A DNA stretch of 64,000 nucleotides from Gammaproteobacteria bacterium (GTDB taxonomy: Bacteria > Pseudomonadota > Gammaproteobacteria > Pseudomonadales > Pseudohongiellaceae). A model generated the notes under the pieces. It searched no databases. It saw only the letters and a program-made list of their open reading frames with translations, and was not told the origin of the DNA. This document shows, piece after piece, positions 1-64,000 of the stretch. The translations under genes and the position numbers were made by a program. The DNA lies in assembly GCA_947457195.1 (NCBI GenBank), contig CANGUU010000002.1, positions 1-64,000 on the forward strand, read 5' to 3'. The number at the start of each line of letters is the position of its first letter. Positions within the stretch are counted from its first letter, which is position 1.

Positions 1-908
1 GCGTCCTCGGCGAGCAGCCGCAGCACGACCGGGTTGCCCACGCCACGCTCGCCGCTCGATATGCCGGCAAGCGCAGCCAGGCTGGCCAGCGGGACTCTGG
101 ACAGGGCTGCCTGATTCATTGGGTTGCTCAACAACCCGCTGCAGCAGCTGCGCAGCGCGGCAAAGTCGAAACGTCCCTGCGCGCGTTGCGCGAAAGGCGC
201 AAGATGCAGAAAGCCCGCGAGGCGCTTGGCATCGTTGACGGGATAGTTGTCCCACAGCAGGGGTTTGCGGCGCAGTCGCCGCCCCACCTCCAGCAGGTGG
301 TCTCGCGGATATTCGTCGGAGATCACCTTGGGTCCCGTCCAGAAAATCGCGATCTCTGCCGGCAGCGCTGCACCCAATTCTTCGAGGTAATCCGCGGGGC
401 CGGGCCCAAAGTGGCGCAGCAGCAACGGGTCGTCGGAGTAGTAGGTGGGGCAGAGCGCAAACTGCCGCGCTGCGCTATGGCGGCGTATGACGTCGAAGAT
501 CTGCAACTGCCGCTCGGCGAGGCCCGGCAGACTGCCGAGCATGTCATCGAACAGGACGGCCAGCAGCGGGGCCTGCAGCTGGTTCAGCTGGTCAATCTTC
601 CGCAGGAGCGCCTCGCGCCGCTCGGCCGAGAAATCGAGGTAGAGCTCGAAGGGGCTGAGACCGATGCCGAATTCCAGCCCTGCCGCTGCGGTGCGGGCGG
701 CGAGGTCGCGCAGCGCGGCCAGCTCTGCCGCGGGGTAGGGCTCGAACCAGCGCTTGCGGAGGAATGCGTCATTTTTCGGCGCATAAAGATAGGTGCCGAA
801 ACCCTGCGCGGCCAGGAACTGCACCTGCTCGCGACGCGCCTGCCAGCTCCACTGCCGTCCGAAAAATCCCTCGACGATGCCGAGGCGAAAGCCGCCAGCT
901 GCCGCCAT
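1..908 (-). CDS. GH84-family beta-N-acetylglucosaminidase (3' end outside window)
   Basis: Reading leftward from ATG at 908, the protein opens with a GIVEGFFGRQWSW segment (residues 10-22) and YAPKNDAFLRKRW (42-54). A paired aspartate LFDDM follows (D121-D122), then WTGPKVIS and LLWDNYPVND. These are landmarks of glycoside hydrolase family 84 (O-GlcNAcase/hyaluronoglucosaminidase), where the adjacent aspartates drive substrate-assisted hydrolysis of N-acetylglucosaminides. About 302 residues are visible and the frame stays open at the window edge, so the C-terminus is missing. No signal peptide is seen, so a cytoplasmic location is likely. The start lies 18 bp beyond the stop of the rhodanese gene, so the two may be cotranscribed. 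The natural substrate cannot be told from sequence; family membership is fairly sure. Confidence 0.82.
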   Translation of the reverse strand, partial: MAAAGGFRLGIVEGFFGRQWSWQARREQVQFLAAQGFGTYLYAPKNDAFLRKRWFEPYPAAELAALRDLAARTAAAGLEFGIGLSPFELYLDFSAERREALLRKIDQLNQLQAPLLAVLFDDMLGSLPGLAERQLQIFDVIRRHSAARQFALCPTYYSDDPLLLRHFGPGPADYLEELGAALPAEIAIFWTGPKVISDEYPRDHLLEVGRRLRRKPLLWDNYPVNDAKRLAGFLHLAPFAQRAQGRFDFAALRSCCSGLLSNPMNQAALSRVPLASLAALAGISSGERGVGNPVVLRLLAED

Positions 909-926
909 GGTGGCCGGGCGTTTATG

Positions 927-1304
927 TCAGGGCTGTCCGGTAGTCGCGGCGGCCGGTGCAGCTGAAGCGTTCGGTGCCGCCAGCTTGCGCAGTTCGCGCA
1001 CGTCCCCGATACCGCCGGCGTTGGTGACGTTGGTGAAGCCGGCAGCTTCCAGTTGGGCCTTCGCCTGTCCGGCGCGGTTACCGCTGCGGCAGTAAAGCAT
1101 GAGCTCGGCGTCCTTGCCGTACTTGCTGGCGAGAGCGGCCGTATCGAGGCTCGCCAGCGGAATGTTGGCATCGCCCTCGATATGGTCGCTGCTGAACTCC
1201 TCGACCGTGCGTACGTCGATCCAGACCTGCTCGGCCAGCACACTGCCGCTGGCAAGCAGCAGGGCCGCAAAGGCAGAGATAAGCGTGTTTTTCAGGGTTT
1301 GCAT
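927..1304 (-). CDS. Periplasmic rhodanese-like sulfurtransferase (PspE-like)
   Basis: This 125-residue protein has a cleavable signal peptide (about residues 1-24, ending SGSVLA) followed by a single rhodanese domain. The active-site loop CRSGNRAG, at about residues 72-79, carries the persulfide-forming cysteine. The IDVRTVEEFSSDHIEGDANIPL segment is the usual rhodanese entry motif. The length and export signal fit PspE/GlpE-like single-domain periplasmic rhodaneses. A tail rich in Ala and Thr follows the domain. It sits between the aminotransferase and the GH84 gene on the same strand; the sulfur acceptor is unknown. Confidence 0.85.
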   Translation of the reverse strand: MQTLKNTLISAFAALLLASGSVLAEQVWIDVRTVEEFSSDHIEGDANIPLASLDTAALASKYGKDAELMLYCRSGNRAGQAKAQLEAAGFTNVTNAGGIGDVRELRKLAAPNASAAPAAATTGQP

Positions 1305-1339
1305 GGTGCTGTCCTCGTCTTGGTCGCTGGGGGCGTCGG

Positions 1340-2512
1340 TCAGGCGCGTTTGCTCATGAGTTCCTTCACGCGGCGCATGGCCTCGCGGATGTTGTCGGTA
1401 CTGCTCGCGTAGCTGAAGCGGATATATCCCTCGCCGAGGTGCCCAAAACTGGTGCCCGCCACGGTCGCCACGCCAGCTTCTTCGAGCAGCAACTCTTCGA
1501 GTTGCTTGGACTTCAGACCGGTGCCGGTGATGTTGGGGAAGGCATAGAAGGCTCCCTTGGGAACGATGCAGGAAAAGCCGGGAATTTCGTTGAGCAATTG
1601 CACGATCAGGCGGCGCCGCTCATCAAAGGTGCGCAGCATCATGTCGACGGCATCCTGTGGTCCGTTGAGCGCTTCCACGCCGGCGCGCTGCACGATCGCA
1701 GAGGGGCAGGAATTGCTGTTGATCTGCAGACGCTCGGCGTGGTCGATCAGTGAAGATGGCCAGACGCCGTAGCCGAGTCGCCAACCGGTCATCGAATAGG
1801 TCTTGCTCCAGCCATCGAGCAGGATGGTGCGGTCGCGGATGCTGTCGAACTCGAGGAAGCTCACGTGTTTGAGTCCATCGTAGAGGAGCCGGGCGTAGAT
1901 TTCGTCGGCGAGCAGGGTCACGTGCGGGTATTTCTCGAGGCCCTTCACGAAGCGCTCGATGGTGTCACGCTCCAGCACCCCGCCGGTGGGATTGGCCGGC
2001 GTGTTGATGATGATCAGCCGGGTATTGGGCGTGATCTGCGCCAGTACGCGATCCGGGTCGAAGGCAAAGCCGGTGCTTTCCAGCAATTCGATCGGCACGG
2101 CGGTGGCACCCGTGAACTTGATCATGGACTCGTAGATCGGGAAGCCGGGGTTCGGATACATGATCTCCGCTCCCGGCTCTCCGAACATCATGATGGCGAA
2201 GAACATGGTGGGCTTGCCGCCCGGGACGATCATCACGTTGTCCTTGTCGATCTTCACCCCGCGCTGGCGCAGGATGTCGCCAGCGACTGCTTCGCGCAGC
2301 TCCGGCAACCCTTTGGCAGGCGTATAGAAGTGGAAGCCATCATCGATGGCCTTCTTGCCTGCCTCGACGATGTTGGCCGGTGTGCGGAAGTCGGGCGAGC
2401 CGATGCCAAGGTTGACGATGCTGCGACCCTGCGCCTCGAGGGCCTTGGCTTTGGCGAGGATCTTGAACGCGGATTCGGTCCCGAGGCGGGACATGGCGTG
2501 GGCTAACTGCAT
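1340..2512 (-). CDS. Class I/II PLP-dependent aminotransferase
   Basis: The 390-residue protein belongs to fold-type I aminotransferases. Visible motifs are the substrate and phosphate loop NLGIGSPDFRTP near residue 34, NTPANPTGG (170-178), the LADEIY aspartate that contacts the PLP pyridine nitrogen, and GWSKTYSMTGWRLG, whose lysine K237 should form the Schiff base. Length and motifs match the AspC/AlaC-like subgroup, which transfers amino groups among aspartate, alanine or aromatic acids and 2-oxoglutarate. The exact substrate cannot be assigned. It is encoded just upstream of the rhodanese gene with 35 bp between them. Confidence 0.85.
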   Translation of the reverse strand: MQLAHAMSRLGTESAFKILAKAKALEAQGRSIVNLGIGSPDFRTPANIVEAGKKAIDDGFHFYTPAKGLPELREAVAGDILRQRGVKIDKDNVMIVPGGKPTMFFAIMMFGEPGAEIMYPNPGFPIYESMIKFTGATAVPIELLESTGFAFDPDRVLAQITPNTRLIIINTPANPTGGVLERDTIERFVKGLEKYPHVTLLADEIYARLLYDGLKHVSFLEFDSIRDRTILLDGWSKTYSMTGWRLGYGVWPSSLIDHAERLQINSNSCPSAIVQRAGVEALNGPQDAVDMMLRTFDERRRLIVQLLNEIPGFSCIVPKGAFYAFPNITGTGLKSKQLEELLLEEAGVATVAGTSFGHLGEGYIRFSYASSTDNIREAMRRVKELMSKRA

Positions 2513-2623
2513 GGTGTCCTCTGTGCTGCGAGGCCGCCTGTGCCGGCGGTCCCTTCGATGGTTGGTGATAGCGGCGTCGAGTATAGCGACGAAGTCCGGC
2601 GATTGCCGCTTCGTTTGCCGCCG

Positions 2624-4276
2624 CTACTGACCGAGCCGCGCCCGTTCGATCAGCGCAGCCGTCGAACTGTCGAAGCCCTGGCAGGGCGCTCCGGCTGTCA
2701 GTGCCCGATAGACACCGTTCCCCAGCACCTTGCCAAGCTCCACACCCCATTGGTCGAAGGCGTTGAGACCGAGCAGCACGCTCTGCACATAGACCTTGTG
2801 CTCGTAGAGCGCGATGAGGGCGCCGAGGCTGCCGGGATCGAGACGGGACAGCAGGAGGGTATTGGTCGGCCGGTTGCCCGGGCAGGCCTTGTGCGGCGCC
2901 AGCCACTTGGCCTGCTCGACCCCCATGCCCTGCCGCAGCAGTTCCTCTTGGGCGTCTTCGCGGGACTTACCGAGCATCAGCGCCTGACTCTGGGCGAAGC
3001 AGTTGGCCAGCAACTGCAGATGGGCATCACGCTGACTGCTGGCGCTCTGCAGCACGGCGATGAAATCGGCTGGGACCAGTCGCGTGCCCTGGTGCAGCAA
3101 CTGGTGGAAGGAGTGCTGACCATTGGTCCCGGCGCTGCCCCACAGGATGCCGCCGCTGTCGCCGCGCAAGGCGACGCCGTCGCGACTGACCTGTTTTCCC
3201 AGACTCTCCATGTCGAGCTGCTGCAGAAAGGCCGGAAACCACTGCAGATTCTGCGCGTAGGGCAGCACGGCGTGACTGTGCGCACCGAAGGCGTGGTAGT
3301 ACCAGTGGGTGAGGAGCGCGAGCAGCACCGGCAGGTTGGTCCGCAGCGGCGCAGTGCGGAAGTGTTCGTCCAGCGCGTGGGCACCGGCCAGCAGGGCACG
3401 GAAGTTGGCCATCCCGACGCCAAGCGCGATGGGCAGGCCGATGGCCGACCAGAGCGAGTAGCGGCCTCCCACCCAGTCCCACAGCGGAAATATGTTGGCA
3501 GGTGCAATGCCGAATTCCGCTGCCTTCTCGACATTGGCGCTGACGGCGACGAAATGCCTGGCGAGGTCGCTGTGGGCAAGGCCCCCTGCCAGCGCCCAGG
3601 CGCGGGCGGCCCTGGCGTTCTGCATGGTTTCCAGCGTAGTGAAGGTCTTTGAAGCGACCACGCACAGCGTCGTGCCCGGCTGCAGGCGGGCAAGCGTTTG
3701 CTCGAGATGCAGAGGATCCACGTTCGACACGAAGTGGCAGCGCAGACCAGCGATCCACCGGTCCTGCAGGGCTTCATACACCATGGCCGGACCGAGGTCG
3801 GAGCCGCCGATACCGATGTTCACCACATCGGTGATGCGCTCGTCACGAAAACCCCGCCAGTGGCCCTGCGCCAGTGCATGGCAGAACGCCTCCATGCGGG
3901 CAAGCGTGGCATGGACTTCCTGTGAGCGGGGATCGCTGCCCCTCGGTGCGCGCAGCAAGGTATGCAGGGCTGGGCGCTCTTCGGTGTTGTTGACCTGGGC
4001 ACCGGCGAACAGCGCAGCGATTGCCGACGGCAGACCTGCCGCCGTGGCCAGCGCGAGCAGGCTGTCCAGCGCGCCTTCGTCGAGCCGGTTCTTGGAAAAA
4101 TCCAGCGTGAGGCCGGCGGCTGTCAGCGTGTAGCGGCCGGCTCGCGCCGGATCAGCTGCAAACTGCTCGCGCAGGGTCGTGCGGGAGAGACGCTTGGCGT
4201 CCTGCAGACAGCGTGTCCACGCGGCTTCGGCGGCAGTCGGCTCGCCAGCGCTGGAACCGAGGGTGTCGATAGTCAT
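2624..4276 (-). CDS. pgi: Glucose-6-phosphate isomerase
   Basis: This 550-residue enzyme interconverts glucose 6-phosphate and fructose 6-phosphate in glycolysis and gluconeogenesis. Characteristic segments are VNIGIGGSDLGPAMV, GGRYSLWSAIGLPIAL, the catalytic GTNGQHSFHQLLHQGT block, and the C-terminal DQWGVELGKVLG with the conserved lysine. The ATG at 4276 is chosen because GGAAG lies about 6 bases upstream; an upstream TTG at 4297 would add seven residues and destroy that spacing. Together with the PPi-type phosphofructokinase at 15.6 kb it suggests an active sugar-phosphate pathway. Confidence 0.97.
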   Translation of the reverse strand: MTIDTLGSSAGEPTAAEAAWTRCLQDAKRLSRTTLREQFAADPARAGRYTLTAAGLTLDFSKNRLDEGALDSLLALATAAGLPSAIAALFAGAQVNNTEERPALHTLLRAPRGSDPRSQEVHATLARMEAFCHALAQGHWRGFRDERITDVVNIGIGGSDLGPAMVYEALQDRWIAGLRCHFVSNVDPLHLEQTLARLQPGTTLCVVASKTFTTLETMQNARAARAWALAGGLAHSDLARHFVAVSANVEKAAEFGIAPANIFPLWDWVGGRYSLWSAIGLPIALGVGMANFRALLAGAHALDEHFRTAPLRTNLPVLLALLTHWYYHAFGAHSHAVLPYAQNLQWFPAFLQQLDMESLGKQVSRDGVALRGDSGGILWGSAGTNGQHSFHQLLHQGTRLVPADFIAVLQSASSQRDAHLQLLANCFAQSQALMLGKSREDAQEELLRQGMGVEQAKWLAPHKACPGNRPTNTLLLSRLDPGSLGALIALYEHKVYVQSVLLGLNAFDQWGVELGKVLGNGVYRALTAGAPCQGFDSSTAALIERARLGQ

Positions 4277-4304
4277 GATCCACTTCCGTAAAAACAAACC
4301 TGCG

Positions 4305-4334
4305 TTGCCGGACCGCTCGGGTCGTTGCTACACT
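4305..4334 (+). promoter_or_regulatory. Probable sigma-70 promoter of tRNA-Thr
   Basis: TTGCCG (4305-4310) and TACACT (4329-4334) are separated by 18 bases and lie 15 bases upstream of the tRNA. The bases after the -10 box are GC-rich, as is usual for stable-RNA promoters under stringent control. The assignment is by eye only. Confidence 0.5.
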
Positions 4335-4348
4335 TCCCGCGCTTTTTC

Positions 4349-4424
<76 letters not shown>

Positions 4425-4436
4425 TTTCACCGAAGG

Positions 4437-4473
4437 GGGCAGATGCTCATTGAGGTCTGCCCTTTTCGCTTTT
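4437..4473 (+). terminator. Rho-independent terminator after tRNA-Thr
   Basis: GGGCAGA (4437-4443) pairs with TCTGCCC (4456-4462) around a 12-base loop and is followed by TTTTCGCTTTTT. It lies 12 bases after the tRNA end and should stop its transcript. Confidence 0.75.
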
Positions 4474-4590
4474 TGCCCTCTGTCGATTTCAGCCCTCTTT
4501 CGATTTCTGCTCACTTGCGATTTTTGCGCTCGGCTGCCAATGCTGCTCGTGGCTGCCATTCCTTCCGGCGCTTTCCCTGCCGCCGATCAC

Positions 4591-4845
4591 TCAGAGCTCC
4601 AGGTCTTTCTGGCCAGGCTGCCAACCCGCGAGGTCGAGCTGGGCCTTGCCCAGACCCAGATGCTTGAGCCAGCGGGCGACGGCGTCGAGCGTGACCCAGG
4701 TCTTGAGTTTGCCGCTCGTGGTGAGCGCCCGCACCGAGTCCGTGAGATGGTCCAGTTCGACGTAGAAGAGACCGCCGTTGGCGATGATCCGGACCTTACG
4801 GATGGCGCCGGCTTCGATGAGGGCGCGTAGCGTGCGTTCGTCCAT
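4591..4845 (-). CDS. ParC-like partition-associated small protein
   Basis: The 84-residue protein starts MDERTLRALIEAGAIRKVRI and ends in LGKAQLDLAGWQPGQKD. It resembles the short proteins annotated as plasmid replication/partition-related (ParC family) in proteobacterial plasmids and integrative elements. That assignment rests on memory of the family pattern, not on a search. Start ATG at 4845 is preferred to an upstream in-frame ATG at 4905, which would put a poorly conserved 20-residue leader before MDERTL. It stands alone, with no ParA/ParB neighbours, about 165 bp from tRNA-Thr, which suggests a leftover of an old element. Its function here is unknown. Confidence 0.5.
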   Translation of the reverse strand: MDERTLRALIEAGAIRKVRIIANGGLFYVELDHLTDSVRALTTSGKLKTWVTLDAVARWLKHLGLGKAQLDLAGWQPGQKDLEL

Positions 4846-4951
4846 GCAGGGGCCGACGTGGAAGCGGATTCGATGGTTTGGCGAGACCCGGGCAAGATGG
4901 TACAAACACCCTGCTTTGGCAAGGGGCCGAGGCAGGCTGCGGAGAGCAGGT

Positions 4952-6637
4952 ATGGGATCGGCTGTTTATCGGGCGGGGCGCGGCGCAGGCACGGCCGTCC
5001 TGACCCTGCTGTGGCTCGTGGTTGCCTCACTGCCGGGCGCTGGCCGGGCGGCTGTGACAGCGGTCGACTTGCTGGAGCGCAGCCGCCTCGACGGTACCTT
5101 CGACGCCGGTGCCTACGAGGCCGTGCAGGCGACGCTGCACTTTGCCGTCGACCCGCTGGACCCGCACAACGCGCTGATCGCCGACATCGCTGCCGCGCCG
5201 CGTCGCGCGGATGGCAAGGTGGAGTTCACGGCAGACCTGCTGGTATGGAAGCCTGTGGATCCCGGGCGTGGCAACGGGGTGGCGCTGGTGGACATCCCCA
5301 ACCGCGGCACGCAGGTCATCACCAGCGTCAATCGTCCCGTGGCGGGTCAGCCCTTTGGCGACGGCTTCTTGCTCGATGCCGGCTACACGCTGGTATGGAT
5401 CGGCTGGGAGCACGACGCTCCGGACCCCGACCTCGGCATCGACATTCAGGTCCCGAGTGCCGCGGGAGAACCGCTGGCGGGCCTCGGGCTGGCAGCGGTC
5501 CGCGACCTGGGTAGCTGGATGGCCTACGATGACACCGCTCTCGTGCACAGCCAGCAGTTGCTCGCTTTCGGGTTGTCACAGAGCGGCCGTTTCCTGCGCA
5601 CGTTTCTCTACTACGGTTTCAACGAGGACGAGCAGGGCAGACAGGTCTTCGATGGCCTGCTGCCGCACGTGGCCGGTGCTGCGCTGCTGGACATCAATCG
5701 GCGCGGAGCGCGCCCGCTGGACCGTGCCATGTATGCGGCGACCCTGTACCCCTTCACCGATGTCGCCTACCCGGACCCCGCCAGTTCTGCGCAGGAGGGA
5801 CTGCTCGACAATCCGCGCGCGCGGGCCACACAGCCGAAGATCTTCTACACCGACAGTGCCAACGAGTATTGGGGGGGTGGTCGCGTGGCCGCGCTTACCC
5901 ACCTCACGCCGGACGGGGCGACGGACATCGACCTGCCAGCCAACGTCAGACGCTACTATCTGGCCGGGACGCAGCACGTCCCTGCGGCTTTTCCGCCGCC
6001 CGCCGTCGCGACGGCCCAGTTGGCGGCCAACCCGCTCGATTACGTCTGGCACCTGCGTGCCTTGCTGACTGCACTGACGGCCTGGGTGGTCGAGGGGCAG
6101 GAGCCGCCACCGAGTCTTTATCCACGATTGGCTGCCGGTGAACTCGTCAGCGCCGAGCGACATGCGTTTCCCGGCCTGCCCGGCAGCGAGCGCCTGCGAA
6201 GCCTGGGCGCCGGGGTTCGTCTCGGGAATCCTCTGCTGCCGAACGCCGCCGCCCCGGGGGCAGCCTTGCCGCTGCTGGTTCCGCAGGGAGACGCCGACGG
6301 CAACGACCTCGCCGGCCTGCGCCATCCTGAACTGGTGGTACCGCTGGCCACCTACACAGGCTGGAATTTCCAGCGCGCAGGGGCAGGCAACCCTGCCGAA
6401 CTGGTGCCGCTGATCGGCGGCTATCTGGCGCTGCCAGCCGATGCTGCCGCGGGGCGGCGTACGGGGGATCCCCGTGTTTCAGTGGCGGAGCGCTACGCCA
6501 GCAAGCAGGTTTTTCTCGAGCGCGTAGAGCAAGAGGCGCTGCGACAGGTGAGCGGCAGGTACCTGCTCGCGGTCGACGTCGATGCCATCGTGGAGCGTGC
6601 GTCGCGGCATTGGGACCTGGTTACGGCGCCGCGTTAG
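4952..6637 (+). CDS. Exported alpha/beta-hydrolase domain protein
   Basis: The 561-residue protein begins with a basic stretch and hydrophobic segment ending GAGRAA, which looks like a signal peptide, so export is likely. The core contains FGLSQSGRFLRTFLYYGFN, where GLSQSGR fits a nucleophile elbow with a catalytic serine. YYLAGTQHVPA further on could hold the catalytic histidine. The length and the GFNEDEQGRQVFDGLLPHVAGA block match the uncharacterised 'alpha/beta hydrolase domain' family found in many aquatic proteobacteria. The start at 4952 follows GGAGAGCAGG. No substrate can be named. It converges with the gene at 6621; their 3' ends overlap by 17 bp. Confidence 0.65.
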   Translation: MGSAVYRAGRGAGTAVLTLLWLVVASLPGAGRAAVTAVDLLERSRLDGTFDAGAYEAVQATLHFAVDPLDPHNALIADIAAAPRRADGKVEFTADLLVWKPVDPGRGNGVALVDIPNRGTQVITSVNRPVAGQPFGDGFLLDAGYTLVWIGWEHDAPDPDLGIDIQVPSAAGEPLAGLGLAAVRDLGSWMAYDDTALVHSQQLLAFGLSQSGRFLRTFLYYGFNEDEQGRQVFDGLLPHVAGAALLDINRRGARPLDRAMYAATLYPFTDVAYPDPASSAQEGLLDNPRARATQPKIFYTDSANEYWGGGRVAALTHLTPDGATDIDLPANVRRYYLAGTQHVPAAFPPPAVATAQLAANPLDYVWHLRALLTALTAWVVEGQEPPPSLYPRLAAGELVSAERHAFPGLPGSERLRSLGAGVRLGNPLLPNAAAPGAALPLLVPQGDADGNDLAGLRHPELVVPLATYTGWNFQRAGAGNPAELVPLIGGYLALPADAAAGRRTGDPRVSVAERYASKQVFLERVEQEALRQVSGRYLLAVDVDAIVERASRHWDLVTAPR

Positions 6638-7721
6638 TCGCGGGACCGGCAGGTGGGGTGCCACCGGCCGGCGCTGCGGTCTCCAGGGCGAAAAGCTCGG
6701 CCAGCAACCCGCGCCACTCGCGGTACTGCTGCTCGAGGGTGCCGCTCAGCTTGTAGACGGAGTCGTCGAGGGCCAGTTGTGTGGGTGCCACTTCGTTGGT
6801 GAAGCCCTGACCGACTTCTTCCACATAGAGTTGCTGCAGTTTCGCCCAGCGAAAATTGTTGTAGCTGTCCTGCAGCGCGCGATAACTGCCGCGCGGGAAG
6901 GCGCTGGGCGTGGCGAGTTCACGCGCGGTACGGGCACTGCTGCTTTCCGCCTGTTCTGCCTGCACGTTGCGCCACAGGTCGTAGACTGGCTTCACGTCGC
7001 CGTAGAACTGCTGGTACTGCTCGTCCACCACATCGATGAACAGGTACTCACGTTCCCGGATGGCGAGAATGCGCCGCAGCAGTGGATCATCGTCGGCTGG
7101 CAGTCGCTGCAGGCTGAAACTGCCGTCGGTCTGCTGCCGCATGAAATCCTCGAACGCGGCCGGCACCAGTCCATGCCCGTAGCGCACCAGGGCGGCATTC
7201 TTGATGCGGCGCAGGGCAGCCGTATCCTGCTGCTCCAGTTGGGCGACGAGGTCGCGAATCAGCGCGCTGAAGACATCGGCGAACACGTCTTCGGCGAAGG
7301 CGTCGTCACTGAGTGACTCGCTGCGGATCGCAGTCCCCGCGTAGGTCTGATCGACCCACAGGCGGCCCAGGCTGTCACTGGCGCGAATCTGCAGGGCCAG
7401 CCGGCTTCCAGTCGACTCGAGGATGGCGCCGTCGATGCGCAGCTCGGCGCCATTGTCGAGCACAGGCAGTACCCGGACGGCGCCAAAGCGCCCACTCTGC
7501 TCGAGACGGTAACGCAGATACAGCGGCAACAGGCGCTGCTCACTTTCTCGCACGGCAGCCACCGTGGCCGCGACCGAGTCGTCTGCTGCCGCCGCAGCAC
7601 CGGCCGGGTCCGCAGTCGCCGCATGGGTGAACACGGCGATGCTCACGTCGAGAAAGTCGCCCTCCGTCTGACCCAGCGCCAGCGATGCGAGGCAGCAGCA
7701 CAGCCACACCCCGCGTTTCAC
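6621..7721 (-). CDS. Exported protein of unknown function
   Basis: I do not recognise this 366-residue protein. It is read from GTG at 7721, which overlaps the stop codon of the upstream lipoprotein gene as GTGA, so the two should be translationally coupled. The N-terminus (VKRGVWLCCCLASLALG) looks like a short signal peptide, possibly lipoprotein-like because of its cysteines. The middle contains beta-rich text (LRIDGAILESTGSRLALQIRASDSLGRLWVDQTYAGTA), and the rest is helical and charged. The C-terminus is Ala/Pro/Gly-rich. It probably works in the envelope with its partner at 7718-8428. Confidence 0.7.
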   Translation of the reverse strand: MKRGVWLCCCLASLALGQTEGDFLDVSIAVFTHAATADPAGAAAAADDSVAATVAAVRESEQRLLPLYLRYRLEQSGRFGAVRVLPVLDNGAELRIDGAILESTGSRLALQIRASDSLGRLWVDQTYAGTAIRSESLSDDAFAEDVFADVFSALIRDLVAQLEQQDTAALRRIKNAALVRYGHGLVPAAFEDFMRQQTDGSFSLQRLPADDDPLLRRILAIREREYLFIDVVDEQYQQFYGDVKPVYDLWRNVQAEQAESSSARTARELATPSAFPRGSYRALQDSYNNFRWAKLQQLYVEEVGQGFTNEVAPTQLALDDSVYKLSGTLEQQYREWRGLLAELFALETAAPAGGTPPAGPATNAAP

Positions 7722-8428
7722 TGGGCACCGCCCCGCTGCGAGCAGACGCGATTGCGGGTGAGCGTGAGCTCGCAATCGTAGAAACGGTCGTTGTTGATGT
7801 AGCGCGTGTAGTAGTTGCTGATGATGACCGGCACGGCCACGAGGTCCGAACTGACCGTTGTGGTGACGTTTAGCTGGGCGGCATCGGGGCTGAGGCTGAA
7901 CTGGTGCACGATCGACAGGCCACCCGGGAGGTCCATGTTGAACACCAGCTTGTCGTTGTTCCAGCCGCACAACTCGTTGCCGAACGGCGAGCTGTCCCGC
8001 ACGTAGAGTCGGTCGCGGTAGCGGCAACGCAGGGCGAAATCCTCTTGTCGCTGCACAGTGATACCTTGCTCATCCTGGGCGATGTCGAGAATGGGCATGC
8101 GCGTAAGTTCTTCGGCGAAGCGCGCCAGGCCGTTGATGGCATCACCATCCAGACCGAAGCCGCCCCGCGCCGCCAGCTCCGGATTGCCCTGCGTGACGCG
8201 TCGGAGGACGTCGGCCACGTAAAGTTGAAATTTGGTGTTGAAGTCATCACTTAGCTGGTAGTTCTTCTCCCAGTTACCGGCAAAGTTGGTGAGATTGCCC
8301 GCGTGTGACGGCACGGCCTCCGCGTTGCCGGGCGGCGCGCTCACACGCTGTGTCTGCTGCGGCGCACTACAGGCGCCAAGCAACAGCAGCCATGCGAGGA
8401 GCAGGGAGGAGCGCAACAAAATGGACAT
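7718..8428 (-). CDS. Predicted lipoprotein of unknown function
   Basis: The 236-residue product has a hydrophobic leader ending in the lipobox LLGAC, so it should be lipidated at that cysteine. The mature part begins with a Pro/Ala-rich linker and continues with FAGNWEKNYQLSDDFNTKF and a C-terminal beta-rich region with several cysteines (LRCRYRD, NELCGWNND, YDCELTLT, RVCSQ). I do not recognise the family. It is the first gene of a two-gene operon with the overlapping exported-protein gene. Confidence 0.72.
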   Translation of the reverse strand: MSILLRSSLLLAWLLLLGACSAPQQTQRVSAPPGNAEAVPSHAGNLTNFAGNWEKNYQLSDDFNTKFQLYVADVLRRVTQGNPELAARGGFGLDGDAINGLARFAEELTRMPILDIAQDEQGITVQRQEDFALRCRYRDRLYVRDSSPFGNELCGWNNDKLVFNMDLPGGLSIVHQFSLSPDAAQLNVTTTVSSDLVAVPVIISNYYTRYINNDRFYDCELTLTRNRVCSQRGGAQ

Positions 8429-8749
8429 GAGGGCGGGGCTGAAGCAGGCGATCCTGAGGCCGGGTCGGGCAGTGTAACTTTTCCGTCTGCAGGCGTAAGC
8501 AAATTTTCCTCAGAGCACCTTTTTGAATATTTCCAATAAATTTATGCACATAGCGAGCCTTTGTGAGGATCGTAGTGAAGAAAGCTTGCTAAATTTTCCG
8601 GGCCGGTTCGCAAGCGGCGTAATCCTTTGAATTGATTGATATTTATTTGTAAAGCAATTTTACCGCCAGTTCTGTGGTCTCGGCGTCGCCGGCGCAGTGT
8701 CACAGGCAATCGACGTTTACTCACACACTTATCCACAGGTTGAACCCGC
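8429..8749 (+). other. Divergent AT-rich intergenic region with one DnaA-box match
   Basis: This 321-base gap separates the leftward lipoprotein operon from the rightward thioesterase gene. Bases from about 8490 to 8660 are clearly AT-richer than the surroundings and must carry both promoters, although no clean -35/-10 pair stands out. TTATCCACA at 8729-8737 is a perfect DnaA-box 9-mer but is single, so it is not evidence of an origin. No gene is seen. Confidence 0.45.
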
Positions 8750-9163
8750 ATGAAGCCGACTTATCAACTGTCCTTGAGTGTTCGCGACTATGAATGCGAC
8801 ATGCAGGGCGTGGTTAACAACGCGGTCTACCAGCACTACCTCGAGCACGCTCGGCATGAGTTCCTGAAGCTGCATGGCCTCGATTTCGCCGCGCTGACGC
8901 GAGCCGGCATCCAGTTGGTGGTCACGCGGGCCGAACTCGACTACCGGGCGTCGCTGACCAGCGGTGACCACTTCACGGTAAGCACCAGACTCGAACAGGA
9001 GTCGCGCCTGCGCTTCGTGTTTCAGCAGAGCATCACCCGCGACCGCGACGGCAAGACCATGCTCGACGCGCTCATCACCGGCACGGGGGTCAATGCCCAG
9101 GGCAAGCCCTATCTGCCCGAGCAACTGTTGCCCCTGCTGCAGGCCAGCACCGCCCGCACTTAA
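8750..9163 (+). CDS. Hotdog-fold acyl-CoA thioesterase (YbgC/FadM-like)
   Basis: The 137-residue protein has the 4-hydroxybenzoyl-CoA thioesterase signature: VRDYECDMQGVVNNAVYQHYLEHARHEFL, where D-x-x-G-V-V-x-N is the active-site loop on the long helix of the hotdog fold. Enzymes of this family hydrolyse acyl-CoA or acyl-ACP thioesters in the cytoplasm as homotetramers. The acyl chain preferred cannot be told. The next gene, bcp, starts 58 bases later on the same strand. Confidence 0.88.
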   Translation: MKPTYQLSLSVRDYECDMQGVVNNAVYQHYLEHARHEFLKLHGLDFAALTRAGIQLVVTRAELDYRASLTSGDHFTVSTRLEQESRLRFVFQQSITRDRDGKTMLDALITGTGVNAQGKPYLPEQLLPLLQASTART

Positions 9164-9221
9164 ACTGAACACCGGCTGGTCGCGTATCTGCCGCTCAACT
9201 CCCTGCATGAGAGAACGTCCC

Positions 9222-9692
9222 ATGACGCTCCCCAAGATCGGCAACCTGGCCCCGTTGTTTTCCCTGCTCGACCAGACTGGCACAGAGCATGCGCTCAAAG
9301 CGTACCGTGGCAAGCCCGTGCTGCTGTACTTCTACCCGAAGGCGCTGACACCGGGCTGTACCGTGCAGGCCTGCAGTCTTCGCGACAGCCAGAAAGAGCT
9401 GGCCAAGCGAGGCATTCAGGTCTTCGGCATCAGTCCCGATGCACCGAAGCTGCTCGCCAAATTCGTGGAGAAGGAGAAGCTCAATTTCACGTTGCTGTCG
9501 GATCTCGACCACACCGTCGCCGACAAGTACGGGGTGTGGGGTCCCAAGAAGTTCATGGGACGTGAGTACGATGGCATCCATCGCGTCAGTTTTCTGCTCG
9601 ACAAGGACGGCCGCCTGCAGCACATCTTCCAGCCGGTCAACACCAAGACGCACCATGCCGACGTGTTGGCGTGGTTCGATGCCAACGGTTGA
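9222..9692 (+). CDS. bcp: Thioredoxin-dependent thiol peroxidase, Bcp/PrxQ family
   Basis: This 156-residue peroxiredoxin reduces hydrogen peroxide and organic hydroperoxides with electrons from thioredoxin. The sequence LLYFYPKALTPGCTVQACSLRD holds the peroxidatic cysteine in TPGCT and the resolving cysteine five residues later, the atypical 2-Cys arrangement of Bcp. The start is taken at ATG 9222; an ATG 15 bases upstream in the same frame is possible, but MTLPKIGNLAP aligns with family N-termini. Confidence 0.92.
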   Translation: MTLPKIGNLAPLFSLLDQTGTEHALKAYRGKPVLLYFYPKALTPGCTVQACSLRDSQKELAKRGIQVFGISPDAPKLLAKFVEKEKLNFTLLSDLDHTVADKYGVWGPKKFMGREYDGIHRVSFLLDKDGRLQHIFQPVNTKTHHADVLAWFDANG

Positions 9693-9704
9693 CGGCTCGG
9701 CGGC

Positions 9705-10487
9705 GTGATCCTGCACCACAAGCACTACCCCGGGCCACCCGGGTCTCCCTTGCTCATTCTCCATGGCCTCTACGGCAATCAGGGCAACTGGGCACCGCAG
9801 GCCAGGGAACTCGCCAGAGACCATGACGTGTTCGTGCTCGATGCGCGCAATCACGGTCTTTCGGCCTGGGCGCCGAGCCTGCGCCTGCAAGACATGGCTG
9901 ACGATGTCACGGACACCATGGACTCGCTCGGGCTGGCGAGAGCCCACCTCCTCGGCCACTCCATGGGCGGCAAGACGGCCATGCTACTGGCGCTGACCCG
10001 TCCTCAGCGGGTCTGTAGCGTGTGCAGCGTTGATATCGCGCCCGTCGTCTACCCGCAGGCCGCCACGACGGTCATCGATGCGCTCGTGGATCTCGACCTT
10101 GCTGGCATCGCCTCGCGCAGTGATGCCGACCGCCAACTTTCTGCCCGCATCACCGAAAAGTCCGTGCGGGATTTCCTGCTCACCAATCTGCTGCGAACAG
10201 AAAGCGGGGCCTGGCGCTGGCGCTTCAATCTTCCGGTACTGGCGGCGTCTTTCGCGGAGGTGACCGGCTGGCCGGACGGCCTGGGTGCCTATGCCGGACC
10301 CGCGCTCTTCATCAAGGGACAGCGCTCCGACTACATACTGCCCGCGCATGAACCCGCGCTGCGCGCGCAGTTCCCGCAGGCCCGTCTGGAGGTGGTGGAG
10401 GAGGCCGGGCACTGGGTGCACAGTGAGCGCGCCGAAACGGTAGTGCAGCTCATTCGGCAGTTCCTCGGCGCGCTGCCGGCGTGCTGA
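9705..10487 (+). CDS. Alpha/beta-fold hydrolase, YbfF-like esterase
   Basis: The 260-residue cytoplasmic hydrolase starts at GTG 9705, 12 bases after bcp. PLLILHGLYGNQGNW is the oxyanion-hole segment, HLLGHSMGGKTAM is the nucleophile elbow with the catalytic serine, and EAGHWVHSE near the C-terminus supplies the histidine. This pattern fits the YbfF esterase family, which acts on short acyl esters. The physiological substrate is unknown. It probably forms a unit with bcp. Confidence 0.85.
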   Translation: MILHHKHYPGPPGSPLLILHGLYGNQGNWAPQARELARDHDVFVLDARNHGLSAWAPSLRLQDMADDVTDTMDSLGLARAHLLGHSMGGKTAMLLALTRPQRVCSVCSVDIAPVVYPQAATTVIDALVDLDLAGIASRSDADRQLSARITEKSVRDFLLTNLLRTESGAWRWRFNLPVLAASFAEVTGWPDGLGAYAGPALFIKGQRSDYILPAHEPALRAQFPQARLEVVEEAGHWVHSERAETVVQLIRQFLGALPAC

Positions 10488-10556
10488 GAGTCGGCGGCGA
10501 GGGGCCACGCCCCGGCCTCCTGTGGCGGGCCCGCGGCGAACGGTCCTGCGTACGGC

Positions 10557-11141
10557 TTATTGCAGCCGGCAATTTCTCGAAAACTGCTGGCGCAGGAAAT
10601 CCATCTGGTCGACGCGGATGCGCTTGCTGTTGACCAGCGCGAGGTACTCGGCGGGATTGGGTTCGTAGGGTAGCGCCAGCAGCTCCATGCCGGCCTCCTG
10701 CGGCGTTTTGTTCTGCTTGTAGTGGTTACAGCGCTTACAGGCCGCCACCACGTTCACCCAGATGTTGCGGCCTCCGCGCGAGGTCGGAACGATGTGGTCA
10801 CAGCTGAGATCGCGGTCGGCGAAACTCTTGCCGCAGTACATGCAGACGTTCTGGTCGCGACGGAACAAGATGCGGTTGTTGAGGGCTGGCTTGCGCGCTC
10901 GCCCTCCCTGCAGTTCCCCCTCGCAGGCAATGATGCTGTGCAGCGCGATACTGCTGCGTACCCCACTCTGCCGGGAGATGCCGCCGTGCACGGTTCGAAT
11001 GCAGTCGCCAAGCGTCCAGGTGACGAGATCCCTCGCGTAGAGGGTGGTGGCTTCCTGCCAGGTCAGCCATTCGACCGGGCTGCCAGCAAGATTCAATCGC
11101 AGGATGTGAGCGTGATCGTCGGACTTTTCGATGCGATACAT
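10557..11141 (-). CDS. HNH endonuclease family protein
   Basis: The 194-residue protein carries a C-terminal HNH domain. CMYCGKSF holds the first zinc CxxC pair, DHIVPTSRGGRNIWVNVVAACKRCNHYK holds the catalytic DH...N core and the second CxxC, and QNKTPQEAGMELL follows. This type is chromosomal and widespread in proteobacteria; the target is not known. The start MYRIEKSDDH at 11141 is chosen because the 33 codons before it look non-coding and overlap the region between genes. Its upstream region, 11142-11396, holds no gene that I can support. Confidence 0.85.
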   Translation of the reverse strand: MYRIEKSDDHAHILRLNLAGSPVEWLTWQEATTLYARDLVTWTLGDCIRTVHGGISRQSGVRSSIALHSIIACEGELQGGRARKPALNNRILFRRDQNVCMYCGKSFADRDLSCDHIVPTSRGGRNIWVNVVAACKRCNHYKQNKTPQEAGMELLALPYEPNPAEYLALVNSKRIRVDQMDFLRQQFSRNCRLQ

Positions 11142-11396
11142 GCAATACCCGGGCAACAAGCACCAACCTACTCTGGGGGCGCTGATACCCGTAGGGCACG
11201 GCGCCAGCAACCACAACAGCCGTACTGCAGGGCCCGCCACGAGCGAGCGAATACTTCGCGTTGGACTCTAAGCGCAGTCTGCGGGAGCGTCAACAGCGGT
11301 GACACGCGCGGTGACACGGGGCCTGAGCCCGCGAGGCGTCGCAGCGCGGTAGGGTCCAAGGTTTCGAACCGGTGCTGCTCGTGTGCCCGGGCGCGG

Positions 11397-12272
11397 TCAG
11401 TGGCCGGCCTCGAGTCGCGCAATCAGCGACGAGGTATCCCACCGGTTGCCCCCCATCTTCTGCACCTCGGCGTAGTACTGGTCGACGAGCTGCGTCACTG
11501 GCAGTGCTGAGCCGTTGCGTGCAGCCTCAGCCAGCGCGATGCCGAGGTCCTTGCGCATCCAGTCGACGGCAAAACCGAAGTCGAACTGGTTGTTCAGCAT
11601 GGTCTGCCACCGGTTCTGCATCTGCCAAGACGACGCTGCGCCCTTGCTGATGACCTCCATGACCAGCGCCACATCGAGACCGGCGTGCCTGGCGAAGTGG
11701 ATGCCCTCAGACAAGGCCTGCACCAGCCCGGCGATACAGATCTGGTTCACCATCTTGCAGAGCTGGCCATAGCCACTCGGACCGAGCAGTTTGCAGCTGG
11801 CAGCGAAACTCTGGATGACCGGCTCGGCGCGCGCAAAGGCCGCCGGGTCACCGCCGACCATCACGGTGAGCTTGCCGTTCTGCGCGCCCGCCTGACCCCC
11901 GGACACGGGGGCATCGAGAAAGTGCAGACCCCGTGTTTGTGCCTCGGCGGCGAGTTCGCGCGCCACGGTGGCCGAGGTGGTGGTGTGGTCCACGAGGATG
12001 GCACCCGGCCGAGCCGCGTCGAAGATGCCACCCTCGCCTTTGACCACCGCGCGCAGGTCATCATCGTTGCCCACGCAGATGAAGATGAAGTCGGCCCTGC
12101 TGGCTGCCTGCGCCGGTGTAGCCGCCACGGCACCGCCATGTTCCTGCTGCCAGCGAGCCGCTTTCTCCGCGCTTCTGTTGAAGGCCGTGACGGTGTGGCC
12201 CGCCTTGAGCAAGTGACCCGCCATGGGGTAGCCCATGGTGCCAAGACCGATGAATGCAGTGCAAAACGCCAT
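11397..12272 (-). CDS. 3-hydroxyisobutyrate dehydrogenase-family oxidoreductase
   Basis: This 291-residue NAD(P)-dependent beta-hydroxyacid dehydrogenase starts with the Rossmann motif FIGLGTMGYPMAGHLLKAGH. The substrate loop is DAPVSGGQAGAQNGKLTVMVGG, and GYGQLCKMVNQ carries the catalytic lysine. The family includes 3-hydroxyisobutyrate, tartronate semialdehyde and 6-phosphogluconate-like dehydrogenases, and the sequence alone does not separate them. It is divergent from pdxH, with a gap of 110 bases that must hold both promoters. Confidence 0.87.
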   Translation of the reverse strand: MAFCTAFIGLGTMGYPMAGHLLKAGHTVTAFNRSAEKAARWQQEHGGAVAATPAQAASRADFIFICVGNDDDLRAVVKGEGGIFDAARPGAILVDHTTTSATVARELAAEAQTRGLHFLDAPVSGGQAGAQNGKLTVMVGGDPAAFARAEPVIQSFAASCKLLGPSGYGQLCKMVNQICIAGLVQALSEGIHFARHAGLDVALVMEVISKGAASSWQMQNRWQTMLNNQFDFGFAVDWMRKDLGIALAEAARNGSALPVTQLVDQYYAEVQKMGGNRWDTSSLIARLEAGH

Positions 12273-12382
12273 GAGAGCTCCAACGTGGTAAGGTGAGGTC
12301 CGCTGTGCGCCGCTGCTGTGCGCCCTGCGGGACGGCGGCGGCGATTGTAACCCTGCACTACGCCGGTCAGAGAAGGATTCCC

Positions 12383-13039
12383 ATGCAACAAGACACCAGC
12401 CTCACCCTCGATCAAGTGCGCCGCGAGTACCTCCGCGGTGGCCTGCGGCGTCGTGACTTGCCCGAAGATCCGTTTGTGTTGTTTGCCCGCTGGCTGCAGC
12501 AGGCCATCGACGCCGGCATTGCCGATCCTACGGCCATGGTGCTGGCCACGGTGGCCACCGATGGACAGCCCTCGCAGCGCATCGTTCTGCTCAAGGGAGT
12601 GGACCCTGCCGGTTTCGTGTTCTACACCAACTATCAGAGTCGCAAGGGGCAGGAAATCGGAGGGTCTGCGCAGGTCAGTCTGCTGTTTCCCTGGCACATG
12701 CTGGAGCGTCAGGTGAAAGTCACGGGAATGGCGGCGCGGCTCGATGAGGCGGCCTCGGCGGATTATTTCGCCAGTCGGCCCCGCGATTCGCAGTTGGCCG
12801 CCTGGGCCTCGCCGCAGAGCGAGCCGTTGCCTTCGCGAGCGGCCTTGCTGGCGCGGCTGGAGGCGGTGAAGACAAGGTTTGGTGATGGACCTGTGCCGCG
12901 ACCACCGCACTGGGGTGGTTTCCGCGTCGAGCCGCGCACCATCGATTTCTGGCAGGGAGGCGCGCATCGCCTCCACGACAGCTTCCGCTATGCCCGCGAG
13001 GGTGCCGGTGGCTGGCAGCTCACGCGCGTGGCCCCCTGA
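12383..13039 (+). CDS. pdxH: Pyridoxine/pyridoxamine 5'-phosphate oxidase
   Basis: The 218-residue flavoprotein oxidises pyridoxine or pyridoxamine 5'-phosphate to pyridoxal 5'-phosphate using FMN and oxygen, the last step of vitamin B6 synthesis and salvage. The family blocks QRIVLLKGVDPAGFVFYTNY, SRKGQEI and RTIDFWQGGAHRLHDSFRY (C-terminal substrate loop) are present, and the length is typical. The start at ATG 12383 follows GAAGGA. It stands alone on the plus strand. Confidence 0.95.
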   Translation: MQQDTSLTLDQVRREYLRGGLRRRDLPEDPFVLFARWLQQAIDAGIADPTAMVLATVATDGQPSQRIVLLKGVDPAGFVFYTNYQSRKGQEIGGSAQVSLLFPWHMLERQVKVTGMAARLDEAASADYFASRPRDSQLAAWASPQSEPLPSRAALLARLEAVKTRFGDGPVPRPPHWGGFRVEPRTIDFWQGGAHRLHDSFRYAREGAGGWQLTRVAP

Positions 13040-13108
13040 GCCGGAGCCGACGGCGGTTGCGGGCTGAGCCCCTGGCGGACTGCGACGCGCCGGCCCCGGC
13101 AGCGCTGC

Positions 13109-13984
13109 TCAGAGCACGTACCACAGCAGTGCCGGCAAACTGGCAAATGACAGCAGGGTGGAAATCACCACGGTGCCCGCCACTTCCTCCGGACTGCGGT
13201 TGTACCTGACCGCGAACAGATAGGAGAACACGGCAACCGGCATGGCGCTCTGCAGGATCGTCACGCCGCGCATGACGCCCGTGAGGCCGAACAGTTCGGC
13301 TACGCCGACGCCCACCACGAAACCCATGCCGAGGCGCAGCGCCGCAATCAGCAGACTGCGGCCTGCGCTGGTGATGCGAAAGCGTGCCAGTGACACCCCC
13401 ATCGCGATCAGCATCAAGGGGATGGTGAAATCCCCGAGCAGTTGCGTGGTGTTCTGCACCCAGCCCCAGGGCTTGGTGCCCGTGAACAGGAACAGCAGTG
13501 TGATCAGCACCGAGACGAAGGTGGGATTGCTGGCGAACTCGCGCAGCGTGAGCTTGCCGGAGGTGATCATCACGCCCAGCGTGAAGCTGAAGACTGTCAT
13601 CACCATGAAGTAGGTCATGCCGAGCGCCAGCCCTTCTTCGCCAAAGGCCAGCAGGCAGAGCGGCAGTCCCATGTTGCCGGAGTTGGGAAATACCTGGGAC
13701 GGCAGCCAGGTTCGCTGGTCCAGTCCGGCCAGATGCAGGATGCTGCCGCCGACGATACCGAACAGCAGCATGGACAGCAGCGCTGCCTTGGCCATGGTGC
13801 CGAATGTCGCCATGTCGATGTCCTGCTCCATGAACGAGGAGAAGATCAGGCAGGGCGCACCGATCTCCAGCACCAGCCGCGACACGAATGGCGTGTCGAA
13901 GGGCAGACCCTTCCTCACCCACAGAAACCCCAGCAGGGCGCAGAGAAATACGGGGGCGATCACGGAGAAGATGGTGTAGAGCAT
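13109..13984 (-). CDS. AEC-family (auxin efflux carrier-type) transporter
   Basis: This 291-residue integral membrane protein has about eight to ten hydrophobic segments. Diagnostic text is QVFPNSGNMGLPLCLLAFGEEGLALG (the N-x-G-x-x-G region of AEC proteins) and the C-terminal SAMPVAVFSYLFAVRY. AEC carriers export organic acids such as malate or malonate, but the substrate here is open. It lies 10 bases downstream of the GT39-like gene on the same strand, so it is probably cotranscribed with it. Confidence 0.88.
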   Translation of the reverse strand: MLYTIFSVIAPVFLCALLGFLWVRKGLPFDTPFVSRLVLEIGAPCLIFSSFMEQDIDMATFGTMAKAALLSMLLFGIVGGSILHLAGLDQRTWLPSQVFPNSGNMGLPLCLLAFGEEGLALGMTYFMVMTVFSFTLGVMITSGKLTLREFASNPTFVSVLITLLFLFTGTKPWGWVQNTTQLLGDFTIPLMLIAMGVSLARFRITSAGRSLLIAALRLGMGFVVGVGVAELFGLTGVMRGVTILQSAMPVAVFSYLFAVRYNRSPEEVAGTVVISTLLSFASLPALLWYVL

Positions 13985-13994
13985 GGTCCAGGAT

Positions 13995-15551
13995 TCACGG
14001 TGGCAGGGTCGGCAGGCCGGCCCGGTAGAGTTCGTAGAGTGGCGTGCTGTCGTAGGCAGGAATGGTGCTGAGGCGCTGCAGCGTCCAGCCCCGAGCCGCG
14101 GCCGCCGCAAAAAATGTCTCGCGCGTCGCCGGAAAGTTTGCCTTGCCCTCGGCGGGTACCACGAACAGCGGCTGCCGCGGCAACAGGGCCTCGAAGTGCC
14201 GCGCGTGCTCCTCGTCGAGCGGTTGCAGGAACAGCGGCCACTCATCGAGGATCTCCGCCCCGCCGTTGGTCAGACCGTTGATCGTGGTCGCGCTGCCCCA
14301 GTCCACCGTCACGATGGGTTGGCCAGGGAACTGCTGGAGTGTCTCTGCGAGACGGGTGGAGCCTGCATCCCAGGCTGGCTTGGGCGCGGCAGCAAATCCT
14401 TCCAGCGAATACCAGACCATCCTGAGAGATGAACCGCAGACCACCGCAATCAGCAGCACGGCCAGCACCGCCGGGGGGCGCCGCCAGGGCTTGTCACCCT
14501 CGAAAGCCGGCGCCAGCAGGGCAGCCAGGGCAAACAGCCAGCTTGGCACCAGGGTCGCGAGGTGATGAGGCCCGGTCGCCTGCGGAGTGAAGTAGAGCGC
14601 CAGCAGCGTGAAGAAAAAGAACAGGGCCAGAAAGACCAGCATGCGCCACGCGATTCGCGCGCGGTACCACAGGCCACAGAACAGCGCCCCGACACCAGCC
14701 ACCAGCAGAATCTGCAGGTGAGGAGCAGCCAAGCTCCACAGATCGTCGCGCGTGGTAACCACGGAATACACTCCTACGCCCGCCACTTCACCGGTGAGCA
14801 GCTGCCGCACCACGGCGAAGCGGTACAGCAGATCGAAAGTGCCCGTATCGTCGCTGAGTGCGACCACACGCGAGGTATAGGCCAGCAGCAAGGCCGCTGC
14901 CACGCCACCGCCGCCCAGCACGGCCAGACACCGTCGGCGCTGCTGCGTCCAGAAATCCCGGATGACGGCGGGGTATACGAGCACCAGCGCCAGCAGCAGG
15001 GCTGGACCGAACCAGAGGAAGTTGAGCTTGTCGAATGTGCCGAGCGCGGCAGCGCCCAGCGCAAGCCACAGGTAGCGGGGTTCACGCGTGCGGATCCAGC
15101 TGACTACGCCGAGCAGCAGCAGCGCCCGCAGCAGCATCATCAGGGCCGTCGGCCCCCAGTCGAGCCGGGTGTGCAGCAGGGTCGACGGCTCCACGGCCGC
15201 CAGCGGCACGAAGACCAGCGCCGTCTGGCGCGAAAAGGCACGCTCCAGCACCTTGGCATTGACCCACAGGGTGAGTGCACCGATCAGCAGCATCGGCAAG
15301 CGCACGCTGGTCGCGCTCACGCTGAACACCTGGAAGATCGGATAGTAGAGCCAGGCCTTCAGGGCGCCGATGTAGGTCATCAGCATGACCGGCACGGGGC
15401 CAAGCGAGAAATCGCGAAACTGGCCGTTCGGATGCCCCAGCGCCGCGTCCACGAATAGCAGTTCGTCGTAGTAAAGGCCCGGTACCGTCAGCTGCCAGCC
15501 GCCCACCACCACGAACGCGAGCAATGCGCCGGCCAGCAGGATGCGACCCAT
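13995..15551 (-). CDS. GT39-like polytopic membrane glycosyltransferase
   Basis: The 518-residue protein has about 11 hydrophobic segments and an early luminal motif YYDELLFVDAALGHPNGQF, where the DE pair resembles the catalytic acid of ArnT/PMT-type glycosyltransferases (GT39/GT83, GT-C fold). LDWGPTALMMLLRALLLLG and GTFDKLNFLWFG are typical of bacterial dolichyl-phosphate-mannose-like families. A soluble C-terminal portion of about 130 residues follows. It would transfer sugar from a lipid-linked donor on the periplasmic face; the acceptor is unknown. Start ATG 15551 is 10 bases after pfp. Confidence 0.72.
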   Translation of the reverse strand: MGRILLAGALLAFVVVGGWQLTVPGLYYDELLFVDAALGHPNGQFRDFSLGPVPVMLMTYIGALKAWLYYPIFQVFSVSATSVRLPMLLIGALTLWVNAKVLERAFSRQTALVFVPLAAVEPSTLLHTRLDWGPTALMMLLRALLLLGVVSWIRTREPRYLWLALGAAALGTFDKLNFLWFGPALLLALVLVYPAVIRDFWTQQRRRCLAVLGGGGVAAALLLAYTSRVVALSDDTGTFDLLYRFAVVRQLLTGEVAGVGVYSVVTTRDDLWSLAAPHLQILLVAGVGALFCGLWYRARIAWRMLVFLALFFFFTLLALYFTPQATGPHHLATLVPSWLFALAALLAPAFEGDKPWRRPPAVLAVLLIAVVCGSSLRMVWYSLEGFAAAPKPAWDAGSTRLAETLQQFPGQPIVTVDWGSATTINGLTNGGAEILDEWPLFLQPLDEEHARHFEALLPRQPLFVVPAEGKANFPATRETFFAAAAARGWTLQRLSTIPAYDSTPLYELYRAGLPTLPP

Positions 15552-15561
15552 CGCAGCGGGC

Positions 15562-16821
15562 CTACTTGCCGGTCCAGGCCGGAAGTTTCCGGGGAACCAG
15601 CACGTGTTGCAGGCGGGCATACTGCGGCAGCCCGTTGCGGTAGGGCGGGTAATCCTCGCCCTGAATGAGCGGTGCAAAGTACTCGCGCGCCTTCGCGGTG
15701 ATGCCGAACCCGTCTTCGGTGATGAAGTCGCGCGGCATTTTCTTTTCGACGTTGGCGACATCGCTGAGCCGTGCCTCACCCACCGACCAGCGGTACGGGG
15801 AGGAACTTTCGCGCACGATGGTTGGCATCACCGCATTTTTGCCGGCCAGGGCGAATTCCACGGCAGCCTTACCCATGGCATAGGCCTGCGCCACGTCGGT
15901 GGCTGAGGCTATGTGGCGCGCTGCCCGCTGCAGATAGTCAGACACGGCCCAGTGGTATTTGTAGCCGAGTTCCTGCTTGATCATCGCCGCCAGGAAGGGC
16001 GCAACACCACCCAACTGGGTATGGCCAAAGGCATCCTTGCCGCCGGCGTCGGCGAGGAAGGTGCCGTCGGCATAGTGGGCGCCTTCACTGACCACGATGG
16101 CACAGTACCCGTAGCGCGACACCGACTCGTGCACCTTGGCGAGGAAGGACGCCTTGTCGAAGGCGATCTCCGGGAACACGATCAGGTGCGGCGCATCGCC
16201 TTCCTGTTCGGCCGCCAGCCCCGCCGCGCCGGCGATCCAGCCGGCGTGTCGACCCATGACCTCCATCACGAAGACCTTGGTGGAACTTTCCGCCATCGAG
16301 GCAACATCCAGACCGGCCTCACGGATGGATACGGCAACGTACTTGGCGACCGAGCCGAAGCCGGGACAGCAGTCGGTGATCGGCAGGTCGTTGTCGACGG
16401 TCTTGGGTATGCCGATGCAGGTGATGGGAAAATGCATTTGCTGACTGAACTGCGCCACCTTGTTGGCCGTGTCCTGTGAATCGCCACCGCCGTTGTAGAA
16501 GAAATAGCCGATGTTGTGCGCACGGAAGACGTCGATCAGTCGCTCGTATTCGGCCCGGTTCTGTTCGACGCTCTTCAGTTTGTAGCGGCACGACCCGAAG
16601 GCACCTGCCGGTGTGTGGCGCAGGGCGGCGATGGTGGCGCTGCTTTCGTGGCTGGTGTCGATGAGTTCTTCACGCAGCGCCCCGATGATGCCGTTGCGGC
16701 CGGCATAGACCTTGCCGAAGGCAGGCAGTTGCCGTGCCGTCTCGATCACGCCGCAGGCAGAGGCATTGATGACGGCCGTCACACCGCCCGACTGGGCATA
16801 AAACACGTTGTTGTTGCTCAT
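15562..16821 (-). CDS. pfp: Diphosphate-type 6-phosphofructokinase
   Basis: The 419-residue enzyme phosphorylates fructose 6-phosphate at C1. YAQSGGVTAVIN, YNGGGDSQDTA, IGIPKTVDNDLP and MEVMGRHAGWIAG are phosphofructokinase motifs. GGGDSQDT where ATP-dependent enzymes have GGDGS, and the lysine in PKTVDND, are features of the pyrophosphate-dependent clade, which runs reversibly. ATG 16821 is preferred over an upstream start because MSNNNVFYAQSGG matches family N-termini and GGAACTCC precedes it. It appears to head the pfp-GT-AEC run. Confidence 0.88.
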   Translation of the reverse strand: MSNNNVFYAQSGGVTAVINASACGVIETARQLPAFGKVYAGRNGIIGALREELIDTSHESSATIAALRHTPAGAFGSCRYKLKSVEQNRAEYERLIDVFRAHNIGYFFYNGGGDSQDTANKVAQFSQQMHFPITCIGIPKTVDNDLPITDCCPGFGSVAKYVAVSIREAGLDVASMAESSTKVFVMEVMGRHAGWIAGAAGLAAEQEGDAPHLIVFPEIAFDKASFLAKVHESVSRYGYCAIVVSEGAHYADGTFLADAGGKDAFGHTQLGGVAPFLAAMIKQELGYKYHWAVSDYLQRAARHIASATDVAQAYAMGKAAVEFALAGKNAVMPTIVRESSSPYRWSVGEARLSDVANVEKKMPRDFITEDGFGITAKAREYFAPLIQGEDYPPYRNGLPQYARLQHVLVPRKLPAWTGK

Positions 16822-17005
16822 GGGAACTCCTTCGACTGTGCGCGGCATTCTACTGGATCGCTGCGGTCAGCGTCTGTGCCGGGCGGGGCAGGGTTGGCTG
16901 GTGGCCAGTCCTCCACCAAGCGCTCAGACCGGAGGCGCGGCGATTGCTCCGCTGCCGTTGATCCGTGCGACAATCCCGGCGGTTTTTCCAGCGTGGCCAG
17001 TCCTC

Positions 17006-18403
17006 ATGCGAATTCATATTCTCGGCATTTGCGGCACATTCATGGGCAGTCTGGCCGTGTTGGCCAAGCAGTTGGGCCACGAGGTCAGCGGTTCCGACCA
17101 GAACGTCTACCCGCCCATGAGCACGCAGTTGCAGGAGCAGGGCATCGCGCTCTGCAGCGGCTACGACCCCCGGCATCTGGTCGACAACAAGCCGGATCTG
17201 GTCGTGATCGGCAACACCTGTTCGCGCGGCAATCCCTCGGTGGAGTACGTGCTGGAGCGGGGACTCCGGTTCACCTCGGGACCAGCCTGGCTCGCCGAGC
17301 ATGTGCTGCACGGGCGCTGGGTACTGGCTGTGGCAGGAACCCACGGCAAGACCACTACCACCAGCATGCTGGCCTGGATCCTCGAGCACGCCGGCATGGA
17401 TCCCGGCTACCTCATCGGGGGTGTGCCGAGGAATTTCCGCGTTTCGGCGCGGCTCGGCAGTTCCAGCTTCTTCGTGATCGAGGCCGACGAGTACGACAGT
17501 GCATTTTTCGACAAGCGCTCCAAGTTCATCCACTACTTGCCGCGCACCTGCATCATGGGCAACCTCGAATTCGATCATGCCGATATCTTCAGGTCGCTGG
17601 AGGACATCCAGATCCAGTTCCAGCATCTGTGCAAAACGCTGCCGTCACTCGGTCTGATCGTCGCGCCAACCGGCTCGGCTGCCCTCGAGCAGATCTTTGC
17701 GGTACAGGGTGAGAAATCCCGCACTGTCTGGTGTCCGATCCAGCGCTGTGGTGTCGACGGCAGCGCCGGTGCCGACTGGACCTACCAAGCCCTCAGTGCC
17801 GATGGTTCTGCCCTGCGCATCGCGCGAGGCAGTGAGAGCGCCGAGGTGCGCTGGTCCCTGCTCGGAGACCACAACATGCAGAACGCCGTGGCGGCGGCCG
17901 CTGCCGCCGCGCATGCCGGTATTCCGCTGCGGGTGAGTGCCGAGGCGCTCTGTACGTTCGAGGGGGTGAAGCGTCGGTTGGAAAAGATCGGAGAAATCGC
18001 CGGCATTCACGTGTACGACGACTTTGCCCATCATCCGACAGCCATCGACACCACATTGCGCGGCCTGCGCGCCACGCTGACACGGCAAGGGGCGGCGGGC
18101 CGGGTACTGGCGGTGATCGAGGCCCGCTCCAACACCATGAAAATGGGCCATCACCAGCACACGCTGGCGGCCTCGCTCGCCGCTGCCGATACCGTGCTCT
18201 GGTATCGCGCAGCCGCCGCCAGGCTTGATCTCGATGCCATCGCGGCAGCGGCAGCGGTCGACTTCCACGCCATGGATTCCACCGAGCGCATCCTCGACTG
18301 GCTGCGGCAGCAGGCCCGTGCCGGTGACCACATCGTCATCATGAGCAATGGAGGCTTCGAGGGCCTGCATCTGCGTCTGCTGCAGGCCCTGCAGGAGCGC
18401 TGA
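17006..18403 (+). CDS. mpl: UDP-N-acetylmuramate:L-Ala-gamma-D-Glu-meso-DAP ligase
   Basis: This 465-residue Mur-ligase family enzyme recycles murein tripeptide by joining it to UDP-MurNAc with ATP. MRIHILGICGTFMGSLA is the Mpl N-terminal nucleotide-fold motif, GTHGKTTTTS is the ATP P-loop, EADEYDSAFFDKRSKF is the metal-binding block, and DDFAHHPTAI lies in the C-terminal domain. Length is typical for Mpl and differs from MurC in the GTFMG motif. The start ATG 17006 opens this conserved motif. The LON-domain gene follows after one base. Confidence 0.95.
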   Translation: MRIHILGICGTFMGSLAVLAKQLGHEVSGSDQNVYPPMSTQLQEQGIALCSGYDPRHLVDNKPDLVVIGNTCSRGNPSVEYVLERGLRFTSGPAWLAEHVLHGRWVLAVAGTHGKTTTTSMLAWILEHAGMDPGYLIGGVPRNFRVSARLGSSSFFVIEADEYDSAFFDKRSKFIHYLPRTCIMGNLEFDHADIFRSLEDIQIQFQHLCKTLPSLGLIVAPTGSAALEQIFAVQGEKSRTVWCPIQRCGVDGSAGADWTYQALSADGSALRIARGSESAEVRWSLLGDHNMQNAVAAAAAAAHAGIPLRVSAEALCTFEGVKRRLEKIGEIAGIHVYDDFAHHPTAIDTTLRGLRATLTRQGAAGRVLAVIEARSNTMKMGHHQHTLAASLAAADTVLWYRAAAARLDLDAIAAAAAVDFHAMDSTERILDWLRQQARAGDHIVIMSNGGFEGLHLRLLQALQER

Positions 18404-18404
18404 G

Positions 18405-19016
18405 GTGGAGAAGTTGCTGGAAACCATTCCCCTGTTCCCCCTGAACTCGGTGATGTTTCCCAAGGGCCGTATCAGCCTGCAGATTTTCGAGTCGCGCTAC
18501 ATCGACATGATCCGTCAGTGCCTGCGCGAGGGCAGCGGCTTCGGCATCGTGCTGATAGCCACCGGCGCCGAGGTGGTCCAGCCCGGCAAGCGACTCGATG
18601 TGCATCGCGTCGGCACGTACAGCGTGGTGGTCGACTGGAACCAGTTGTCCAATGGTCTGCTCGGCATCGAAGTCGAGGGCTGCCGGACCTTCCAGGTGCT
18701 GGAGACCTGGCGCGAGGCCAACAACCTGTGTCGAGCCGTGGTGAAGTTCCGTCCCGACGACGCGGTCGACGCGAACGTGGTCGAGGTGAGGGATGAATTT
18801 GTCGACTATGTCGAGCTGCTGCGGGGGCTTTCGCGCCATCCTGCGGTGGCCGACCTCAATCTGGCGATGAACTTCGACAACCTGCGCGAGGTGGCCTGGC
18901 GGCTGAGTGAGTTACTGCCGATTGCCAACAAGGAGAAACAGGTGTTGCTGGAGCTGGAAGACCCCATCGCGAGGCTGCAGCAGATCGAGCTGTACATCGC
19001 TGCGATGAACGGCTGA
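18405..19016 (+). CDS. LON N-terminal substrate-binding domain protein
   Basis: The 203-residue protein is a free-standing LON substrate-binding domain without the AAA+ or protease parts. IPLFPLNSVMFPKGRISLQIFESRYIDMI is the family signature, and the C-terminal part is a helical bundle. The start is taken at GTG 18405, immediately after the mpl stop, giving VEKLLETIPLFPLN. Such proteins are common in proteobacteria and their role is unclear. Confidence 0.85.
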   Translation: MEKLLETIPLFPLNSVMFPKGRISLQIFESRYIDMIRQCLREGSGFGIVLIATGAEVVQPGKRLDVHRVGTYSVVVDWNQLSNGLLGIEVEGCRTFQVLETWREANNLCRAVVKFRPDDAVDANVVEVRDEFVDYVELLRGLSRHPAVADLNLAMNFDNLREVAWRLSELLPIANKEKQVLLELEDPIARLQQIELYIAAMNG

Positions 19017-19030
19017 GCGCTGCCAGTTGC

Positions 19031-19246
19031 TTACAGCAGCATGATGTTGAGCGCAGCAGCTGCAGCGGCCAGCAGCGCCACGACCAGCAGATTCCAGCCG
19101 AGAATGGCCCACAGCCGAAAGGCTTTGCCTTCCTCCGGATAGAGGCCGCTACGGTCGTATTCCCGGGGAGCGGCGGTGGGCTCGGCCTCCGGCGCGGCAG
19201 GGGCGGGGCGACCGGAATCGGGTGCTGGGGGGGCAGGGCTGTGCAT
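19031..19246 (-). CDS. Small proline-rich single-span membrane protein
   Basis: This 71-residue product has a Pro/Ala-rich N-terminal half (about residues 3-27) and one C-terminal hydrophobic helix, WAILGWNLLVVALLAAAAAAL. I do not recognise it. It lies convergent to the LON-domain gene, 14 bases from its stop, and divergent from the LysR regulator. The composition is consistent with a genuine short membrane protein, but low-complexity text lowers confidence. Confidence 0.5.
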   Translation of the reverse strand: MHSPAPPAPDSGRPAPAAPEAEPTAAPREYDRSGLYPEEGKAFRLWAILGWNLLVVALLAAAAAALNIMLL

Positions 19247-19356
19247 GCTGCGCTGTACTCGCTGAACGATTAGGCTATTTTACGCGGGGCGGCGACCACT
19301 GTGCCTAGAGGTCTCCAGTACTGGCCGGCCCCCCGTCCTGCTCAGGCTATAACAAC

Positions 19357-20319
19357 ATGAACGTCAAGCGCCCAAGCATCAAGCAGCTCGAGTACTTCCT
19401 TACCATTGCGCGTGCCTCGAGTTTCCGCGGGGCCGCCGAACAACTCGGACTGAGTCAGCCCGCGCTCACCATGCAGATCGCCACGCTGGAGGAAGTGCTT
19501 GGCGTGCAGTTGTTCGATCGCTCCCGGGCCGGCACGCTGCTTTCGCCGGCCGGGCGTGAACTGCTGCCACTGGCCCGCGAAATTCTCGACCACTACCAGC
19601 AGCTGGCCGATCTGTCCGAGCAGGGCCAGCAGGAACTGGCGGGCACCTTTCGTATGGGAGTCAGCCCCACGATCGGACCCTATCTGCTGCCACGTGTGCT
19701 GCCGGAGCTGCACAAGCGCTACCCCTTGCTGAAACTGCAGATACAGGAGGCGATTCCGCGGCAACTGGAGCAGGGCCTGGCGGCCGGCGACTACGATCTC
19801 ATCCTCACCGTGCTGCCCATGAATACCGGCAACAACCGTGTACGCCCCCTGTTCAGCGAGACACTGCGCGCCGTGTTCCACAGTGATCATCCACTGGCTC
19901 GCAAGCCCCGGTTGTTGGGCCGAGACCTGCATCAGCAGCCGGTGATCAGCATCGACGAAAGCCACCACCTGTACCGCCAGCTTTTGGCGCTCTGCGACAA
20001 ATACGGGGCGGCGCTGCTGCGGCAGGCACCGGCCAACACGCTGTCTTCCATGCGGCTGATGGCCATGCTCGGCATGGGTATCGCTTTCCTGCCGGACCTC
20101 TTCATTCAGGCCGAATTGAACCAGGCCGAGAGCCTGGTGACCCGCAAACTGGAGGACGAGGAATTCACCCGCACCCACATCGCCATGTGGCGCCGCAATG
20201 CGGCGTCGAGGCATCTGTTCCAGAAGCTGTCTTACGAAATCAAGGCTATCGCTTTCGAGCGCTTCGGCGACATTCTGGTGGAAGCACAGGCCGACGAAAA
20301 CCAGCACGAGACGTGGTGA
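19357..20319 (+). CDS. LysR-family regulator, OxyR-like but lacking the peroxidatic Cys
   Basis: The 320-residue protein has an N-terminal winged helix-turn-helix (residues about 8-65, FRGAAEQLGLSQPALTMQIATLEE) and a periplasmic-binding-like effector domain. It aligns along its length with OxyR, for example SPTIGPYLLPRVLPELHKRYP. At the OxyR redox loop it reads SHHLYRQLLALC. The position of OxyR Cys199 is His204 here, while the partner at Cys208 is kept as Cys213. It may therefore sense something other than peroxide. Its stop is 26 bp from the left end of the island. Confidence 0.88.
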   Translation: MNVKRPSIKQLEYFLTIARASSFRGAAEQLGLSQPALTMQIATLEEVLGVQLFDRSRAGTLLSPAGRELLPLAREILDHYQQLADLSEQGQQELAGTFRMGVSPTIGPYLLPRVLPELHKRYPLLKLQIQEAIPRQLEQGLAAGDYDLILTVLPMNTGNNRVRPLFSETLRAVFHSDHPLARKPRLLGRDLHQQPVISIDESHHLYRQLLALCDKYGAALLRQAPANTLSSMRLMAMLGMGIAFLPDLFIQAELNQAESLVTRKLEDEEFTRTHIAMWRRNAASRHLFQKLSYEIKAIAFERFGDILVEAQADENQHETW

Positions 20320-20345
20320 GCGTGGCAGCAGGCGGTGAGGGAGGG

Positions 20346-20360
20346 TGGTAGCGATGGGTG
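20346..20360. repeat. Left attachment-site repeat (attL)
   Basis: TGGTAGCGATGGGTG is identical to the 3' end of tRNA-Met at 30833-30847. The match ends abruptly on both sides (G versus T before it, C versus G after it). It lies 26 bases after the LysR gene. Confidence 0.8.
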
Positions 20361-20421
20361 CTACCGAAAAGGTGATTTATGTTATTGAAAAATAAAAGTA
20401 TTTGAGATTTAAGGAAAAAAG

Positions 20422-20441
20422 GTACCCCCATTTGTACCCCC
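20422..20441. repeat. Two GTACCCCC repeats near the left island end
   Basis: GTACCCCC occurs at 20422-20429 and 20434-20441, a 12-base period. A third copy lies near the right end at 30712. Their position just inside both att repeats suggests integrase arm-type binding sites. Confidence 0.5.
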
Positions 20442-20807
20442 GGGATGGTCATGCACTTGGGTTAGGTGATTTCCCCCACTATTAATGGCCCAGTACCCAC
20501 TGCCATGTACACGGATTGAGGCGGTGACCGCCGCAATCAAAGTCGATGGTTTTTCGGGGATTACCCAATCTCCTCGATCAGGGTATCGGACTCCAAATGC
20601 TGGTGCTACTCAATGACGGGGGGATGTCGTTTCCTTGCTTTACTTCTTTTGACAAGCCTGCAGAAGCTTCCCGAATTTAGAATCAAGAACTCGATGATGT
20701 TCCTGGGTACCCAAGAAAACTGCCTCGTTCGGAGAGAATTTCGTTCGCCCATTGAACGGAAATTCGCCGGATAAGACGTCACCATCATCCTCACCGATCC
20801 TACAGGG
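20442..20807. other. Gene-free left margin of the island
   Basis: About 370 bases, AT-richer than the chromosome, lie between the GTACCCCC pair and the end of the HD-domain gene. Both strands were read. Short open frames exist, but none has a ribosome binding site or recognisable protein. This is where an integrase gene would often sit, and none is present. Confidence 0.5.
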
Positions 20808-21278
20808 CTAGCGTGTGCTGAGCAGCCAGGCATAGTCGATGCGGTCAGCGGCTTGAGCAGACAGCAAATGCGAACTGGGCCGGATTCCCACCCTGCCCAG
20901 ATCCAGTCGGTCTGCGTCCCAGCATGACTGTACGGTGGCATCTGTTGCCATGCGGCCGTCGCTGTGTTGAATCATGGCGAAGGTCAATTGATCCAGTTGC
21001 TTGGATGCAAGATCGAAGAAGCGCCCGTTCAGCGAGGCGGCAAATTCCGAGGCGCGGTGGCCGTGCCGCGGGTCGTGCCAGTCGTTGTGGCGTTGGCTGT
21101 CATGCAGCAGCGCGAACAGTTCCACTACCAGGAGATCAGCGCCGCGTACGCGCGCCAGGTGTCGCCCATGGTGCCGTACTCGTGCCCAGTGCGGCGCTCC
21201 ATGGATGCCGCGCCAGTCAAGCCGGAACTGGGAACGCAGCAGCTGTATGAGGCCGGGCTTGTCAATCAATTGGCTCAT
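20808..21278 (-). CDS. HD-domain phosphohydrolase-like protein
   Basis: The 156-residue protein contains GIHGAPHWARVRHHG, then LLVVELFALLHDSQRHNDWHDPRHGHRASEFA. The spaced His, the HD pair in LLHDS and a later Asp in CWDADRLDLGRVG match the metal site of HD-superfamily phosphohydrolases. Start ATG 21278 is chosen because GGAG lies 8 bases upstream; a longer frame reaches 21350. It is the last gene of the leftward operon, 120 bases after the vWA gene. The substrate is unknown. Confidence 0.75.
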   Translation of the reverse strand: MSQLIDKPGLIQLLRSQFRLDWRGIHGAPHWARVRHHGRHLARVRGADLLVVELFALLHDSQRHNDWHDPRHGHRASEFAASLNGRFFDLASKQLDQLTFAMIQHSDGRMATDATVQSCWDADRLDLGRVGIRPSSHLLSAQAADRIDYAWLLSTR

Positions 21279-21398
21279 GCGGGCTCCATGGGGGCGCACA
21301 TTTACCATGCGCAACTTCGCCGAAGAGTAGCATCCCGTACGGGGATCCATCCCCCTGCATGGTCATCTGGAATGCCTGCGCGGCGCAGTTCGTCCTGT

Positions 21399-22691
21399 TT
21401 ACCCTTCGGTCCGCCGTCCCTCCGTCATCTTGCGTCGCAGGAAGGCCTGCTCCTCGGCATCCTGCCGCTGGGAGAACAGCGGTTCTTCGATGCTGGAGAG
21501 GCGAGTCTGCATGCGCGAGGACTTGTAGAGCATTTCCTTGGACATGCGCTGTTCGTCGCGCTCGCGCATGAGCTGCCGGGTGAAGGCGATGGAGGCAGCC
21601 ACCCAGGGTTCGTGCCGGCCCAGCAACTCCAACTCGCCGAGCAGCGCCTCTACGTGGTGCCAGTCGCCCCCAAGGGCCGCGTCGCGAATGCGTAGCTGCA
21701 GGTCGGCCGCGGCGATTTCGTTCATGCGCCGCGCGACCAGTTCGTGCATGGGCAGTGCCGCGTAGTCGAGCGGCGACACTTCCGGCAGCGTCAGGCTGGC
21801 GCTAAACAGTTGCTGCGTACCTTGGGCATCGGTGGCGCGTACCTGCACCGCGAGTACCGTGCCATGCTCGCGCTGGGCGCGCAGCGCCTGCCGCAGCGGC
21901 ATGCGCAGCAAGGCCCAGCACTCCGACCCCAGTGCCACCGCCGGCAGGCGCCAGCCGTGTTCCGAGCGTGCGTAGGCGTTGAGCAGTGTCAGGTCGGCTG
22001 GCCCGTTGCTGATTTGCAGGTCCACGTTGCGCCACTGCAGTTGCGAATACAGGCCGATCTCGGCGTCGAAGGTTTCCGCCAGATCGATGGCGCGCTCGCC
22101 GTAGTGCGCCGACCCGCGCCCGGCCTTGGCGATGGTAGTCATCAGCGTCTCGTTGAAGTCGGTGCCGAGCCCCACGGTGGTGGTGGTCACGCCGGCATCG
22201 GCAAGGGCGGCAACGTGCGCGCTGATGCGGACCGGATCGGTGAGCCCCACGTTGGCGTTTCCGTCGGACAGCAGGATGATGTGGCACGCCGCTTCCCGAC
22301 CGGTGAGCGGGGCCAGCATCTCGGCGGCCCGCAGCCAGCCTGCGTGGAGGTTGGTGCTGCCGCCGGCGCGAAGTCGCGGCAGTATGGCCGCCAGCAGAGG
22401 GCTGTTGTGCTCCACCGCTCCGAGCGGCAGTACCGTGTCTACCTGGTCGTCGTACTGCACCACGCCGACGTGGTCGGTGGGGTGCAGGCGCCCCATCAGG
22501 TCACTCAGGCAGCGCTTGGCTTCTTCCAGCTTGCTGCCCTCCATCGAGCCTGAGCGATCGATCACCAGCACAAGGTTGAGTGGTGTGCGGCGGAAGCCCG
22601 GCTCGGGTTCGGACTGCAGCCGCACCAGCAGGTGAAAGTCTCCGGCTGTATCGCACAGCGCCGGCCGAACGGGATTGATCACGATTTTCAT
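21399..22691 (-). CDS. von Willebrand factor A (vWA) domain protein
   Basis: This 430-residue protein has a vWA domain near residues 35-215. LVLVIDRSGSMEGSK is the DxSxS metal-ion-dependent adhesion site, GGSTNL supplies the conserved Thr and ILLSDGNAN the conserved Asp. The C-terminal half is beta-rich and then helical, ending in a charged tail. No signal peptide is seen, so it should act in the cytoplasm. Its ATG overlaps the stop of the helix-turn-helix gene by 4 bases (ATGA). vWA proteins commonly pair with AAA+ ATPases, here possibly the MoxR gene of the rightward operon. Confidence 0.85.
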   Translation of the reverse strand: MKIVINPVRPALCDTAGDFHLLVRLQSEPEPGFRRTPLNLVLVIDRSGSMEGSKLEEAKRCLSDLMGRLHPTDHVGVVQYDDQVDTVLPLGAVEHNSPLLAAILPRLRAGGSTNLHAGWLRAAEMLAPLTGREAACHIILLSDGNANVGLTDPVRISAHVAALADAGVTTTTVGLGTDFNETLMTTIAKAGRGSAHYGERAIDLAETFDAEIGLYSQLQWRNVDLQISNGPADLTLLNAYARSEHGWRLPAVALGSECWALLRMPLRQALRAQREHGTVLAVQVRATDAQGTQQLFSASLTLPEVSPLDYAALPMHELVARRMNEIAAADLQLRIRDAALGGDWHHVEALLGELELLGRHEPWVAASIAFTRQLMRERDEQRMSKEMLYKSSRMQTRLSSIEEPLFSQRQDAEEQAFLRRKMTEGRRTEG

Positions 22692-23680
22692 GCGGCACCT
22701 TCTTTTGTTTGGGGAGTCGGGGGAGGCAGGTCTTGCAGCGTGTCAAGACGGGATTCGAGGGTTGCCAGTCTGGCGTTCACTTCACTGTGGAAGCGGTCCA
22801 GCTGCGAGCCGAGGTCCTGCTGGAAACGTCGCTGCAGTGCAAGCATTTCGCCAAAGCCCTTGGTCTGTTCCTCGAGGAAGCCGCGCACATCGTGCTGCTG
22901 CTTGTTGAACAGCCGCCCAAAGATCTGCTCCAGCATGTCTTTCTGCTTGTAGGCTTCTTCGAACAGGTACCGCTGCTGGTCCATCTGCTTTTCGATCATT
23001 TGCAGCGGCTTTTGCAGCATGTGGTCGAAACGCCGGGTGGCATCGTCCATGAGCTTCGCGAGCGAGCCAACCGCTTGCTTGAGCGCCAGCGGATCGGCGT
23101 GCTGTGCCTGTAACTGGGAGCCAACGTCACGGATGGCGTCGTCTACCATGGCGTGTACCTGGCGCTGCAGGCGGGTAATCTGGTCGTGCACCCGCTCCTC
23201 CATCTCGCGCATTTCGTGCATCACGTCGACCATGCCCATGCCGGTGGCCCGGCTGTGCATGGGGCGGGGCGGTGGGGAACGGCCCGCAACCCGGGCCGTG
23301 GCGTTGCTGTCCGTGTGTTCGCTGCGGAAAGCCGCGACCAGCAATTCCGCTTCGCTGGTGGGCCCGGGCTTTTCGAGGTAGGCGGTGAGGATGTCGGTGG
23401 TGACGGCCGAGGTGAAACCGGCGATCTTGGTGAGCGAGTAACCCTCGGCCAGCAGCCGCCTGGCCGCCACGAACTGCACCAGGTGGCGGAACCCGTAGAG
23501 GGCATCGCGCCCCTCGCGCGAGGGCTTGTCCACCACGCCCATCGACACATAGTGGCGCAAAAGCCGTTCGTTGCCTTCTTGATGCAACTGCAGCGTCTTG
23601 GCCAGTTCCTGCGCCTTGAGGATCAGCGCGTCGGCAGAGCCCTGAAAATCACTGCGCAGCCGGTCCATTACCTTGAACAT
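22688..23680 (-). CDS. MerR-like helix-turn-helix protein with long coiled coil
   Basis: From ATG 23680 the product has 330 residues. Residues about 38-90 (GNERLLRHYVSMGVVDKPSREG...YSLTKIAGF) look like a MerR-type winged helix that reads a 'Y/F-G-F-R-H' wing. After a Pro/Arg-rich linker, residues about 150-310 are long amphipathic helices rich in Gln, Met, Glu and Arg, which predict a coiled coil. The frame stays open further upstream, but a good promoter and palindrome lie over that stretch, so the ATG at 23680 (or 23668) is preferred. It may be an autoregulator and an assembly scaffold for the overlapping vWA gene. Confidence 0.7.
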   Translation of the reverse strand: MFKVMDRLRSDFQGSADALILKAQELAKTLQLHQEGNERLLRHYVSMGVVDKPSREGRDALYGFRHLVQFVAARRLLAEGYSLTKIAGFTSAVTTDILTAYLEKPGPTSEAELLVAAFRSEHTDSNATARVAGRSPPPRPMHSRATGMGMVDVMHEMREMEERVHDQITRLQRQVHAMVDDAIRDVGSQLQAQHADPLALKQAVGSLAKLMDDATRRFDHMLQKPLQMIEKQMDQQRYLFEEAYKQKDMLEQIFGRLFNKQQHDVRGFLEEQTKGFGEMLALQRRFQQDLGSQLDRFHSEVNARLATLESRLDTLQDLPPPTPQTKEGAA

Positions 23681-23727
23681 GGGGAGACCCGAGGGGATTC
23701 GGCCCGCGGCGCGGGCCTTGAAGGTGA

Positions 23728-23770
23728 TTGGCATAGTGCCAGTCTGGATTGTAACTGTCAATATGCCAAT
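23728..23770 (-). promoter_or_regulatory. Leftward promoter with overlapping TGGCA/TGCCA operator
   Basis: On the minus strand TTGACA (23761-23756) and CACTAT (23738-23733) are 17 bases apart and would start RNA near 23726. The palindrome TGGCA-TAG-TGCCA (23729-23741) covers the -10 box, and TATGCCAAT (23762-23770) is the inverse of ATTGGCATA (23727-23735). Three half-sites around one promoter suggest repressor binding, perhaps by the product of the adjacent helix-turn-helix gene. Confidence 0.55.
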
Positions 23771-23851
23771 TTCAGTTGTTGCTCAGGCGTGGGGCGAACT
23801 GCGCCGGCGCTGGCGCTGCGCGGTGGCCTGCATTGTTTTTTGAAAATGGTG

Positions 23852-23880
23852 TTGACAGTGTTGAGCAGCCTCACTACCGT
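23852..23880 (+). promoter_or_regulatory. Rightward island promoter
   Basis: TTGACA (23852-23857), a perfect -35 box, is followed after 17 bases by TACCGT (23875-23880). The predicted start near 23887 falls exactly at the beginning of the first riboswitch element, which supports the call. Confidence 0.6.
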
Positions 23881-23888
23881 TCACGCGT

Positions 23889-23939
23889 CAGCGCCCATTT
23901 GTCTCAGCTTGCCGGCGCTTTATAAATCGAGCTAAAGAG
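23889..23939 (+). promoter_or_regulatory. SAM-II-like riboswitch A (transcriptional)
   Basis: P1 is GCGCC (23891-23895) with GGCGC (23914-23918). Loop 1 reads CATTTGTCTCAGCTTGCC and the 3' segment reads TATAAATCGAGCTAAAG. These match the SAM-II core as I recall it (GATTTAA...TTGC, P1, ATAAATG, AGCTAAA). GCTT in loop 1 can pair with GAGC in the tail to form the pseudoknot. It begins at the predicted transcription start and is followed at once by an intrinsic terminator, so SAM binding would be expected to affect termination. It is the most diverged of the three copies. Confidence 0.68.
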
Positions 23940-23940
23940 A

Positions 23941-23998
23941 GTTTCTCCTGAAACCCGCTTTGGCCAAGCCGAGCGGGTTTTTTGCGCCCGGAGAAACA
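23941..23998 (+). terminator. Intrinsic terminator/attenuator between riboswitches A and B
   Basis: AAACCCGCT (23951-23959) pairs with AGCGGGTTT (23972-23980) around a 12-base loop, followed by a T6 run (23978-23983). An outer helix, GTTTCTCC (23941-23948) with GGAGAAAC (23990-23997), could form around it. The hairpin lies between aptamers A and B, upstream of every gene in the rightward set, so it is positioned as an attenuator and not as the end of a gene. Confidence 0.78.
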
Positions 23999-24052
23999 GC
24001 CGCCGATTTAATCTTCAACTTGCGGGCGGTCTAGAAATGCAGCTAAAGCGGT
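23999..24052 (+). promoter_or_regulatory. SAM-II riboswitch B (translational)
   Basis: P1 is CCGCC (24000-24004) with GGCGG (24025-24029). Loop 1 is GATTTAATCTTCAACTTGC and the tail is TCTAGAAATGCAGCTAAAG. This is a near-exact match to the SAM-II (SAM_alpha) core GATTTAA-n-TTGC / AAATG-AGCTAAA. TTGC can pair with GCAG for the pseudoknot. It is 58 bases upstream of the gene at 24110, whose Shine-Dalgarno sequence can be masked by the next hairpin. SAM-V has a similar core, so the class boundary is not certain. Confidence 0.8.
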
Positions 24053-24058
24053 GCCCCA

Positions 24059-24101
24059 GCTCCTCGTGAGTCGGCACTGTCCGACAAACGTGTACAGGAG
24101 C
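24059..24101 (+). promoter_or_regulatory. RBS-masking hairpin after riboswitch B
   Basis: GCTCCT (24059-24064) is complementary to AGGAGC (24096-24101), which contains the ribosome binding site for ATG 24110. Between them GTCGG (24070-24074) and CCGAC (24081-24085) form an inner hairpin. Together they give a translational expression platform. Confidence 0.6.
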
Positions 24102-24109
24102 CCACCGTC

Positions 24110-24706
24110 ATGACGGCCGAAGACCAAGCAATTCTTTTAAGGCAGGCACTGAAGGGCAAAAAGGCTGCCCTCAAGCAGCTCTTTGCCGACGCGGAGCAGG
24201 CGCTGGCGCACGAGGACTTCGCGTCCGCGGCCGCGCTTTTCAAGGAATCCGCGATCTGCTACCGGATCGCGCTGTTTCGTGAGCGAGCCGCGGCAGAAGA
24301 GCTGGAGCAGCGTGTGAGCACGCTGGAAACCAAGCTCGCCTTCAAGACCAGACTCCTTGCAAAGCCAGCGGCGTACTTCCAGATCCACTGCCCACCAGAC
24401 GCGGATCTCACGTTCGAAAGCATGGCCCGGGCCTGGCATCACTTGACCTGGGACGAAGACCTGGCGGCGGCCGCCCTGTGCGTGGTCGAACTCTGGCACG
24501 CACAGGGTGAGCCGTTCTCATCCCCCGGGGGCTCAGAGACAAGACGCCTCATCAGCTCTGTGCAGGGCATCCTTAAACAGGCGCGGGAGCAACAGGGGAC
24601 CTTGCCACACGCGCGCCCGAGCGAGACCTGGCTGCTGCTAACGCCCATCGTGCATGCCATGGCCGCGTTGCTGAGCCCGAGAAACCACGGAGACCCCAAT
24701 GCCTGA
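24110..24706 (+). CDS. Uncharacterised riboswitch-controlled protein 1
   Basis: I do not recognise this 198-residue protein. Its N-terminal 100 residues are alanine-rich amphipathic helices (ALKQLFADAEQALAHEDFASAAALFKES, then a heptad-like LEQRVSTLETKLAF), reminiscent of a TPR/MIT-type helical hairpin. The C-terminal half has WHHLTWDEDLAAAALCVVELWHAQ and more helix. No signal peptide or membrane segment is present. ATG 24110 has CAGGAG nine bases upstream. It is the first gene under tandem riboswitches A and B, and its stop overlaps the next gene by 8 bases. Confidence 0.72.
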   Translation: MTAEDQAILLRQALKGKKAALKQLFADAEQALAHEDFASAAALFKESAICYRIALFRERAAAEELEQRVSTLETKLAFKTRLLAKPAAYFQIHCPPDADLTFESMARAWHHLTWDEDLAAAALCVVELWHAQGEPFSSPGGSETRRLISSVQGILKQAREQQGTLPHARPSETWLLLTPIVHAMAALLSPRNHGDPNA

Positions 24707-25169
24707 CTTCAACAAGAAAACCCTGACCAACGTCGCGTGCAGAAAACTGCGTGCCTCGAAGGATGACGGATGGGAATTCATCTACGCCACCCCCGGCGCT
24801 GCTTCCTACTCCTGCTGCTATATAGACAGTCTCCCGGAGTTCGACGGCATGCTCGACTGCGTCGACACGGTGTGGAGTGCTGAAAAAATCAGCGAAATCG
24901 AATCCAGCGGACGGGACCTCACTGATGACGAGTTCCGCCAGTGGCAAAAGATCAGGGCCATGCAAATAGCAAAAGACTGCGATGAGTCTGCCTCAACCGT
25001 CTGGATCACACCGATTGAGATCCGCGGAGAAGTCGCTGGATACGCGGTCTTCACCATGAGCAATGGCGCTGCCGCCGAGGACTCGCCACAGGTGTGGGAT
25101 GTTTTTGCAACACACACAGAGGCACTGAATGACCTGCTCGGTGAGGCGGCGGTCTGGCCGGTGGATTGA
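24699..25169 (+). CDS. Uncharacterised riboswitch-controlled protein 2
   Basis: This 156-residue acidic protein is not recognised. It has a mixed alpha/beta look: WEFIYATPGAASYSCCYIDSLPEFDGMLDCV, then STVWITPIEIRGEVAGYAVFTMSNG and a C-terminal helix TEALNDLLGEAAVWPVD. It has three cysteines in the first third (SCCYID, LDCV) but no obvious metal motif. Its ATG lies inside the end of the preceding gene (8-base overlap), so the pair should be translated together and may form a complex. Confidence 0.72.
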   Translation: MPDFNKKTLTNVACRKLRASKDDGWEFIYATPGAASYSCCYIDSLPEFDGMLDCVDTVWSAEKISEIESSGRDLTDDEFRQWQKIRAMQIAKDCDESASTVWITPIEIRGEVAGYAVFTMSNGAAAEDSPQVWDVFATHTEALNDLLGEAAVWPVD

Positions 25170-25215
25170 ATACAGCAACCCCAGGTTCCAGCCAGCCATT
25201 GAGCGGAGATCAGCG

Positions 25216-25389
25216 ATGAGTAAAAGCAACGTCCTGCAGCTTTCCGCAGCCCTGAAGCGCCGCAAGCGTGTGTTTCATCTCGGTTCGCTTGGCTACTCGG
25301 GTGCCCCCGGCTTGAGCTGGTGCACCGAGTACTGGGTAGCGAAAGGCCACGACACGCAATTGAACACACACAGGAGGGTACGACATTGA
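25216..25389 (+). CDS. Small basic ORF (57 aa)
   Basis: A short frame starting MSKSNVLQLSAALKRRKRVF with GGAGA seven bases before the ATG. It is rich in Lys/Arg/His and has no family that I recognise. It fills the space between the second unknown gene and riboswitch C, and may be a real small protein or a leader peptide. The ribosome binding site is the main support. Confidence 0.4.
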   Translation: MSKSNVLQLSAALKRRKRVFHLGSLGYSGAPGLSWCTEYWVAKGHDTQLNTHRRVRH

Positions 25390-25419
25390 TCTGAGCCCTC
25401 CACCACGGGTCGCTGACCC

Positions 25420-25473
25420 ATCGCCGATTTAAGTGACAACTTGCAGGGCGATTCACAAGTGCTGCTAAAGCGT
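25420..25473 (+). promoter_or_regulatory. SAM-II riboswitch C upstream of the MoxR operon
   Basis: P1 is TCGCC (25421-25425) with GGCGA (25447-25451). Loop 1 is GATTTAAGTGACAACTTGCA and the tail is TTCACAAGTGCTGCTAAAGCG. GCAG in loop 1 can pair with CTGC in the tail as the pseudoknot helix. It shares GATTTAA, CAACTTGC and GCTAAAGCG with copy B, while the variable bases differ, as expected of homologous RNA and not of a recent duplication. It lies directly before the hairpin that holds the ribosome binding site of the MoxR gene. Confidence 0.78.
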
Positions 25474-25475
25474 TG

Positions 25476-25537
25476 GTGTTGCCTCTCCGTCCAGGCTTCG
25501 CCGCGCCTGCGGAGAGACTGGACGACAGGAGCAACAC
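25476..25537 (+). promoter_or_regulatory. Hairpin enclosing the MoxR-gene ribosome binding site
   Basis: GTGTTGC (25476-25482) pairs with GCAACAC (25531-25537), the seven bases just before ATG 25538. Further in, CGTCCAG (25488-25494) pairs with CTGGACG (25518-25524). AGGAG (25527-25531) sits between the two helices. The structure would block initiation and begins three bases after aptamer C, so it is a translational expression platform. Confidence 0.65.
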
Positions 25538-26944
25538 ATGAAAAAAGAATCTACCTCTCGCCCCGGCAGTTGGCTCGAGCCGCTGGGGCTGATCGGCCTG
25601 CAATCGATCGAGGCGCCATTGCTGGCGGCGCTGCTCACCGAGCAACCTCTTCTGCTGATTGGCCCGCATGGCACTGCCAAGAGTTTGCTGCTAAGCCGTG
25701 TCGCCTCGGCGCTCGGACTGACCTTCCGGCACTACAACGCCAGCCTGCTGAACTTCGACGATTTGGTGGGCTTTCCGGTCCCGACGGCGGACCGGACGTT
25801 GGAATATCTCAAGACTCCCGCCGCCATCTGGGGCGCGGGTGCGGTGATCTTTGATGAGATCAGTCGCTGTCGGCCTGACATCCAGAACAAGCTCTTTCCG
25901 ATCATCCACGAGCGCAAGGTTCAGGGTCTTGATATCGATGGGCTGCGCTACCGCTGGGCGGCCATGAACCCGCCCACCGTTGGCGCCGATGAGGGCGACT
26001 ATGCAGGCTCGGAACCGCTGGACCGCGCGCTGGCCGACCGGTTTGCGTTCGTCGTCCAAATGCCCGCCTGGGCGGAGTTCTCACCAGCGGAAAAACGCGC
26101 AGTAATCCGCTCGCAGACGCGGACGTTCGGTCCACAGGACGCTGCCCGCCTCGCTGACTCGCTGGCTCTGGCCCGTGCCTTCCTGAAAGCGGTAGAGCAG
26201 GACTGTGCAGACGCCACGGCCGATTACGTCTTCGCGCTGATGCCGCTGCTGTCGCAGGCGAATATCGAGCTGAGTCCTCGCCGTGCCAACTTGCTGTATC
26301 AAGCGGTGTTGGCCGTTCATGCCAGCGTTCTGGCCTTGCAGCCCGGGGGCGCGTTTGCCGATAGCGCCCTGCTGGCGCTGCGGTCATGTCTGCCCCAGCG
26401 TGCCGAGGGCCTGCCGGTGGCGGAGGTCAAGTTGCTGGCCGCGCATCGGGAGGCAATACGTGCGGTCAGCCTTAGTCCACAAGACCCCCTTCGCGCGATC
26501 CTGGCCACCGCTGAGCCGCTGGAGCGCTTCAAGTTGGCGGTACGCGCGACCCGCCTGCCCAAAGGCGAGTTCTCGCGGGTAATAGCAGATGCATTGGCGC
26601 AGATGCCAACCGGCGCGCGCGAGGCGGCCATCGTGCACCTCTTTGAAACCGGTGCTGTGGGGCGGCTCAACGCGGCCGTGGCCTCGCAGATTGGGGAACA
26701 GTATCGGGACATCGCCACGCCCGCTGAATTCAGTGAAACGCTGCACGCGAGCCAAGGCCGTTACCAGGCGTGGGGAAAGCTCAAGGACCTGCTGGCCCGT
26801 TTGGATCCAGCCGATCCGCGCGCCCATCTTCAGGCCAATGCCCTCGCATCGCTCTTTGCAAAGAAGGAGCTACAGACTCCGGAGGAAGCCGAGCGCGCCT
26901 TTCATGCCTTCAGCCAGACCGACACTCTGGTGAGGTGCCCATGA
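25538..26944 (+). CDS. MoxR-family AAA+ ATPase
   Basis: This 468-residue ATPase has Walker A GPHGTAKS (42-49), Walker B AVIFDEISR (102-110), the sensor-1 segment AAMNPP (141-146) and an arginine-finger region LDRALADRF (161-169). These and the helical insert place it in the MoxR/RavA branch. MoxR ATPases remodel protein complexes and normally act with a vWA partner. The partner here is most likely the metallopeptidase-vWA protein two genes downstream. The C-terminal 200 residues are helical and not recognised. The gene is preceded by riboswitch C and shares an ATGA overlap with the next gene. Confidence 0.92.
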   Translation: MKKESTSRPGSWLEPLGLIGLQSIEAPLLAALLTEQPLLLIGPHGTAKSLLLSRVASALGLTFRHYNASLLNFDDLVGFPVPTADRTLEYLKTPAAIWGAGAVIFDEISRCRPDIQNKLFPIIHERKVQGLDIDGLRYRWAAMNPPTVGADEGDYAGSEPLDRALADRFAFVVQMPAWAEFSPAEKRAVIRSQTRTFGPQDAARLADSLALARAFLKAVEQDCADATADYVFALMPLLSQANIELSPRRANLLYQAVLAVHASVLALQPGGAFADSALLALRSCLPQRAEGLPVAEVKLLAAHREAIRAVSLSPQDPLRAILATAEPLERFKLAVRATRLPKGEFSRVIADALAQMPTGAREAAIVHLFETGAVGRLNAAVASQIGEQYRDIATPAEFSETLHASQGRYQAWGKLKDLLARLDPADPRAHLQANALASLFAKKELQTPEEAERAFHAFSQTDTLVRCP

Positions 26945-27486
26945 GCCGAGTGCGTGCCGATGATTCCTCACCGCTGCTGCACAACATGAGCGCCCCACCC
27001 AAGAGCGTGGTGAGGTACAGCGGGTTGTCCGGATTGGTTCAGCAAACTGGTCCCGGTGGATCCGGGGTGACCTCGCTGCGGTACAGCAATATCAACCAAC
27101 ACGGGTCTTGTGTGCGTTTTGAATTGGCGGCACACCTGAAGCTTGACAGTCCCGCCGACATCCTCGCCAGTCTGGAGCTACTGCAAGAGGGGGCTTCCGC
27201 CGATTCGGCGTCTCGGCATCTGGTGCAACTCATCAACCAGCGTGCGGCCGCGCTGCCGCTGCCAGAAGGGTGTGCGGTGGTCAAAAGCCTGCCGTCGCAC
27301 GAGATGCTCTGGCCCGATCCGCTGGCGGCGCTGGCCGTGTTGACCAAATGTACGGACACCGTCTGGTTGCGCGCCAAGACGCCCACGCTCAGCAGGCTTT
27401 TGAGTCAGAGGTGTGTCTCGCTTCTGATACCCCCCGGCCTCATTGACGCACTCGGAAAAGCCCAATCTGGAAAATTCCAATCATGA
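26941..27486 (+). CDS. Uncharacterised MoxR-operon protein
   Basis: The 181-residue protein is not recognised. It starts at ATG 26941, overlapping the MoxR stop by 4 bases, and its own stop overlaps the next start in the same way. The sequence is alpha/beta: SLRYSNINQHGSCVRFELAAHLKLDSPADILASLELLQ and later LPSHEMLWPDPLAALAVLTKCTDTVWLRAKTPTLSRLL. No catalytic motif or membrane segment is visible. The tight coupling argues that it is a stoichiometric subunit or adaptor of the ATPase-vWA assembly. Confidence 0.78.
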   Translation: MSRVRADDSSPLLHNMSAPPKSVVRYSGLSGLVQQTGPGGSGVTSLRYSNINQHGSCVRFELAAHLKLDSPADILASLELLQEGASADSASRHLVQLINQRAAALPLPEGCAVVKSLPSHEMLWPDPLAALAVLTKCTDTVWLRAKTPTLSRLLSQRCVSLLIPPGLIDALGKAQSGKFQS

Positions 27487-28988
27487 ATTCATGGCATGTA
27501 ACCAAGCGAAAGCACGCTGACTCTGTTGCTCAAGTCTCCCCCACAGGCAAAGGTTCAATCACTTCGTATGGGGTGATCCAAACACCCGAAGCTGCTGATG
27601 GTGCGCCGCTCTCCAGCAGCCAGTCACTGGCCGAGGCTGTTTTGGATGCTTTCCCCAGCGGGTCTTATGCGATGACTGGGTTGTTGCGGCTGCTCGACAT
27701 CGTAGCCACAAGTCGCGTACCCACCGCTGCGGTGGAGTGTCGCGCGCAACCCCGCCTGCTCATCAACCCGCACTTTGTGGCCCAACACGCTGACTCCCCG
27801 GAAAAGCTGCTGATGCTGGTGATGCACGAGCTCCATCACGTGCTGCTCGGGCATACCACGCTATTTCCCCGGCTGACATGGGAGCAGAACTTTGTGTTCG
27901 ACGCCGTCATCAACGGCCTCGTTTGCCGCATGTTTCCCGACCGGGCGTTCACATCGTTCTTTACGGACTATTACCGTGAAGACCGGTTCCCCGACTGTCT
28001 GCTGCGACCGCCCAGCGGTTGGCCTGCGGCTGGCTTTTCAAATTCCCCGGTCTTGGATCTGCTTGACCCCACACTGCAAAAGCAGGTGCAGGACGTACAC
28101 GCTGCCCTGTACTCGGAGGCGGGCGCCAGCTACCACGAGGTGCACGAACTGTTGCCGCGCCTGCTGGTGAAGACTGATGCCAGTGGAGTGGGTGAGGTGC
28201 CTTTACTGGGTGGACACGACCCGGGCGATGGTCAGCACACCGATCTGCAACGCGGCTCGCCAGTGCTGTTCGACCTGGTGCGTGAATTGGTCGAGCAGTG
28301 GCCGCAACCCCCCGACCCGATACGTGGCCGCTCATTGGCTGATGTGCTCAATGAGTCCACGGTGTCCGCGCCGCGAGTACGGCCGCCGCGTAGCGTGCTT
28401 CGGGCGTTGATCCGTAAGGTAGCGGGTGTCAAGGGGACGAGCCGCTTGCCGCAGATCTCGGTCGCCCACACGTGCATTCAAAGCCCAGTTCCTGTCTGGT
28501 CGCGGCGATCGAGCGTGTTGCACGCCATGGGCGTGCCTAATCTGCTGCACCCTGCTGCTGTCCCTTGGAAGAAGCGGCGACAAAGCGGTGCGCTTGTCCA
28601 TGTCTACCTCGATGTTTCGGGAAGCATGGAGGGGGTCTTGCAGCCACTCTATGCCGCCGCACGGGATTGCGAGGAATTCCTCCATCCCAAGATCCACCTG
28701 TTTTCTACCAAGGTGGTGGACATCACCCGCGCTGAGCTTCGCGCAGGGCGTTGTAGCAGTACCGGCGGCACCAGCATTGAGGCGGTCGCTGAACACATGG
28801 CTGCCCATGACATCCGGCGTGTCTTGATCGTCACCGATGGATGGGTTGGCTCCCCCAAGGGGCTGCACCGACGAACACTTGAGAATGCCGAGGTGGCTGT
28901 GGCCTACCTGGGGCATCAAACAAACCGCAACGACCTTGCGGGTCTGGCCAACTACACCGATACCCTTTGCATTGGAGATGCACCATGA
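27483..28988 (+). CDS. HExxH metallopeptidase-like vWA protein (DUF2201 type)
   Basis: The 501-residue protein joins two modules. The N-terminal part has LMLVMHELHHVLLGH (HELHH at 115-119), a zinc-metallopeptidase-type HExxH helix. The C-terminal part is a vWA domain with VYLDVSGSMEG (D377-S379-S381), TGGTS near 427 and IVTDGW (D451), so the metal site is complete. This architecture matches the DUF2201/vWA-like predicted metallopeptidases that occur beside MoxR ATPases. The middle section has Pro/Arg-rich linkers. ATGA overlaps at both ends tie it to its neighbours. Protease activity is inferred only. Confidence 0.87.
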   Translation: MNSWHVTKRKHADSVAQVSPTGKGSITSYGVIQTPEAADGAPLSSSQSLAEAVLDAFPSGSYAMTGLLRLLDIVATSRVPTAAVECRAQPRLLINPHFVAQHADSPEKLLMLVMHELHHVLLGHTTLFPRLTWEQNFVFDAVINGLVCRMFPDRAFTSFFTDYYREDRFPDCLLRPPSGWPAAGFSNSPVLDLLDPTLQKQVQDVHAALYSEAGASYHEVHELLPRLLVKTDASGVGEVPLLGGHDPGDGQHTDLQRGSPVLFDLVRELVEQWPQPPDPIRGRSLADVLNESTVSAPRVRPPRSVLRALIRKVAGVKGTSRLPQISVAHTCIQSPVPVWSRRSSVLHAMGVPNLLHPAAVPWKKRRQSGALVHVYLDVSGSMEGVLQPLYAAARDCEEFLHPKIHLFSTKVVDITRAELRAGRCSSTGGTSIEAVAEHMAAHDIRRVLIVTDGWVGSPKGLHRRTLENAEVAVAYLGHQTNRNDLAGLANYTDTLCIGDAP

Positions 28989-30115
28989 CCCAGAAACTCT
29001 ACCCGGCAGAATTCATTTTTCCCGGCCACCCGGACAAGCTCAGCGATGCCATCGCCGATGCGTTGGTGGAGCAAGCCTGGCAGCGCGACCCGCGCGCCCT
29101 GGTAGGCGTCGAGGTGGCAGTGCACCGCGACCATGTCTACATCACCGGACGTGTGGCGTGCCCCGGCGCCGCAGATATCGATGTCACTGCTCTGGTTCAG
29201 GAGGTCTATCGCACCGCCGGTTACGACGAACACTGGTACCCGGCCCCGCAGCAGGTTTGTGTTGTCTCAAATCTGTGCCTCGGCCCCCTGGAGCCGGGCG
29301 AGGCTGAGTTTCGTGAGCTCTCGGATGATCAGGCGATCTGTATCGGTTATGCCAACCACCTCGAAGCCACCAACCACCTGCCGGTGGAGCAATGGCTGGT
29401 GGGGGCGGTGGCAAAGCGGCTATACCGTTTGCGTGCCGAGCAGCCAGCGCTGAACCTGGGACCCGATGGCAAGGTGCTCGTGATAGTGGAGGAGCACACC
29501 GACGCGGCGGGTGTGCCCATGGCATGGTGGCTGCGCGATTTCAGCTGTTCGCTTCAGCAGCGCATTCATGCCGACGAGGTTGCCCTGCATCGCGCAGTGA
29601 GGCTGGCCTTGCAGCAAGTACTGGTGGACGCATCCAAGGCACTGCCCGGTTTTTCTGCTGCATTGCCAGACCATCTCTCGGTCAATGGCGCCGGGGACTT
29701 CGAGGTGGGTGGGCCTGAGGGCGACAATGGCCTCTCCGGTAAGAAGCTTGTGGTTGATGCCTACGGCCCCCGCGTTCCGATCGGGGGTGGCGCCTGGTCT
29801 GGTAAGGATTTTTTCAAAGCCGATCGTGCCGGCGGCCTGCATGCCCGGCGTGTGGCGAAGATGCTCGTTCGGCTAGGGCTGACTCACGAGGCGACCGTCA
29901 CGTTGGCGTGGACTCCAGGTGACCGCAGCGCCCGGGTAGTCAGCGTGGTGGGCAGTGGTAGCTACCAGGCTCGACTGAAGGAGGCCGCCTCGCTGTTCGA
30001 TCTCAGCTTGCTGGTGAGTGGCACTGCGTTCAACCCGGGCGGGCTCATTGAGGTGGCTCGGTGGGGACATTTCTCCAGCGCCGCGTTGCCCTGGGAGAAA
30101 GTCAAAAAGCTGTAG
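28985..30115 (+). CDS. Divergent S-adenosylmethionine synthetase (MetK paralogue)
   Basis: This 376-residue protein keeps the core of methionine adenosyltransferase: GHPDKLSDAIADAL (14-27), SDDQ (113-116), GPDGK (159-163), GGPEGDNGLSGKKLVVDAYG (242-261), GGGAWSGKDFFKADR (267-281) and the WGHFSS..LPWEK tail. By my alignment, E. coli His14, Asp118, Lys165, Lys245, Lys265 and Lys269 are kept. The residue equal to Glu55 is Arg (TGRV) and Arg244 is Lys. It is far from a housekeeping MetK in most other positions. It would make SAM, or a related product, inside an operon controlled by SAM riboswitches. Its ATG overlaps the vWA stop. Confidence 0.88.
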   Translation: MTQKLYPAEFIFPGHPDKLSDAIADALVEQAWQRDPRALVGVEVAVHRDHVYITGRVACPGAADIDVTALVQEVYRTAGYDEHWYPAPQQVCVVSNLCLGPLEPGEAEFRELSDDQAICIGYANHLEATNHLPVEQWLVGAVAKRLYRLRAEQPALNLGPDGKVLVIVEEHTDAAGVPMAWWLRDFSCSLQQRIHADEVALHRAVRLALQQVLVDASKALPGFSAALPDHLSVNGAGDFEVGGPEGDNGLSGKKLVVDAYGPRVPIGGGAWSGKDFFKADRAGGLHARRVAKMLVRLGLTHEATVTLAWTPGDRSARVVSVVGSGSYQARLKEAASLFDLSLLVSGTAFNPGGLIEVARWGHFSSAALPWEKVKKL

Positions 30116-30259
30116 GTGCCACGCCGCGCGCTTGGAATTGCTATGCCATGAAGGCAGTTACGGTGAACCCTGGACTGTGGAGCCGAGTGCTACTGAGCAC
30201 GGTGGTACGTCGACAGGGGACTAGCTAAGGAGACGTCGCTAAGGGACGGAAGGTATATC

Positions 30260-30691
30260 GTGACACGAGAGATTTCAAAGCGCTCTGCAATGGTGGTGCC
30301 ACAGGTAGATCCTTTGGTCTCCAAAAATGGCGGAGATGATTTAAATAAGCGACGTATTCTTGCCACGTTTCCCGGTGGGTGGAACGGTGCAGGTGGTATG
30401 GTGTTGTGGTTCAACCTATCGCTTCATCGTCAAGCAGCGGACTGGTATGTGAATAGGTATTTTCACCAATATAGTGTTTGGCCAATTGGCAAACATGAGT
30501 TCACTGTTAGTTATGGGGTTGGAGAAGGGTTTGATATCAAGACACCAATCGGTACGAACTCAGGGCAGAGGTTGATATCTATGTGTTTCGAGGCACTGGA
30601 TGTTGGTGGCGCAGACTACGAAGAGGTGATCAGCTCCGACTCTCTTTTGTCGTATGTGGTGAACATCGATAAAAAGGGTAATCCCCCCTAA
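30260..30691 (+). CDS. Hypothetical protein at the right island margin
   Basis: The 143-residue protein starts at GTG 30260 with GGAAGG upstream. The DNA is clearly lower in G+C than the metK-like gene before it. The protein is aromatic-rich (GGMVLWFNLSLHRQAADWYVNRYFHQYSVWP) with no family that I recognise. Its last codons (KGNPP) lie within a GGTAATCCCCCC repeat, so its end may have been created by element DNA. The 144 bases between it and the metK-like gene hold no supported gene. Confidence 0.5.
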   Translation: MTREISKRSAMVVPQVDPLVSKNGGDDLNKRRILATFPGGWNGAGGMVLWFNLSLHRQAADWYVNRYFHQYSVWPIGKHEFTVSYGVGEGFDIKTPIGTNSGQRLISMCFEALDVGGADYEEVISSDSLLSYVVNIDKKGNPP

Positions 30692-30718
30692 AAACGGTAA
30701 TCCCCCCAAAAGTACCCC
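30677..30718. repeat. GGTAATCCCCCC and GTACCCCC repeats at the right island end
   Basis: GGTAATCCCCCC occurs at 30677-30688 and 30696-30707 (19-base period), followed by GTACCCCC at 30712-30718. The last matches the pair near the left end. They are candidates for integrase arm sites. Confidence 0.5.
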
Positions 30719-30773
30719 CAGTCAGACCTGGCTTCAAGTGGACGTAGTCGGTCGTCACGGGAGAGAAAAGCAT

Positions 30774-30799
30774 AAAAAACCCAGCATTTGCTGGGTTTG
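30774..30799 (-). terminator. Rho-independent terminator of tRNA-Met
   Basis: CCCAGC (30780-30785) and GCTGGG (30790-30795) pair over a 4-base loop. On the minus strand the stem is followed by TTTTTT, 34 bases after the tRNA end. It lies on the island side of the att repeat, so the element supplies the tRNA terminator. Confidence 0.7.
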
Positions 30800-30832
30800 T
30801 TGGTCGAGAGCGGATTGGGCTGGACATAAGAT

Positions 30833-30847
30833 TGGTAGCGATGGGTG
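30833..30847. repeat. Right attachment-site repeat (attR), 3' end of tRNA-Met
   Basis: TGGTAGCGATGGGTG is identical to 20346-20360. It covers the CCA end, discriminator base, acceptor strand and the first T-stem bases of tRNA-Met. Confidence 0.8.
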
Positions 30848-30909
30848 GACTTGAACCACCGACACCCGCATTATGAATGCGGTGCTCTAACCAGCTGAGC
30901 TACATCGCC
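30833..30909 (-). tRNA. tRNA-Met (elongator, anticodon CAT)
   Basis: A 77-nt cloverleaf on the minus strand: GGCGATG acceptor, AGCTCAGCTGGTTAGAGC D-arm, CCGCATTCATAATGCGG anticodon arm with CAT, T-arm with GGTTCAAGTCC, and encoded CCA. The G1-T72 wobble and the sequence fit elongator tRNA-Met and not initiator or the Ile2 species, although the latter cannot be excluded by eye. The gene survived integration intact because the island restored its 3' end. Confidence 0.95.
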
Positions 30910-31010
30910 ACAAAAACGTGAGGCCGCGAAGTTTACGGGACGCTCCGGTCAAGCTCAAGCCTGCACCGCATTCCGCCCCAGCCTGCCTCCCGACGGTCCG
31001 ATCTTGATCG

Positions 31011-32102
31011 TCAGACGTTGAAGCGGAAGTGCATCACATCGCCGTCCTGCACGATGTACTCCTTGCCCTCCAGGCGCCATTTGCCGGCGTCCTTGGCGCC
31101 CTGTTCGCCGCGATGTTTCACGAAGTCATCGTAGGCAACCACTTCGGCTCGAATGAAACCCTTCTCGAAGTCGGTGTGGATGACCGCCGCTGCCTTGGGG
31201 GCACTGGCGCCGATCTTGACGGTCCACGCACGCACCTCCTTTACACCGGCTGTGAAGTAGGTCTGCAGGCCGAGCAATTGGTAACCAGCGCGAATCACCC
31301 GGTCGAGGCCCGGCTCATCCATGCCGAGGTCCTGAAGAAAGGCGGTCTTGTCGTCGGCAGCCAGTTCGGCGATCTCTGCTTCGAGCTTGTTGCAGATCGC
31401 GACCACCACCGAGTGTTCGGCCGCCGCGATGTCCCGTACTTTGTCGAGGTAGGGATTGTCGCTGAAACCCTTTTCATCGACGTTGGCGATGTACATGGTG
31501 GGTTTGGCGGTGAGCAAGTGGTAGGGCTGCAATGCCGCCTGCTCCTCGCGATCGAGATCCAGGCTCCGCACCGGCCGACCCTGATCCAGATGGGCCCGCA
31601 CCCGGGTCAGCACATCGCGCGCACGCATGGCGTCCTTGTCCTGACCCTTGGCCGCCTTGGTGGCACGGTCGAGACCTTTCTCTACCGTCTCGAGGTCAGC
31701 CAGCGCCAGCTCGGTGTTGATGACCTCGATGTCGTTTGCCGGGTTGATGGTGTTGGCCACATGGATGACGTTGTCGTCGACAAAGCAGCGCACCACATGC
31801 GCGATGGCGTCGCACTCGCGGATGTTGGCGAGGAACTTGTTGCCAAGACCCTCACCTTTGGAGGCCCCCGCCACCAGGCCGGCAATGTCGACGAACTCGA
31901 CGGCCGTCGGTACGACTTTTTCCGGTTTGACGATCTCCGCCAACGCGTTCAAGCGGTGATCCGGGACTGGCACGATGCCCGAGTTGGGCTCGATGGTGCA
32001 AAAGGGGAAGTTTTCCGCGGCGATACCGGCTTGGGTGAGCGCGTTGAACAGGGTGGATTTACCCACGTTGGGCAAGCCAACGATGCCGCATTTGATGCCC
32101 AT
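31011..32102 (-). CDS. ychF: Redox-responsive P-loop ATPase YchF/OLA1
   Basis: This 363-residue Obg-family protein has [21 protein letters not shown] (G1), [16 protein letters not shown] (switch region), [24 protein letters not shown] (G3) and a C-terminal TGS-like domain ending [10 protein letters not shown]. YchF prefers ATP to GTP and associates with ribosomes. It lies two bases after pth in the conserved prs-rplY-pth-ychF run. Confidence 0.97.
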
Positions 32103-32103
32103 G

Positions 32104-32736
32104 TCAGAGGTCCTTTGGCGTGGTCGAGTCGGCGCCGGAGTCTGGCGTTGCCGGCTTGGGGGTGGTGTGGAGCTGGTTCATGGCCAGTTGCAGCTTGCCC
32201 TGCACGAGCAAGGGCAGCACCGCGAGCGCTTTGTGGAATTCTTCGTCGATCAGTGCCTGCTCCGCTCTGCTGAAGTCCCCAAGCACGTGCCCCAGTACTT
32301 TGTCGGCGTGACCGGGGTGGCCGATACCCAGCCTCAGCCGCAGGAAGTCAGCGGAGCCCAGTGCGCGGATGATGTCGCGTACGCCGTTGTGGCCCCCGTG
32401 GCCGCCGCCGGATTTCAGGCGGGTGGTGCCGAGCGGCAGATCGAGTTCGTCGTAGGCCACCAGAATCTGCGCAGGCTCCAGCTTGTAGAACTGAGCCATC
32501 GGCTGCACGGCATCGCCGCTTTTGTTCATGAACGTGCTGGGGAAGAGCAGGCGGACTTCCTGTCCGCCGATGTCGACCCTGCCGACCTGACCCTTGAAAC
32601 GGGCCTCGGGGCGGAGGCTGCCGCGCTGTGAGTGCACCAGCGCGGCGAGGAGCAGGGCGCCGGCATTGTGACGATTGGCTTCATACTGCGGGCCCGGGTT
32701 ACCGAGGCCCACGATCATCGCAATGCCGTTGCTCAT
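32104..32736 (-). CDS. pth: Peptidyl-tRNA hydrolase
   Basis: The 210-residue enzyme frees tRNA from peptidyl-tRNA dropped by ribosomes. [23 protein letters not shown] contains the catalytic histidine and Asn. FMNKSGDAV and [27 protein letters not shown] are the other family blocks. The C-terminus has an extra Thr/Pro-rich tail of about 15 residues. Confidence 0.96.
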
Positions 32737-32762
32737 GACCCTGGGGGTTCAGCGGTGCAGGC

Positions 32763-33440
32763 TTACTTCTTGGCCGGAGCCTTGGCAGGAGCTGCCTTGG
32801 CAGCCGCTGGCGCAGCGGCAGGCGTGGCAGCTGCCGCCGCCGGGGCATCTTCTTTTCTCAGCAGGTTGATGGAGACGACGGCGAGATCGCCGCTGGCACC
32901 ATGGCTCAGTGACACACTGCGAACGCCTTCCGGCAGTTTGAGGTCCGAGATATGCAGGGACTGGCCGAGACCGAGACCCGCGATATCCACCTCGATGAAG
33001 GGAGGCAGATTCTTCGGCAGGCACGTGATTTCCAGTTCGGTCATCAGGTGGGAAACGATGCCCCCGCCCTGTTTGACGCCGATGGAGCTGGCCTCATTGA
33101 GGAAGTGCAGCGGCACATTGATGTGCAGTTCCACATCGTCCTGCACGCGCTGGAAGTCGGCATGCAGGATACGCGGCTGGGCCGGATGGCGCTGCAGGTC
33201 CTTGATGATGGCACTTTCGGCAGTGCCCTCGATGTTGAGGGTAATGATGGAGGTGAAGAACACCTCGTTCTGCACGGCATGCGCAAGATCCTTGTGCGTC
33301 ACCGAGATGTTGGCCGGGGCCTTGCCGCCGCCGTAAAGAATGGCGGGCACTGCGGCTTCGCTCCGGCGCAGGCGGCGGCTCGCACCTTTCCCTGCGGCTG
33401 CCCTGGTTTTGGTTTCCAGGACGAACTGTTGTTTGGACAT
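32763..33440 (-). CDS. rplY: 50S ribosomal protein bL25, Ctc/TL5 form
   Basis: This 225-residue protein binds 5S rRNA. The N-terminal L25 domain (VLETKTRAAAGKGASRRLRRSEAAVPAILYGGGKAP) is followed by the TL5 beta-domain and an Ala/Lys-rich tail, so it is the long two-domain Ctc form. Start MSKQQF at 33440 is favoured over upstream codons because GAGGAAAT precedes it. It lies between prs and pth. Confidence 0.95.
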   Translation of the reverse strand: MSKQQFVLETKTRAAAGKGASRRLRRSEAAVPAILYGGGKAPANISVTHKDLAHAVQNEVFFTSIITLNIEGTAESAIIKDLQRHPAQPRILHADFQRVQDDVELHINVPLHFLNEASSIGVKQGGGIVSHLMTELEITCLPKNLPPFIEVDIAGLGLGQSLHISDLKLPEGVRSVSLSHGASGDLAVVSINLLRKEDAPAAAAATPAAAPAAAKAAPAKAPAKK

Positions 33441-33563
33441 TGTGATTTCCTCTGGCAGGGCGTCGAGCGCGACTGCCGTCATCATGATGGGCCGTAGCCC
33501 GTTGTCTCCGCGCCGGTCTGCGACCGACCGGTCGGAGGGTTTGCCTTCATTGCCCGCCGGGGA

Positions 33564-34514
33564 TCAACCTTCCTCGAACATGGCACTGACGGATTCTTCG
33601 TTGCTGACGCGGCGAATACATTCGCCGAGGTAGCGAGCCAGCGGCAGCTGCCGGATCTTGCCGCACTGCCGGCCAGCCTCGCTGAGCGGGATGGTGTCGG
33701 TAACCACCAGCGAGTCCAGCGTGGAGCTGCGGATGTTTTCGATGGCGTTGCCAGAGAGCACCGGGTGCGTACAGTACGCAACCACCTTCAGTGCGCCCTC
33801 GGCCTTGAGCGCGTCGGCGGCCTTGCAGAGCGTGCCGGCCGTATCGACCATGTCGTCGACGATCAGGCAGGTACGGTTGCGCACCTCGCCTATCAGGTGC
33901 ATCACCTCGGTTTCGTTGGCCTTGGGTCGGCGCTTGTCGATGATGGCCAGATCGGTGCCCAGCTGCTTGGCAAAGGCCCGGGCGCGCACCACGCCGCCTA
34001 TGTCGGGGGACACGACCGTGAGATTTTCGTAGTTCTGGGCGCGGACGTCTTCCACCAGCACGATCGAGCCGTAGACGTTGTCGACAGGAATGCTGAAAAA
34101 GCCCTGGATCTGCTCGGCATGCAGGTCGATGGTAAGCACGCGGTTGATGCCGGCTGCCCCCATCATGTCGGCTACCACCTTGGCACTGATCGGAACGCGC
34201 GCGGAGCGCACACGACGATCCTGCCGCGCATAGCCGAAGTAGGGCACCACCGCGGTGATGCGGTCGGCAGACGAGCGATGCAGCGCATCGGCCATAAGCA
34301 GCAGTTCCATGAGATTGTCGTTGGTGGGGGAGCAGGTCGGCTGGATGATGAAGACGTCCTGACCGCGCACGTTTTCATTGAGCTCGACGTTGATTTCGCC
34401 GTCGCTGAACTTGCGCACGTTCGCGCGTCCCAGCGGAACCCCCAGCCACCGTGCCACCTTCAGCGCCAGCTCGGGATTGGCGTTGCCGCTGAAAACCATC
34501 AGGTTGTTGGCCAT
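33564..34514 (-). CDS. prs: Ribose-phosphate pyrophosphokinase
   Basis: The 316-residue enzyme makes PRPP from ribose 5-phosphate and ATP, feeding purine, pyrimidine, histidine and tryptophan synthesis. Motifs are [53 protein letters not shown] (metal-binding) and the PRPP loop [14 protein letters not shown]. The order tRNA-Gln then prs is conserved in gammaproteobacteria. Confidence 0.97.
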
Positions 34515-34544
34515 GGGGAGTGTTTCCTGGGCGACTGTTCAAAA

Positions 34545-34619
34545 TGGCTGGGGTGGCTGGATTCGAACCAACGTATGCCAGAATCAAAATCTGGTGCCTT
34601 ACCGCTTGGCGACACCCCA
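34545..34619 (-). tRNA. tRNA-Gln (anticodon TTG)
   Basis: A 75-nt cloverleaf on the minus strand: TGGGGTG acceptor with CACCCCA, D-arm GCCAAGCGGTAAGGC, anticodon arm CAGATTTTGATTCTG with TTG, T-arm GTTCGAATC, and encoded CCA. It lies between ispE and prs, a common position. Confidence 0.96.
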
Positions 34620-34648
34620 AAATCCCTTCGTTTCGTTGTTGCCGGCTG

Positions 34649-35548
34649 TCAGGTCCCGCGTTGGGCAGCGAGGGCGTCCTGCAGAGGGGACCGGTTCACT
34701 GCCCGTGCCACGAAACCGCGGCAGCCGGGGTCGAAGTGCCGGCGGTCTGCGGCCAGCCTGGCCAGCACTGCCTCAGCGGATTCGCGACGGGTGAAGCTGG
34801 CAAACACGCTGGCCCCAGTGCCTGTCATGCGCCCCTGCACCCATGGTGTATCCGGGACATCCGCTGACGCAGCAACCTGCCGAGCCAACCAGTTTTTCGC
34901 CTGCGCAACCTGCGGAAACCGCTGGAAGGCAACCGCCTCGCAGTCGTTCCGGCTACCCCAAAACGGAAAGGCGCGCATTGTGGTGGAGCCCCCATTTCTT
35001 GTCAATTCGGGGTGCTGGAAAATTTCCCGCGTCGAGATGCTGCAAGACGGGGTGAGCACCAGGTACCAGTGTTCGGGAAGCTGCTGATTTTCCAGTATTT
35101 CACCCACACCGAAAGCCAGCGCAGTCTGTCCGTTCACGAACACCGGAACGTCAGCGCCGAGCTGCAGACCCAGGCTGCAGAGCGAGGGGATGTCGAGGCC
35201 GCAGTCCCACAGTGCATTGAGGCCCAGCAGGGTGGTCGCAGCATCCGAACTGCCACCGCCAAGGCCACTGCCAGCCGGTACCCGCTTGTCGAGGTGAATC
35301 CGGCACTGCGCCGGGCGGCGCGCGTGCGGCTGCAACAGACGGGCAGCCCGCAGCACAAGGTTGTCCTCGGTCAGAAGTGACGCTTCCTTGCAGGTGAGGG
35401 TGAGGCCGGGGCCCACGGGGTCGAATTGCAGGAGGTCACCGTGGTCCAGTAGCTGGAACAGGGTTTCCAGCGTGTGATAGCCATCCGCCCTGCGACCGGT
35501 CACATGCAGGAAGAGGTTGAGCTTGAGGGGGGCCGGCAGGGTCAGCAT
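34649..35548 (-). CDS. ispE: 4-diphosphocytidyl-2-C-methyl-D-erythritol kinase
   Basis: The 299-residue GHMP kinase phosphorylates CDP-ME in the MEP isoprenoid pathway. PAPLKLNLFLHVTGRRADGYHTLETLFQ is the family N-terminus, KRVPAGSGLGGGSSDAATTL the ATP-binding GHMP motif, and GRMTGTGASVFASF the third motif. ATG 35548 is used; an upstream TTG would add two residues. The lolB stop precedes it by 14 bases. Confidence 0.96.
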   Translation of the reverse strand: MLTLPAPLKLNLFLHVTGRRADGYHTLETLFQLLDHGDLLQFDPVGPGLTLTCKEASLLTEDNLVLRAARLLQPHARRPAQCRIHLDKRVPAGSGLGGGSSDAATTLLGLNALWDCGLDIPSLCSLGLQLGADVPVFVNGQTALAFGVGEILENQQLPEHWYLVLTPSCSISTREIFQHPELTRNGGSTTMRAFPFWGSRNDCEAVAFQRFPQVAQAKNWLARQVAASADVPDTPWVQGRMTGTGASVFASFTRRESAEAVLARLAADRRHFDPGCRGFVARAVNRSPLQDALAAQRGT

Positions 35549-35562
35549 TGCCAAGGTTGCGT

Positions 35563-36213
35563 TCAGGGTGGGGACAGCTGCCAGTCGCTGACCAGAAAGG
35601 TCAGCAGCAGACTGCCAGTTGCAGTCGCCGTCGACAGCCGTATCCGGCCCGGCAGAGGCAGACCGGCCACCGGCAGGTAGCGGTCGTAACTGAGGTCCCA
35701 GCGCTGACCTTCCGCATCCGTTTGCTGCAGGGTCAGCAGCAGATTGGCAGCATCCAGCTCGGTACCCGCCCGCAGGCCCGGTGCCGGCAGTCCGCGTACC
35801 CAGTACTGGAGATTTCCGGCGGGAAAGTCGAAGTTGAGGTAATCACGCGTGAGCGCCTGCAGGTTCGGCAGCTGGACCGGCGCCTGGCCCGCCCGCTCGA
35901 GCACCAGCCCGGCATCACTGCCCTGCAGGCGGGTGCTGCCAAGCGGGAGCAGCGACCCGCGCAAGGTGATGTCGAAGCGCTCGTCGTGCTGGTGCCAGTC
36001 GATGGTCACCGTGCTGGAGTCATTGCCTTGCCGTATGGCCAGGCGGCCTTCGAGCCGCCAGTTTGCATGGGCCAGCACCGCCGCCTGATGCTGGCGGAAA
36101 TCAGGGTTGCCGAGGAGGGGTCCGGCCGCAGGTGGCGTGGCGCAGCTGCCAAGCAGCAGGCCTGCGAGCACGGCCAGAAGGAGAAGCCTGCAGCGTTGAT
36201 GGGTCGAGCGCAC
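35563..36213 (-). CDS. lolB: Outer-membrane lipoprotein insertase LolB
   Basis: Read from GTG 36213, this 216-residue protein has a leader with lipobox LLLGSC and a mature domain (WRLEGRLAIRQGNDSSTVTIDWHQ, then RDYLNFDFPAGNLQYWVRGLPAPG) typical of LolB, which accepts lipoproteins from LolA and inserts them in the outer membrane. Position beside ispE supports the call. GTG is preferred because the signal peptide then has normal length. Confidence 0.92.
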   Translation of the reverse strand: MRSTHQRCRLLLLAVLAGLLLGSCATPPAAGPLLGNPDFRQHQAAVLAHANWRLEGRLAIRQGNDSSTVTIDWHQHDERFDITLRGSLLPLGSTRLQGSDAGLVLERAGQAPVQLPNLQALTRDYLNFDFPAGNLQYWVRGLPAPGLRAGTELDAANLLLTLQQTDAEGQRWDLSYDRYLPVAGLPLPGRIRLSTATATGSLLLTFLVSDWQLSPP

Positions 36214-36224
36214 GCCGGGTGTCG

Positions 36225-38105
36225 TCAGAGCGTGTTGGCCGGTGCCAGCCGCTGCATGGTGCTGCGCAGAGGCGTGCTGTCCGGTTGGTTGGCGAGCGCG
36301 TCGCGCCACAAGCGGGACGCTGCACTGCGCTCACCGAGCATCCACAGTACTTCGCCGAGATGGGCGGCGACTTCTGCATCCGGGTACAACTCGTAGGCAC
36401 GCGTGAGGTTCACCTTGGCCTCCTGATAGCGCCCCAGCTTGTACTGTACCCAGCCCAGCGAGTCGATGATGGCCGGATCGTCGGGCGCCAGCGCAATGGC
36501 ACGCTCGATCAATTGCAGAGCTTCCTCGTACCGCTCGGTGCGATCAGCCAGCGTGTAACCGAGGCTGTTGTAGGCGACGGGGCTCTGCGGCTCCAGCGCG
36601 ATGATTTTGCGCAAATCGCTTTCCATCAGCACCAGATCGTTGACTTCCTGCGCCAGCACGGACCGCAGGAACAGCAGTTCTACATTGTTGGGAAAGGCCC
36701 CGATGGAATTGTTGAGTACGGTGCGGGCCTGATCGTAACGCTGGCTGCTGATCAGGGCATTGGCCTCCAGGCTGAGCAGCGGGATGTTCAGTTCGGGATT
36801 GCGGAACCGCAGATTTTGCAGGTGGGCGCGCAGTTCCTCGTAGCGGCCGCCGGCGATCATGAGATCGGCCAGATTGCGCTGTGCCTGGAGGAAGTTGCTG
36901 CCCGCGCGGACCAGCAGATAGTGATCGACGGCAGCGGCAGGCTGGTTTTCCTGCGTGTCGATGAAGCCCAGGAAATAATGGGCGTCGTCGAGGCGCTGGC
37001 CATTGGCCACCAGAAGCTGCAGGTAGTTGCGGGCATCCGCAAACAGGTTGACTTCGAGACTCAGCAGGGCCAGCGAGTAAAGCAGTTCGTAGTCCTTGGG
37101 ATTCTGCTCGACCAGCAGAGCGAACTGGGCCTTGGCGGCGCCATAGTCGCGCTCGGCGATCAGGCGGCGACCCCACAGGTAGCGCAGTTCCTTGTGCTCA
37201 GGGTACTGCTTGACGCCTTGCTCCAGTCGTCTGCGCGCTTTGTCGCCCTGCTGCAGTTGATCCAGCAGCTGTATCTCGAGGACGGCCAGATCCGGGGGCT
37301 TGATGAATTCCTGCCCCGGCTCTGCCGGCAAACCCTCACGCCTGCTGAGTTCGCGCTGCAGATTCTGCAACTGCTCGAGGGCGGGCTCCGGCTGCTTGTT
37401 GACCTGATAGAGGTGGGCAAGACCCAGTCGCAGGCTGTCTTGCTGCGGGAATTCCCGTAGCAACATGTCGAAATCGTCGATGAGACCGTCCAGCAGCACG
37501 AAGCCACCGTTACCGTTCACGGCGGCAACGCGGGCCGACAGCAGCCTGAAGTCCACGCGATTGCCCTTGCGCAGCAGGATCTCGAACTGATCGAAGGCGT
37601 CGCGGAAGCGGGACTGCGATACGAGTTCCATGGCGATGGTCTGTCGCGCTTCGACCGACTCAGGCTCCTGCAGGAGCCAGAGCTCCGCCATCTCGATGGC
37701 GAGCGCCGGCTGCCGCGTCAGCGCAGCCACCCGCGCTACGCGCTGCAGCATGCTGATGTTGTTCGTTTCCCGGGCAAGTGCGGCATAGTCGGTCAACGCC
37801 TGACCGAACTGACCGCGCTGCAGCGCCAGCTCTGCGACGATGGCGCGCGCCAACTGGTCTTCGGTGAAGTTGCCGTAGCGGATTTCCGGCGGCGCTGGCT
37901 CGACGGCGGGTGTGGTTGCAGGCTCTTCCCCGCGCGGCTGGGGGAGGGGGGAATTCGCGGCGACAGCGTCGGACCCGGCGGGCGACGGCGCCAGCGACGC
38001 GCAACCGGCCAAGAGGGAAGCCGCCACGCCCAACAGCAGTCCGCTCAGCCAACACCTGGTGCTGCCGGCCACGATTACGCGCGATTTCCTGCCGATACGC
38101 CTCAT
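36225..38105 (-). CDS. TPR-repeat lipoprotein
   Basis: The 626-residue protein has a basic leader and lipobox LLAGCAS, so it should be a lipoprotein. A Pro-rich linker is followed by many tetratricopeptide repeats from about residue 75 to the end, for example [39 protein letters not shown]. It occupies the place of Pseudomonas PA4667 between hemA and lolB. It ends 11 bases before lolB and is probably translated with it. Its partner proteins are unknown. Confidence 0.9.
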
Positions 38106-38183
38106 GGAACGAGTATAGCCACAGCGCTGGCCGACCCACAATCAGGGTGTAAAATGATCGGCGTCATTCCGCTGGCCTCCCCC

Positions 38184-39508
38184 ATGACCCTGCTGGTGCT
38201 CGGCATCAACCACAACACTGCCACCGTTGCCGTGCGCGAGAGAGTCGCGTTCGCCCCGGAGTTGATGCAGGAGGCCTTGCAGCAGGCCTGTGTGAGAGCC
38301 GGCCTTGCCGAAGTCGCCATTTTGTCCACCTGCAACCGGACCGAGGTCTATGCCGTGCCCGAGCGCCAGCCCGAGTCCGTGGAAGGTGGAGAAGCGCCGG
38401 CGGCTGCCCTCTGTCGCTGGCTTTGTGACTACCATGGCTTGCGGGCCGAGGATCTCGGCCCGGTACTCTACTGCCATGCGGACGAAGCTGGCGTCCGCCA
38501 CCTGATGCGCGTGGCCAGCGGCCTGGACTCCCTGGTGCTGGGTGAGCCCCAGATTCTCGGGCAGATCAAGAGTGCGTATGCCGTTGCCCAGGAGGCGGCC
38601 ACGCTCGGCACCCATTTGCATCGGACCTTCGAGGAGGTATTCGCCGTCGCCAAGCAGGTGCGCACCGAGACAGCCATCGGCGAGAACCCGGTATCGGTGG
38701 CGTTTGCCGCCGTGACTCTGGCCCAGCAGATCTTCAGCGATATCCAACAGGCTTCTGCCCTCATGATCGGCGCCGGTCGCACCATTGAACTCGTGGTCCA
38801 GCATCTGCGGCAGGCGGGCGTGCGTCACATCGTGGTCGCCAACCGGACGTTGACCAATGCCCGCGAGCTTTCCCGCAAGTACGGAGTGCGCGAGGTGCTG
38901 CTGTCCGACATCCCCGAAGTGCTGGAAAGCACGGATATCGTCGTGTCATCCACCGCCAGCCAGTTGCCGATCCTCGGCAAGGGCGCCGTGGAGCGGGCGC
39001 TGAGGGCAAGGAAGCACAAACCGATCTTCATGGTCGATCTCGCGGTGCCGCGCGACATCGAGGCAGAAGTGGCCGATCTCGAGGACGTGTATCTCTACAC
39101 GGTAGACGACCTGCGGTCCGTCATCGATGAAGGGCTGCGCAATCGCCAGGAAGCCGCCCGTGAGGCTGAGCTCATCATCGAACAGGGTGTGGAAGCCTTC
39201 CGGCGCAAGCAGCGGGGGCTTGGCATCGTGGCGACGCTGCGTTCGTTCCGCGAAAAGTCAGAACAGCTGAGGGATGCCGAAGTCGACAAAGCCCTCAGGT
39301 CGCTGGAGAAGGGCGGCGACCCGCGCGACGTGGTGAGGGAGTTGGCACGCCTGCTGACCAACAAGCTCCTGCACGCACCCAGTGTGCAGATGAAGAAGGC
39401 CAGTGCCGATGGCCGCGAGGAACTCATCCACCTGGCGGAGCAATTGTTCGAACTCGAAGCCAGCAACGAGGCCAGCACGGCAGGCGAGCCTGCGCGGTTG
39501 CGGCAGCC

Positions 39509-39512
<4 letters not shown>
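38184..39512 (+). CDS. hemA: Glutamyl-tRNA reductase
   Basis: The 442-residue enzyme reduces glutamyl-tRNA to glutamate-1-semialdehyde, the first committed step of haem synthesis. [20 protein letters not shown] is the N-terminus, [12 protein letters not shown] carries the catalytic cysteine, and [14 protein letters not shown] is the glutamate-recognition block. An NADPH domain ([15 protein letters not shown]) and a C-terminal dimerisation helix follow. The stop overlaps prfA by four bases (ATGA). Confidence 0.97.
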
Positions 39513-40593
<1,081 letters not shown>

Positions 40594-40594
<1 letters not shown>

Positions 40595-41439
40595 TGGTCA
40601 CGGTCGGCATGGCGTTGCGTGCAGCAGTGTCTGCACTGGAAGGCAGCGAGTCGGCAGCTCTCGACGCGCAGTTGCTGCTGGCAAAGGTGCTCGGCAAACC
40701 GCGCAGCTGGCTCTATACCTGGCCGGAGCAGCCGGTGGCTGCCAGCAGTGCCCGGGATTTCGAGGGGCTGATCCGTCGCCGGGCTGCCGGCGAGCCTGTT
40801 GCCTATTTACTGGGGTCCCGCGAATTCTGGAGCCTGTCGCTACGGGTCTCGCCGGCGGTGCTGATTCCTCGCCCGGAAACCGAAACCCTCGTCCGGGCCA
40901 CCTTGGACCTGCTGCCCCCCGGGCCCCAGCGCGTGGCGGATCTCGGCACGGGCTCCGGGGCCATCGTGCTGGCGCTGGCGCGGGAGCGGCCACACTGGGA
41001 GCTGCATGCCACCGATCGTAGCCAGGAAGCGCTGGAGCAGGCGCAGGGCAATGTCCGCGCACTCGGTCTCGCGGTACAGCTTCATCTCGGCGATTGGCTC
41101 GAAGCTTTGCCGGCGTGCCGCTTCGATGCTCTGGTCAGTAATCCGCCTTATCTGGCTGACTCCGACCCCCATCTGCTGCAGGGTGACCTGCGCTTCGAGC
41201 CGCGCTCGGCGCTGGTAGCAGCCGATGATGGCCATGGTGACCTGAACCGTTTGGCAGCCGCTGCCCCCGAGCACCTGGGAGAGGGGGGCTGGTTGCTGCT
41301 CGAACACGGCTGGCAGCAGGGCAGTGCTGTGCGTGCCCTGCTCCGCGCGCGCGGGTTCGTTGCCGTCGAGACCCGCTGCGATGAGGGCGGACGGGAACGC
41401 GTCACACTGGGGCAGTGGCCGGGAGCCGCCCATGGATGA
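40594..41439 (+). CDS. prmC: Release factor glutamine methyltransferase
   Basis: This 281-residue SAM-dependent enzyme methylates the GGQ glutamine of release factors. The SAM motif is VADLGTGSGAIVLALARE, and the catalytic NPPY motif is present in DALVSNPPYLADSD. It starts one base into the prfA stop (TGATG) and overlaps moeB by eight bases. Confidence 0.95.
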
Positions 41440-42175
41440 CGGGCAGCTCCAGCGCTACAGCCGGCAGTTGATGCTGCCGCAACTTGACGTGGCGGGGCAG
41501 GAACGGTTGCTCGCGGCGCGCGTACTTATTGTTGGTCTCGGGGGGTTGGGCTGTCCGGCGGCACTGTATCTTGCGGCCTCCGGCGTTGGTCGGCTGACGC
41601 TGATGGACCCCGATAGCGTCGAACTCTCCAACCTGCAGCGGCAGATCGCGCACCGCACGGCCGACCTGGGAGTACCCAAGGCCCAGTCAGCGCGCGCGGC
41701 GGCACTGGCACTGAATCCGACGATACAGATCGAAGCCCTCGTGCAGGCGCTGTCGGGCAAGGAACTCCAGGAACTGGTTGGGCAGCACGACGTGGTGCTG
41801 GATTGCACGGACAACTTTGCCATCCGCTTTGCGTTGAACAGTGCCTGCGTGGCGCAGCTGAGGCCATTGGTCTCGGCAGCCGCCATCCGCGTGGAGGCCC
41901 AGCTCAGCGTATTCGACGCAAGGCGCGCGGACTCACCGTGCTATCGCTGTCTGCACGTCGAGGGCGAGGAACTGGACCAGAGCTGTGCCCGCAACGGCGT
42001 GCTCGCGCCGCTGGTCGGTGTCATCGGCAGTCTGCAGGCGCTGGAGGCGGTCAAGTTGCTGTCGGGCTGCGGTGAGCCGCTGGTGGGCCGGCTGCTGCTG
42101 TTCGACGGTCTGCGCCTGGAGTGGCGGGAGCTTGGATTGAAGAAAAACCCACAATGCCCGGTGTGCGCCAATTGA
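41432..42175 (+). CDS. moeB: Molybdopterin-synthase/ThiS adenylyltransferase (MoeB/ThiF)
   Basis: The 247-residue E1-like enzyme adenylates the C-terminus of MoaD or ThiS. The nucleotide motif VLIVGLGGLGCPAALYLAASGVG and the Arg-rich SNLQRQIAHRTADLG block are clear. Two CxxC zinc pairs (PCYRCLH, CPVCAN) are present. MoeB and ThiF cannot be told apart here. The same prfA-prmC-moeB order occurs in Pseudomonas. Confidence 0.9.
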   Translation: MDDGQLQRYSRQLMLPQLDVAGQERLLAARVLIVGLGGLGCPAALYLAASGVGRLTLMDPDSVELSNLQRQIAHRTADLGVPKAQSARAAALALNPTIQIEALVQALSGKELQELVGQHDVVLDCTDNFAIRFALNSACVAQLRPLVSAAAIRVEAQLSVFDARRADSPCYRCLHVEGEELDQSCARNGVLAPLVGVIGSLQALEAVKLLSGCGEPLVGRLLLFDGLRLEWRELGLKKNPQCPVCAN

Positions 42176-42238
42176 CCGCGGCATGGCATGGCTGAAAAAA
42201 TGACCGTAGACTTCCGCACCTTCTCAGGTACTTCCTTG

Positions 42239-42841
42239 ATGTTCCCCCGAATACCGTCGTTGTCCCGTCTCCTTGTTTCCCTGCTGGTCCTCTTCCCCCT
42301 GGCTTCGCTGCCGGTGTTCGCCGCCGAGGCGGGGGGTGATTACACGCTAAGTCGCCAATACGGCAGCGTTTTCTTCCGGGTGATGTTCCAGCAGTACCTC
42401 AACATGGTCGGGCGTTTCGACCAGTATGCCGGTACGCTGTTCCTCGACCCGGAAAATCTGGCCAACTCCCGACTCATCGCCACGGTGAACATGGCCAGTC
42501 TCAACATGGCGGAGGCTGACGTCACCGAAACCCTGGTCAACAGCAGTAGCTGGTTCAATACCACCCTCTTCCCGGATGCGACTTTTACCAGCACCTCTGC
42601 GGTGGTCACCGGAGCAAACCAGGTGGATTTCGTGGGCGAGCTGGCCTTCCTCGGCAAGACCCGGCCTTGGACCCTGCACGTGACGCTTTATGGAGGCAGC
42701 GACGGCGAACTCGGCGGCAGTACGGTGGGCATGCTCGGCAATGGCACTCTGAACCGCATGGACTTCGGGCTCGACCAGTACCGCAACATGGCAGCCGACG
42801 AAGTCAACATAGAAGTCAACGTCAAGTTCAATCGCAATTAA
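42239..42841 (+). CDS. YceI-family periplasmic protein
   Basis: The 200-residue protein has a signal peptide (about residues 1-29, ending FAAEA) and a lipocalin-like YceI domain: YTLSRQYGSVFFRVMFQQYLNMVGRFDQYAGTLFLDPEN and FVGELAFLGKTRPWTLHVTL. YceI proteins bind isoprenoid-type lipids. ATG 42239 gives a normal leader; an in-frame ATG at 42188 is also possible. Confidence 0.85.
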   Translation: MFPRIPSLSRLLVSLLVLFPLASLPVFAAEAGGDYTLSRQYGSVFFRVMFQQYLNMVGRFDQYAGTLFLDPENLANSRLIATVNMASLNMAEADVTETLVNSSSWFNTTLFPDATFTSTSAVVTGANQVDFVGELAFLGKTRPWTLHVTLYGGSDGELGGSTVGMLGNGTLNRMDFGLDQYRNMAADEVNIEVNVKFNRN

Positions 42842-42853
42842 TCGAGGCCAGTG

Positions 42854-43165
42854 ATGCGTTTTGCCACCCTGTTGTTCGTTTTGTTGGGCCTTGGCGCCTG
42901 CTCGATTTCCTTTGTCAAGCTGACCCCGGCCGGCGAGAACGTCGCCATCCTGCAAGCCAGTGAGGTCACCAATTGCACCCCGAACGGCAGCACCACCGTG
43001 ACCGTGATCAGTAAAGTGGTAGTGAACCGTCAGCCAAATCGCGTTGCCGAGGAACTGCGGGTCCTTGCCCGCAACCGTGCGGCCGATCGGGGCGACGCCA
43101 TCGTTGCCATGGGTCCGGTCAGAAACGGCGAACAAACCTTCAACATTTACCAGTGCCGCCGCTGA
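42854..43165 (+). CDS. DUF4156-type small lipoprotein
   Basis: This 103-residue protein has the lipobox LGLGAC and a short mature domain with [35 protein letters not shown]. The pattern fits the DUF4156 lipoproteins of gammaproteobacteria, which have no known role. GAGG lies upstream of ATG 42854. It precedes rhlB by 11 bases. Confidence 0.75.
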
Positions 43166-43176
43166 AAGGTCCCCCG

Positions 43177-44703
43177 ATGGAATCGAACCTGCAAAACCCG
43201 CAAGAGCAGCCCCAGCCTGGCCCCATCGGGTCAGACCCGCAGGCTGCCGCCGGGAATCAGCCTGTCGGGGCCGTCGCGGATGTGACGGCTGCGGCCGAGG
43301 CGCTGTCGGACGAGCGAGCACCACAGGGTGGCCCAGACGAGGTGGTGTTGGCTGCCGAGCCCACCGTGGACCTAGCGGCTTCGTCTGCTGAAGCGGCCGA
43401 CAGCGAAGCCCCCTTGCACGCACCGGTGCGCGCGCTCTCGACAGTTCGCTTTCGCGACTTCCGTCTGCCCGAATCCCTGCTGCGTGCTTTCGACGACCTC
43501 GGCTTTGAATACTGCACCCCGATCCAGGCCCAGAGCATACCCATCACCCTGCAGGGCCACGACATCACCGGCAAGGCGCAGACCGGTACCGGCAAAACGG
43601 CAGCCTTCCTCACTGCCATCATCACCGACCTGGTCAACAATCCGCTGGAAGAACAGCGCTACGTTGGGGAACCACGGGCGTTGATCATCGCGCCGACCCG
43701 TGAGTTGGTCATGCAGATCGCCAAGGATGCCAAGGCACTCTGCAAATACACGCCGCTGCGCATCGTCACGTTGGTCGGCGGCATGGACTACCAGAAGCAG
43801 TTGCAGGACCTCGAACGCGGCATCTGTGATATCTGCGTAGCCACGCCGGGCCGTTTGATCGATTTCGTCAGCCAGAAAAGCATCTGGCTCGGCATGGTGG
43901 AAATGCTGGTGATCGATGAGGCTGATCGCATGCTCGACATGGGTTTCATCCCGCAGGTGCGGCAGATCATCGCCCAGACACCGCGCAAGGAATGCCGACA
44001 GACCATGTTGTTCAGTGCCACCTTCACGGACGACATCCTCACGCTCGCCGAGCGCTGGGCCATGGATCCGATCCGGGTGGAGGTCGCCTCCCCGCGCCAG
44101 ACCACCGACAGCGTCAAACAGGTCGTCTATCTCGTGACCACCGACCAGAAATACCCCCTGTTGTACAACCTCATTCAGAGCGACGAAGGTGAGCGGGTGA
44201 TCGTGTTTACCAACCGCAGGGATCAGGCACGCAAGCTGGCCGACAACCTGCACCGCAATGGCATCAGCGTGGGGTTGCTGTCCGGTGAGGTCTCGCAGCC
44301 CAAGCGCGTGAAGACGCTCGAGGAGTTCCGCACGGCGGAAATCCAGGTGCTGGTCGCCACCGACGTTGCAGGCCGCGGGCTACACATCGAAGACATCAGT
44401 CACGTGGTGAATTACATGTTGCCTGAAGAAGCCGAGGACTACGTTCACCGTATTGGTCGAACCGGACGCGCCGGCGCAACGGGCACGTCGATCAGCTTCG
44501 CCTGCGAGGATGACTCCTTCCTGTTGCCGGGCATTGAAGCCAAGATCGGCATGAAACTGCCCTGCGAATATCCGGCCGCCGAGCTGCTGAAGCAGCCGCC
44601 GCCTTTCACGCAGCCATCCAAGTTCAAACCGGAGCCGGGCGACGAACGCCGTGCCGGGGGTGGACAGCGTGGTGGTGGCCGCGACCGGGGCCGTCGTCGC
44701 TGA
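43177..44703 (+). CDS. rhlB: DEAD-box RNA helicase, RhlB-like
   Basis: The 508-residue helicase has a low-complexity Glu/Ala/Pro-rich N-terminal extension (residues 1-85). The Q-motif [30 protein letters not shown] (motif I), PTRELVMQI (Ia), [13 protein letters not shown] (II, DEAD), [10 protein letters not shown] (III) and [13 protein letters not shown] (VI) follow. The C-terminal tail is Gly/Arg-rich ([15 protein letters not shown]), which should bind RNA. RhlB unwinds RNA in the degradosome; other DEAD-box proteins are possible alternatives. Confidence 0.9.
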
Positions 44704-44727
44704 GGCGCAGGCGGATGCAGCGTCTGC

Positions 44728-45042
44728 TCAGCGGGCGCCGGCATCCTTGAGAATTTGCGCGTACTCTTCGCCGTGCCGATGGCTGGCAATCAGCGCAAGG
44801 ATGGTTCTGCCGTCGGGGCCCGGGTCGGCAAGATTGCGCCCGGCAGCCACGAAGAACCCTACCAGTCTTGCAAAGGCCTCCGGCACCATGCCGCGATAGG
44901 CCTTCAGCAAGACGTGGTAATCCGCTGACTCGCCGTCCACGGGCTGCAGGTCCAGAAAGGACTGTATGCGCTCGTCGGTGAACCACTCATCGATCACCGC
45001 CGGTTGGGTGCGGGCCGCGCCGCTTTTCTTCTCTGTCTTCAT
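44728..45042 (-). CDS. PA4642-family small protein
   Basis: This 104-residue protein contains DERIQSFLDLQPVDGESADYHVLLKAYRGMVPEAFARLVGFFVAAGRNLADPGPDGRTILALIASHRHGEEYAQILKDAGA, which reads as one helical, ankyrin-like unit. It matches what I recall of Pseudomonas PA4642. No function is known. It converges with rhlB and lies 17 bases after gatB. Confidence 0.72.
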   Translation of the reverse strand: MKTEKKSGAARTQPAVIDEWFTDERIQSFLDLQPVDGESADYHVLLKAYRGMVPEAFARLVGFFVAAGRNLADPGPDGRTILALIASHRHGEEYAQILKDAGAR

Positions 45043-45059
45043 GGGTCTCAGTCTGTTCG

Positions 45060-46493
45060 CTAGCCTTTCAATTTCCTGGTCAGGAGTTCGTTGACCTGGG
45101 CCGGATTGGCCTTGCCTCTCGACTCCTTCATGACCTGGCCTACGAAGAAGGTGAACACCTTCTCCTGTCCGCTGCGATATTGCTCCACCTGACGCGGATT
45201 CGCGCCCATGATGGCGTCGATCATGGTTTCGATGGCGCCGCTGTCGCTCACCTGCCGCAGGCCCTTGCTCTCGATGATTGCATCGGCACTGCCTTCTCCG
45301 GCCACCATGGCTTCGAACACGGCCTTGGCAATCTTGCTCGAGATGGTGCCGTCCTTGATGCGCTTGATGAGGCCTGCCAGATCGTCTGCAGCAACCGGAC
45401 TATGTGCGATCGACAGTTCCTGCCGGTTGAGCACCGCCTGCAGATCCACCATCACCCAGTTGGCGGAAAGCTTGGCATCGCCACTTTTAGCAGCCACTTC
45501 CTCAAAGAAACGCGCCGTGTCGCGGTCTGCAGCCAGAACCTGCGCATCGTAGTGACTGAGTCCGTATTGCTGCTGGAAGCGCTGACTCTTCACGTCGGGC
45601 AGTTCCGGCAGCGTGTCCCTTACCGACGCGATGAATGCGTCGTCGATGACCACAGGCAGCAGATCGGGCTCGGGAAAGTAACGGTAATCGTTGGCCACTT
45701 CCTTGCTGCGCATGGAGCGGGTCTGGTTCTTCTCCGCGTCGTACAGGCGGGTCTCCTGCACGACCTTGCCGCCGTCCTCGATCAGGTCGATCTGTCGCTG
45801 CGCTTCCACCAGGATTGCCTTTTCCACGAAGCGGAAAGAGTTGATGTTCTTGATTTCGGCACGGGTGCCGAACGTGGTCTCGCCCAGACGGCGCACGGAC
45901 ACGTTGGCGTCGCAGCGCATGGAACCCTGCGACATGTCGCCATCGCTGATGCCGAGATAGAGAATCAGCGAGTGCAGCTTCTTGAGGTAGGCGACGGCTT
46001 CACGGGCACTACGGATTTCCGGCTCGGACACGATTTCCAGCAGTGGCGTCCCCGCCCGGTTCAGGTCGATGCCGGTGTCGTTCGGGAAAGCCTCGTGCAG
46101 CGACTTGCCAGCGTCTTCCTCCATGTGGGCCCGGGTGATGCCGATAGTCTTCGTGCTGCCGTCTTCCAGCGTGATGGTCAGCGAGCCGCGTCCCACCGTC
46201 GGGTGGTTGAGCTGGCTGGTCTGGTAGCCCTTTGGCAGGTCGGGGTAGAAGTAGTTCTTGCGGTCGAAAACCGATGTCTTGCCGATTTCGGCGCCGATGG
46301 CCAGGCCGAACTTCACCGCCATGCGCAGCGCCTCGCCATTCAGTACCGGCAGGGTGCCCGGCAGGGCAAGGTCGTAGAGGCTGGCCTGCGTGTTAGGCTC
46401 GGCACCGAATATGGTGCTGGAGCCGGAAAACAATTTCGAACGAGTCGACAACTGGACGTGGACTTCCAGACCGATGACGGTTTCCCAAGCCAT
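45060..46493 (-). CDS. gatB: Asp/Glu-tRNA amidotransferase subunit B
   Basis: The 477-residue subunit activates misacylated Glu-tRNA(Gln) or Asp-tRNA(Asn) for transamidation. [39 protein letters not shown] and the [12 protein letters not shown] block are diagnostic, and the C-terminal YqeY-like domain ends [13 protein letters not shown] 46493 is one base after the gatA stop. Confidence 0.97.
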
Positions 46494-46494
46494 G

Positions 46495-47982
46495 TTAGCG
46501 GTCTCCTCGCGAAGCGGCAGCCACGCCGGGCGTGCGCGTGTGCCAGTCGGTTGCCAGTTGGAACTGGTGCGCGATGTTGAGCAGCCTGTCTTCGGCAAAA
46601 TTGGGGCCGACGATCTGCAGGCCCACGGGCAGTCCATTCAGCAGCCCGGCAGGAATTGAAAGTCCCGGCAGACCAGCCAGATTCACGGCGATCGTATAGA
46701 TGTCTTCCAGATACATCGCCACCGGATCCTTGTCCTTGCTCTTGGAGCCAAGCGCGAAGGCGGTATGCGGCGAGGTCGGGCCCATGATCACGTCGACCTC
46801 CGAGAAAGCTCGGTCGAAATCGTTCTTGATGAGGCGGCGGATTTTCTGGGCCTTGATGTAGTAGGCATCATAGAAACCAGCCGAAAGCGCGTAGGTGCCC
46901 ACCATGATGCGGCGTTTGACCTCGGCACCGAAGCCCTCGGCGCGGCTGCGCTTGTACAGATCCTCCAGATCTGCCGGCTTGTCGCAGCGGTATCCGTAGC
47001 GGACGCCGTCGTAGCGCGACAGGTTGGCCGAGGCTTCTGCCGGGGCGATCACATAGTAGGCAGCCACCGAGAGATGGCTGTTGTCGAGGCTGACTTCCTT
47101 GAGCGTTGCACCCTGCCTCTCGAACTCGGCGAGGGCACTGCGGATCAGTCGCTCGACCTCAGGGTTGAGTCCCTGCGCAAAGTGCTGCTTGGGCACCCCG
47201 ATCCGCAGGCCTCGCAATGACTGCCCAAGACCGGCCAGATAATCCGGAACCGGCAGGTCGACGCTGGTCGAGTCACGTGGGTCGAAGCCCGCCATGGTTT
47301 GCAGCAGGATGGCGGCATCTTCGGCACTGCGGGTCAGGACTCCGGCCTGGTCGAGGCTGGACGCAAAGGCGATCATGCCCCAGCGTGACACGCGGCCGTA
47401 GGTCGGCTTGATGCCGGTCAGTCCGCAGAAGGACGCCGGCTGCCGAATGGAACCCCCGGTATCGGTGGCTGTAGCCGCCGGGCAGAGATGGGCCGCTACA
47501 GCGGCGGCGGAGCCACCAGAAGAGCCTCCTGGAACGAGGTCGGTATTCCATGGGTTCCTGACGGGCCCGTACCACGACGTTTCGTTGGAGGAGCCCATGG
47601 CAAACTCGTCCATGTTGGTCTTGCCCAGCATGACGAGACCAGCGTCCCGCATGCGCTCCACCACCGTGGCATCGTAGGGCGCGATGAAGTTGTCGAGCAT
47701 CCGCGACCCGCAGGCCGTGCGCACCCCTTGCGTGCAGAAGATGTCCTTGTGGGCGAAGGGCACACCCGCCCAGGGACCCGCCGTGCCCCTGGCGCGTGCC
47801 GCGTCCGCAGTCGCCGCCTGCGCCAACGCCTGCTCTGCGGTCACCGTGACATAGGCGTTGAGGCCGGGGTTATGCGCAGCGATGCGCGACAGGTAGGTCT
47901 TGGTCAGTTCGACGCTGGAAATTTCCTTGCGTGCCAGCGACTTGGCCAGTGAGGCAATGCCTTGATCGAGCAGGTCGGCCAT
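46495..47982 (-). CDS. gatA: Asp/Glu-tRNA amidotransferase subunit A
   Basis: This 495-residue amidase provides ammonia from glutamine. The amidase signature contains the Ser-cis-Ser-Lys triad in [21 protein letters not shown] and [35 protein letters not shown]. It is the middle gene of gatCAB. Confidence 0.97.
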
Positions 47983-47985
47983 GGG

Positions 47986-48273
47986 CTACTCCAGAACCTT
48001 GGGCACCAGAAACAGCCCCTCGGCCGCGTTCGGTGCCAGAGCCAGCAGCGCCGCGCGCTGGTCGGTCTCGGTGACGACGTCTTCGCGCAGTCGCTGCGAA
48101 GCCTCGAAGGCGTGTGCCAGCGGCTCGACACCGGCGGTGTCGAGGGCGCGCATCTCGTCGATCATCATGAGGATGTTGTTGATGCTGCCGAGCGCTTCTG
48201 CTTTTTCTGCCGTATTCAATTGCAGTCGCGCCAGGTGCGCGATGTTTTCGATGTCCTTGAGTTCGATGGCCAT
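47986..48273 (-). CDS. gatC: Asp/Glu-tRNA amidotransferase subunit C
   Basis: The 95-residue subunit wraps GatA and GatB together. IENIAHLARLQLNTAEKAEALGSINNILMMIDEMRALDTAGVEPLAHA is the family pattern. It is first in gatCAB and divergent from mreB. Confidence 0.95.
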   Translation of the reverse strand: MAIELKDIENIAHLARLQLNTAEKAEALGSINNILMMIDEMRALDTAGVEPLAHAFEASQRLREDVVTETDQRAALLALAPNAAEGLFLVPKVLE

Positions 48274-48311
48274 GATGAATCCAGTCGTTGACGAGCGGGC
48301 GGGCGCGTTGA

Positions 48312-49505
<1,194 letters not shown>

Positions 49506-49530
49506 GAGGGAGAGCCTCGGGAAGGTCGCC

Positions 49531-50409
49531 ATCAAGTCGCTGTTCGTCCAAAACACTGCGCAGGGTTACAAACTGATCGGCCTCAGCCTGCTGTCGCTGG
49601 CGCTGATGTTTGCCGACAGCCGCTTCGACTATCTCGGGCGCGTGCGCTACTACACGGCCATTGCGGTGACGCCACTGCATCTCGTTGCAGATTTGCCTTC
49701 CCGCTTTGCGACCGCCTTCGGTGGGCTCTTCGTCGAGCGCCGCCAGCTTGCCGAAGAAAACAGCCGCCTCCGCGAAGAGGTGCTGCGCCTGCAGTTCGAG
49801 TTGCAGAAGTTCGATCATCTGTCTGCCGAAAACCAGCGACTCAATGATCTGCTGAAGGCCTCTGCGATCGTCGACGATGTCGCTGTACGCGCGCAGTTGA
49901 TCGGCGAGTCGCCGGACCCGTTCACCAAGCGGGTATTGCTGAACAAGGGCAGTCGAGAAGGGGTTTTTGTCGGCCAGCCGGTGCTCGATGCCTATGGCTT
50001 GCTCGGTCAGATCGTGGAGGTGCAGCCCCTGACGAGTTGGGTCCTGCTCATCACCGACCCGCAGCATGCGACTCCCGTCCAGGTCAATCGCAATGGCGTG
50101 CGAGCCATTGCCACCGGAACCCCGGACAGCCTCCACGGCCTCAGCCTGGAAAACATCGCTACCTCGGCGGACATCGTGGTGGGTGACGTGCTGGTTACCT
50201 CGGGTCTCGACCAGCGTTTTCCCGTGGGTTACCCGGTGGGAGTTGTCGCAGAAGTTCTGACAGGCAACGGGGCGACCTTTGCGCGTATTCTCGTCAACCC
50301 CACGGCACAGATCGACCGCAGTCGTAACGTGCTGCTGCTGTTTCGCGGACCGACCACCGAGTCCTCCCCGCTGCCCGAACGCGAAAAGGCCCTCGAGGGT
50401 TTGCAGTAA
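49531..50409 (+). CDS. mreC: Rod shape-determining protein MreC (apparent non-standard start)
   Basis: MreC spans the inner membrane once and links MreB to the synthases. The protein should begin IKSLFVQNTAQGYKLIGLSL, matching the MIKPLF.. N-terminus of relatives and supplying the membrane helix. No ATG, GTG or TTG occurs in this frame between the in-frame stop at 49492 and the ATG at 49606. ATC 49531 has GGGAAGG five bases upstream and is the best start (292 aa); starting at 49606 would remove most of the transmembrane helix. A coiled coil (about residues 65-110) and the beta domain follow. Confidence 0.85.
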   Translation: MKSLFVQNTAQGYKLIGLSLLSLALMFADSRFDYLGRVRYYTAIAVTPLHLVADLPSRFATAFGGLFVERRQLAEENSRLREEVLRLQFELQKFDHLSAENQRLNDLLKASAIVDDVAVRAQLIGESPDPFTKRVLLNKGSREGVFVGQPVLDAYGLLGQIVEVQPLTSWVLLITDPQHATPVQVNRNGVRAIATGTPDSLHGLSLENIATSADIVVGDVLVTSGLDQRFPVGYPVGVVAEVLTGNGATFARILVNPTAQIDRSRNVLLLFRGPTTESSPLPEREKALEGLQ

Positions 50410-50897
50410 TGGCAGCGATGCCGCGCAATCGCTGGGTCATCGTGCTTTCGCTGGTCTTCGCTGGTGTGCTGGCTGTGCTGCCGCTGCCGGGGTGGCTGGA
50501 GCTTTGGCGCCCCGACTGGGTGGCATTGGTGTTGGTCTACTGGGTGATTGCCCTGCCGCAGCGAGTGGGCCTGCTTATCGCCTGGCTGGTCGGGTTCCTG
50601 GTCGACGTGCTCAAGGGCACCCTGCTCGGCCTGAATGCAGGGGTGCTCACACTCATCGCTTATGCAGCACTGTCGCTCTACCAGCGCATGCGCATGTTCA
50701 CGTCACTGCAGCAGAGCGGTGTGCTGCTGTTGTTCATTGGCACCGGGCAGTTGCTGGTGTTCTGGGTACTCACAGCCACCGGACACAATACCCCCAATAA
50801 TCTGGCGTTTCTGTTTCCGGCCCTGAGCAGCGCCTTGTTGTGGCCGCTGGTATTCTTTTGCCTGCGTTACTGTCGGCGCTCCTTTCATGTGACGTAG
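50409..50897 (+). CDS. mreD: Rod shape-determining protein MreD
   Basis: The 162-residue polytopic protein has about five hydrophobic helices and the LPGWLELWRPDWVALVLVYWVIALPQRVG start typical of MreD. Its ATG overlaps the last base of the mreC stop. Confidence 0.93.
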   Translation: MAAMPRNRWVIVLSLVFAGVLAVLPLPGWLELWRPDWVALVLVYWVIALPQRVGLLIAWLVGFLVDVLKGTLLGLNAGVLTLIAYAALSLYQRMRMFTSLQQSGVLLLFIGTGQLLVFWVLTATGHNTPNNLAFLFPALSSALLWPLVFFCLRYCRRSFHVT

Positions 50898-50909
50898 GGG
50901 AGAAAGGCG

Positions 50910-51824
50910 GTGTCCGACATGGGGTCCTGGCAACGCTGGCTGCGTGCTCCGCAGACGCTGCCGCTGCGCAGGCTTTTGTTCCAGGTGCATCTCTGGCTGG
51001 GGATAGGTGTCGGGCTGTATGTGCTGCTCATCAGTGTCAGTGGCAGCGCCATCGTCCTGCGACCACAGATCGCCCGCTGGTTCACCCCCAGTGAAGTCCC
51101 GGCCATCGTCGGTGTGCCGCTGCAGGGCGCCGAGCTGGCCGCGCGGGTGGTGGCGGTATATGCCGACGCGCGTGTGGTTCGCATCAGCGAGCCGCAGCGG
51201 GAGGGGCGCTCCACCTACGTGCTGCTGGAGCGCGAGGGCCGGGAACAGTCCCGTTACTTCGATCAGTACAGCGGCCAGGACCTCGGGCCGACTTTTCCCT
51301 GGCAGGTGGCAACGGTCGAATGGCTGACCCGCCTGCATGACGACTTGCTGCTCGATCGGCCCGGGCGCCGATGGAATGGTGTCGGCGGCCTGCTCTTCCT
51401 TGGCATGGTCGCCAGCGGGTTGGTGCTGTGGTGGCAAGGCAGCGGTCGCTGGCAGGATGGGCTGCTTATCCGGAGAAGCAGCCGTCGTAGCCTGTTCTGG
51501 CAAATGCACAGTGCGCTCGGCTTCTGGTCTCTGCTGCTGCTCTTCATCTGGGGCTTCACGGCCGTGTACTTCGCCTGGCCCGAACCTTTCGATCGCTTCA
51601 TCGATTTCCTCGACGAGGATTTGCAGGACGACACGCGGCCGGACAGCTGGTTGCTGTGGATGATCCAGCTGCACTTCGGTCGCTTCCGTGGCCTGCTCTG
51701 GGCGAATGTCCTATGGATCGCGCTCGGTCTGCTACCAGCGATTTTGTATGTGAGCGGCTTCGTGCTCTGGTACCGCCGCGTTCTGCGCGTGTGGTGGCGT
51801 CAGCAGGACAGCGGCACTCCTTGA
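50910..51824 (+). CDS. PepSY-associated transmembrane protein (1)
   Basis: The 304-residue protein has an N-terminal helix (LLFQVHLWLGIGVGLYVLLISVSGS), a periplasmic PepSY-like part, and further helices with the WRWNG.../HSALGFW pattern. Histidines in HLWLG and MHSALGFW are placed as in PepSY-TM proteins linked to iron or haem redox chemistry. The start is GTG 50910 after GGGAGAAAGG. It follows mreD by 12 bases, but the function looks unrelated. Confidence 0.8.
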   Translation: MSDMGSWQRWLRAPQTLPLRRLLFQVHLWLGIGVGLYVLLISVSGSAIVLRPQIARWFTPSEVPAIVGVPLQGAELAARVVAVYADARVVRISEPQREGRSTYVLLEREGREQSRYFDQYSGQDLGPTFPWQVATVEWLTRLHDDLLLDRPGRRWNGVGGLLFLGMVASGLVLWWQGSGRWQDGLLIRRSSRRSLFWQMHSALGFWSLLLLFIWGFTAVYFAWPEPFDRFIDFLDEDLQDDTRPDSWLLWMIQLHFGRFRGLLWANVLWIALGLLPAILYVSGFVLWYRRVLRVWWRQQDSGTP

Positions 51825-51913
51825 TTGCTGCACGAACTGGTCCCCGTGACGGATTTACTCGCCGTCGACGGCGCCAGTACACTCGAATCGTCTCAACCGA
51901 AGGCCAGGCTGCC

Positions 51914-53503
51914 ATGCGTGCCCTTGCATCCCTACTCATCCTAAGCCACCGCTATCTGAGCGTGCCGATCAGTCTGATGTTCGTGCTGTGGTTCGTCTCT
52001 GGCTTCTTCATGATCTACACCGGCGGCATGCCCAAAGTGACTCCGGCGATGCAGCTCGATGGCGCCGAGGTGCTTGATTTCACCCAAGTGAAGCTCTCAC
52101 CGGCAGAGGCTGCCGGGCAGGCAGGCTATGAGGCGCCCTCCGCGAAACTCCGTACCGTACTTGGCAGGCCGGTGTACGAGTTCGGTGATCCCGGTTACGG
52201 CAGCTTCTTCTTGTATGCCGACACCGGCGAGTTCATGGAGCCGCTGGATACTGTCGAGGGAGCCGAGCTGGCCAGTCGTTTCCTCGCCGTTCCCGTTCAG
52301 CAGTTCCACTTCGTCGAGACACTGGAGGATCGCACGGATCAGTGGACCTTCACCGTACGCAGCGACCTGCCGCTGCACAAGTACGCTGTGGACGACGGCC
52401 TCGGCACCGAGGTCTATGTGTCCAGCAACTCTGCCGTGGTCAGCGCGTACACCACGAGGCAGAGTCGACTGCTGGCGTGGCTAGGCACCATCCCGCACTG
52501 GCTCTACTTCGAGGGCCTGCGCGACAACCAGCCGCTGTGGTATCGCCTGGTGGTCTGGTCTGCCACGCTGGGCTGCGTGTCGGCACTGCTTGGTTTGCTG
52601 CTCGGCATCACACAATTCCGTCAGGTCCGCCCTTTCAATCTGCAGCGGGCCATTCCCTACCGGGGTCTCATGCGCTGGCACTATGTGCTCGGTTGTCTGT
52701 TCGGTGTCGTGACTCTCACCTGGGTGTTCAGTGGACTGGTCTCCATGGAACCCTGGTACTGGACCAATGCCCGCGGTGTGCAAGTGGCACCGGGGGCTCT
52801 CAGTCAGCGTGATCTCGAACTCAGTGCCTTTCCCGATCCGCGTGCAGTCGACTGGCAGGAGGAGGTGCCTTACCCGGTCAAGGAGCTGACGTTCGTCCGT
52901 GTGCTGGGTCGTCCCATGCTGGTGTCGGGATTCAGTTCGCAAAGTGCTGCGCTGCAGGCCAAGCGTGATCGCCTGCACCAGCCCTACAACATCGATGGAC
53001 AGCTGGCCGCCGAAACGCTGGTCATCGACGCCAGCAGCGGCCGGAAACAGGCCAGCTTCGACAGCGCCACGCTGGCAGCGGCACTCGATTCGGCGATCGA
53101 CGAGGCGCGCGTCACGGGCTACGAGGTGTTGGATGCGTACGACGATTATTATTATTCCCGGGGCAATCAACTGCCGCTGCCCGTGCTACGCGTCACCTTC
53201 GATGACCCGGCGGAAAGCTGGCTGTATGTCGATCCGGTGCGTGGTGAGTTGCTGTCGGTAATACACAAGTACAGTCGGCTCGAGCGCTGGCTCTACAGTG
53301 GTCTGCACAGTCTCGACTTTGCCTTCTGGTACCACAAGCGACCGCTGTGGGACATCGGTGTGCTGGCCTTGTTGAGCGGTGGTCTGTTGCTGAGCCTGGT
53401 GGGTCTCTACTTGAGTCTCAAGCGCGTTGGGCAGGATTTGCGTCGTGCCTTCGAGCGTCTGACGCGCGGCAAAGGCCGCCGCGAAGTGGCCTCACAGACC
53501 TGA
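51914..53503 (+). CDS. PepSY-domain membrane protein (2)
   Basis: The 529-residue protein starts with a helix near HRYLSVPISLMFVLWFVSGFFMIYTGGMP. A PepSY domain, two central helices (MRWHYVLGCLFGVVTLTWVFSGL) and a second PepSY-like part (YEVLDAYDDYYYSR...PVLRVTFDDP) follow, then a last helix. It may form a pair with the preceding gene; the role is unknown, possibly metal-reductase related. Confidence 0.78.
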   Translation: MRALASLLILSHRYLSVPISLMFVLWFVSGFFMIYTGGMPKVTPAMQLDGAEVLDFTQVKLSPAEAAGQAGYEAPSAKLRTVLGRPVYEFGDPGYGSFFLYADTGEFMEPLDTVEGAELASRFLAVPVQQFHFVETLEDRTDQWTFTVRSDLPLHKYAVDDGLGTEVYVSSNSAVVSAYTTRQSRLLAWLGTIPHWLYFEGLRDNQPLWYRLVVWSATLGCVSALLGLLLGITQFRQVRPFNLQRAIPYRGLMRWHYVLGCLFGVVTLTWVFSGLVSMEPWYWTNARGVQVAPGALSQRDLELSAFPDPRAVDWQEEVPYPVKELTFVRVLGRPMLVSGFSSQSAALQAKRDRLHQPYNIDGQLAAETLVIDASSGRKQASFDSATLAAALDSAIDEARVTGYEVLDAYDDYYYSRGNQLPLPVLRVTFDDPAESWLYVDPVRGELLSVIHKYSRLERWLYSGLHSLDFAFWYHKRPLWDIGVLALLSGGLLLSLVGLYLSLKRVGQDLRRAFERLTRGKGRREVASQT

Positions 53504-53533
53504 GGCGTTGCTGGCGCCGCGTGGCCGCGTTAC

Positions 53534-54484
53534 TCACTCGACCGTAACGTTCAGGTTGACCAATTCCACCGCTCTGCCGAAGTTGGCTGTGAAGACGGCA
53601 GCGAGTACTTCTGTCTGCAACCTGGCAAGTTCACCACCCAGAGCGGGCTGCAGGCCGAGGTGCAGCGTTCGGCCCCCCTCGAGGAAGGTGGCCAGTGCAG
53701 CGCCCAACTGACGGGCCATGTCCTCACTGTCCGGGGTGAGAAACAAATAGACGGAGCGCAGTTGTGACTGCAGGTGCGGTCGCATGGCGGCCGCGTCCCT
53801 GTCGTAGGTCGCTGCGTACCCCTGCAGCCAGCGCTCGACGATGCCGAGATCGGACACTTGCAGTGTCGCGCGAGGGAGCGCGAAACCGGGCGGCAGCACG
53901 GCCTCATTGGGCTCTGCGCCAGTGGCTGGCGGCTGCTTGCCGAGCAGTTGAGCAGGAGTAGCGTGCCGGGTCTCTGCTTCGGCTGCCAGCGCAAACAAGG
54001 CGGGGATCACCAAATCCACCTTGGCCAGAATCCGCTCATCCGGGCCCGGTTGGTAGCGGTAGTCCAGGTCGAGGCTGAGCCGCAGGGTGTCATTCTGCAG
54101 CAGGTCATGGTTGAAGGCTGGCCAGTAGGAGGCACCCAGTAGAGTCTCACCGTTGATCCCACGGGGAAAGTGCAGGTCCTCGGCATGCAGGTGCAGAGAC
54201 CACGGCACCTCGTGACCAAAATCCAGCTCGGATAACATCAAGGACTCCAGCTCCACCGTCAGGGAGGGCGTGACCAGCTGCAGACCAGCCAGTTGAAGAT
54301 CCCCGTGCCAGCCCAGCCTTGCGTCGCGATAGTGCGCCTCCTGCACGAGTCCGCTGTCTACAAGATTGGCCAGAGCCGCTTGAACGGCCACGCCAACGCG
54401 GTATTGCAGCAGAAGATAGGCGCAGAGCCCTGCCAACAGCAGCGTGACCGGAAGGCCATAGACGAGTTTTTGCCGGCGTGTCAT
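53534..54484 (-). CDS. Single-span membrane protein of unknown function
   Basis: The 316-residue protein has one N-terminal transmembrane helix (residues about 7-27) and a long periplasmic region of beta-strand-like text (LGWHGDLQLAGLQLVTPSLTVELESLMLSELDFG), which is reminiscent of AsmA-like or DUF945-type proteins. I cannot assign it. It is 40 bases downstream of ispB on the same strand. Confidence 0.6.
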   Translation of the reverse strand: MTRRQKLVYGLPVTLLLAGLCAYLLLQYRVGVAVQAALANLVDSGLVQEAHYRDARLGWHGDLQLAGLQLVTPSLTVELESLMLSELDFGHEVPWSLHLHAEDLHFPRGINGETLLGASYWPAFNHDLLQNDTLRLSLDLDYRYQPGPDERILAKVDLVIPALFALAAEAETRHATPAQLLGKQPPATGAEPNEAVLPPGFALPRATLQVSDLGIVERWLQGYAATYDRDAAAMRPHLQSQLRSVYLFLTPDSEDMARQLGAALATFLEGGRTLHLGLQPALGGELARLQTEVLAAVFTANFGRAVELVNLNVTVE

Positions 54485-54524
54485 GCGACGTGCTCCTTCA
54501 ATGATCACCCGCGACCCGGCGACC

Positions 54525-55490
54525 TCAGCTCTTGCGGTTCAGTGCGGCGTCCGCTACCTGTTCGAGTCCGTGGCGGAAGGGCGACGCCGGAATGATGTCG
54601 AGAGCGCGCAGCGCCTGCACGATGCGTTGCTGTGCCTGCCGACGGGTATGCTCCAGCGCTCCAGAGCGCTTTACCACAGCGATGATGTCCGACAGCCTTT
54701 CGAGACCACCGTTTTCGATCGCTGCCGTGATCAGGGCCCGCTCGGCGGGCGACCCCTCTTGCAGGACGTAGATGAGCGGCAGTGTCGGCTTACCCTCGGC
54801 AAGATCGTCCCCGACGTTCTTGCCGAGCTCGGCGGCCGAGCCCTCGTAGTCGAGCACATCGTCGATCAGCTGAAAAGCCATGCCCACCTCGAGACCGAAC
54901 TGATGCAACTGCTGCTGAACCTCCAGCGCAGCACCGGCCAGGATAGCAGCCGTGCTGCAGGCCGCGGCGAAGAGGATGGCGGTCTTGTTGCGGATAACCT
55001 GCAGGTAGGCTGCCTCGGTGGTTTGGGGGTTCCTCTTGTGGATCAGTTGCAGGACCTCCCCCTCGGAAATACGGTTGGTCGTGGTGGCCATGACGTCCAT
55101 GATCGGCAAGCTGCCAATGCGCACCAGTAGTTCGAAGGCACGTGAATAGATGAAGTCACCGACCAGCACACTGGACGGATTGTCCCATTTCACATTGGCG
55201 GTTGGCCTCCCACGGCGCAGTTCGGACATGTCCACCACATCGTCGTGCAACAGGGTGGCCGTGTGGAGAAACTCGATGACGGTGGCAAGGTCGACGTGCC
55301 GGTCGCCCTGGTAGCCCAGCGCCCTGGCGCAGAGCAGGACCAGCGTCGGCCGCATGCGCTTGCCTCCGGCGTCGATGATGTAATGCCCGATGCTCTCGAT
55401 GAGCGGGACCTCGGAATACAGTTCGCTGACCACCTTTCTGTTCAGCGCTGCGAAGTCCTCAGCCACGACGGCGTGTATGTGCTTTACCAT
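54525..55490 (-). CDS. ispB: Octaprenyl diphosphate synthase
   Basis: The 321-residue trans-prenyltransferase makes the ubiquinone side chain. GGKRMRPTLVLL, the first Asp-rich motif LLHDDVVDMSELRRG, and the second, FQLIDDVLDYEG, are clear. ATG 55490 is used because upstream codons lie outside the conserved start. It is divergent from rplU, as in E. coli. Confidence 0.94.
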   Translation of the reverse strand: MVKHIHAVVAEDFAALNRKVVSELYSEVPLIESIGHYIIDAGGKRMRPTLVLLCARALGYQGDRHVDLATVIEFLHTATLLHDDVVDMSELRRGRPTANVKWDNPSSVLVGDFIYSRAFELLVRIGSLPIMDVMATTTNRISEGEVLQLIHKRNPQTTEAAYLQVIRNKTAILFAAACSTAAILAGAALEVQQQLHQFGLEVGMAFQLIDDVLDYEGSAAELGKNVGDDLAEGKPTLPLIYVLQEGSPAERALITAAIENGGLERLSDIIAVVKRSGALEHTRRQAQQRIVQALRALDIIPASPFRHGLEQVADAALNRKS

Positions 55491-55824
55491 GTGAGTCCAG
55501 CAAGACCTAGGGGTCGCTGCTGGCACCCCTGACTACGACAAGGCCGCGATGCTACTGCCCGCGGCGGTGGCAGGCAAACGACGGGGCGGGGCGATAACGC
55601 GCGCGCTGGACCGGTGGGCCATGTTGCCGCCGGGGTCCTCCGCTGGCGGTCCCGCCCCGCACCGCAAGGCCCTGCCAAACAAAAAGTTGCAGGTCGCCGA
55701 GGTCTTTCCGTACAATCGCCGCCCTTCGCAAGGGGTACGGCATCACAGCCCCGGCAAACCCCGATGCTGACCCCGCTGGGCAGTGTCGGCGGCCGCCAAG
55801 CGGTCTACATTTCTGGAGCAGGCT
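55491..55824. other. Intergenic region between ispB and rplU with probable rplU promoter
   Basis: This 334-base gap holds the divergent promoters. The clearest is TTGCAG (55687-55692), an 18-base spacer and TACAAT (55711-55716), 109 bases before rplU. The leader between them has room for regulation, but I see no convincing structure or small gene. Confidence 0.5.
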
Positions 55825-56136
55825 ATGTACGCAGTCATTGAAAGTGGTGGCAAACAGCACCGTGTGGTCGAAGGTGAAGTGCTGAAGCTCGAAAAAATCG
55901 AACAGGCAACGGGAGCCACGATCAGCTTCGATAAGGTCCTGATGGTAGGTGCCGGAGCCGACGTCAAAATCGGTGCCCCTTATGTCGCCAGTGGCAAGGT
56001 AACGGCCGAAGTCATCAGCCACGGCCGGGCCGACAAGGTCAAAATCATCAAGTTCCGCCGTCGCAAACACTATCGGAAACAGCAGGGCCACCGTCAGTGG
56101 TTCACCGAAGTGAAGATCACCAGCATCAGCGCCTGA
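55825..56136 (+). CDS. rplU: 50S ribosomal protein bL21
   Basis: The 103-residue protein has [25 protein letters not shown] and [26 protein letters not shown], the bL21 signatures. It is first in rplU-rpmA-obgE. Confidence 0.97.
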
Positions 56137-56173
56137 TCGGCGACACAGCAGCAACTTTCTTCAGGAGTTTGTC

Positions 56174-56446
56174 ATGGCTCACAAAAAAGCAGGCGGTAGT
56201 ACCAGCAACGGCCGCGACAGCAAATCCAAACGCCTCGGCGTCAAGCGCTTTGGCGGTCAGGAAGTGCTGGCTGGCAATATCATCGTCCGGCAACGTGGCA
56301 CCCGTTACCATGCTGGCGTGAACGTGGGCATGGGCAAGGATCACACCCTGTTCGCCAAAGCAGACGGCGCGGTGAAGTTCCAGTTCAAGGGACCGCAAAA
56401 CCGCTGCTTCGTCAGCATCGAAACAGCCGAAGCCGTCTCCGCCTGA
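56174..56446 (+). CDS. rpmA: 50S ribosomal protein bL27
   Basis: The 90-residue protein starts [20 protein letters not shown] and has [28 protein letters not shown], so the N-terminal tail that reaches the peptidyl-transferase centre is intact. GGAG precedes its ATG. Confidence 0.98.
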
Positions 56447-56464
56447 GTCGTCCCGGAACGTCGA

Positions 56465-56491
56465 AAAAGCCCTGTCTTTACAGGGCTTTTT
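56465..56491 (+). terminator. Rho-independent terminator after rpmA
   Basis: AAGCCCTG pairs with CAGGGCTT over a TCTTTA loop and is followed by TTTTTT. It separates rpmA from obgE. Confidence 0.85.
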
Positions 56492-56570
56492 TCATGCAGG
56501 ATCCCCCATTCTCTCAGCGCTCCACTGGTCCGCGAAAGCCAGTGGCGTCGGCCCCCGCGATCAACTGTGA

Positions 56571-57815
<1,245 letters not shown>

Positions 57816-57826
57816 GTATAGAGCTC

Positions 57827-58948
57827 GTGAACAATCGTGACCTACTCAAGAAAGCCCGCACCTGGATCATCAAGATCGGCAGTTCCTTGCTTACCGACAA
57901 CGGTAAAGGACTCAATCTGGACAGCATCGGGCGCTGGGCGCAGCAGATCAGTCTGTTGCAGGACATGGGTCTGGATGTGGTTCTGGTTTCCTCCGGAGCA
58001 GTAGCCGAAGGCGTCAGCCGTCTGGGTTTGCCCGGACGTCCTACCGCCATACATGAGCAGCAGGCCGCTGCAGCAGTGGGCCAGATGGGGCTCATCCAGG
58101 CCTATGAGTCGCGCTTCAAGACCTTTGGCAAACATACGGCGCAGATCCTGCTCACCCACGACGATCTGTCCAACCGTAAGCGCTACCTAAACGCGCGGGC
58201 CACGCTGCGTACCCTGCTCGACATGAAGGTTATTCCCGTCATCAACGAGAACGACACCGTTGTCACCGACGAAATCTGTTTTGGTGACAACGATACGCTG
58301 GGAGCACTGGTCGCGAACCTCATCAATGCCGATGTGCTGGTCATCCTCACCGATCAGCAAGGGGTGTTCGATGCAGACCCACGCTCGAATGCGACTGCCA
58401 GACTCATCAGCGAGGCAAGCAGCCATGACGAGATGCTGATGGCGGTGGCTGGTGGCGGCGGCGCGCTGGGTAAAGGCGGCATGGTCACCAAGATTCGGGC
58501 GGCCCGGCTGGCTTCTCGTTCCGGTACCGCGACCTGCATCGTGCATGGCAGCAGCCCGGATGTGCTGCTGGCCCTGCAGCGCGGTCAGCCGCTCGGTACC
58601 TTGCTGGTGCCGGACAGCCAGCCGCTGGCTGCCCGCAAGCAATGGTTGGCCTCGCATCTGCAGGTGCGGGGAGTCCTCACGTTGGATGCCGGTGCCGTGA
58701 GAGTGCTGCTGGGTTCCGGCAAAAGCCTCCTGCCCGTCGGGGTCAAGGCCGTGAGCGGACACTTCAAGCGCGGTGATCTGGTGGCCTGTCAGGATGAGGC
58801 GGGCATCGCCATCGCCCATGGCCTCGTCAACTACGACAGGGAAGAAGCCGCCTTGCTGTTGGGCAAGGGCAGCGAGCAGATCGCCGCCATTCTGGGCTAC
58901 GACGGCGACCACGAACTGATCCATCGGGACAATCTCGCTCTGCTCTGA
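57827..58948 (+). CDS. proB: Glutamate 5-kinase
   Basis: The 373-residue enzyme phosphorylates glutamate in proline synthesis. [54 protein letters not shown] and [13 protein letters not shown] are the amino-acid-kinase blocks; a C-terminal PUA domain begins near residue 280. The start is GTG 57827, 11 bases after obgE. Confidence 0.96.
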
Positions 58949-58961
58949 ACGCAGAGGCGAA

Positions 58962-58989
58962 AAAAAACCGGCCTGAGGCCGGTTTTTTT
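58962..58989. terminator. Bidirectional terminator between proB and rpsT
   Basis: ACCGGCC pairs with GGCCGGT over TGA. It has an A-run before and TTTTTTT after it, so it can serve proB and the convergent rpsT. Confidence 0.85.
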
Positions 58990-59075
58990 GATCCTGCTGC
59001 TGCTGCGGTTTTGCGGCCAAAGAGCCTGAACGAGCCCGCCTGCAGCGACTGGCCTTCGAGGCCCGACTGGCTTGC

Positions 59076-59345
59076 TCAGGCCGCCTTCAGGGCCTTGATG
59101 GCGTCATTGAGACGGCTCTTATGCCTTGCAGCCTTGTTTTTGTGGATGATGCCTTTGTCGGCCATGCGGTCGATGACAGGCACGGCTTCGGCATACGCTG
59201 CCGAGGCAGCTGCATAATCTTTGGCGGCGATGGCCGCTACCACTTTCTTCAGGTAGGTGCGGACCATGGAGCGGAAGCTGGCATTGTGCTGACGGTGCTT
59301 TTCGGCCTGTTTGGCGCGCTTGAGTGCTTGTACGGTATTGGCCAA
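59076..59345 (-). CDS. rpsT: 30S ribosomal protein bS20
   Basis: The 89-residue protein is read from TTG 59345 with GGAG upstream; E. coli rpsT also starts with UUG, which contributes to its regulation. [34 protein letters not shown] and the [11 protein letters not shown] tail are typical. Confidence 0.95.
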
Positions 59346-59551
59346 GGGAAACTCCTCAGTGCAATCGATCGCGAATGCCGATCGTGGTTGTGGTGATATG
59401 TGGCATAGCGGGCTGGCTGGCAGCCCGAAAAAGGCGGGCATTCTGAGGGGGCGCTGCTTCTCAAGTCAAGAGCGAGCCGCCGTGCCGGCAACTGGAATCC
59501 CCCTGGTTATGCCAGTAGCATGGCCGAAATCCCCGCTATTTGCCCTCCTTG

Positions 59552-61135
59552 ATGCAGTCCCCTCCTCCAGAGCGGCGCGAGTCCGCAGCGGATCAGCGCC
59601 CTGCGCAGGGCTTGCTGCGTTCCTCCCTGGTCACTTCCGGGGGTACTTTTCTGTCCCGCCTGCTCGGCATGGCGCGGGAAACCGTGTTTGCTGCACTTTT
59701 CGGGGACGATGCCGCCGCAGACGCCTTCTTCGTGGCGTTCCGCATCCCGAATTTTCTGCGCCGACTGTTTGCCGAGGGGGCCTTTTCCCAGGCCTTCGTG
59801 CCGGTGCTGGCGGAACGACGTCGCCAACAGACCCCGGTCGAGGTCAAGCGCTTCCTGGACCATGTGGCAGGCTCGCTCGGACTCATCCTGGCGGTCATCA
59901 CGGTCGTCGGCGTGGTGGCGGCACCACTGTTCGGCGCCCTGTTCGGCGCCGGCTACCTCGATCAGCCGGCCAAATTCGACCTGCTGGTCGAGATGCTGCG
60001 GCTGACCTTTCCCTATCTCATCCTGATTTCGCTGACAGGTTTCGCTGGCGCCATCCTCAACAGCTATGGGCACTTTGCCGTGCCGGCGCTGACCCCCGTC
60101 ATCCTCAACGTGGTGCTGATCCTGTCGGCGCTGCTGCTGTCGCCGCTGTTTGCTGAACCCACCATTGCCCTGGCCTGGGGTGTGCTGCTGGCCGGCCTGC
60201 TGCAGCTGATGTTCCAGCTGCCCTTTCTTGCCCATCTGCGCATGCTGCCAAGGCCGCGACTGGATCGGCGCAACGAGGGCGTGAAGAAAATCATCTCCCT
60301 GATGCTGCCTGTCATGTTCAGTGTGTCGGTGGGACAGATCAACCTGCTGCTCGATACTGTGCTTGCCACCTCCATAGAAGGTGACGGCAGCGTCAGCTGG
60401 CTGTACTACACCGACCGCTTGGTGGAATTACCGCTCGGTATCTTCGCGACGGCCATCGCCACGGTGATCCTGCCCGCCCTGTCCCGCATCAAGAGTGAAG
60501 GCGATGAGTCGGGTTTCTCCCATGCCGTGGAGTGGGGCCTGCGTTGCTGCCTGCTGGTGGGTCTGCCAGCCTGTGCCGGTCTGTTGCTGCTGGCAGAGCC
60601 GATGGTCATCACGCTGTATCAGCGCGGGGAATTCGGGGTCGATTCGGTGGCGCCGACCACCCGCAGTGTGCAGGCCTTGGGATCCGGCCTGCTGGCCTTC
60701 ATGGCGATCAAGATTCTTGCATCGGCTTACTTCTCACGACAGGACACCCGTACTCCGGTGCGTTGTGGACTCATTTCCATGGTGAGCAACATGGTCATCA
60801 ACCTGCTGCTCATCATCCCGCTCCGCCATGTCGGGCTTGCGCTCGCCACGTCGATCGCGGCGTTCGTCAATGCCGGGCTGTTGCTGCAGGGTCTGCTGCG
60901 TGCCGATGTGCTGAGGCTCTCCGCGGTCTTCTGGTGGCTGCTGCTGCGTATCGCGCTGGCCACCTTGGCGATGGGGCTGGCCCTGCGGATGCTGGACCAG
61001 CCCACCGAGGTCTGGCTGGCGTGGAGCGATGCGCTGCGTGTGGCTTATCTGCTCGGAGAATGTCTGGCCGGCGGTCTGGTGTACCTGGTGGTGGCCTGGG
61101 CCGTTGGATTGCGGCCAGCCCAGTTTCGTGCCTGA
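59552..61135 (+). CDS. murJ: Lipid II flippase MurJ
   Basis: The 527-residue MOP-superfamily protein has about 14 hydrophobic helices. SSLVTSGGTFLSRLLGMARETVFAALFGDDAAADAFFVAFRIPNFLRRLFAEGAFSQAFVPV is the MurJ N-terminal signature. It moves lipid II across the inner membrane. It heads murJ-ribF-lspA-fkpB-ispH. Confidence 0.96.
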   Translation: MQSPPPERRESAADQRPAQGLLRSSLVTSGGTFLSRLLGMARETVFAALFGDDAAADAFFVAFRIPNFLRRLFAEGAFSQAFVPVLAERRRQQTPVEVKRFLDHVAGSLGLILAVITVVGVVAAPLFGALFGAGYLDQPAKFDLLVEMLRLTFPYLILISLTGFAGAILNSYGHFAVPALTPVILNVVLILSALLLSPLFAEPTIALAWGVLLAGLLQLMFQLPFLAHLRMLPRPRLDRRNEGVKKIISLMLPVMFSVSVGQINLLLDTVLATSIEGDGSVSWLYYTDRLVELPLGIFATAIATVILPALSRIKSEGDESGFSHAVEWGLRCCLLVGLPACAGLLLLAEPMVITLYQRGEFGVDSVAPTTRSVQALGSGLLAFMAIKILASAYFSRQDTRTPVRCGLISMVSNMVINLLLIIPLRHVGLALATSIAAFVNAGLLLQGLLRADVLRLSAVFWWLLLRIALATLAMGLALRMLDQPTEVWLAWSDALRVAYLLGECLAGGLVYLVVAWAVGLRPAQFRA

Positions 61136-61173
61136 AGGCTCCGTTGCCAGCAGTCCCTCCGTATAATCGCCCC

Positions 61174-62163
61174 GTGCAAGCCTCTCAACAGTCGAAGATC
61201 CAAGTCTTTCGCTCCGCCAGTGCGGCACGCGCCGCCATGCCCGGCTGCGTGGTCACCATCGGCAAGTACGATGGTGTGCATCTTGGTCATCAGAAGATTC
61301 TCGAGGTCCTCAAGCAGGAGGCGCTACGGCTGGACTTGCCGGCACTGGTGCTGCTGAGCGAGCCGCAGCCCGAAGAGTTCTTCAGTGGTGACCTGGCACC
61401 CCCGCGTCTCGCCTTGTTCGAGGAGAAGGTGGCCCTGCTGGAAGCCCAGGCGATTCCTGCGGTGTTCTGCACGGAGTTCGATGCGGGCTTCAGCCGCCAG
61501 TCGCCCCGCGAATTCGTCGAGGAGTTTCTCTGCAGAGGGCTTGGCATGCGCAGCGTGGTCGTTGGCGAGGATTTCTGCTTCGGTCACAAGCGCAGCGGCT
61601 CTGTGGCTACCTTGCGCGAACTCGGCGCGGAGCAAGGCTTCGATGTCGTGAGCGTGGCTCCCTGCCTGCGTGCGCAAGAACGTGTCAGCAGTACGCTGGT
61701 GCGACACTATCTGCAGGCTGGCAACTGCCAAAAAGTGGCGCAGTTGCTCGGGCGCCCTTACGCGGTGACCGGCGCAGTCGTCGCGGGGCGGCGACTTGGA
61801 CGTGAGCTTGGGTTCCCCACGGCCAATCTCGAGCTTGGTGCCCGCCGTTTGCCGATGACCGGCATTTTTGTGGTCGAGACCCGTCTGGATGGCGAAACGC
61901 TGCATGGGGTCGCCAGCCTGGGGTACAACCCGACGGTCAGTGACGAGCGGCAGGTAAAGCTGGAGGTTCATCTGCTCGACTTTGCCGGCGATCTCTACGG
62001 CAAGACCCTGCAAGTTGCCTTCCTCCACAAGCTGCGCGACGAAGCACGCTATGATTCCCTGGAGTTGCTGAAGCGGCAGATCGCTGCGGACGTGGCAACC
62101 GCACGACGATTCCTGCAGGAGCAGGACGGGTGGCCTGCGGCAGCGGGGCGCTTGCCAGCATGA
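61174..62163 (+). CDS. ribF: Bifunctional riboflavin kinase/FAD synthetase
   Basis: The 329-residue enzyme makes FMN and FAD. CVVTIGKYDGVHLGHQKIL is the adenylyltransferase HxGH motif and GRELGFPTANLEL starts the kinase domain. GTG 61174 is used because the N-terminus IQVFRSASAARAAMPG aligns with relatives. A TATAAT lies only 6 bases upstream. Confidence 0.95.
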   Translation: MQASQQSKIQVFRSASAARAAMPGCVVTIGKYDGVHLGHQKILEVLKQEALRLDLPALVLLSEPQPEEFFSGDLAPPRLALFEEKVALLEAQAIPAVFCTEFDAGFSRQSPREFVEEFLCRGLGMRSVVVGEDFCFGHKRSGSVATLRELGAEQGFDVVSVAPCLRAQERVSSTLVRHYLQAGNCQKVAQLLGRPYAVTGAVVAGRRLGRELGFPTANLELGARRLPMTGIFVVETRLDGETLHGVASLGYNPTVSDERQVKLEVHLLDFAGDLYGKTLQVAFLHKLRDEARYDSLELLKRQIAADVATARRFLQEQDGWPAAAGRLPA

Positions 62164-62197
62164 TGTGCTTCCCACAAACCCTGCAGTCGAGACAGTA

Positions 62198-62737
62198 ATG
62201 ACTTCCACCAGCCACTCCGTCGCGTCGCCACCCGTGGTCATCAAGGCATCGACACTCATCGTCTTGTGCGCGCTGCTGCTGATTGCCGACCAGGTCAGCA
62301 AAACCCTCTGCACGCGGTATCTCGAGCTGGGTTTGCCCGTGACCGTGTTTCCCGGCTTCGACTTGCTGCTGGCGCACAATGCGGGTGCTGCATTCAGTTT
62401 CCTGCATGAGGCCGGTGGCTGGCAGCGCTGGCTGCTGACCGGCGTTTCGGCAGTCGTCAGCTCAGTGGTCATCGTCTGGCTCTGGCGCCTGCCCCGTCAT
62501 CAGATCCTGCTGTCGCTAGCCCTCACCCTCGTGCTGGCGGGTGCGCTTGGCAACCTCTGCGACCGGCTGCTGTTCGGCTACGTCATCGATTTCATCAGTG
62601 TTTACTACGGGCCGTGGCGCTTTGCCACGTTCAACGTGGCCGACAGTGCCATTTCGGTGGGGGCCGTGCTGCTGGTACTCGACGTCGTTCGCAACGGCCA
62701 CGGCAACGCGGAAACACAGGGCGCGGCCCATGACTGA
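62198..62737 (+). CDS. lspA: Lipoprotein signal peptidase
   Basis: The 179-residue membrane aspartyl protease removes prolipoprotein leaders. LIADQVSKTLCTRYL, AHNAGAAFSFL, ALGNLCDRLLFGYVIDFI and FNVADSAISVG hold the two catalytic Asp residues. The N-terminus is about 12 residues longer than usual. It follows ribF directly, without ileS. Confidence 0.95.
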   Translation: MTSTSHSVASPPVVIKASTLIVLCALLLIADQVSKTLCTRYLELGLPVTVFPGFDLLLAHNAGAAFSFLHEAGGWQRWLLTGVSAVVSSVVIVWLWRLPRHQILLSLALTLVLAGALGNLCDRLLFGYVIDFISVYYGPWRFATFNVADSAISVGAVLLVLDVVRNGHGNAETQGAAHD

Positions 62738-63248
62738 GCGCGGCAAGCTGGCGCGGGTTCCCCTGCGCGACCTCGATGTTGCGGGACCGGTCGCGGCCGT
62801 GCCGAACAGTAACGGCATCGGGCCCGGCAGGCGCGTCACGCTCAATTTCGCGCTTTACCTGCCGAACGGTGGACTGATCGACGGTAATTTCGGCAAGGCA
62901 CCGGTCAGTTTCGTGTTTGGCGATGGCAGCCTGCTGCCAGGCTTTGAGCGTGCGTTGCAGGGCCACAGCGCCGGCGCGCGGCTCGATGTGGTGATTCCGG
63001 CTGCCGACGCCTTCGGTGCGGTGAATGAAGACAACCAGCAGCGCTATCCGCGCTTCCAGTTTCCGCCGGACCTAGCCCTCAGCGAAAACCTGCTGGTCGA
63101 ATTCACCGATGCCGCCGGTTACCAGCAGGCGGGTCGCGTGGTGAGCATCGGTGCCCGCTATGTCGAAATCGATTTCAACCACCCCCTGGCCGGTCGCGAC
63201 ATCCGGTTCGTCGCCGAGGTCCACGAGGTCGCTCCCCATGCAGACTGA
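62730..63248 (+). CDS. fkpB: FKBP-type peptidyl-prolyl isomerase FkpB/SlpA
   Basis: The 172-residue protein has an FKBP domain split by the flap typical of Slp[48 protein letters not shown]. About 30 residues precede the domain. Its ATG overlaps the lspA stop by eight bases. Confidence 0.9.
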
Positions 63249-64000
63249 CAATCGAGCTCAGGGAACTCCCGCCGCATTCGTGATCAAACTGGCCAATCCG
63301 CGCGGTTTTTGCGCCGGTGTGGACCGGGCCATCGACATCGTCAACAAAGCACTCGATATGTTCGGGGCGCCGATCTTCGTGCGCCACGAGGTCGTGCACA
63401 ACAAGTTCGTGGTGGAGTCGCTGCGTCAGCGCGGTGCGGTGTTCGTCGACGAACTGAAGGACGTGCCGCTGCAGCAGCCGGGGCAGCGTCCGCCCATCGT
63501 AGTCTTCAGTGCCCATGGCGTCTCGCAGGCCGTGACCCAGGAAGCGGGGGAACTCGGACTGAAGGTTTTCGACGCCACGTGCCCCCTGGTTACCAAGGTC
63601 CACATGGAGGTGCATCGCTACAGTGCCGCCGGTCAGGAATGCATCCTGATCGGACATGCCTTCCATCCCGAGGTGGAGGGCACGATGGGTCAGTACGACG
63701 AGGGGGCTGGCGGCAAGATCTATCTGGTGGAAGACGAAGCGGACGTGACGAAGTTGCACGTCAAGGATCCGGATCAGCTTGCCTACGTCACGCAGACAAC
63801 GCTGTCGATGGATGACACAGCGCGCATCATCGACGCCTTGCATCGGCGGTTTCCCAACATCCGGGGGCCTCGCAAGAAAGACATCTGCTATGCCACCCAG
63901 AACCGTCAGGATGCCGTGAAGCAGCTCGCCTTGGAGGCAGATCTGGTGCTGGTAGTCGGTTCTCCCAACAGCTCCAACTCGAATCGACTGCGCGAACTGG
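63238..64000 (+). CDS. ispH: 4-hydroxy-3-methylbut-2-enyl diphosphate reductase (3' end outside window)
   Basis: The 254 residues seen carry the three cluster cysteines: [24 protein letters not shown] and [13 protein letters not shown]. Conserved histidines are at [11 protein letters not shown] and [11 protein letters not shown]. IspH makes IPP and DMAPP, the last step of the MEP pathway. Its start overlaps fkpB by 11 bases and the frame runs off the end. Confidence 0.96.

What the first reader, a model, noticed from the sequence alone, without database searches (positions are those of the whole stretch)
23852..30115. A SAM-riboswitch-controlled MoxR-vWA operon that carries its own SAM synthetase
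One island-borne gene set combines three SAM-II-like riboswitches, a MoxR AAA+ ATPase, an HExxH-vWA protein, three unknown proteins and a divergent MetK. I know of MoxR-vWA pairs in predicted conflict systems, and of SAM-II riboswitches ahead of methionine genes. I know of no described system that joins them. The RNA senses the product of an enzyme encoded in the same operon, which gives a feedback loop. Since SAM-II elements normally switch genes off when SAM is bound, the system should be expressed when SAM is scarce.
Basis: partly seen in the sequence, partly recalled or inferred. Interest (0 to 1): 0.95.

Follow-up and report, generated by a model that had tools for sequence, protein, structure and literature searches.

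The report
SAM-riboswitch-controlled MoxR operon with MetK paralogue
A mobile set of four co-evolving bacterial genes (an ATP-driven MoxR protein, its partner, an unknown protein and an altered relative of the enzyme that makes the methyl donor SAM) sits behind RNA switches of types known to sense SAM, apparently an undescribed response to SAM shortage found in many kinds of bacteria.

Summary
The window carries three SAM-II-type aptamers (23880-23949, 23989-24060, 25410-25482) and a MoxR, X, HExxH-vWA, MetK-like operon with 4-nt gene overlaps, in a 10.5-kb block missing from two same-genus genomes. In the window Rfam finds only sub-cut-off SAM-II hits. Relatives settle it: the gene set recurs in nine phyla by submitters' titles, and 38 of 78 loci with at least 350 nt upstream have an Rfam SAM riboswitch above cut-off upstream of MoxR: SAM-I, SAM-I/IV or SAM-II. 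Three of four Anaerolineae relatives lack MetK; none of the four shows a riboswitch. The four proteins co-evolve (r 0.88-0.95). The MetK-like protein keeps ATP and triphosphate residues, but its methionine site is rebuilt (Glu70 to Arg in 51 of 60 rows; Gln113 loop replaced), so 'SAM synthetase' is unproven. Inference: a SAM-shortage-induced MoxR-vWA machine with a specialised MetK paralogue. I found no description in an open-access library.

The parts
23880..23949 (+). SAM-II-type aptamer 1
   Evidence: Rfam RF00521 25.6 bits sub-cut-off; R1 51.0 bits (in training set); covarying P1
23950..23984 (+). intrinsic terminator after aptamer 1
   Evidence: fold -22.4 kcal/mol, z -1.9, 8 of 200 shuffles as stable; terminator scan; the same arrangement in L025 905-975
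23989..24060 (+). SAM-II-type aptamer 2
   Evidence: R1 69.1 bits (in training set); Rfam 15.1 bits
24048..24108 (+). hairpin that pairs the Shine-Dalgarno region of P1
   Evidence: fold -26.2 kcal/mol, z -2.6, 1 of 200 shuffles as stable
24110..24706 (+). P1, 198 aa, no family above cut-off
24699..25169 (+). P2, 156 aa, no family above cut-off
25410..25482 (+). SAM-II-type aptamer 3, directly before MoxR
   Evidence: R1 81.3 bits (in training set); counterparts just before MoxR in other loci
25476..25537 (+). hairpin that pairs the ribosome-site/start-proximal region of MoxR
   Evidence: fold -37.6 kcal/mol, z -3.3, 1 of 200 shuffles as stable
25538..26944 (+). MoxR AAA+ ATPase, 468 aa
   Evidence: AAA_5 E 2e-10; Walker A/B, sensor and arginine residues kept in 83 of 83 or 84 of 84 rows
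26941..27486 (+). X, 181 aa, unknown alpha/beta protein
   Evidence: no Pfam family; AF2 pLDDT 82.9; no clear PDB fold match
27483..28988 (+). HExxH domain + vWA (CoxE-type), 501 aa
   Evidence: VWA_CoxE 32.4 bits, cut-off 26.4; H115 E116 H119 H124 and MIDAS conserved; vWA fold
28985..30115 (+). MetK-like paralogue, 376 aa
   Evidence: TIGR01034 168.1 bits, cut-off 309.4; separate long branch; altered methionine site
22688..23761 (-). divergent MerR-like HTH protein of the same block, recurrent near the operon elsewhere
   Evidence: MerR_1 E 1.2e-6; cluster 18 in 5 loci, the window included
21399..22691 (-). second vWA protein of the same block, recurrent near the operon elsewhere
   Evidence: VWA E 2e-23; cluster 12 in 9 loci, two of which (L107, L114) look like J-domain proteins

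Best explanation
This is a horizontally moving SAM-shortage module. Shown by sequence: a conserved operon MoxR, X, HExxH-vWA and MetK-like lies behind SAM aptamers (one to three per locus where found). In the window the first aptamer is followed by a terminator; the second and third are followed by hairpins that pair the ribosome-binding regions of P1 and MoxR. Inferred: when SAM is plentiful the bound aptamers end transcription early and close the ribosome sites, and when SAM falls both gates open. Inferred: MoxR (ATPase) and the vWA protein (with a zinc-peptidase-like motif) form an ATP-driven remodelling or proteolytic machine, with X as a dedicated adaptor or substrate-facing part. Inferred: the MetK-like protein keeps the ATP and triphosphate chemistry of MAT but handles the sulphur substrate differently, so it is either a specialised SAM synthetase for starvation or a maker of a related sulphonium compound. 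Its product would feed, limit or signal to the machine.
For: SAM control by several RNA classes at the same place: Rfam hits at or above cut-off upstream of MoxR in 38 of 78 loci with at least 350 nt upstream (tallied; for 31 loci only RF01725 and RF00162 were searched). With session models R1 or R2: 62 of 78; of the 32 such loci in neither training set, 16. R2 gave 60 hits in 1.01 Mb on both strands, all on the + strand, 59 of them upstream of MoxR. Of 21 above-cut-off SAM-I/IV hits in 31 genomes, 13 lie in this leader (places mapped by hand; they agree with R2's places) and one more before a second copy of the operon (L137). Positive controls: R1 elements outside the training set end 73 and 72 nt before the matched start of normal metK in G777 and G783. 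Natural contrast: Anaerolineae L107, L112, L114 have no MetK in the DNA seen, L104 is cut by the contig end, and no riboswitch was detected in any of the four. Co-evolution r 0.88-0.95, 0 of 1000 permutations as high. Catalytic residues of MoxR, vWA MIDAS and HExxH conserved. Transcription gate then translation gate.
Against: No ligand binding, expression, complex or enzyme activity is measured. 46 of the 62 model-positive loci supplied training sequences, and the planctomycete R2 hits outside training are weak (E 0.0035-0.044). Sixteen of 78 loci have no R1/R2 hit (nine of 55 with MetK present): ten of these show weaker or variant elements, five of the ten by eye only, and six show none. Five of eight loci with no adjacent MetK still have a SAM element (L031, L032, L078, L084, L102), so MetK and the switch are not strictly tied. 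X has no recognised fold. Most loci are metagenome bins, so organism labels may be wrong.
Confidence: 0.6

Rival explanations
1. Metabolic reading: the MetK-like protein is an ordinary, if divergent, SAM synthetase used as a back-up at low SAM, and MoxR-X-vWA is its dedicated maturation chaperone, as CoxD-CoxE or NorQ-NorD serve their enzymes.
For: MetK-like keeps the residues aligned with His29, Asp31, Glu57, Lys181, Asp258, Lys265, Lys285, Asp291 (58-60 of 60 rows each, the rest gaps) and Lys289 (53 of 60) of human MAT (residue list); SAM-II elements of two related genomes precede normal metK; vWA is CoxE-type and NorD of a NorQD complex is Foldseek rank 4.
Against: Glu70 to Arg (51 of 60), replacement of the Gln113 gating loop and Arg264 to Lys (55 of 60) recur across phyla; a normal MetK over cut-off is present in 24 of 26 genomes; MoxR-vWA also occurs without an adjacent MetK (8 of 78 loci).
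Confidence: 0.25
2. Conflict reading: an anti-phage or anti-plasmid system armed by SAM loss, for example after a phage SAM lyase acts; the MoxR-vWA-peptidase machine is the effector and MetK-like restores or signals SAM status.
For: Patchy and mobile: vWA matches in 3 of 390 genomes of the order, namely the window's own, G171 and a weak 24% match in G192; empty site in two relatives; one copy on a contig of a viral collection; MoxR-vWA couples occur in predicted conflict systems (PMC7159879, passages).
Against: No PADLOC family in seven proteins of the locus; 128 flanking proteins from 21 loci matched 81 PADLOC models, the 25 shown by 1-3 members each (WYL regulators in 3; single methyltransferase and type III restriction hits), with no background rate measured; vWA on none of 72,556 plasmid or 50,697 phage records; three of four Anaerolineae relatives lack MetK and none shows the SAM link.
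Confidence: 0.15
3. The RNA elements are look-alikes and the operon is not SAM-controlled.
For: The window elements miss Rfam's gathering score.
Against: Several SAM riboswitch classes recur at the same position with above-cut-off scores, and P1 covaries.
Confidence: 0.02

Closest known systems
MoxR-vWA-centric ternary conflict systems (VMAP, iSTAND, FtsH, beta-propeller classes; PMC7159879)
   Same: MoxR ATPase plus vWA co-chaperone plus a distinct third component, patchy distribution
   Different: Third component X has no Pfam family; a MetK paralogue is the fourth; SAM riboswitches control it. Term searches inside that paper found no riboswitch, MetK or SAM/AdoMet synthetase; S-adenosylmethionine occurs only in its reference list
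CoxD-CoxE, NorQ-NorD, RavA-ViaA MoxR-vWA chaperone pairs
   Same: MoxR + CoxE-type vWA with complete MIDAS; NorD is a structural neighbour of the vWA model
   Different: N-terminal HExxH motif, partner proteins X and MetK-like, SAM-sensing leader
Tandem SAM-II, SAM-II/SAM-V and SAM-II/SAM-I-IV bi-mechanism riboswitches (PMC9481103)
   Same: First aptamer with terminator, second with ribosome-site control; SAM-II before SAM-I/IV as in L025
   Different: That review (passages) counts the arrangements (44 tandem SAM-II, 7 SAM-II then SAM-I/IV, 2 inverted); the passages seen tie none to a MoxR operon, and the word AAA does not occur in it
Methionine adenosyltransferase MetK (TIGR01034)
   Same: Same sequence family, ATP and triphosphate residues
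   Different: 168 bits against a cut-off of 309; methionine-site residues replaced; separate long branch

Membership tests
SAM-II riboswitch (RF00521) | P1 stem and H-type pseudoknot CUUGC/GCUAAAG | tested here: met
   27 aligned elements: P1 100% of cells paired with 24 double changes; pseudoknot invariant, but the elements were picked by that pattern
SAM-II riboswitch (RF00521) | Rfam gathering score 36 bits for the window elements | tested here: not met
   25.6 and 15.1 bits, third not hit; homologous L034 element 37.1
SAM-II riboswitch (RF00521) | binds SAM and switches expression | not testable with these tools
   needs in-line probing and reporters
MoxR AAA+ ATPase | AAA_5 domain with Walker A, Walker B, sensor 1, arginine finger (motif names recalled) | tested here: met
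   AAA_5 41.3 bits, cut-off 22; K48 83/83, D106 and E107 84/84, N144, R168, R248, R249 84/84
CoxE-type vWA protein | VWA_CoxE domain and complete MIDAS | tested here: met
   32.4 bits, cut-off 26.4; DxSxS 73/73, 73/73, 72/73 and TDG Asp 70/71
DUF2201_N putative metallopeptidase | Pfam PF13203 score and HExxH | tested here: inconclusive
   14.4 bits, cut-off 23.2; HExxH with a further His conserved in 78-79 of 79
MoxR-vWA-beta-propeller ternary system | bpMoxR domain PF20030 above cut-off | tested here: not met
   20.7 bits, cut-off 27; no propeller family among the operon proteins
VMAP, iSTAND or FtsH ternary systems | their specific third component | tested here: inconclusive
   no Pfam hit above cut-off in P1, P2 or X; no profile comparison made
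MetK equivalog TIGR01034 | curated score 309.4 bits | tested here: not met
   168.1 bits
Methionine adenosyltransferase active site | residues contacting methionine main chain: Glu70, Gln113, Asp258 (human numbering) | tested here: not met
   Glu70 position Arg in 51 of 60 rows, Gln113 loop replaced; Asp258 kept in 59 of 60, 1 gap
Known defence systems (PADLOC 2023) | any model hit at E 0.1 in seven proteins | tested here: not met
   0 of 7

The most novel reading that the evidence does not exclude
The MetK paralogue has been repurposed: it transfers adenosine from ATP to a sulphur compound other than methionine, or makes a SAM analogue, and this product is a cofactor or second messenger that sets the activity of a MoxR-X-vWA-peptidase machine. 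The machine is switched on only when SAM is short, sensed independently by whichever SAM riboswitch class each host lineage had. This would be a new SAM-linked signalling or defence axis spread across about nine phyla.
Probability: 0.22. Interest if true: 0.95.

Novelty: new variant of a known kind. Interest (0 to 1): 0.85.

Why it matters
SAM riboswitches are known ahead of sulphur and methionine genes. Here a whole ATP-driven MoxR-vWA machine of unknown purpose is placed under SAM control in many phyla, with different RNA classes at the same leader. That makes the purpose testable: the inducing condition (SAM shortage) is read from the RNA, and one locus (L042) lies in a record titled Limnohabitans sp. 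2KL-51. The rebuilt methionine pocket points to an uncharacterised MAT-family activity. For Rfam, it supplies many below-threshold SAM-II and SAM-I/IV members.

Tried and rejected
Searches with nothing: vWA protein in plasmids and phages and, as a single sequence, in viral contigs; MoxR in plasmids at E 1e-30; one SAM-II and one SAM-I/IV DNA pattern in viral contigs. A two-row vWA and a six-row MoxR alignment found one viral contig. PADLOC on the locus found nothing; PADLOC on 128 flanking proteins (of 148 of at least 150 aa, thinned by hand, all 21 loci kept) gave scattered hits without a control, so a defence-island reading was neither adopted nor excluded. X: no PDB fold match (Foldseek best E 0.59; no chain with Z of 2 or more among 250). 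The vWA model's listed matches span about residues 367-500; its HExxH part was not folded alone. Weak matches G192 (24%) and G745 were not counted as members.

Empty site: of three same-genus stretches compared, two (L130, L131) show it; in the third (L129) only the tRNA side aligned, so it tells nothing of the left side.

Rows dropped: of 88 sequences examined, L113, L115 and L066 (same records as L033, L031, L032) and L024 (no MoxR) were left out, giving 84 distinct loci; six of these have under 350 nt upstream of MoxR. L031 and L052, and L035 and L036, are near-copies counted apart. For the RNA alignment 40 pattern matches were cut by eye to 34 and 27. Housekeeping MetK rows for comparison: 8 of 19 loci passed my script's filter. 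Two of the 60 MetK rows (L046, L084) are housekeeping type by the tree. The 16 loci without an R1/R2 hit: L057, L082, L089, L094, L095, L097-L101, L104, L106, L107, L110, L112, L114. L057 is in the type-B SAM-II alignment; L097, L098, L099 have sub-cut-off SAM-I/IV hits of 31.9, 34.2 and 30.9 bits and L100 one of 37.6; L082, L094, L095, L101 and L106 look like SAM aptamers by eye only. L089, L104, L107, L110, L112 and L114 show none.
Full report
WHAT IS THERE. The window holds a tight gene cluster on the + strand: P1 24110-24706, P2 24699-25169, MoxR 25538-26944, X 26941-27486, HExxH-vWA 27483-28988, MetK-like 28985-30115, the last four with 4-nt overlaps. Pfam sees AAA_5 in MoxR, VWA_CoxE in the vWA protein and S-AdoMet_synt N and C in the last; P1, P2 and X have no family above cut-off. 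NCBIfam gives the MetK-like protein 168.1 bits against a cut-off of 309.4. The genome's own MetK lies elsewhere and is 30% identical.

ISLAND. BLAST of the window against two same-genus genomes shows a LysR-type gene ending about 20300 followed within 150 nt by the tRNA-Met at 30833; in the window 10.5 kb lies between them. A third genome aligned only on the tRNA side. A MerR-like gene of the block is found in 1 of 11 genomes of the genus, the window's own. No integrase was seen among the block's ORFs that I scanned.

RNA IN THE WINDOW. At Rfam's gathering scores the window has only tRNAs. Permissive search gives two sub-threshold SAM_alpha hits (25.6 and 15.1 bits). Aptamer 1 is followed by a terminator (z -1.9, 8 of 200 shuffles as stable); aptamers 2 and 3 by hairpins that pair the ribosome-binding regions of P1 and MoxR (z -2.6 and -3.3, 1 of 200 each).

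RELATIVES. A search of 390 genomes of the order with the vWA protein matched 3: the window's own, G171 and, weakly (24%), G192. G171 carries the whole operon; upstream is SAM_alpha at 32.9 bits, a terminator, then SAM-I/IV at 62.9 bits, well over its cut-off of 41.1. Three genomes of the class (and a weak fourth match, G745) and one IMG/VR contig followed, with SAM-I/IV 74.3 and 65.0 or SAM_alpha 37.1 and 29.0 in the leaders. A scan of 84,980 species genomes with a six-row MoxR alignment gave 217 relatives, of which the best 80 were returned. Annotated by HMM these make 84 distinct loci with those already found, the window included. By submitters' titles the MoxR rows fall in 11 phylum-level groups and the MetK rows in 9; bins and titles may be wrong.

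SAM RIBOSWITCHES RECUR. Rfam scans at gathering score, genome searches with RF01725 and RF00162 alone for 31 loci (positions mapped to loci by hand) and searches place an above-cut-off SAM-I, SAM-I/IV or SAM_alpha hit upstream of MoxR in 38 of 78 loci with at least 350 nt upstream; in L063 and L084 it is more than 1 kb away. I aligned 27 SAM-II elements: P1 pairs in 100% of cells with strong covariation; the pseudoknot is invariant, partly because the elements were picked by it. Model R1 from these, and model R2 from 43 above-cut-off SAM-I-type elements, were run over 85 sources, 1.01 Mb. R1 or R2 hits lie within 3 kb upstream in 62 of 78 loci: 46 of 55 with MetK, 5 of 8 without, 7 of 9 cut by the contig end, 4 of 6 without readable vWA. 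Of the 32 loci that supplied no training sequence, 16 are hit. A plain S-box pattern gives 45 hits in 119,051 nt of leaders against 27 in 1,774,703 nt elsewhere. Nine planctomycete-type leaders carry an S-box-like variant that Rfam does not report at cut-off and R2 finds at 22.6-27.3 bits, E 0.0035-0.044. Three of the four Anaerolineae loci lack an adjacent MetK (the fourth is cut by the contig end) and no SAM element was found in any of the four. In the window's genome R1 at E 1e-4 finds three places, all here; in G777 and G783, R1 elements stand just before normal metK.

PROTEINS. Distances among MoxR, X, vWA and MetK-like correlate at 0.88-0.95 (0 of 1000 permutations as high), so the set moves as a unit. 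MoxR's ATPase residues and the vWA MIDAS and HExxH motifs are kept. Fifty-eight MetK-like rows sit on one branch of length 3.23 with full support, apart from 8 housekeeping MetKs and two housekeeping-type rows. Two structure papers (passages only) name Glu70, Gln113 and Asp258 as the contacts to methionine's main chain and one lists the catalytic set. One of them also reports that Gln113 to Ala keeps 76% of SAM production in human MAT, so loss of that residue alone need not abolish activity. In the MetK-like rows Glu70 is Arg in 51 of 60, the gating loop with Gln113 is replaced, Arg264 is Lys in 55 of 60; the ATP and phosphate residues and Asp258 are kept. In 26 genomes tested, 24 also have a MetK over the cut-off. 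X folds as an alpha/beta protein (pLDDT 82.9) with no PDB match.

HOW IT PROBABLY WORKS. Shown: gene set, conservation, riboswitch classes and positions, predicted terminator and ribosome-site hairpins. From established knowledge: SAM riboswitches lower expression when SAM is bound, as reported for SAM-II in Sinorhizobium, where termination and blocked translation go with a stabilised mRNA (PMC9373788, abstract). Inferred: the operon is made when SAM is short; MoxR and vWA act as an ATP-driven machine; MetK-like supplies SAM or a related compound. Competing readings are a back-up SAM synthetase with its own chaperone, and an anti-phage system triggered by SAM loss.

WHAT IS KNOWN. Tandem SAM-II, SAM-II then SAM-I/IV and the reverse have been counted in a review (PMC9481103, passages) in which the word AAA does not occur. 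Weinberg 2010 (PMC2864571, passages) reports the SAM-I/IV variants mostly from metagenomes, with no MoxR mention. The MoxR-vWA conflict-system paper (PMC7159879, passages) names S-adenosylmethionine only in its references. Searches found no paper that holds MoxR together with SAM riboswitch or SAM-II, MoxR with vWA and riboswitch, or MoxR with DUF2201, and none with three of riboswitch, metK, von Willebrand and AAA ATPase. Three papers and one hold MoxR with SAM synthetase or MetK; I saw only their listings. Only an open-access library was searched.

VERDICT. A real, widespread and apparently undescribed system made of known kinds of parts; regulation by SAM very likely, biochemical purpose open.

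Noticed in passing
window 20808-21350 -, 21399-22691 -, 22688-23761 -: HD-domain-like (named by motif from memory, no Pfam hit), vWA and MerR-like genes of the same block recur near the operon in other loci (clusters 23, 12 and 18: 4, 9 and 5 loci, the window included; two of the 9 look like J-domain proteins), so the mobile unit may be larger than four genes.
   Followed up: partly
L037 367-795, L042 7084-7512, L051 603-1031, L135: DUF3293 proteins (PF11697 tested in L037; the others by BLAST cluster or, for L135, by eye) lie between a SAM-I/IV riboswitch and MoxR, or directly behind a separate SAM-I/IV element (L135): a possibly SAM-regulated family of unknown function.
   Followed up: partly
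L132 (G777:C34:259500-262700): A tandem SAM-I/IV plus SAM-II leader precedes small repeated proteins and an HNH-endonuclease-like protein (PF01844) in the Limnohabitans record; another SAM-linked gene set without a known role.
   Followed up: partly
L138 (G784:C152) and L053, L091, L096 flanks: A metallophosphatase gene (PF00149) follows a SAM-I/IV element in L138; similar-looking genes lie near the operon in the other three (cluster 71, by eye).
   Followed up: no
L137 (G784:C275): The genome behind L060 carries a second copy of the operon with its own SAM-I/IV element.
   Followed up: no
L025 837-966 -, L034 8164-8272 +, L033 3932-4040 -: Rfam family RF02424 (Bp2_287, Burkholderia sRNA) matches, at 25-30 bits against a cut-off of 70, the reverse strand of the SAM-II plus terminator elements; that sRNA family may be a misread SAM-II leader.
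   Followed up: no
L095 7702-7947, L097, L103, L086, L105, L110: A small protein (cluster 11) with a DUF6538 / Arm-DNA-binding-like signal in L105 (E 3e-5, sub-cut-off) sits just before MoxR in Verrucomicrobia and Myxococcota loci.
   Followed up: partly
L073, L074, L075, L077: In four planctomycete-type loci a katG-like gene (named from sequence by eye; cluster 34) lies upstream of the MoxR operon.
   Followed up: no
L024 9037-9129 and 9936-10433: G043 holds MetK-like remnants 68% and 83% identical to L025's without a MoxR or vWA hit in the 18 kb seen, apparently a decayed copy.
   Followed up: no
window 30670-30707: Two 19-nt direct repeats lie head to tail between the block's last gene and the tRNA-Met.
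   Followed up: no
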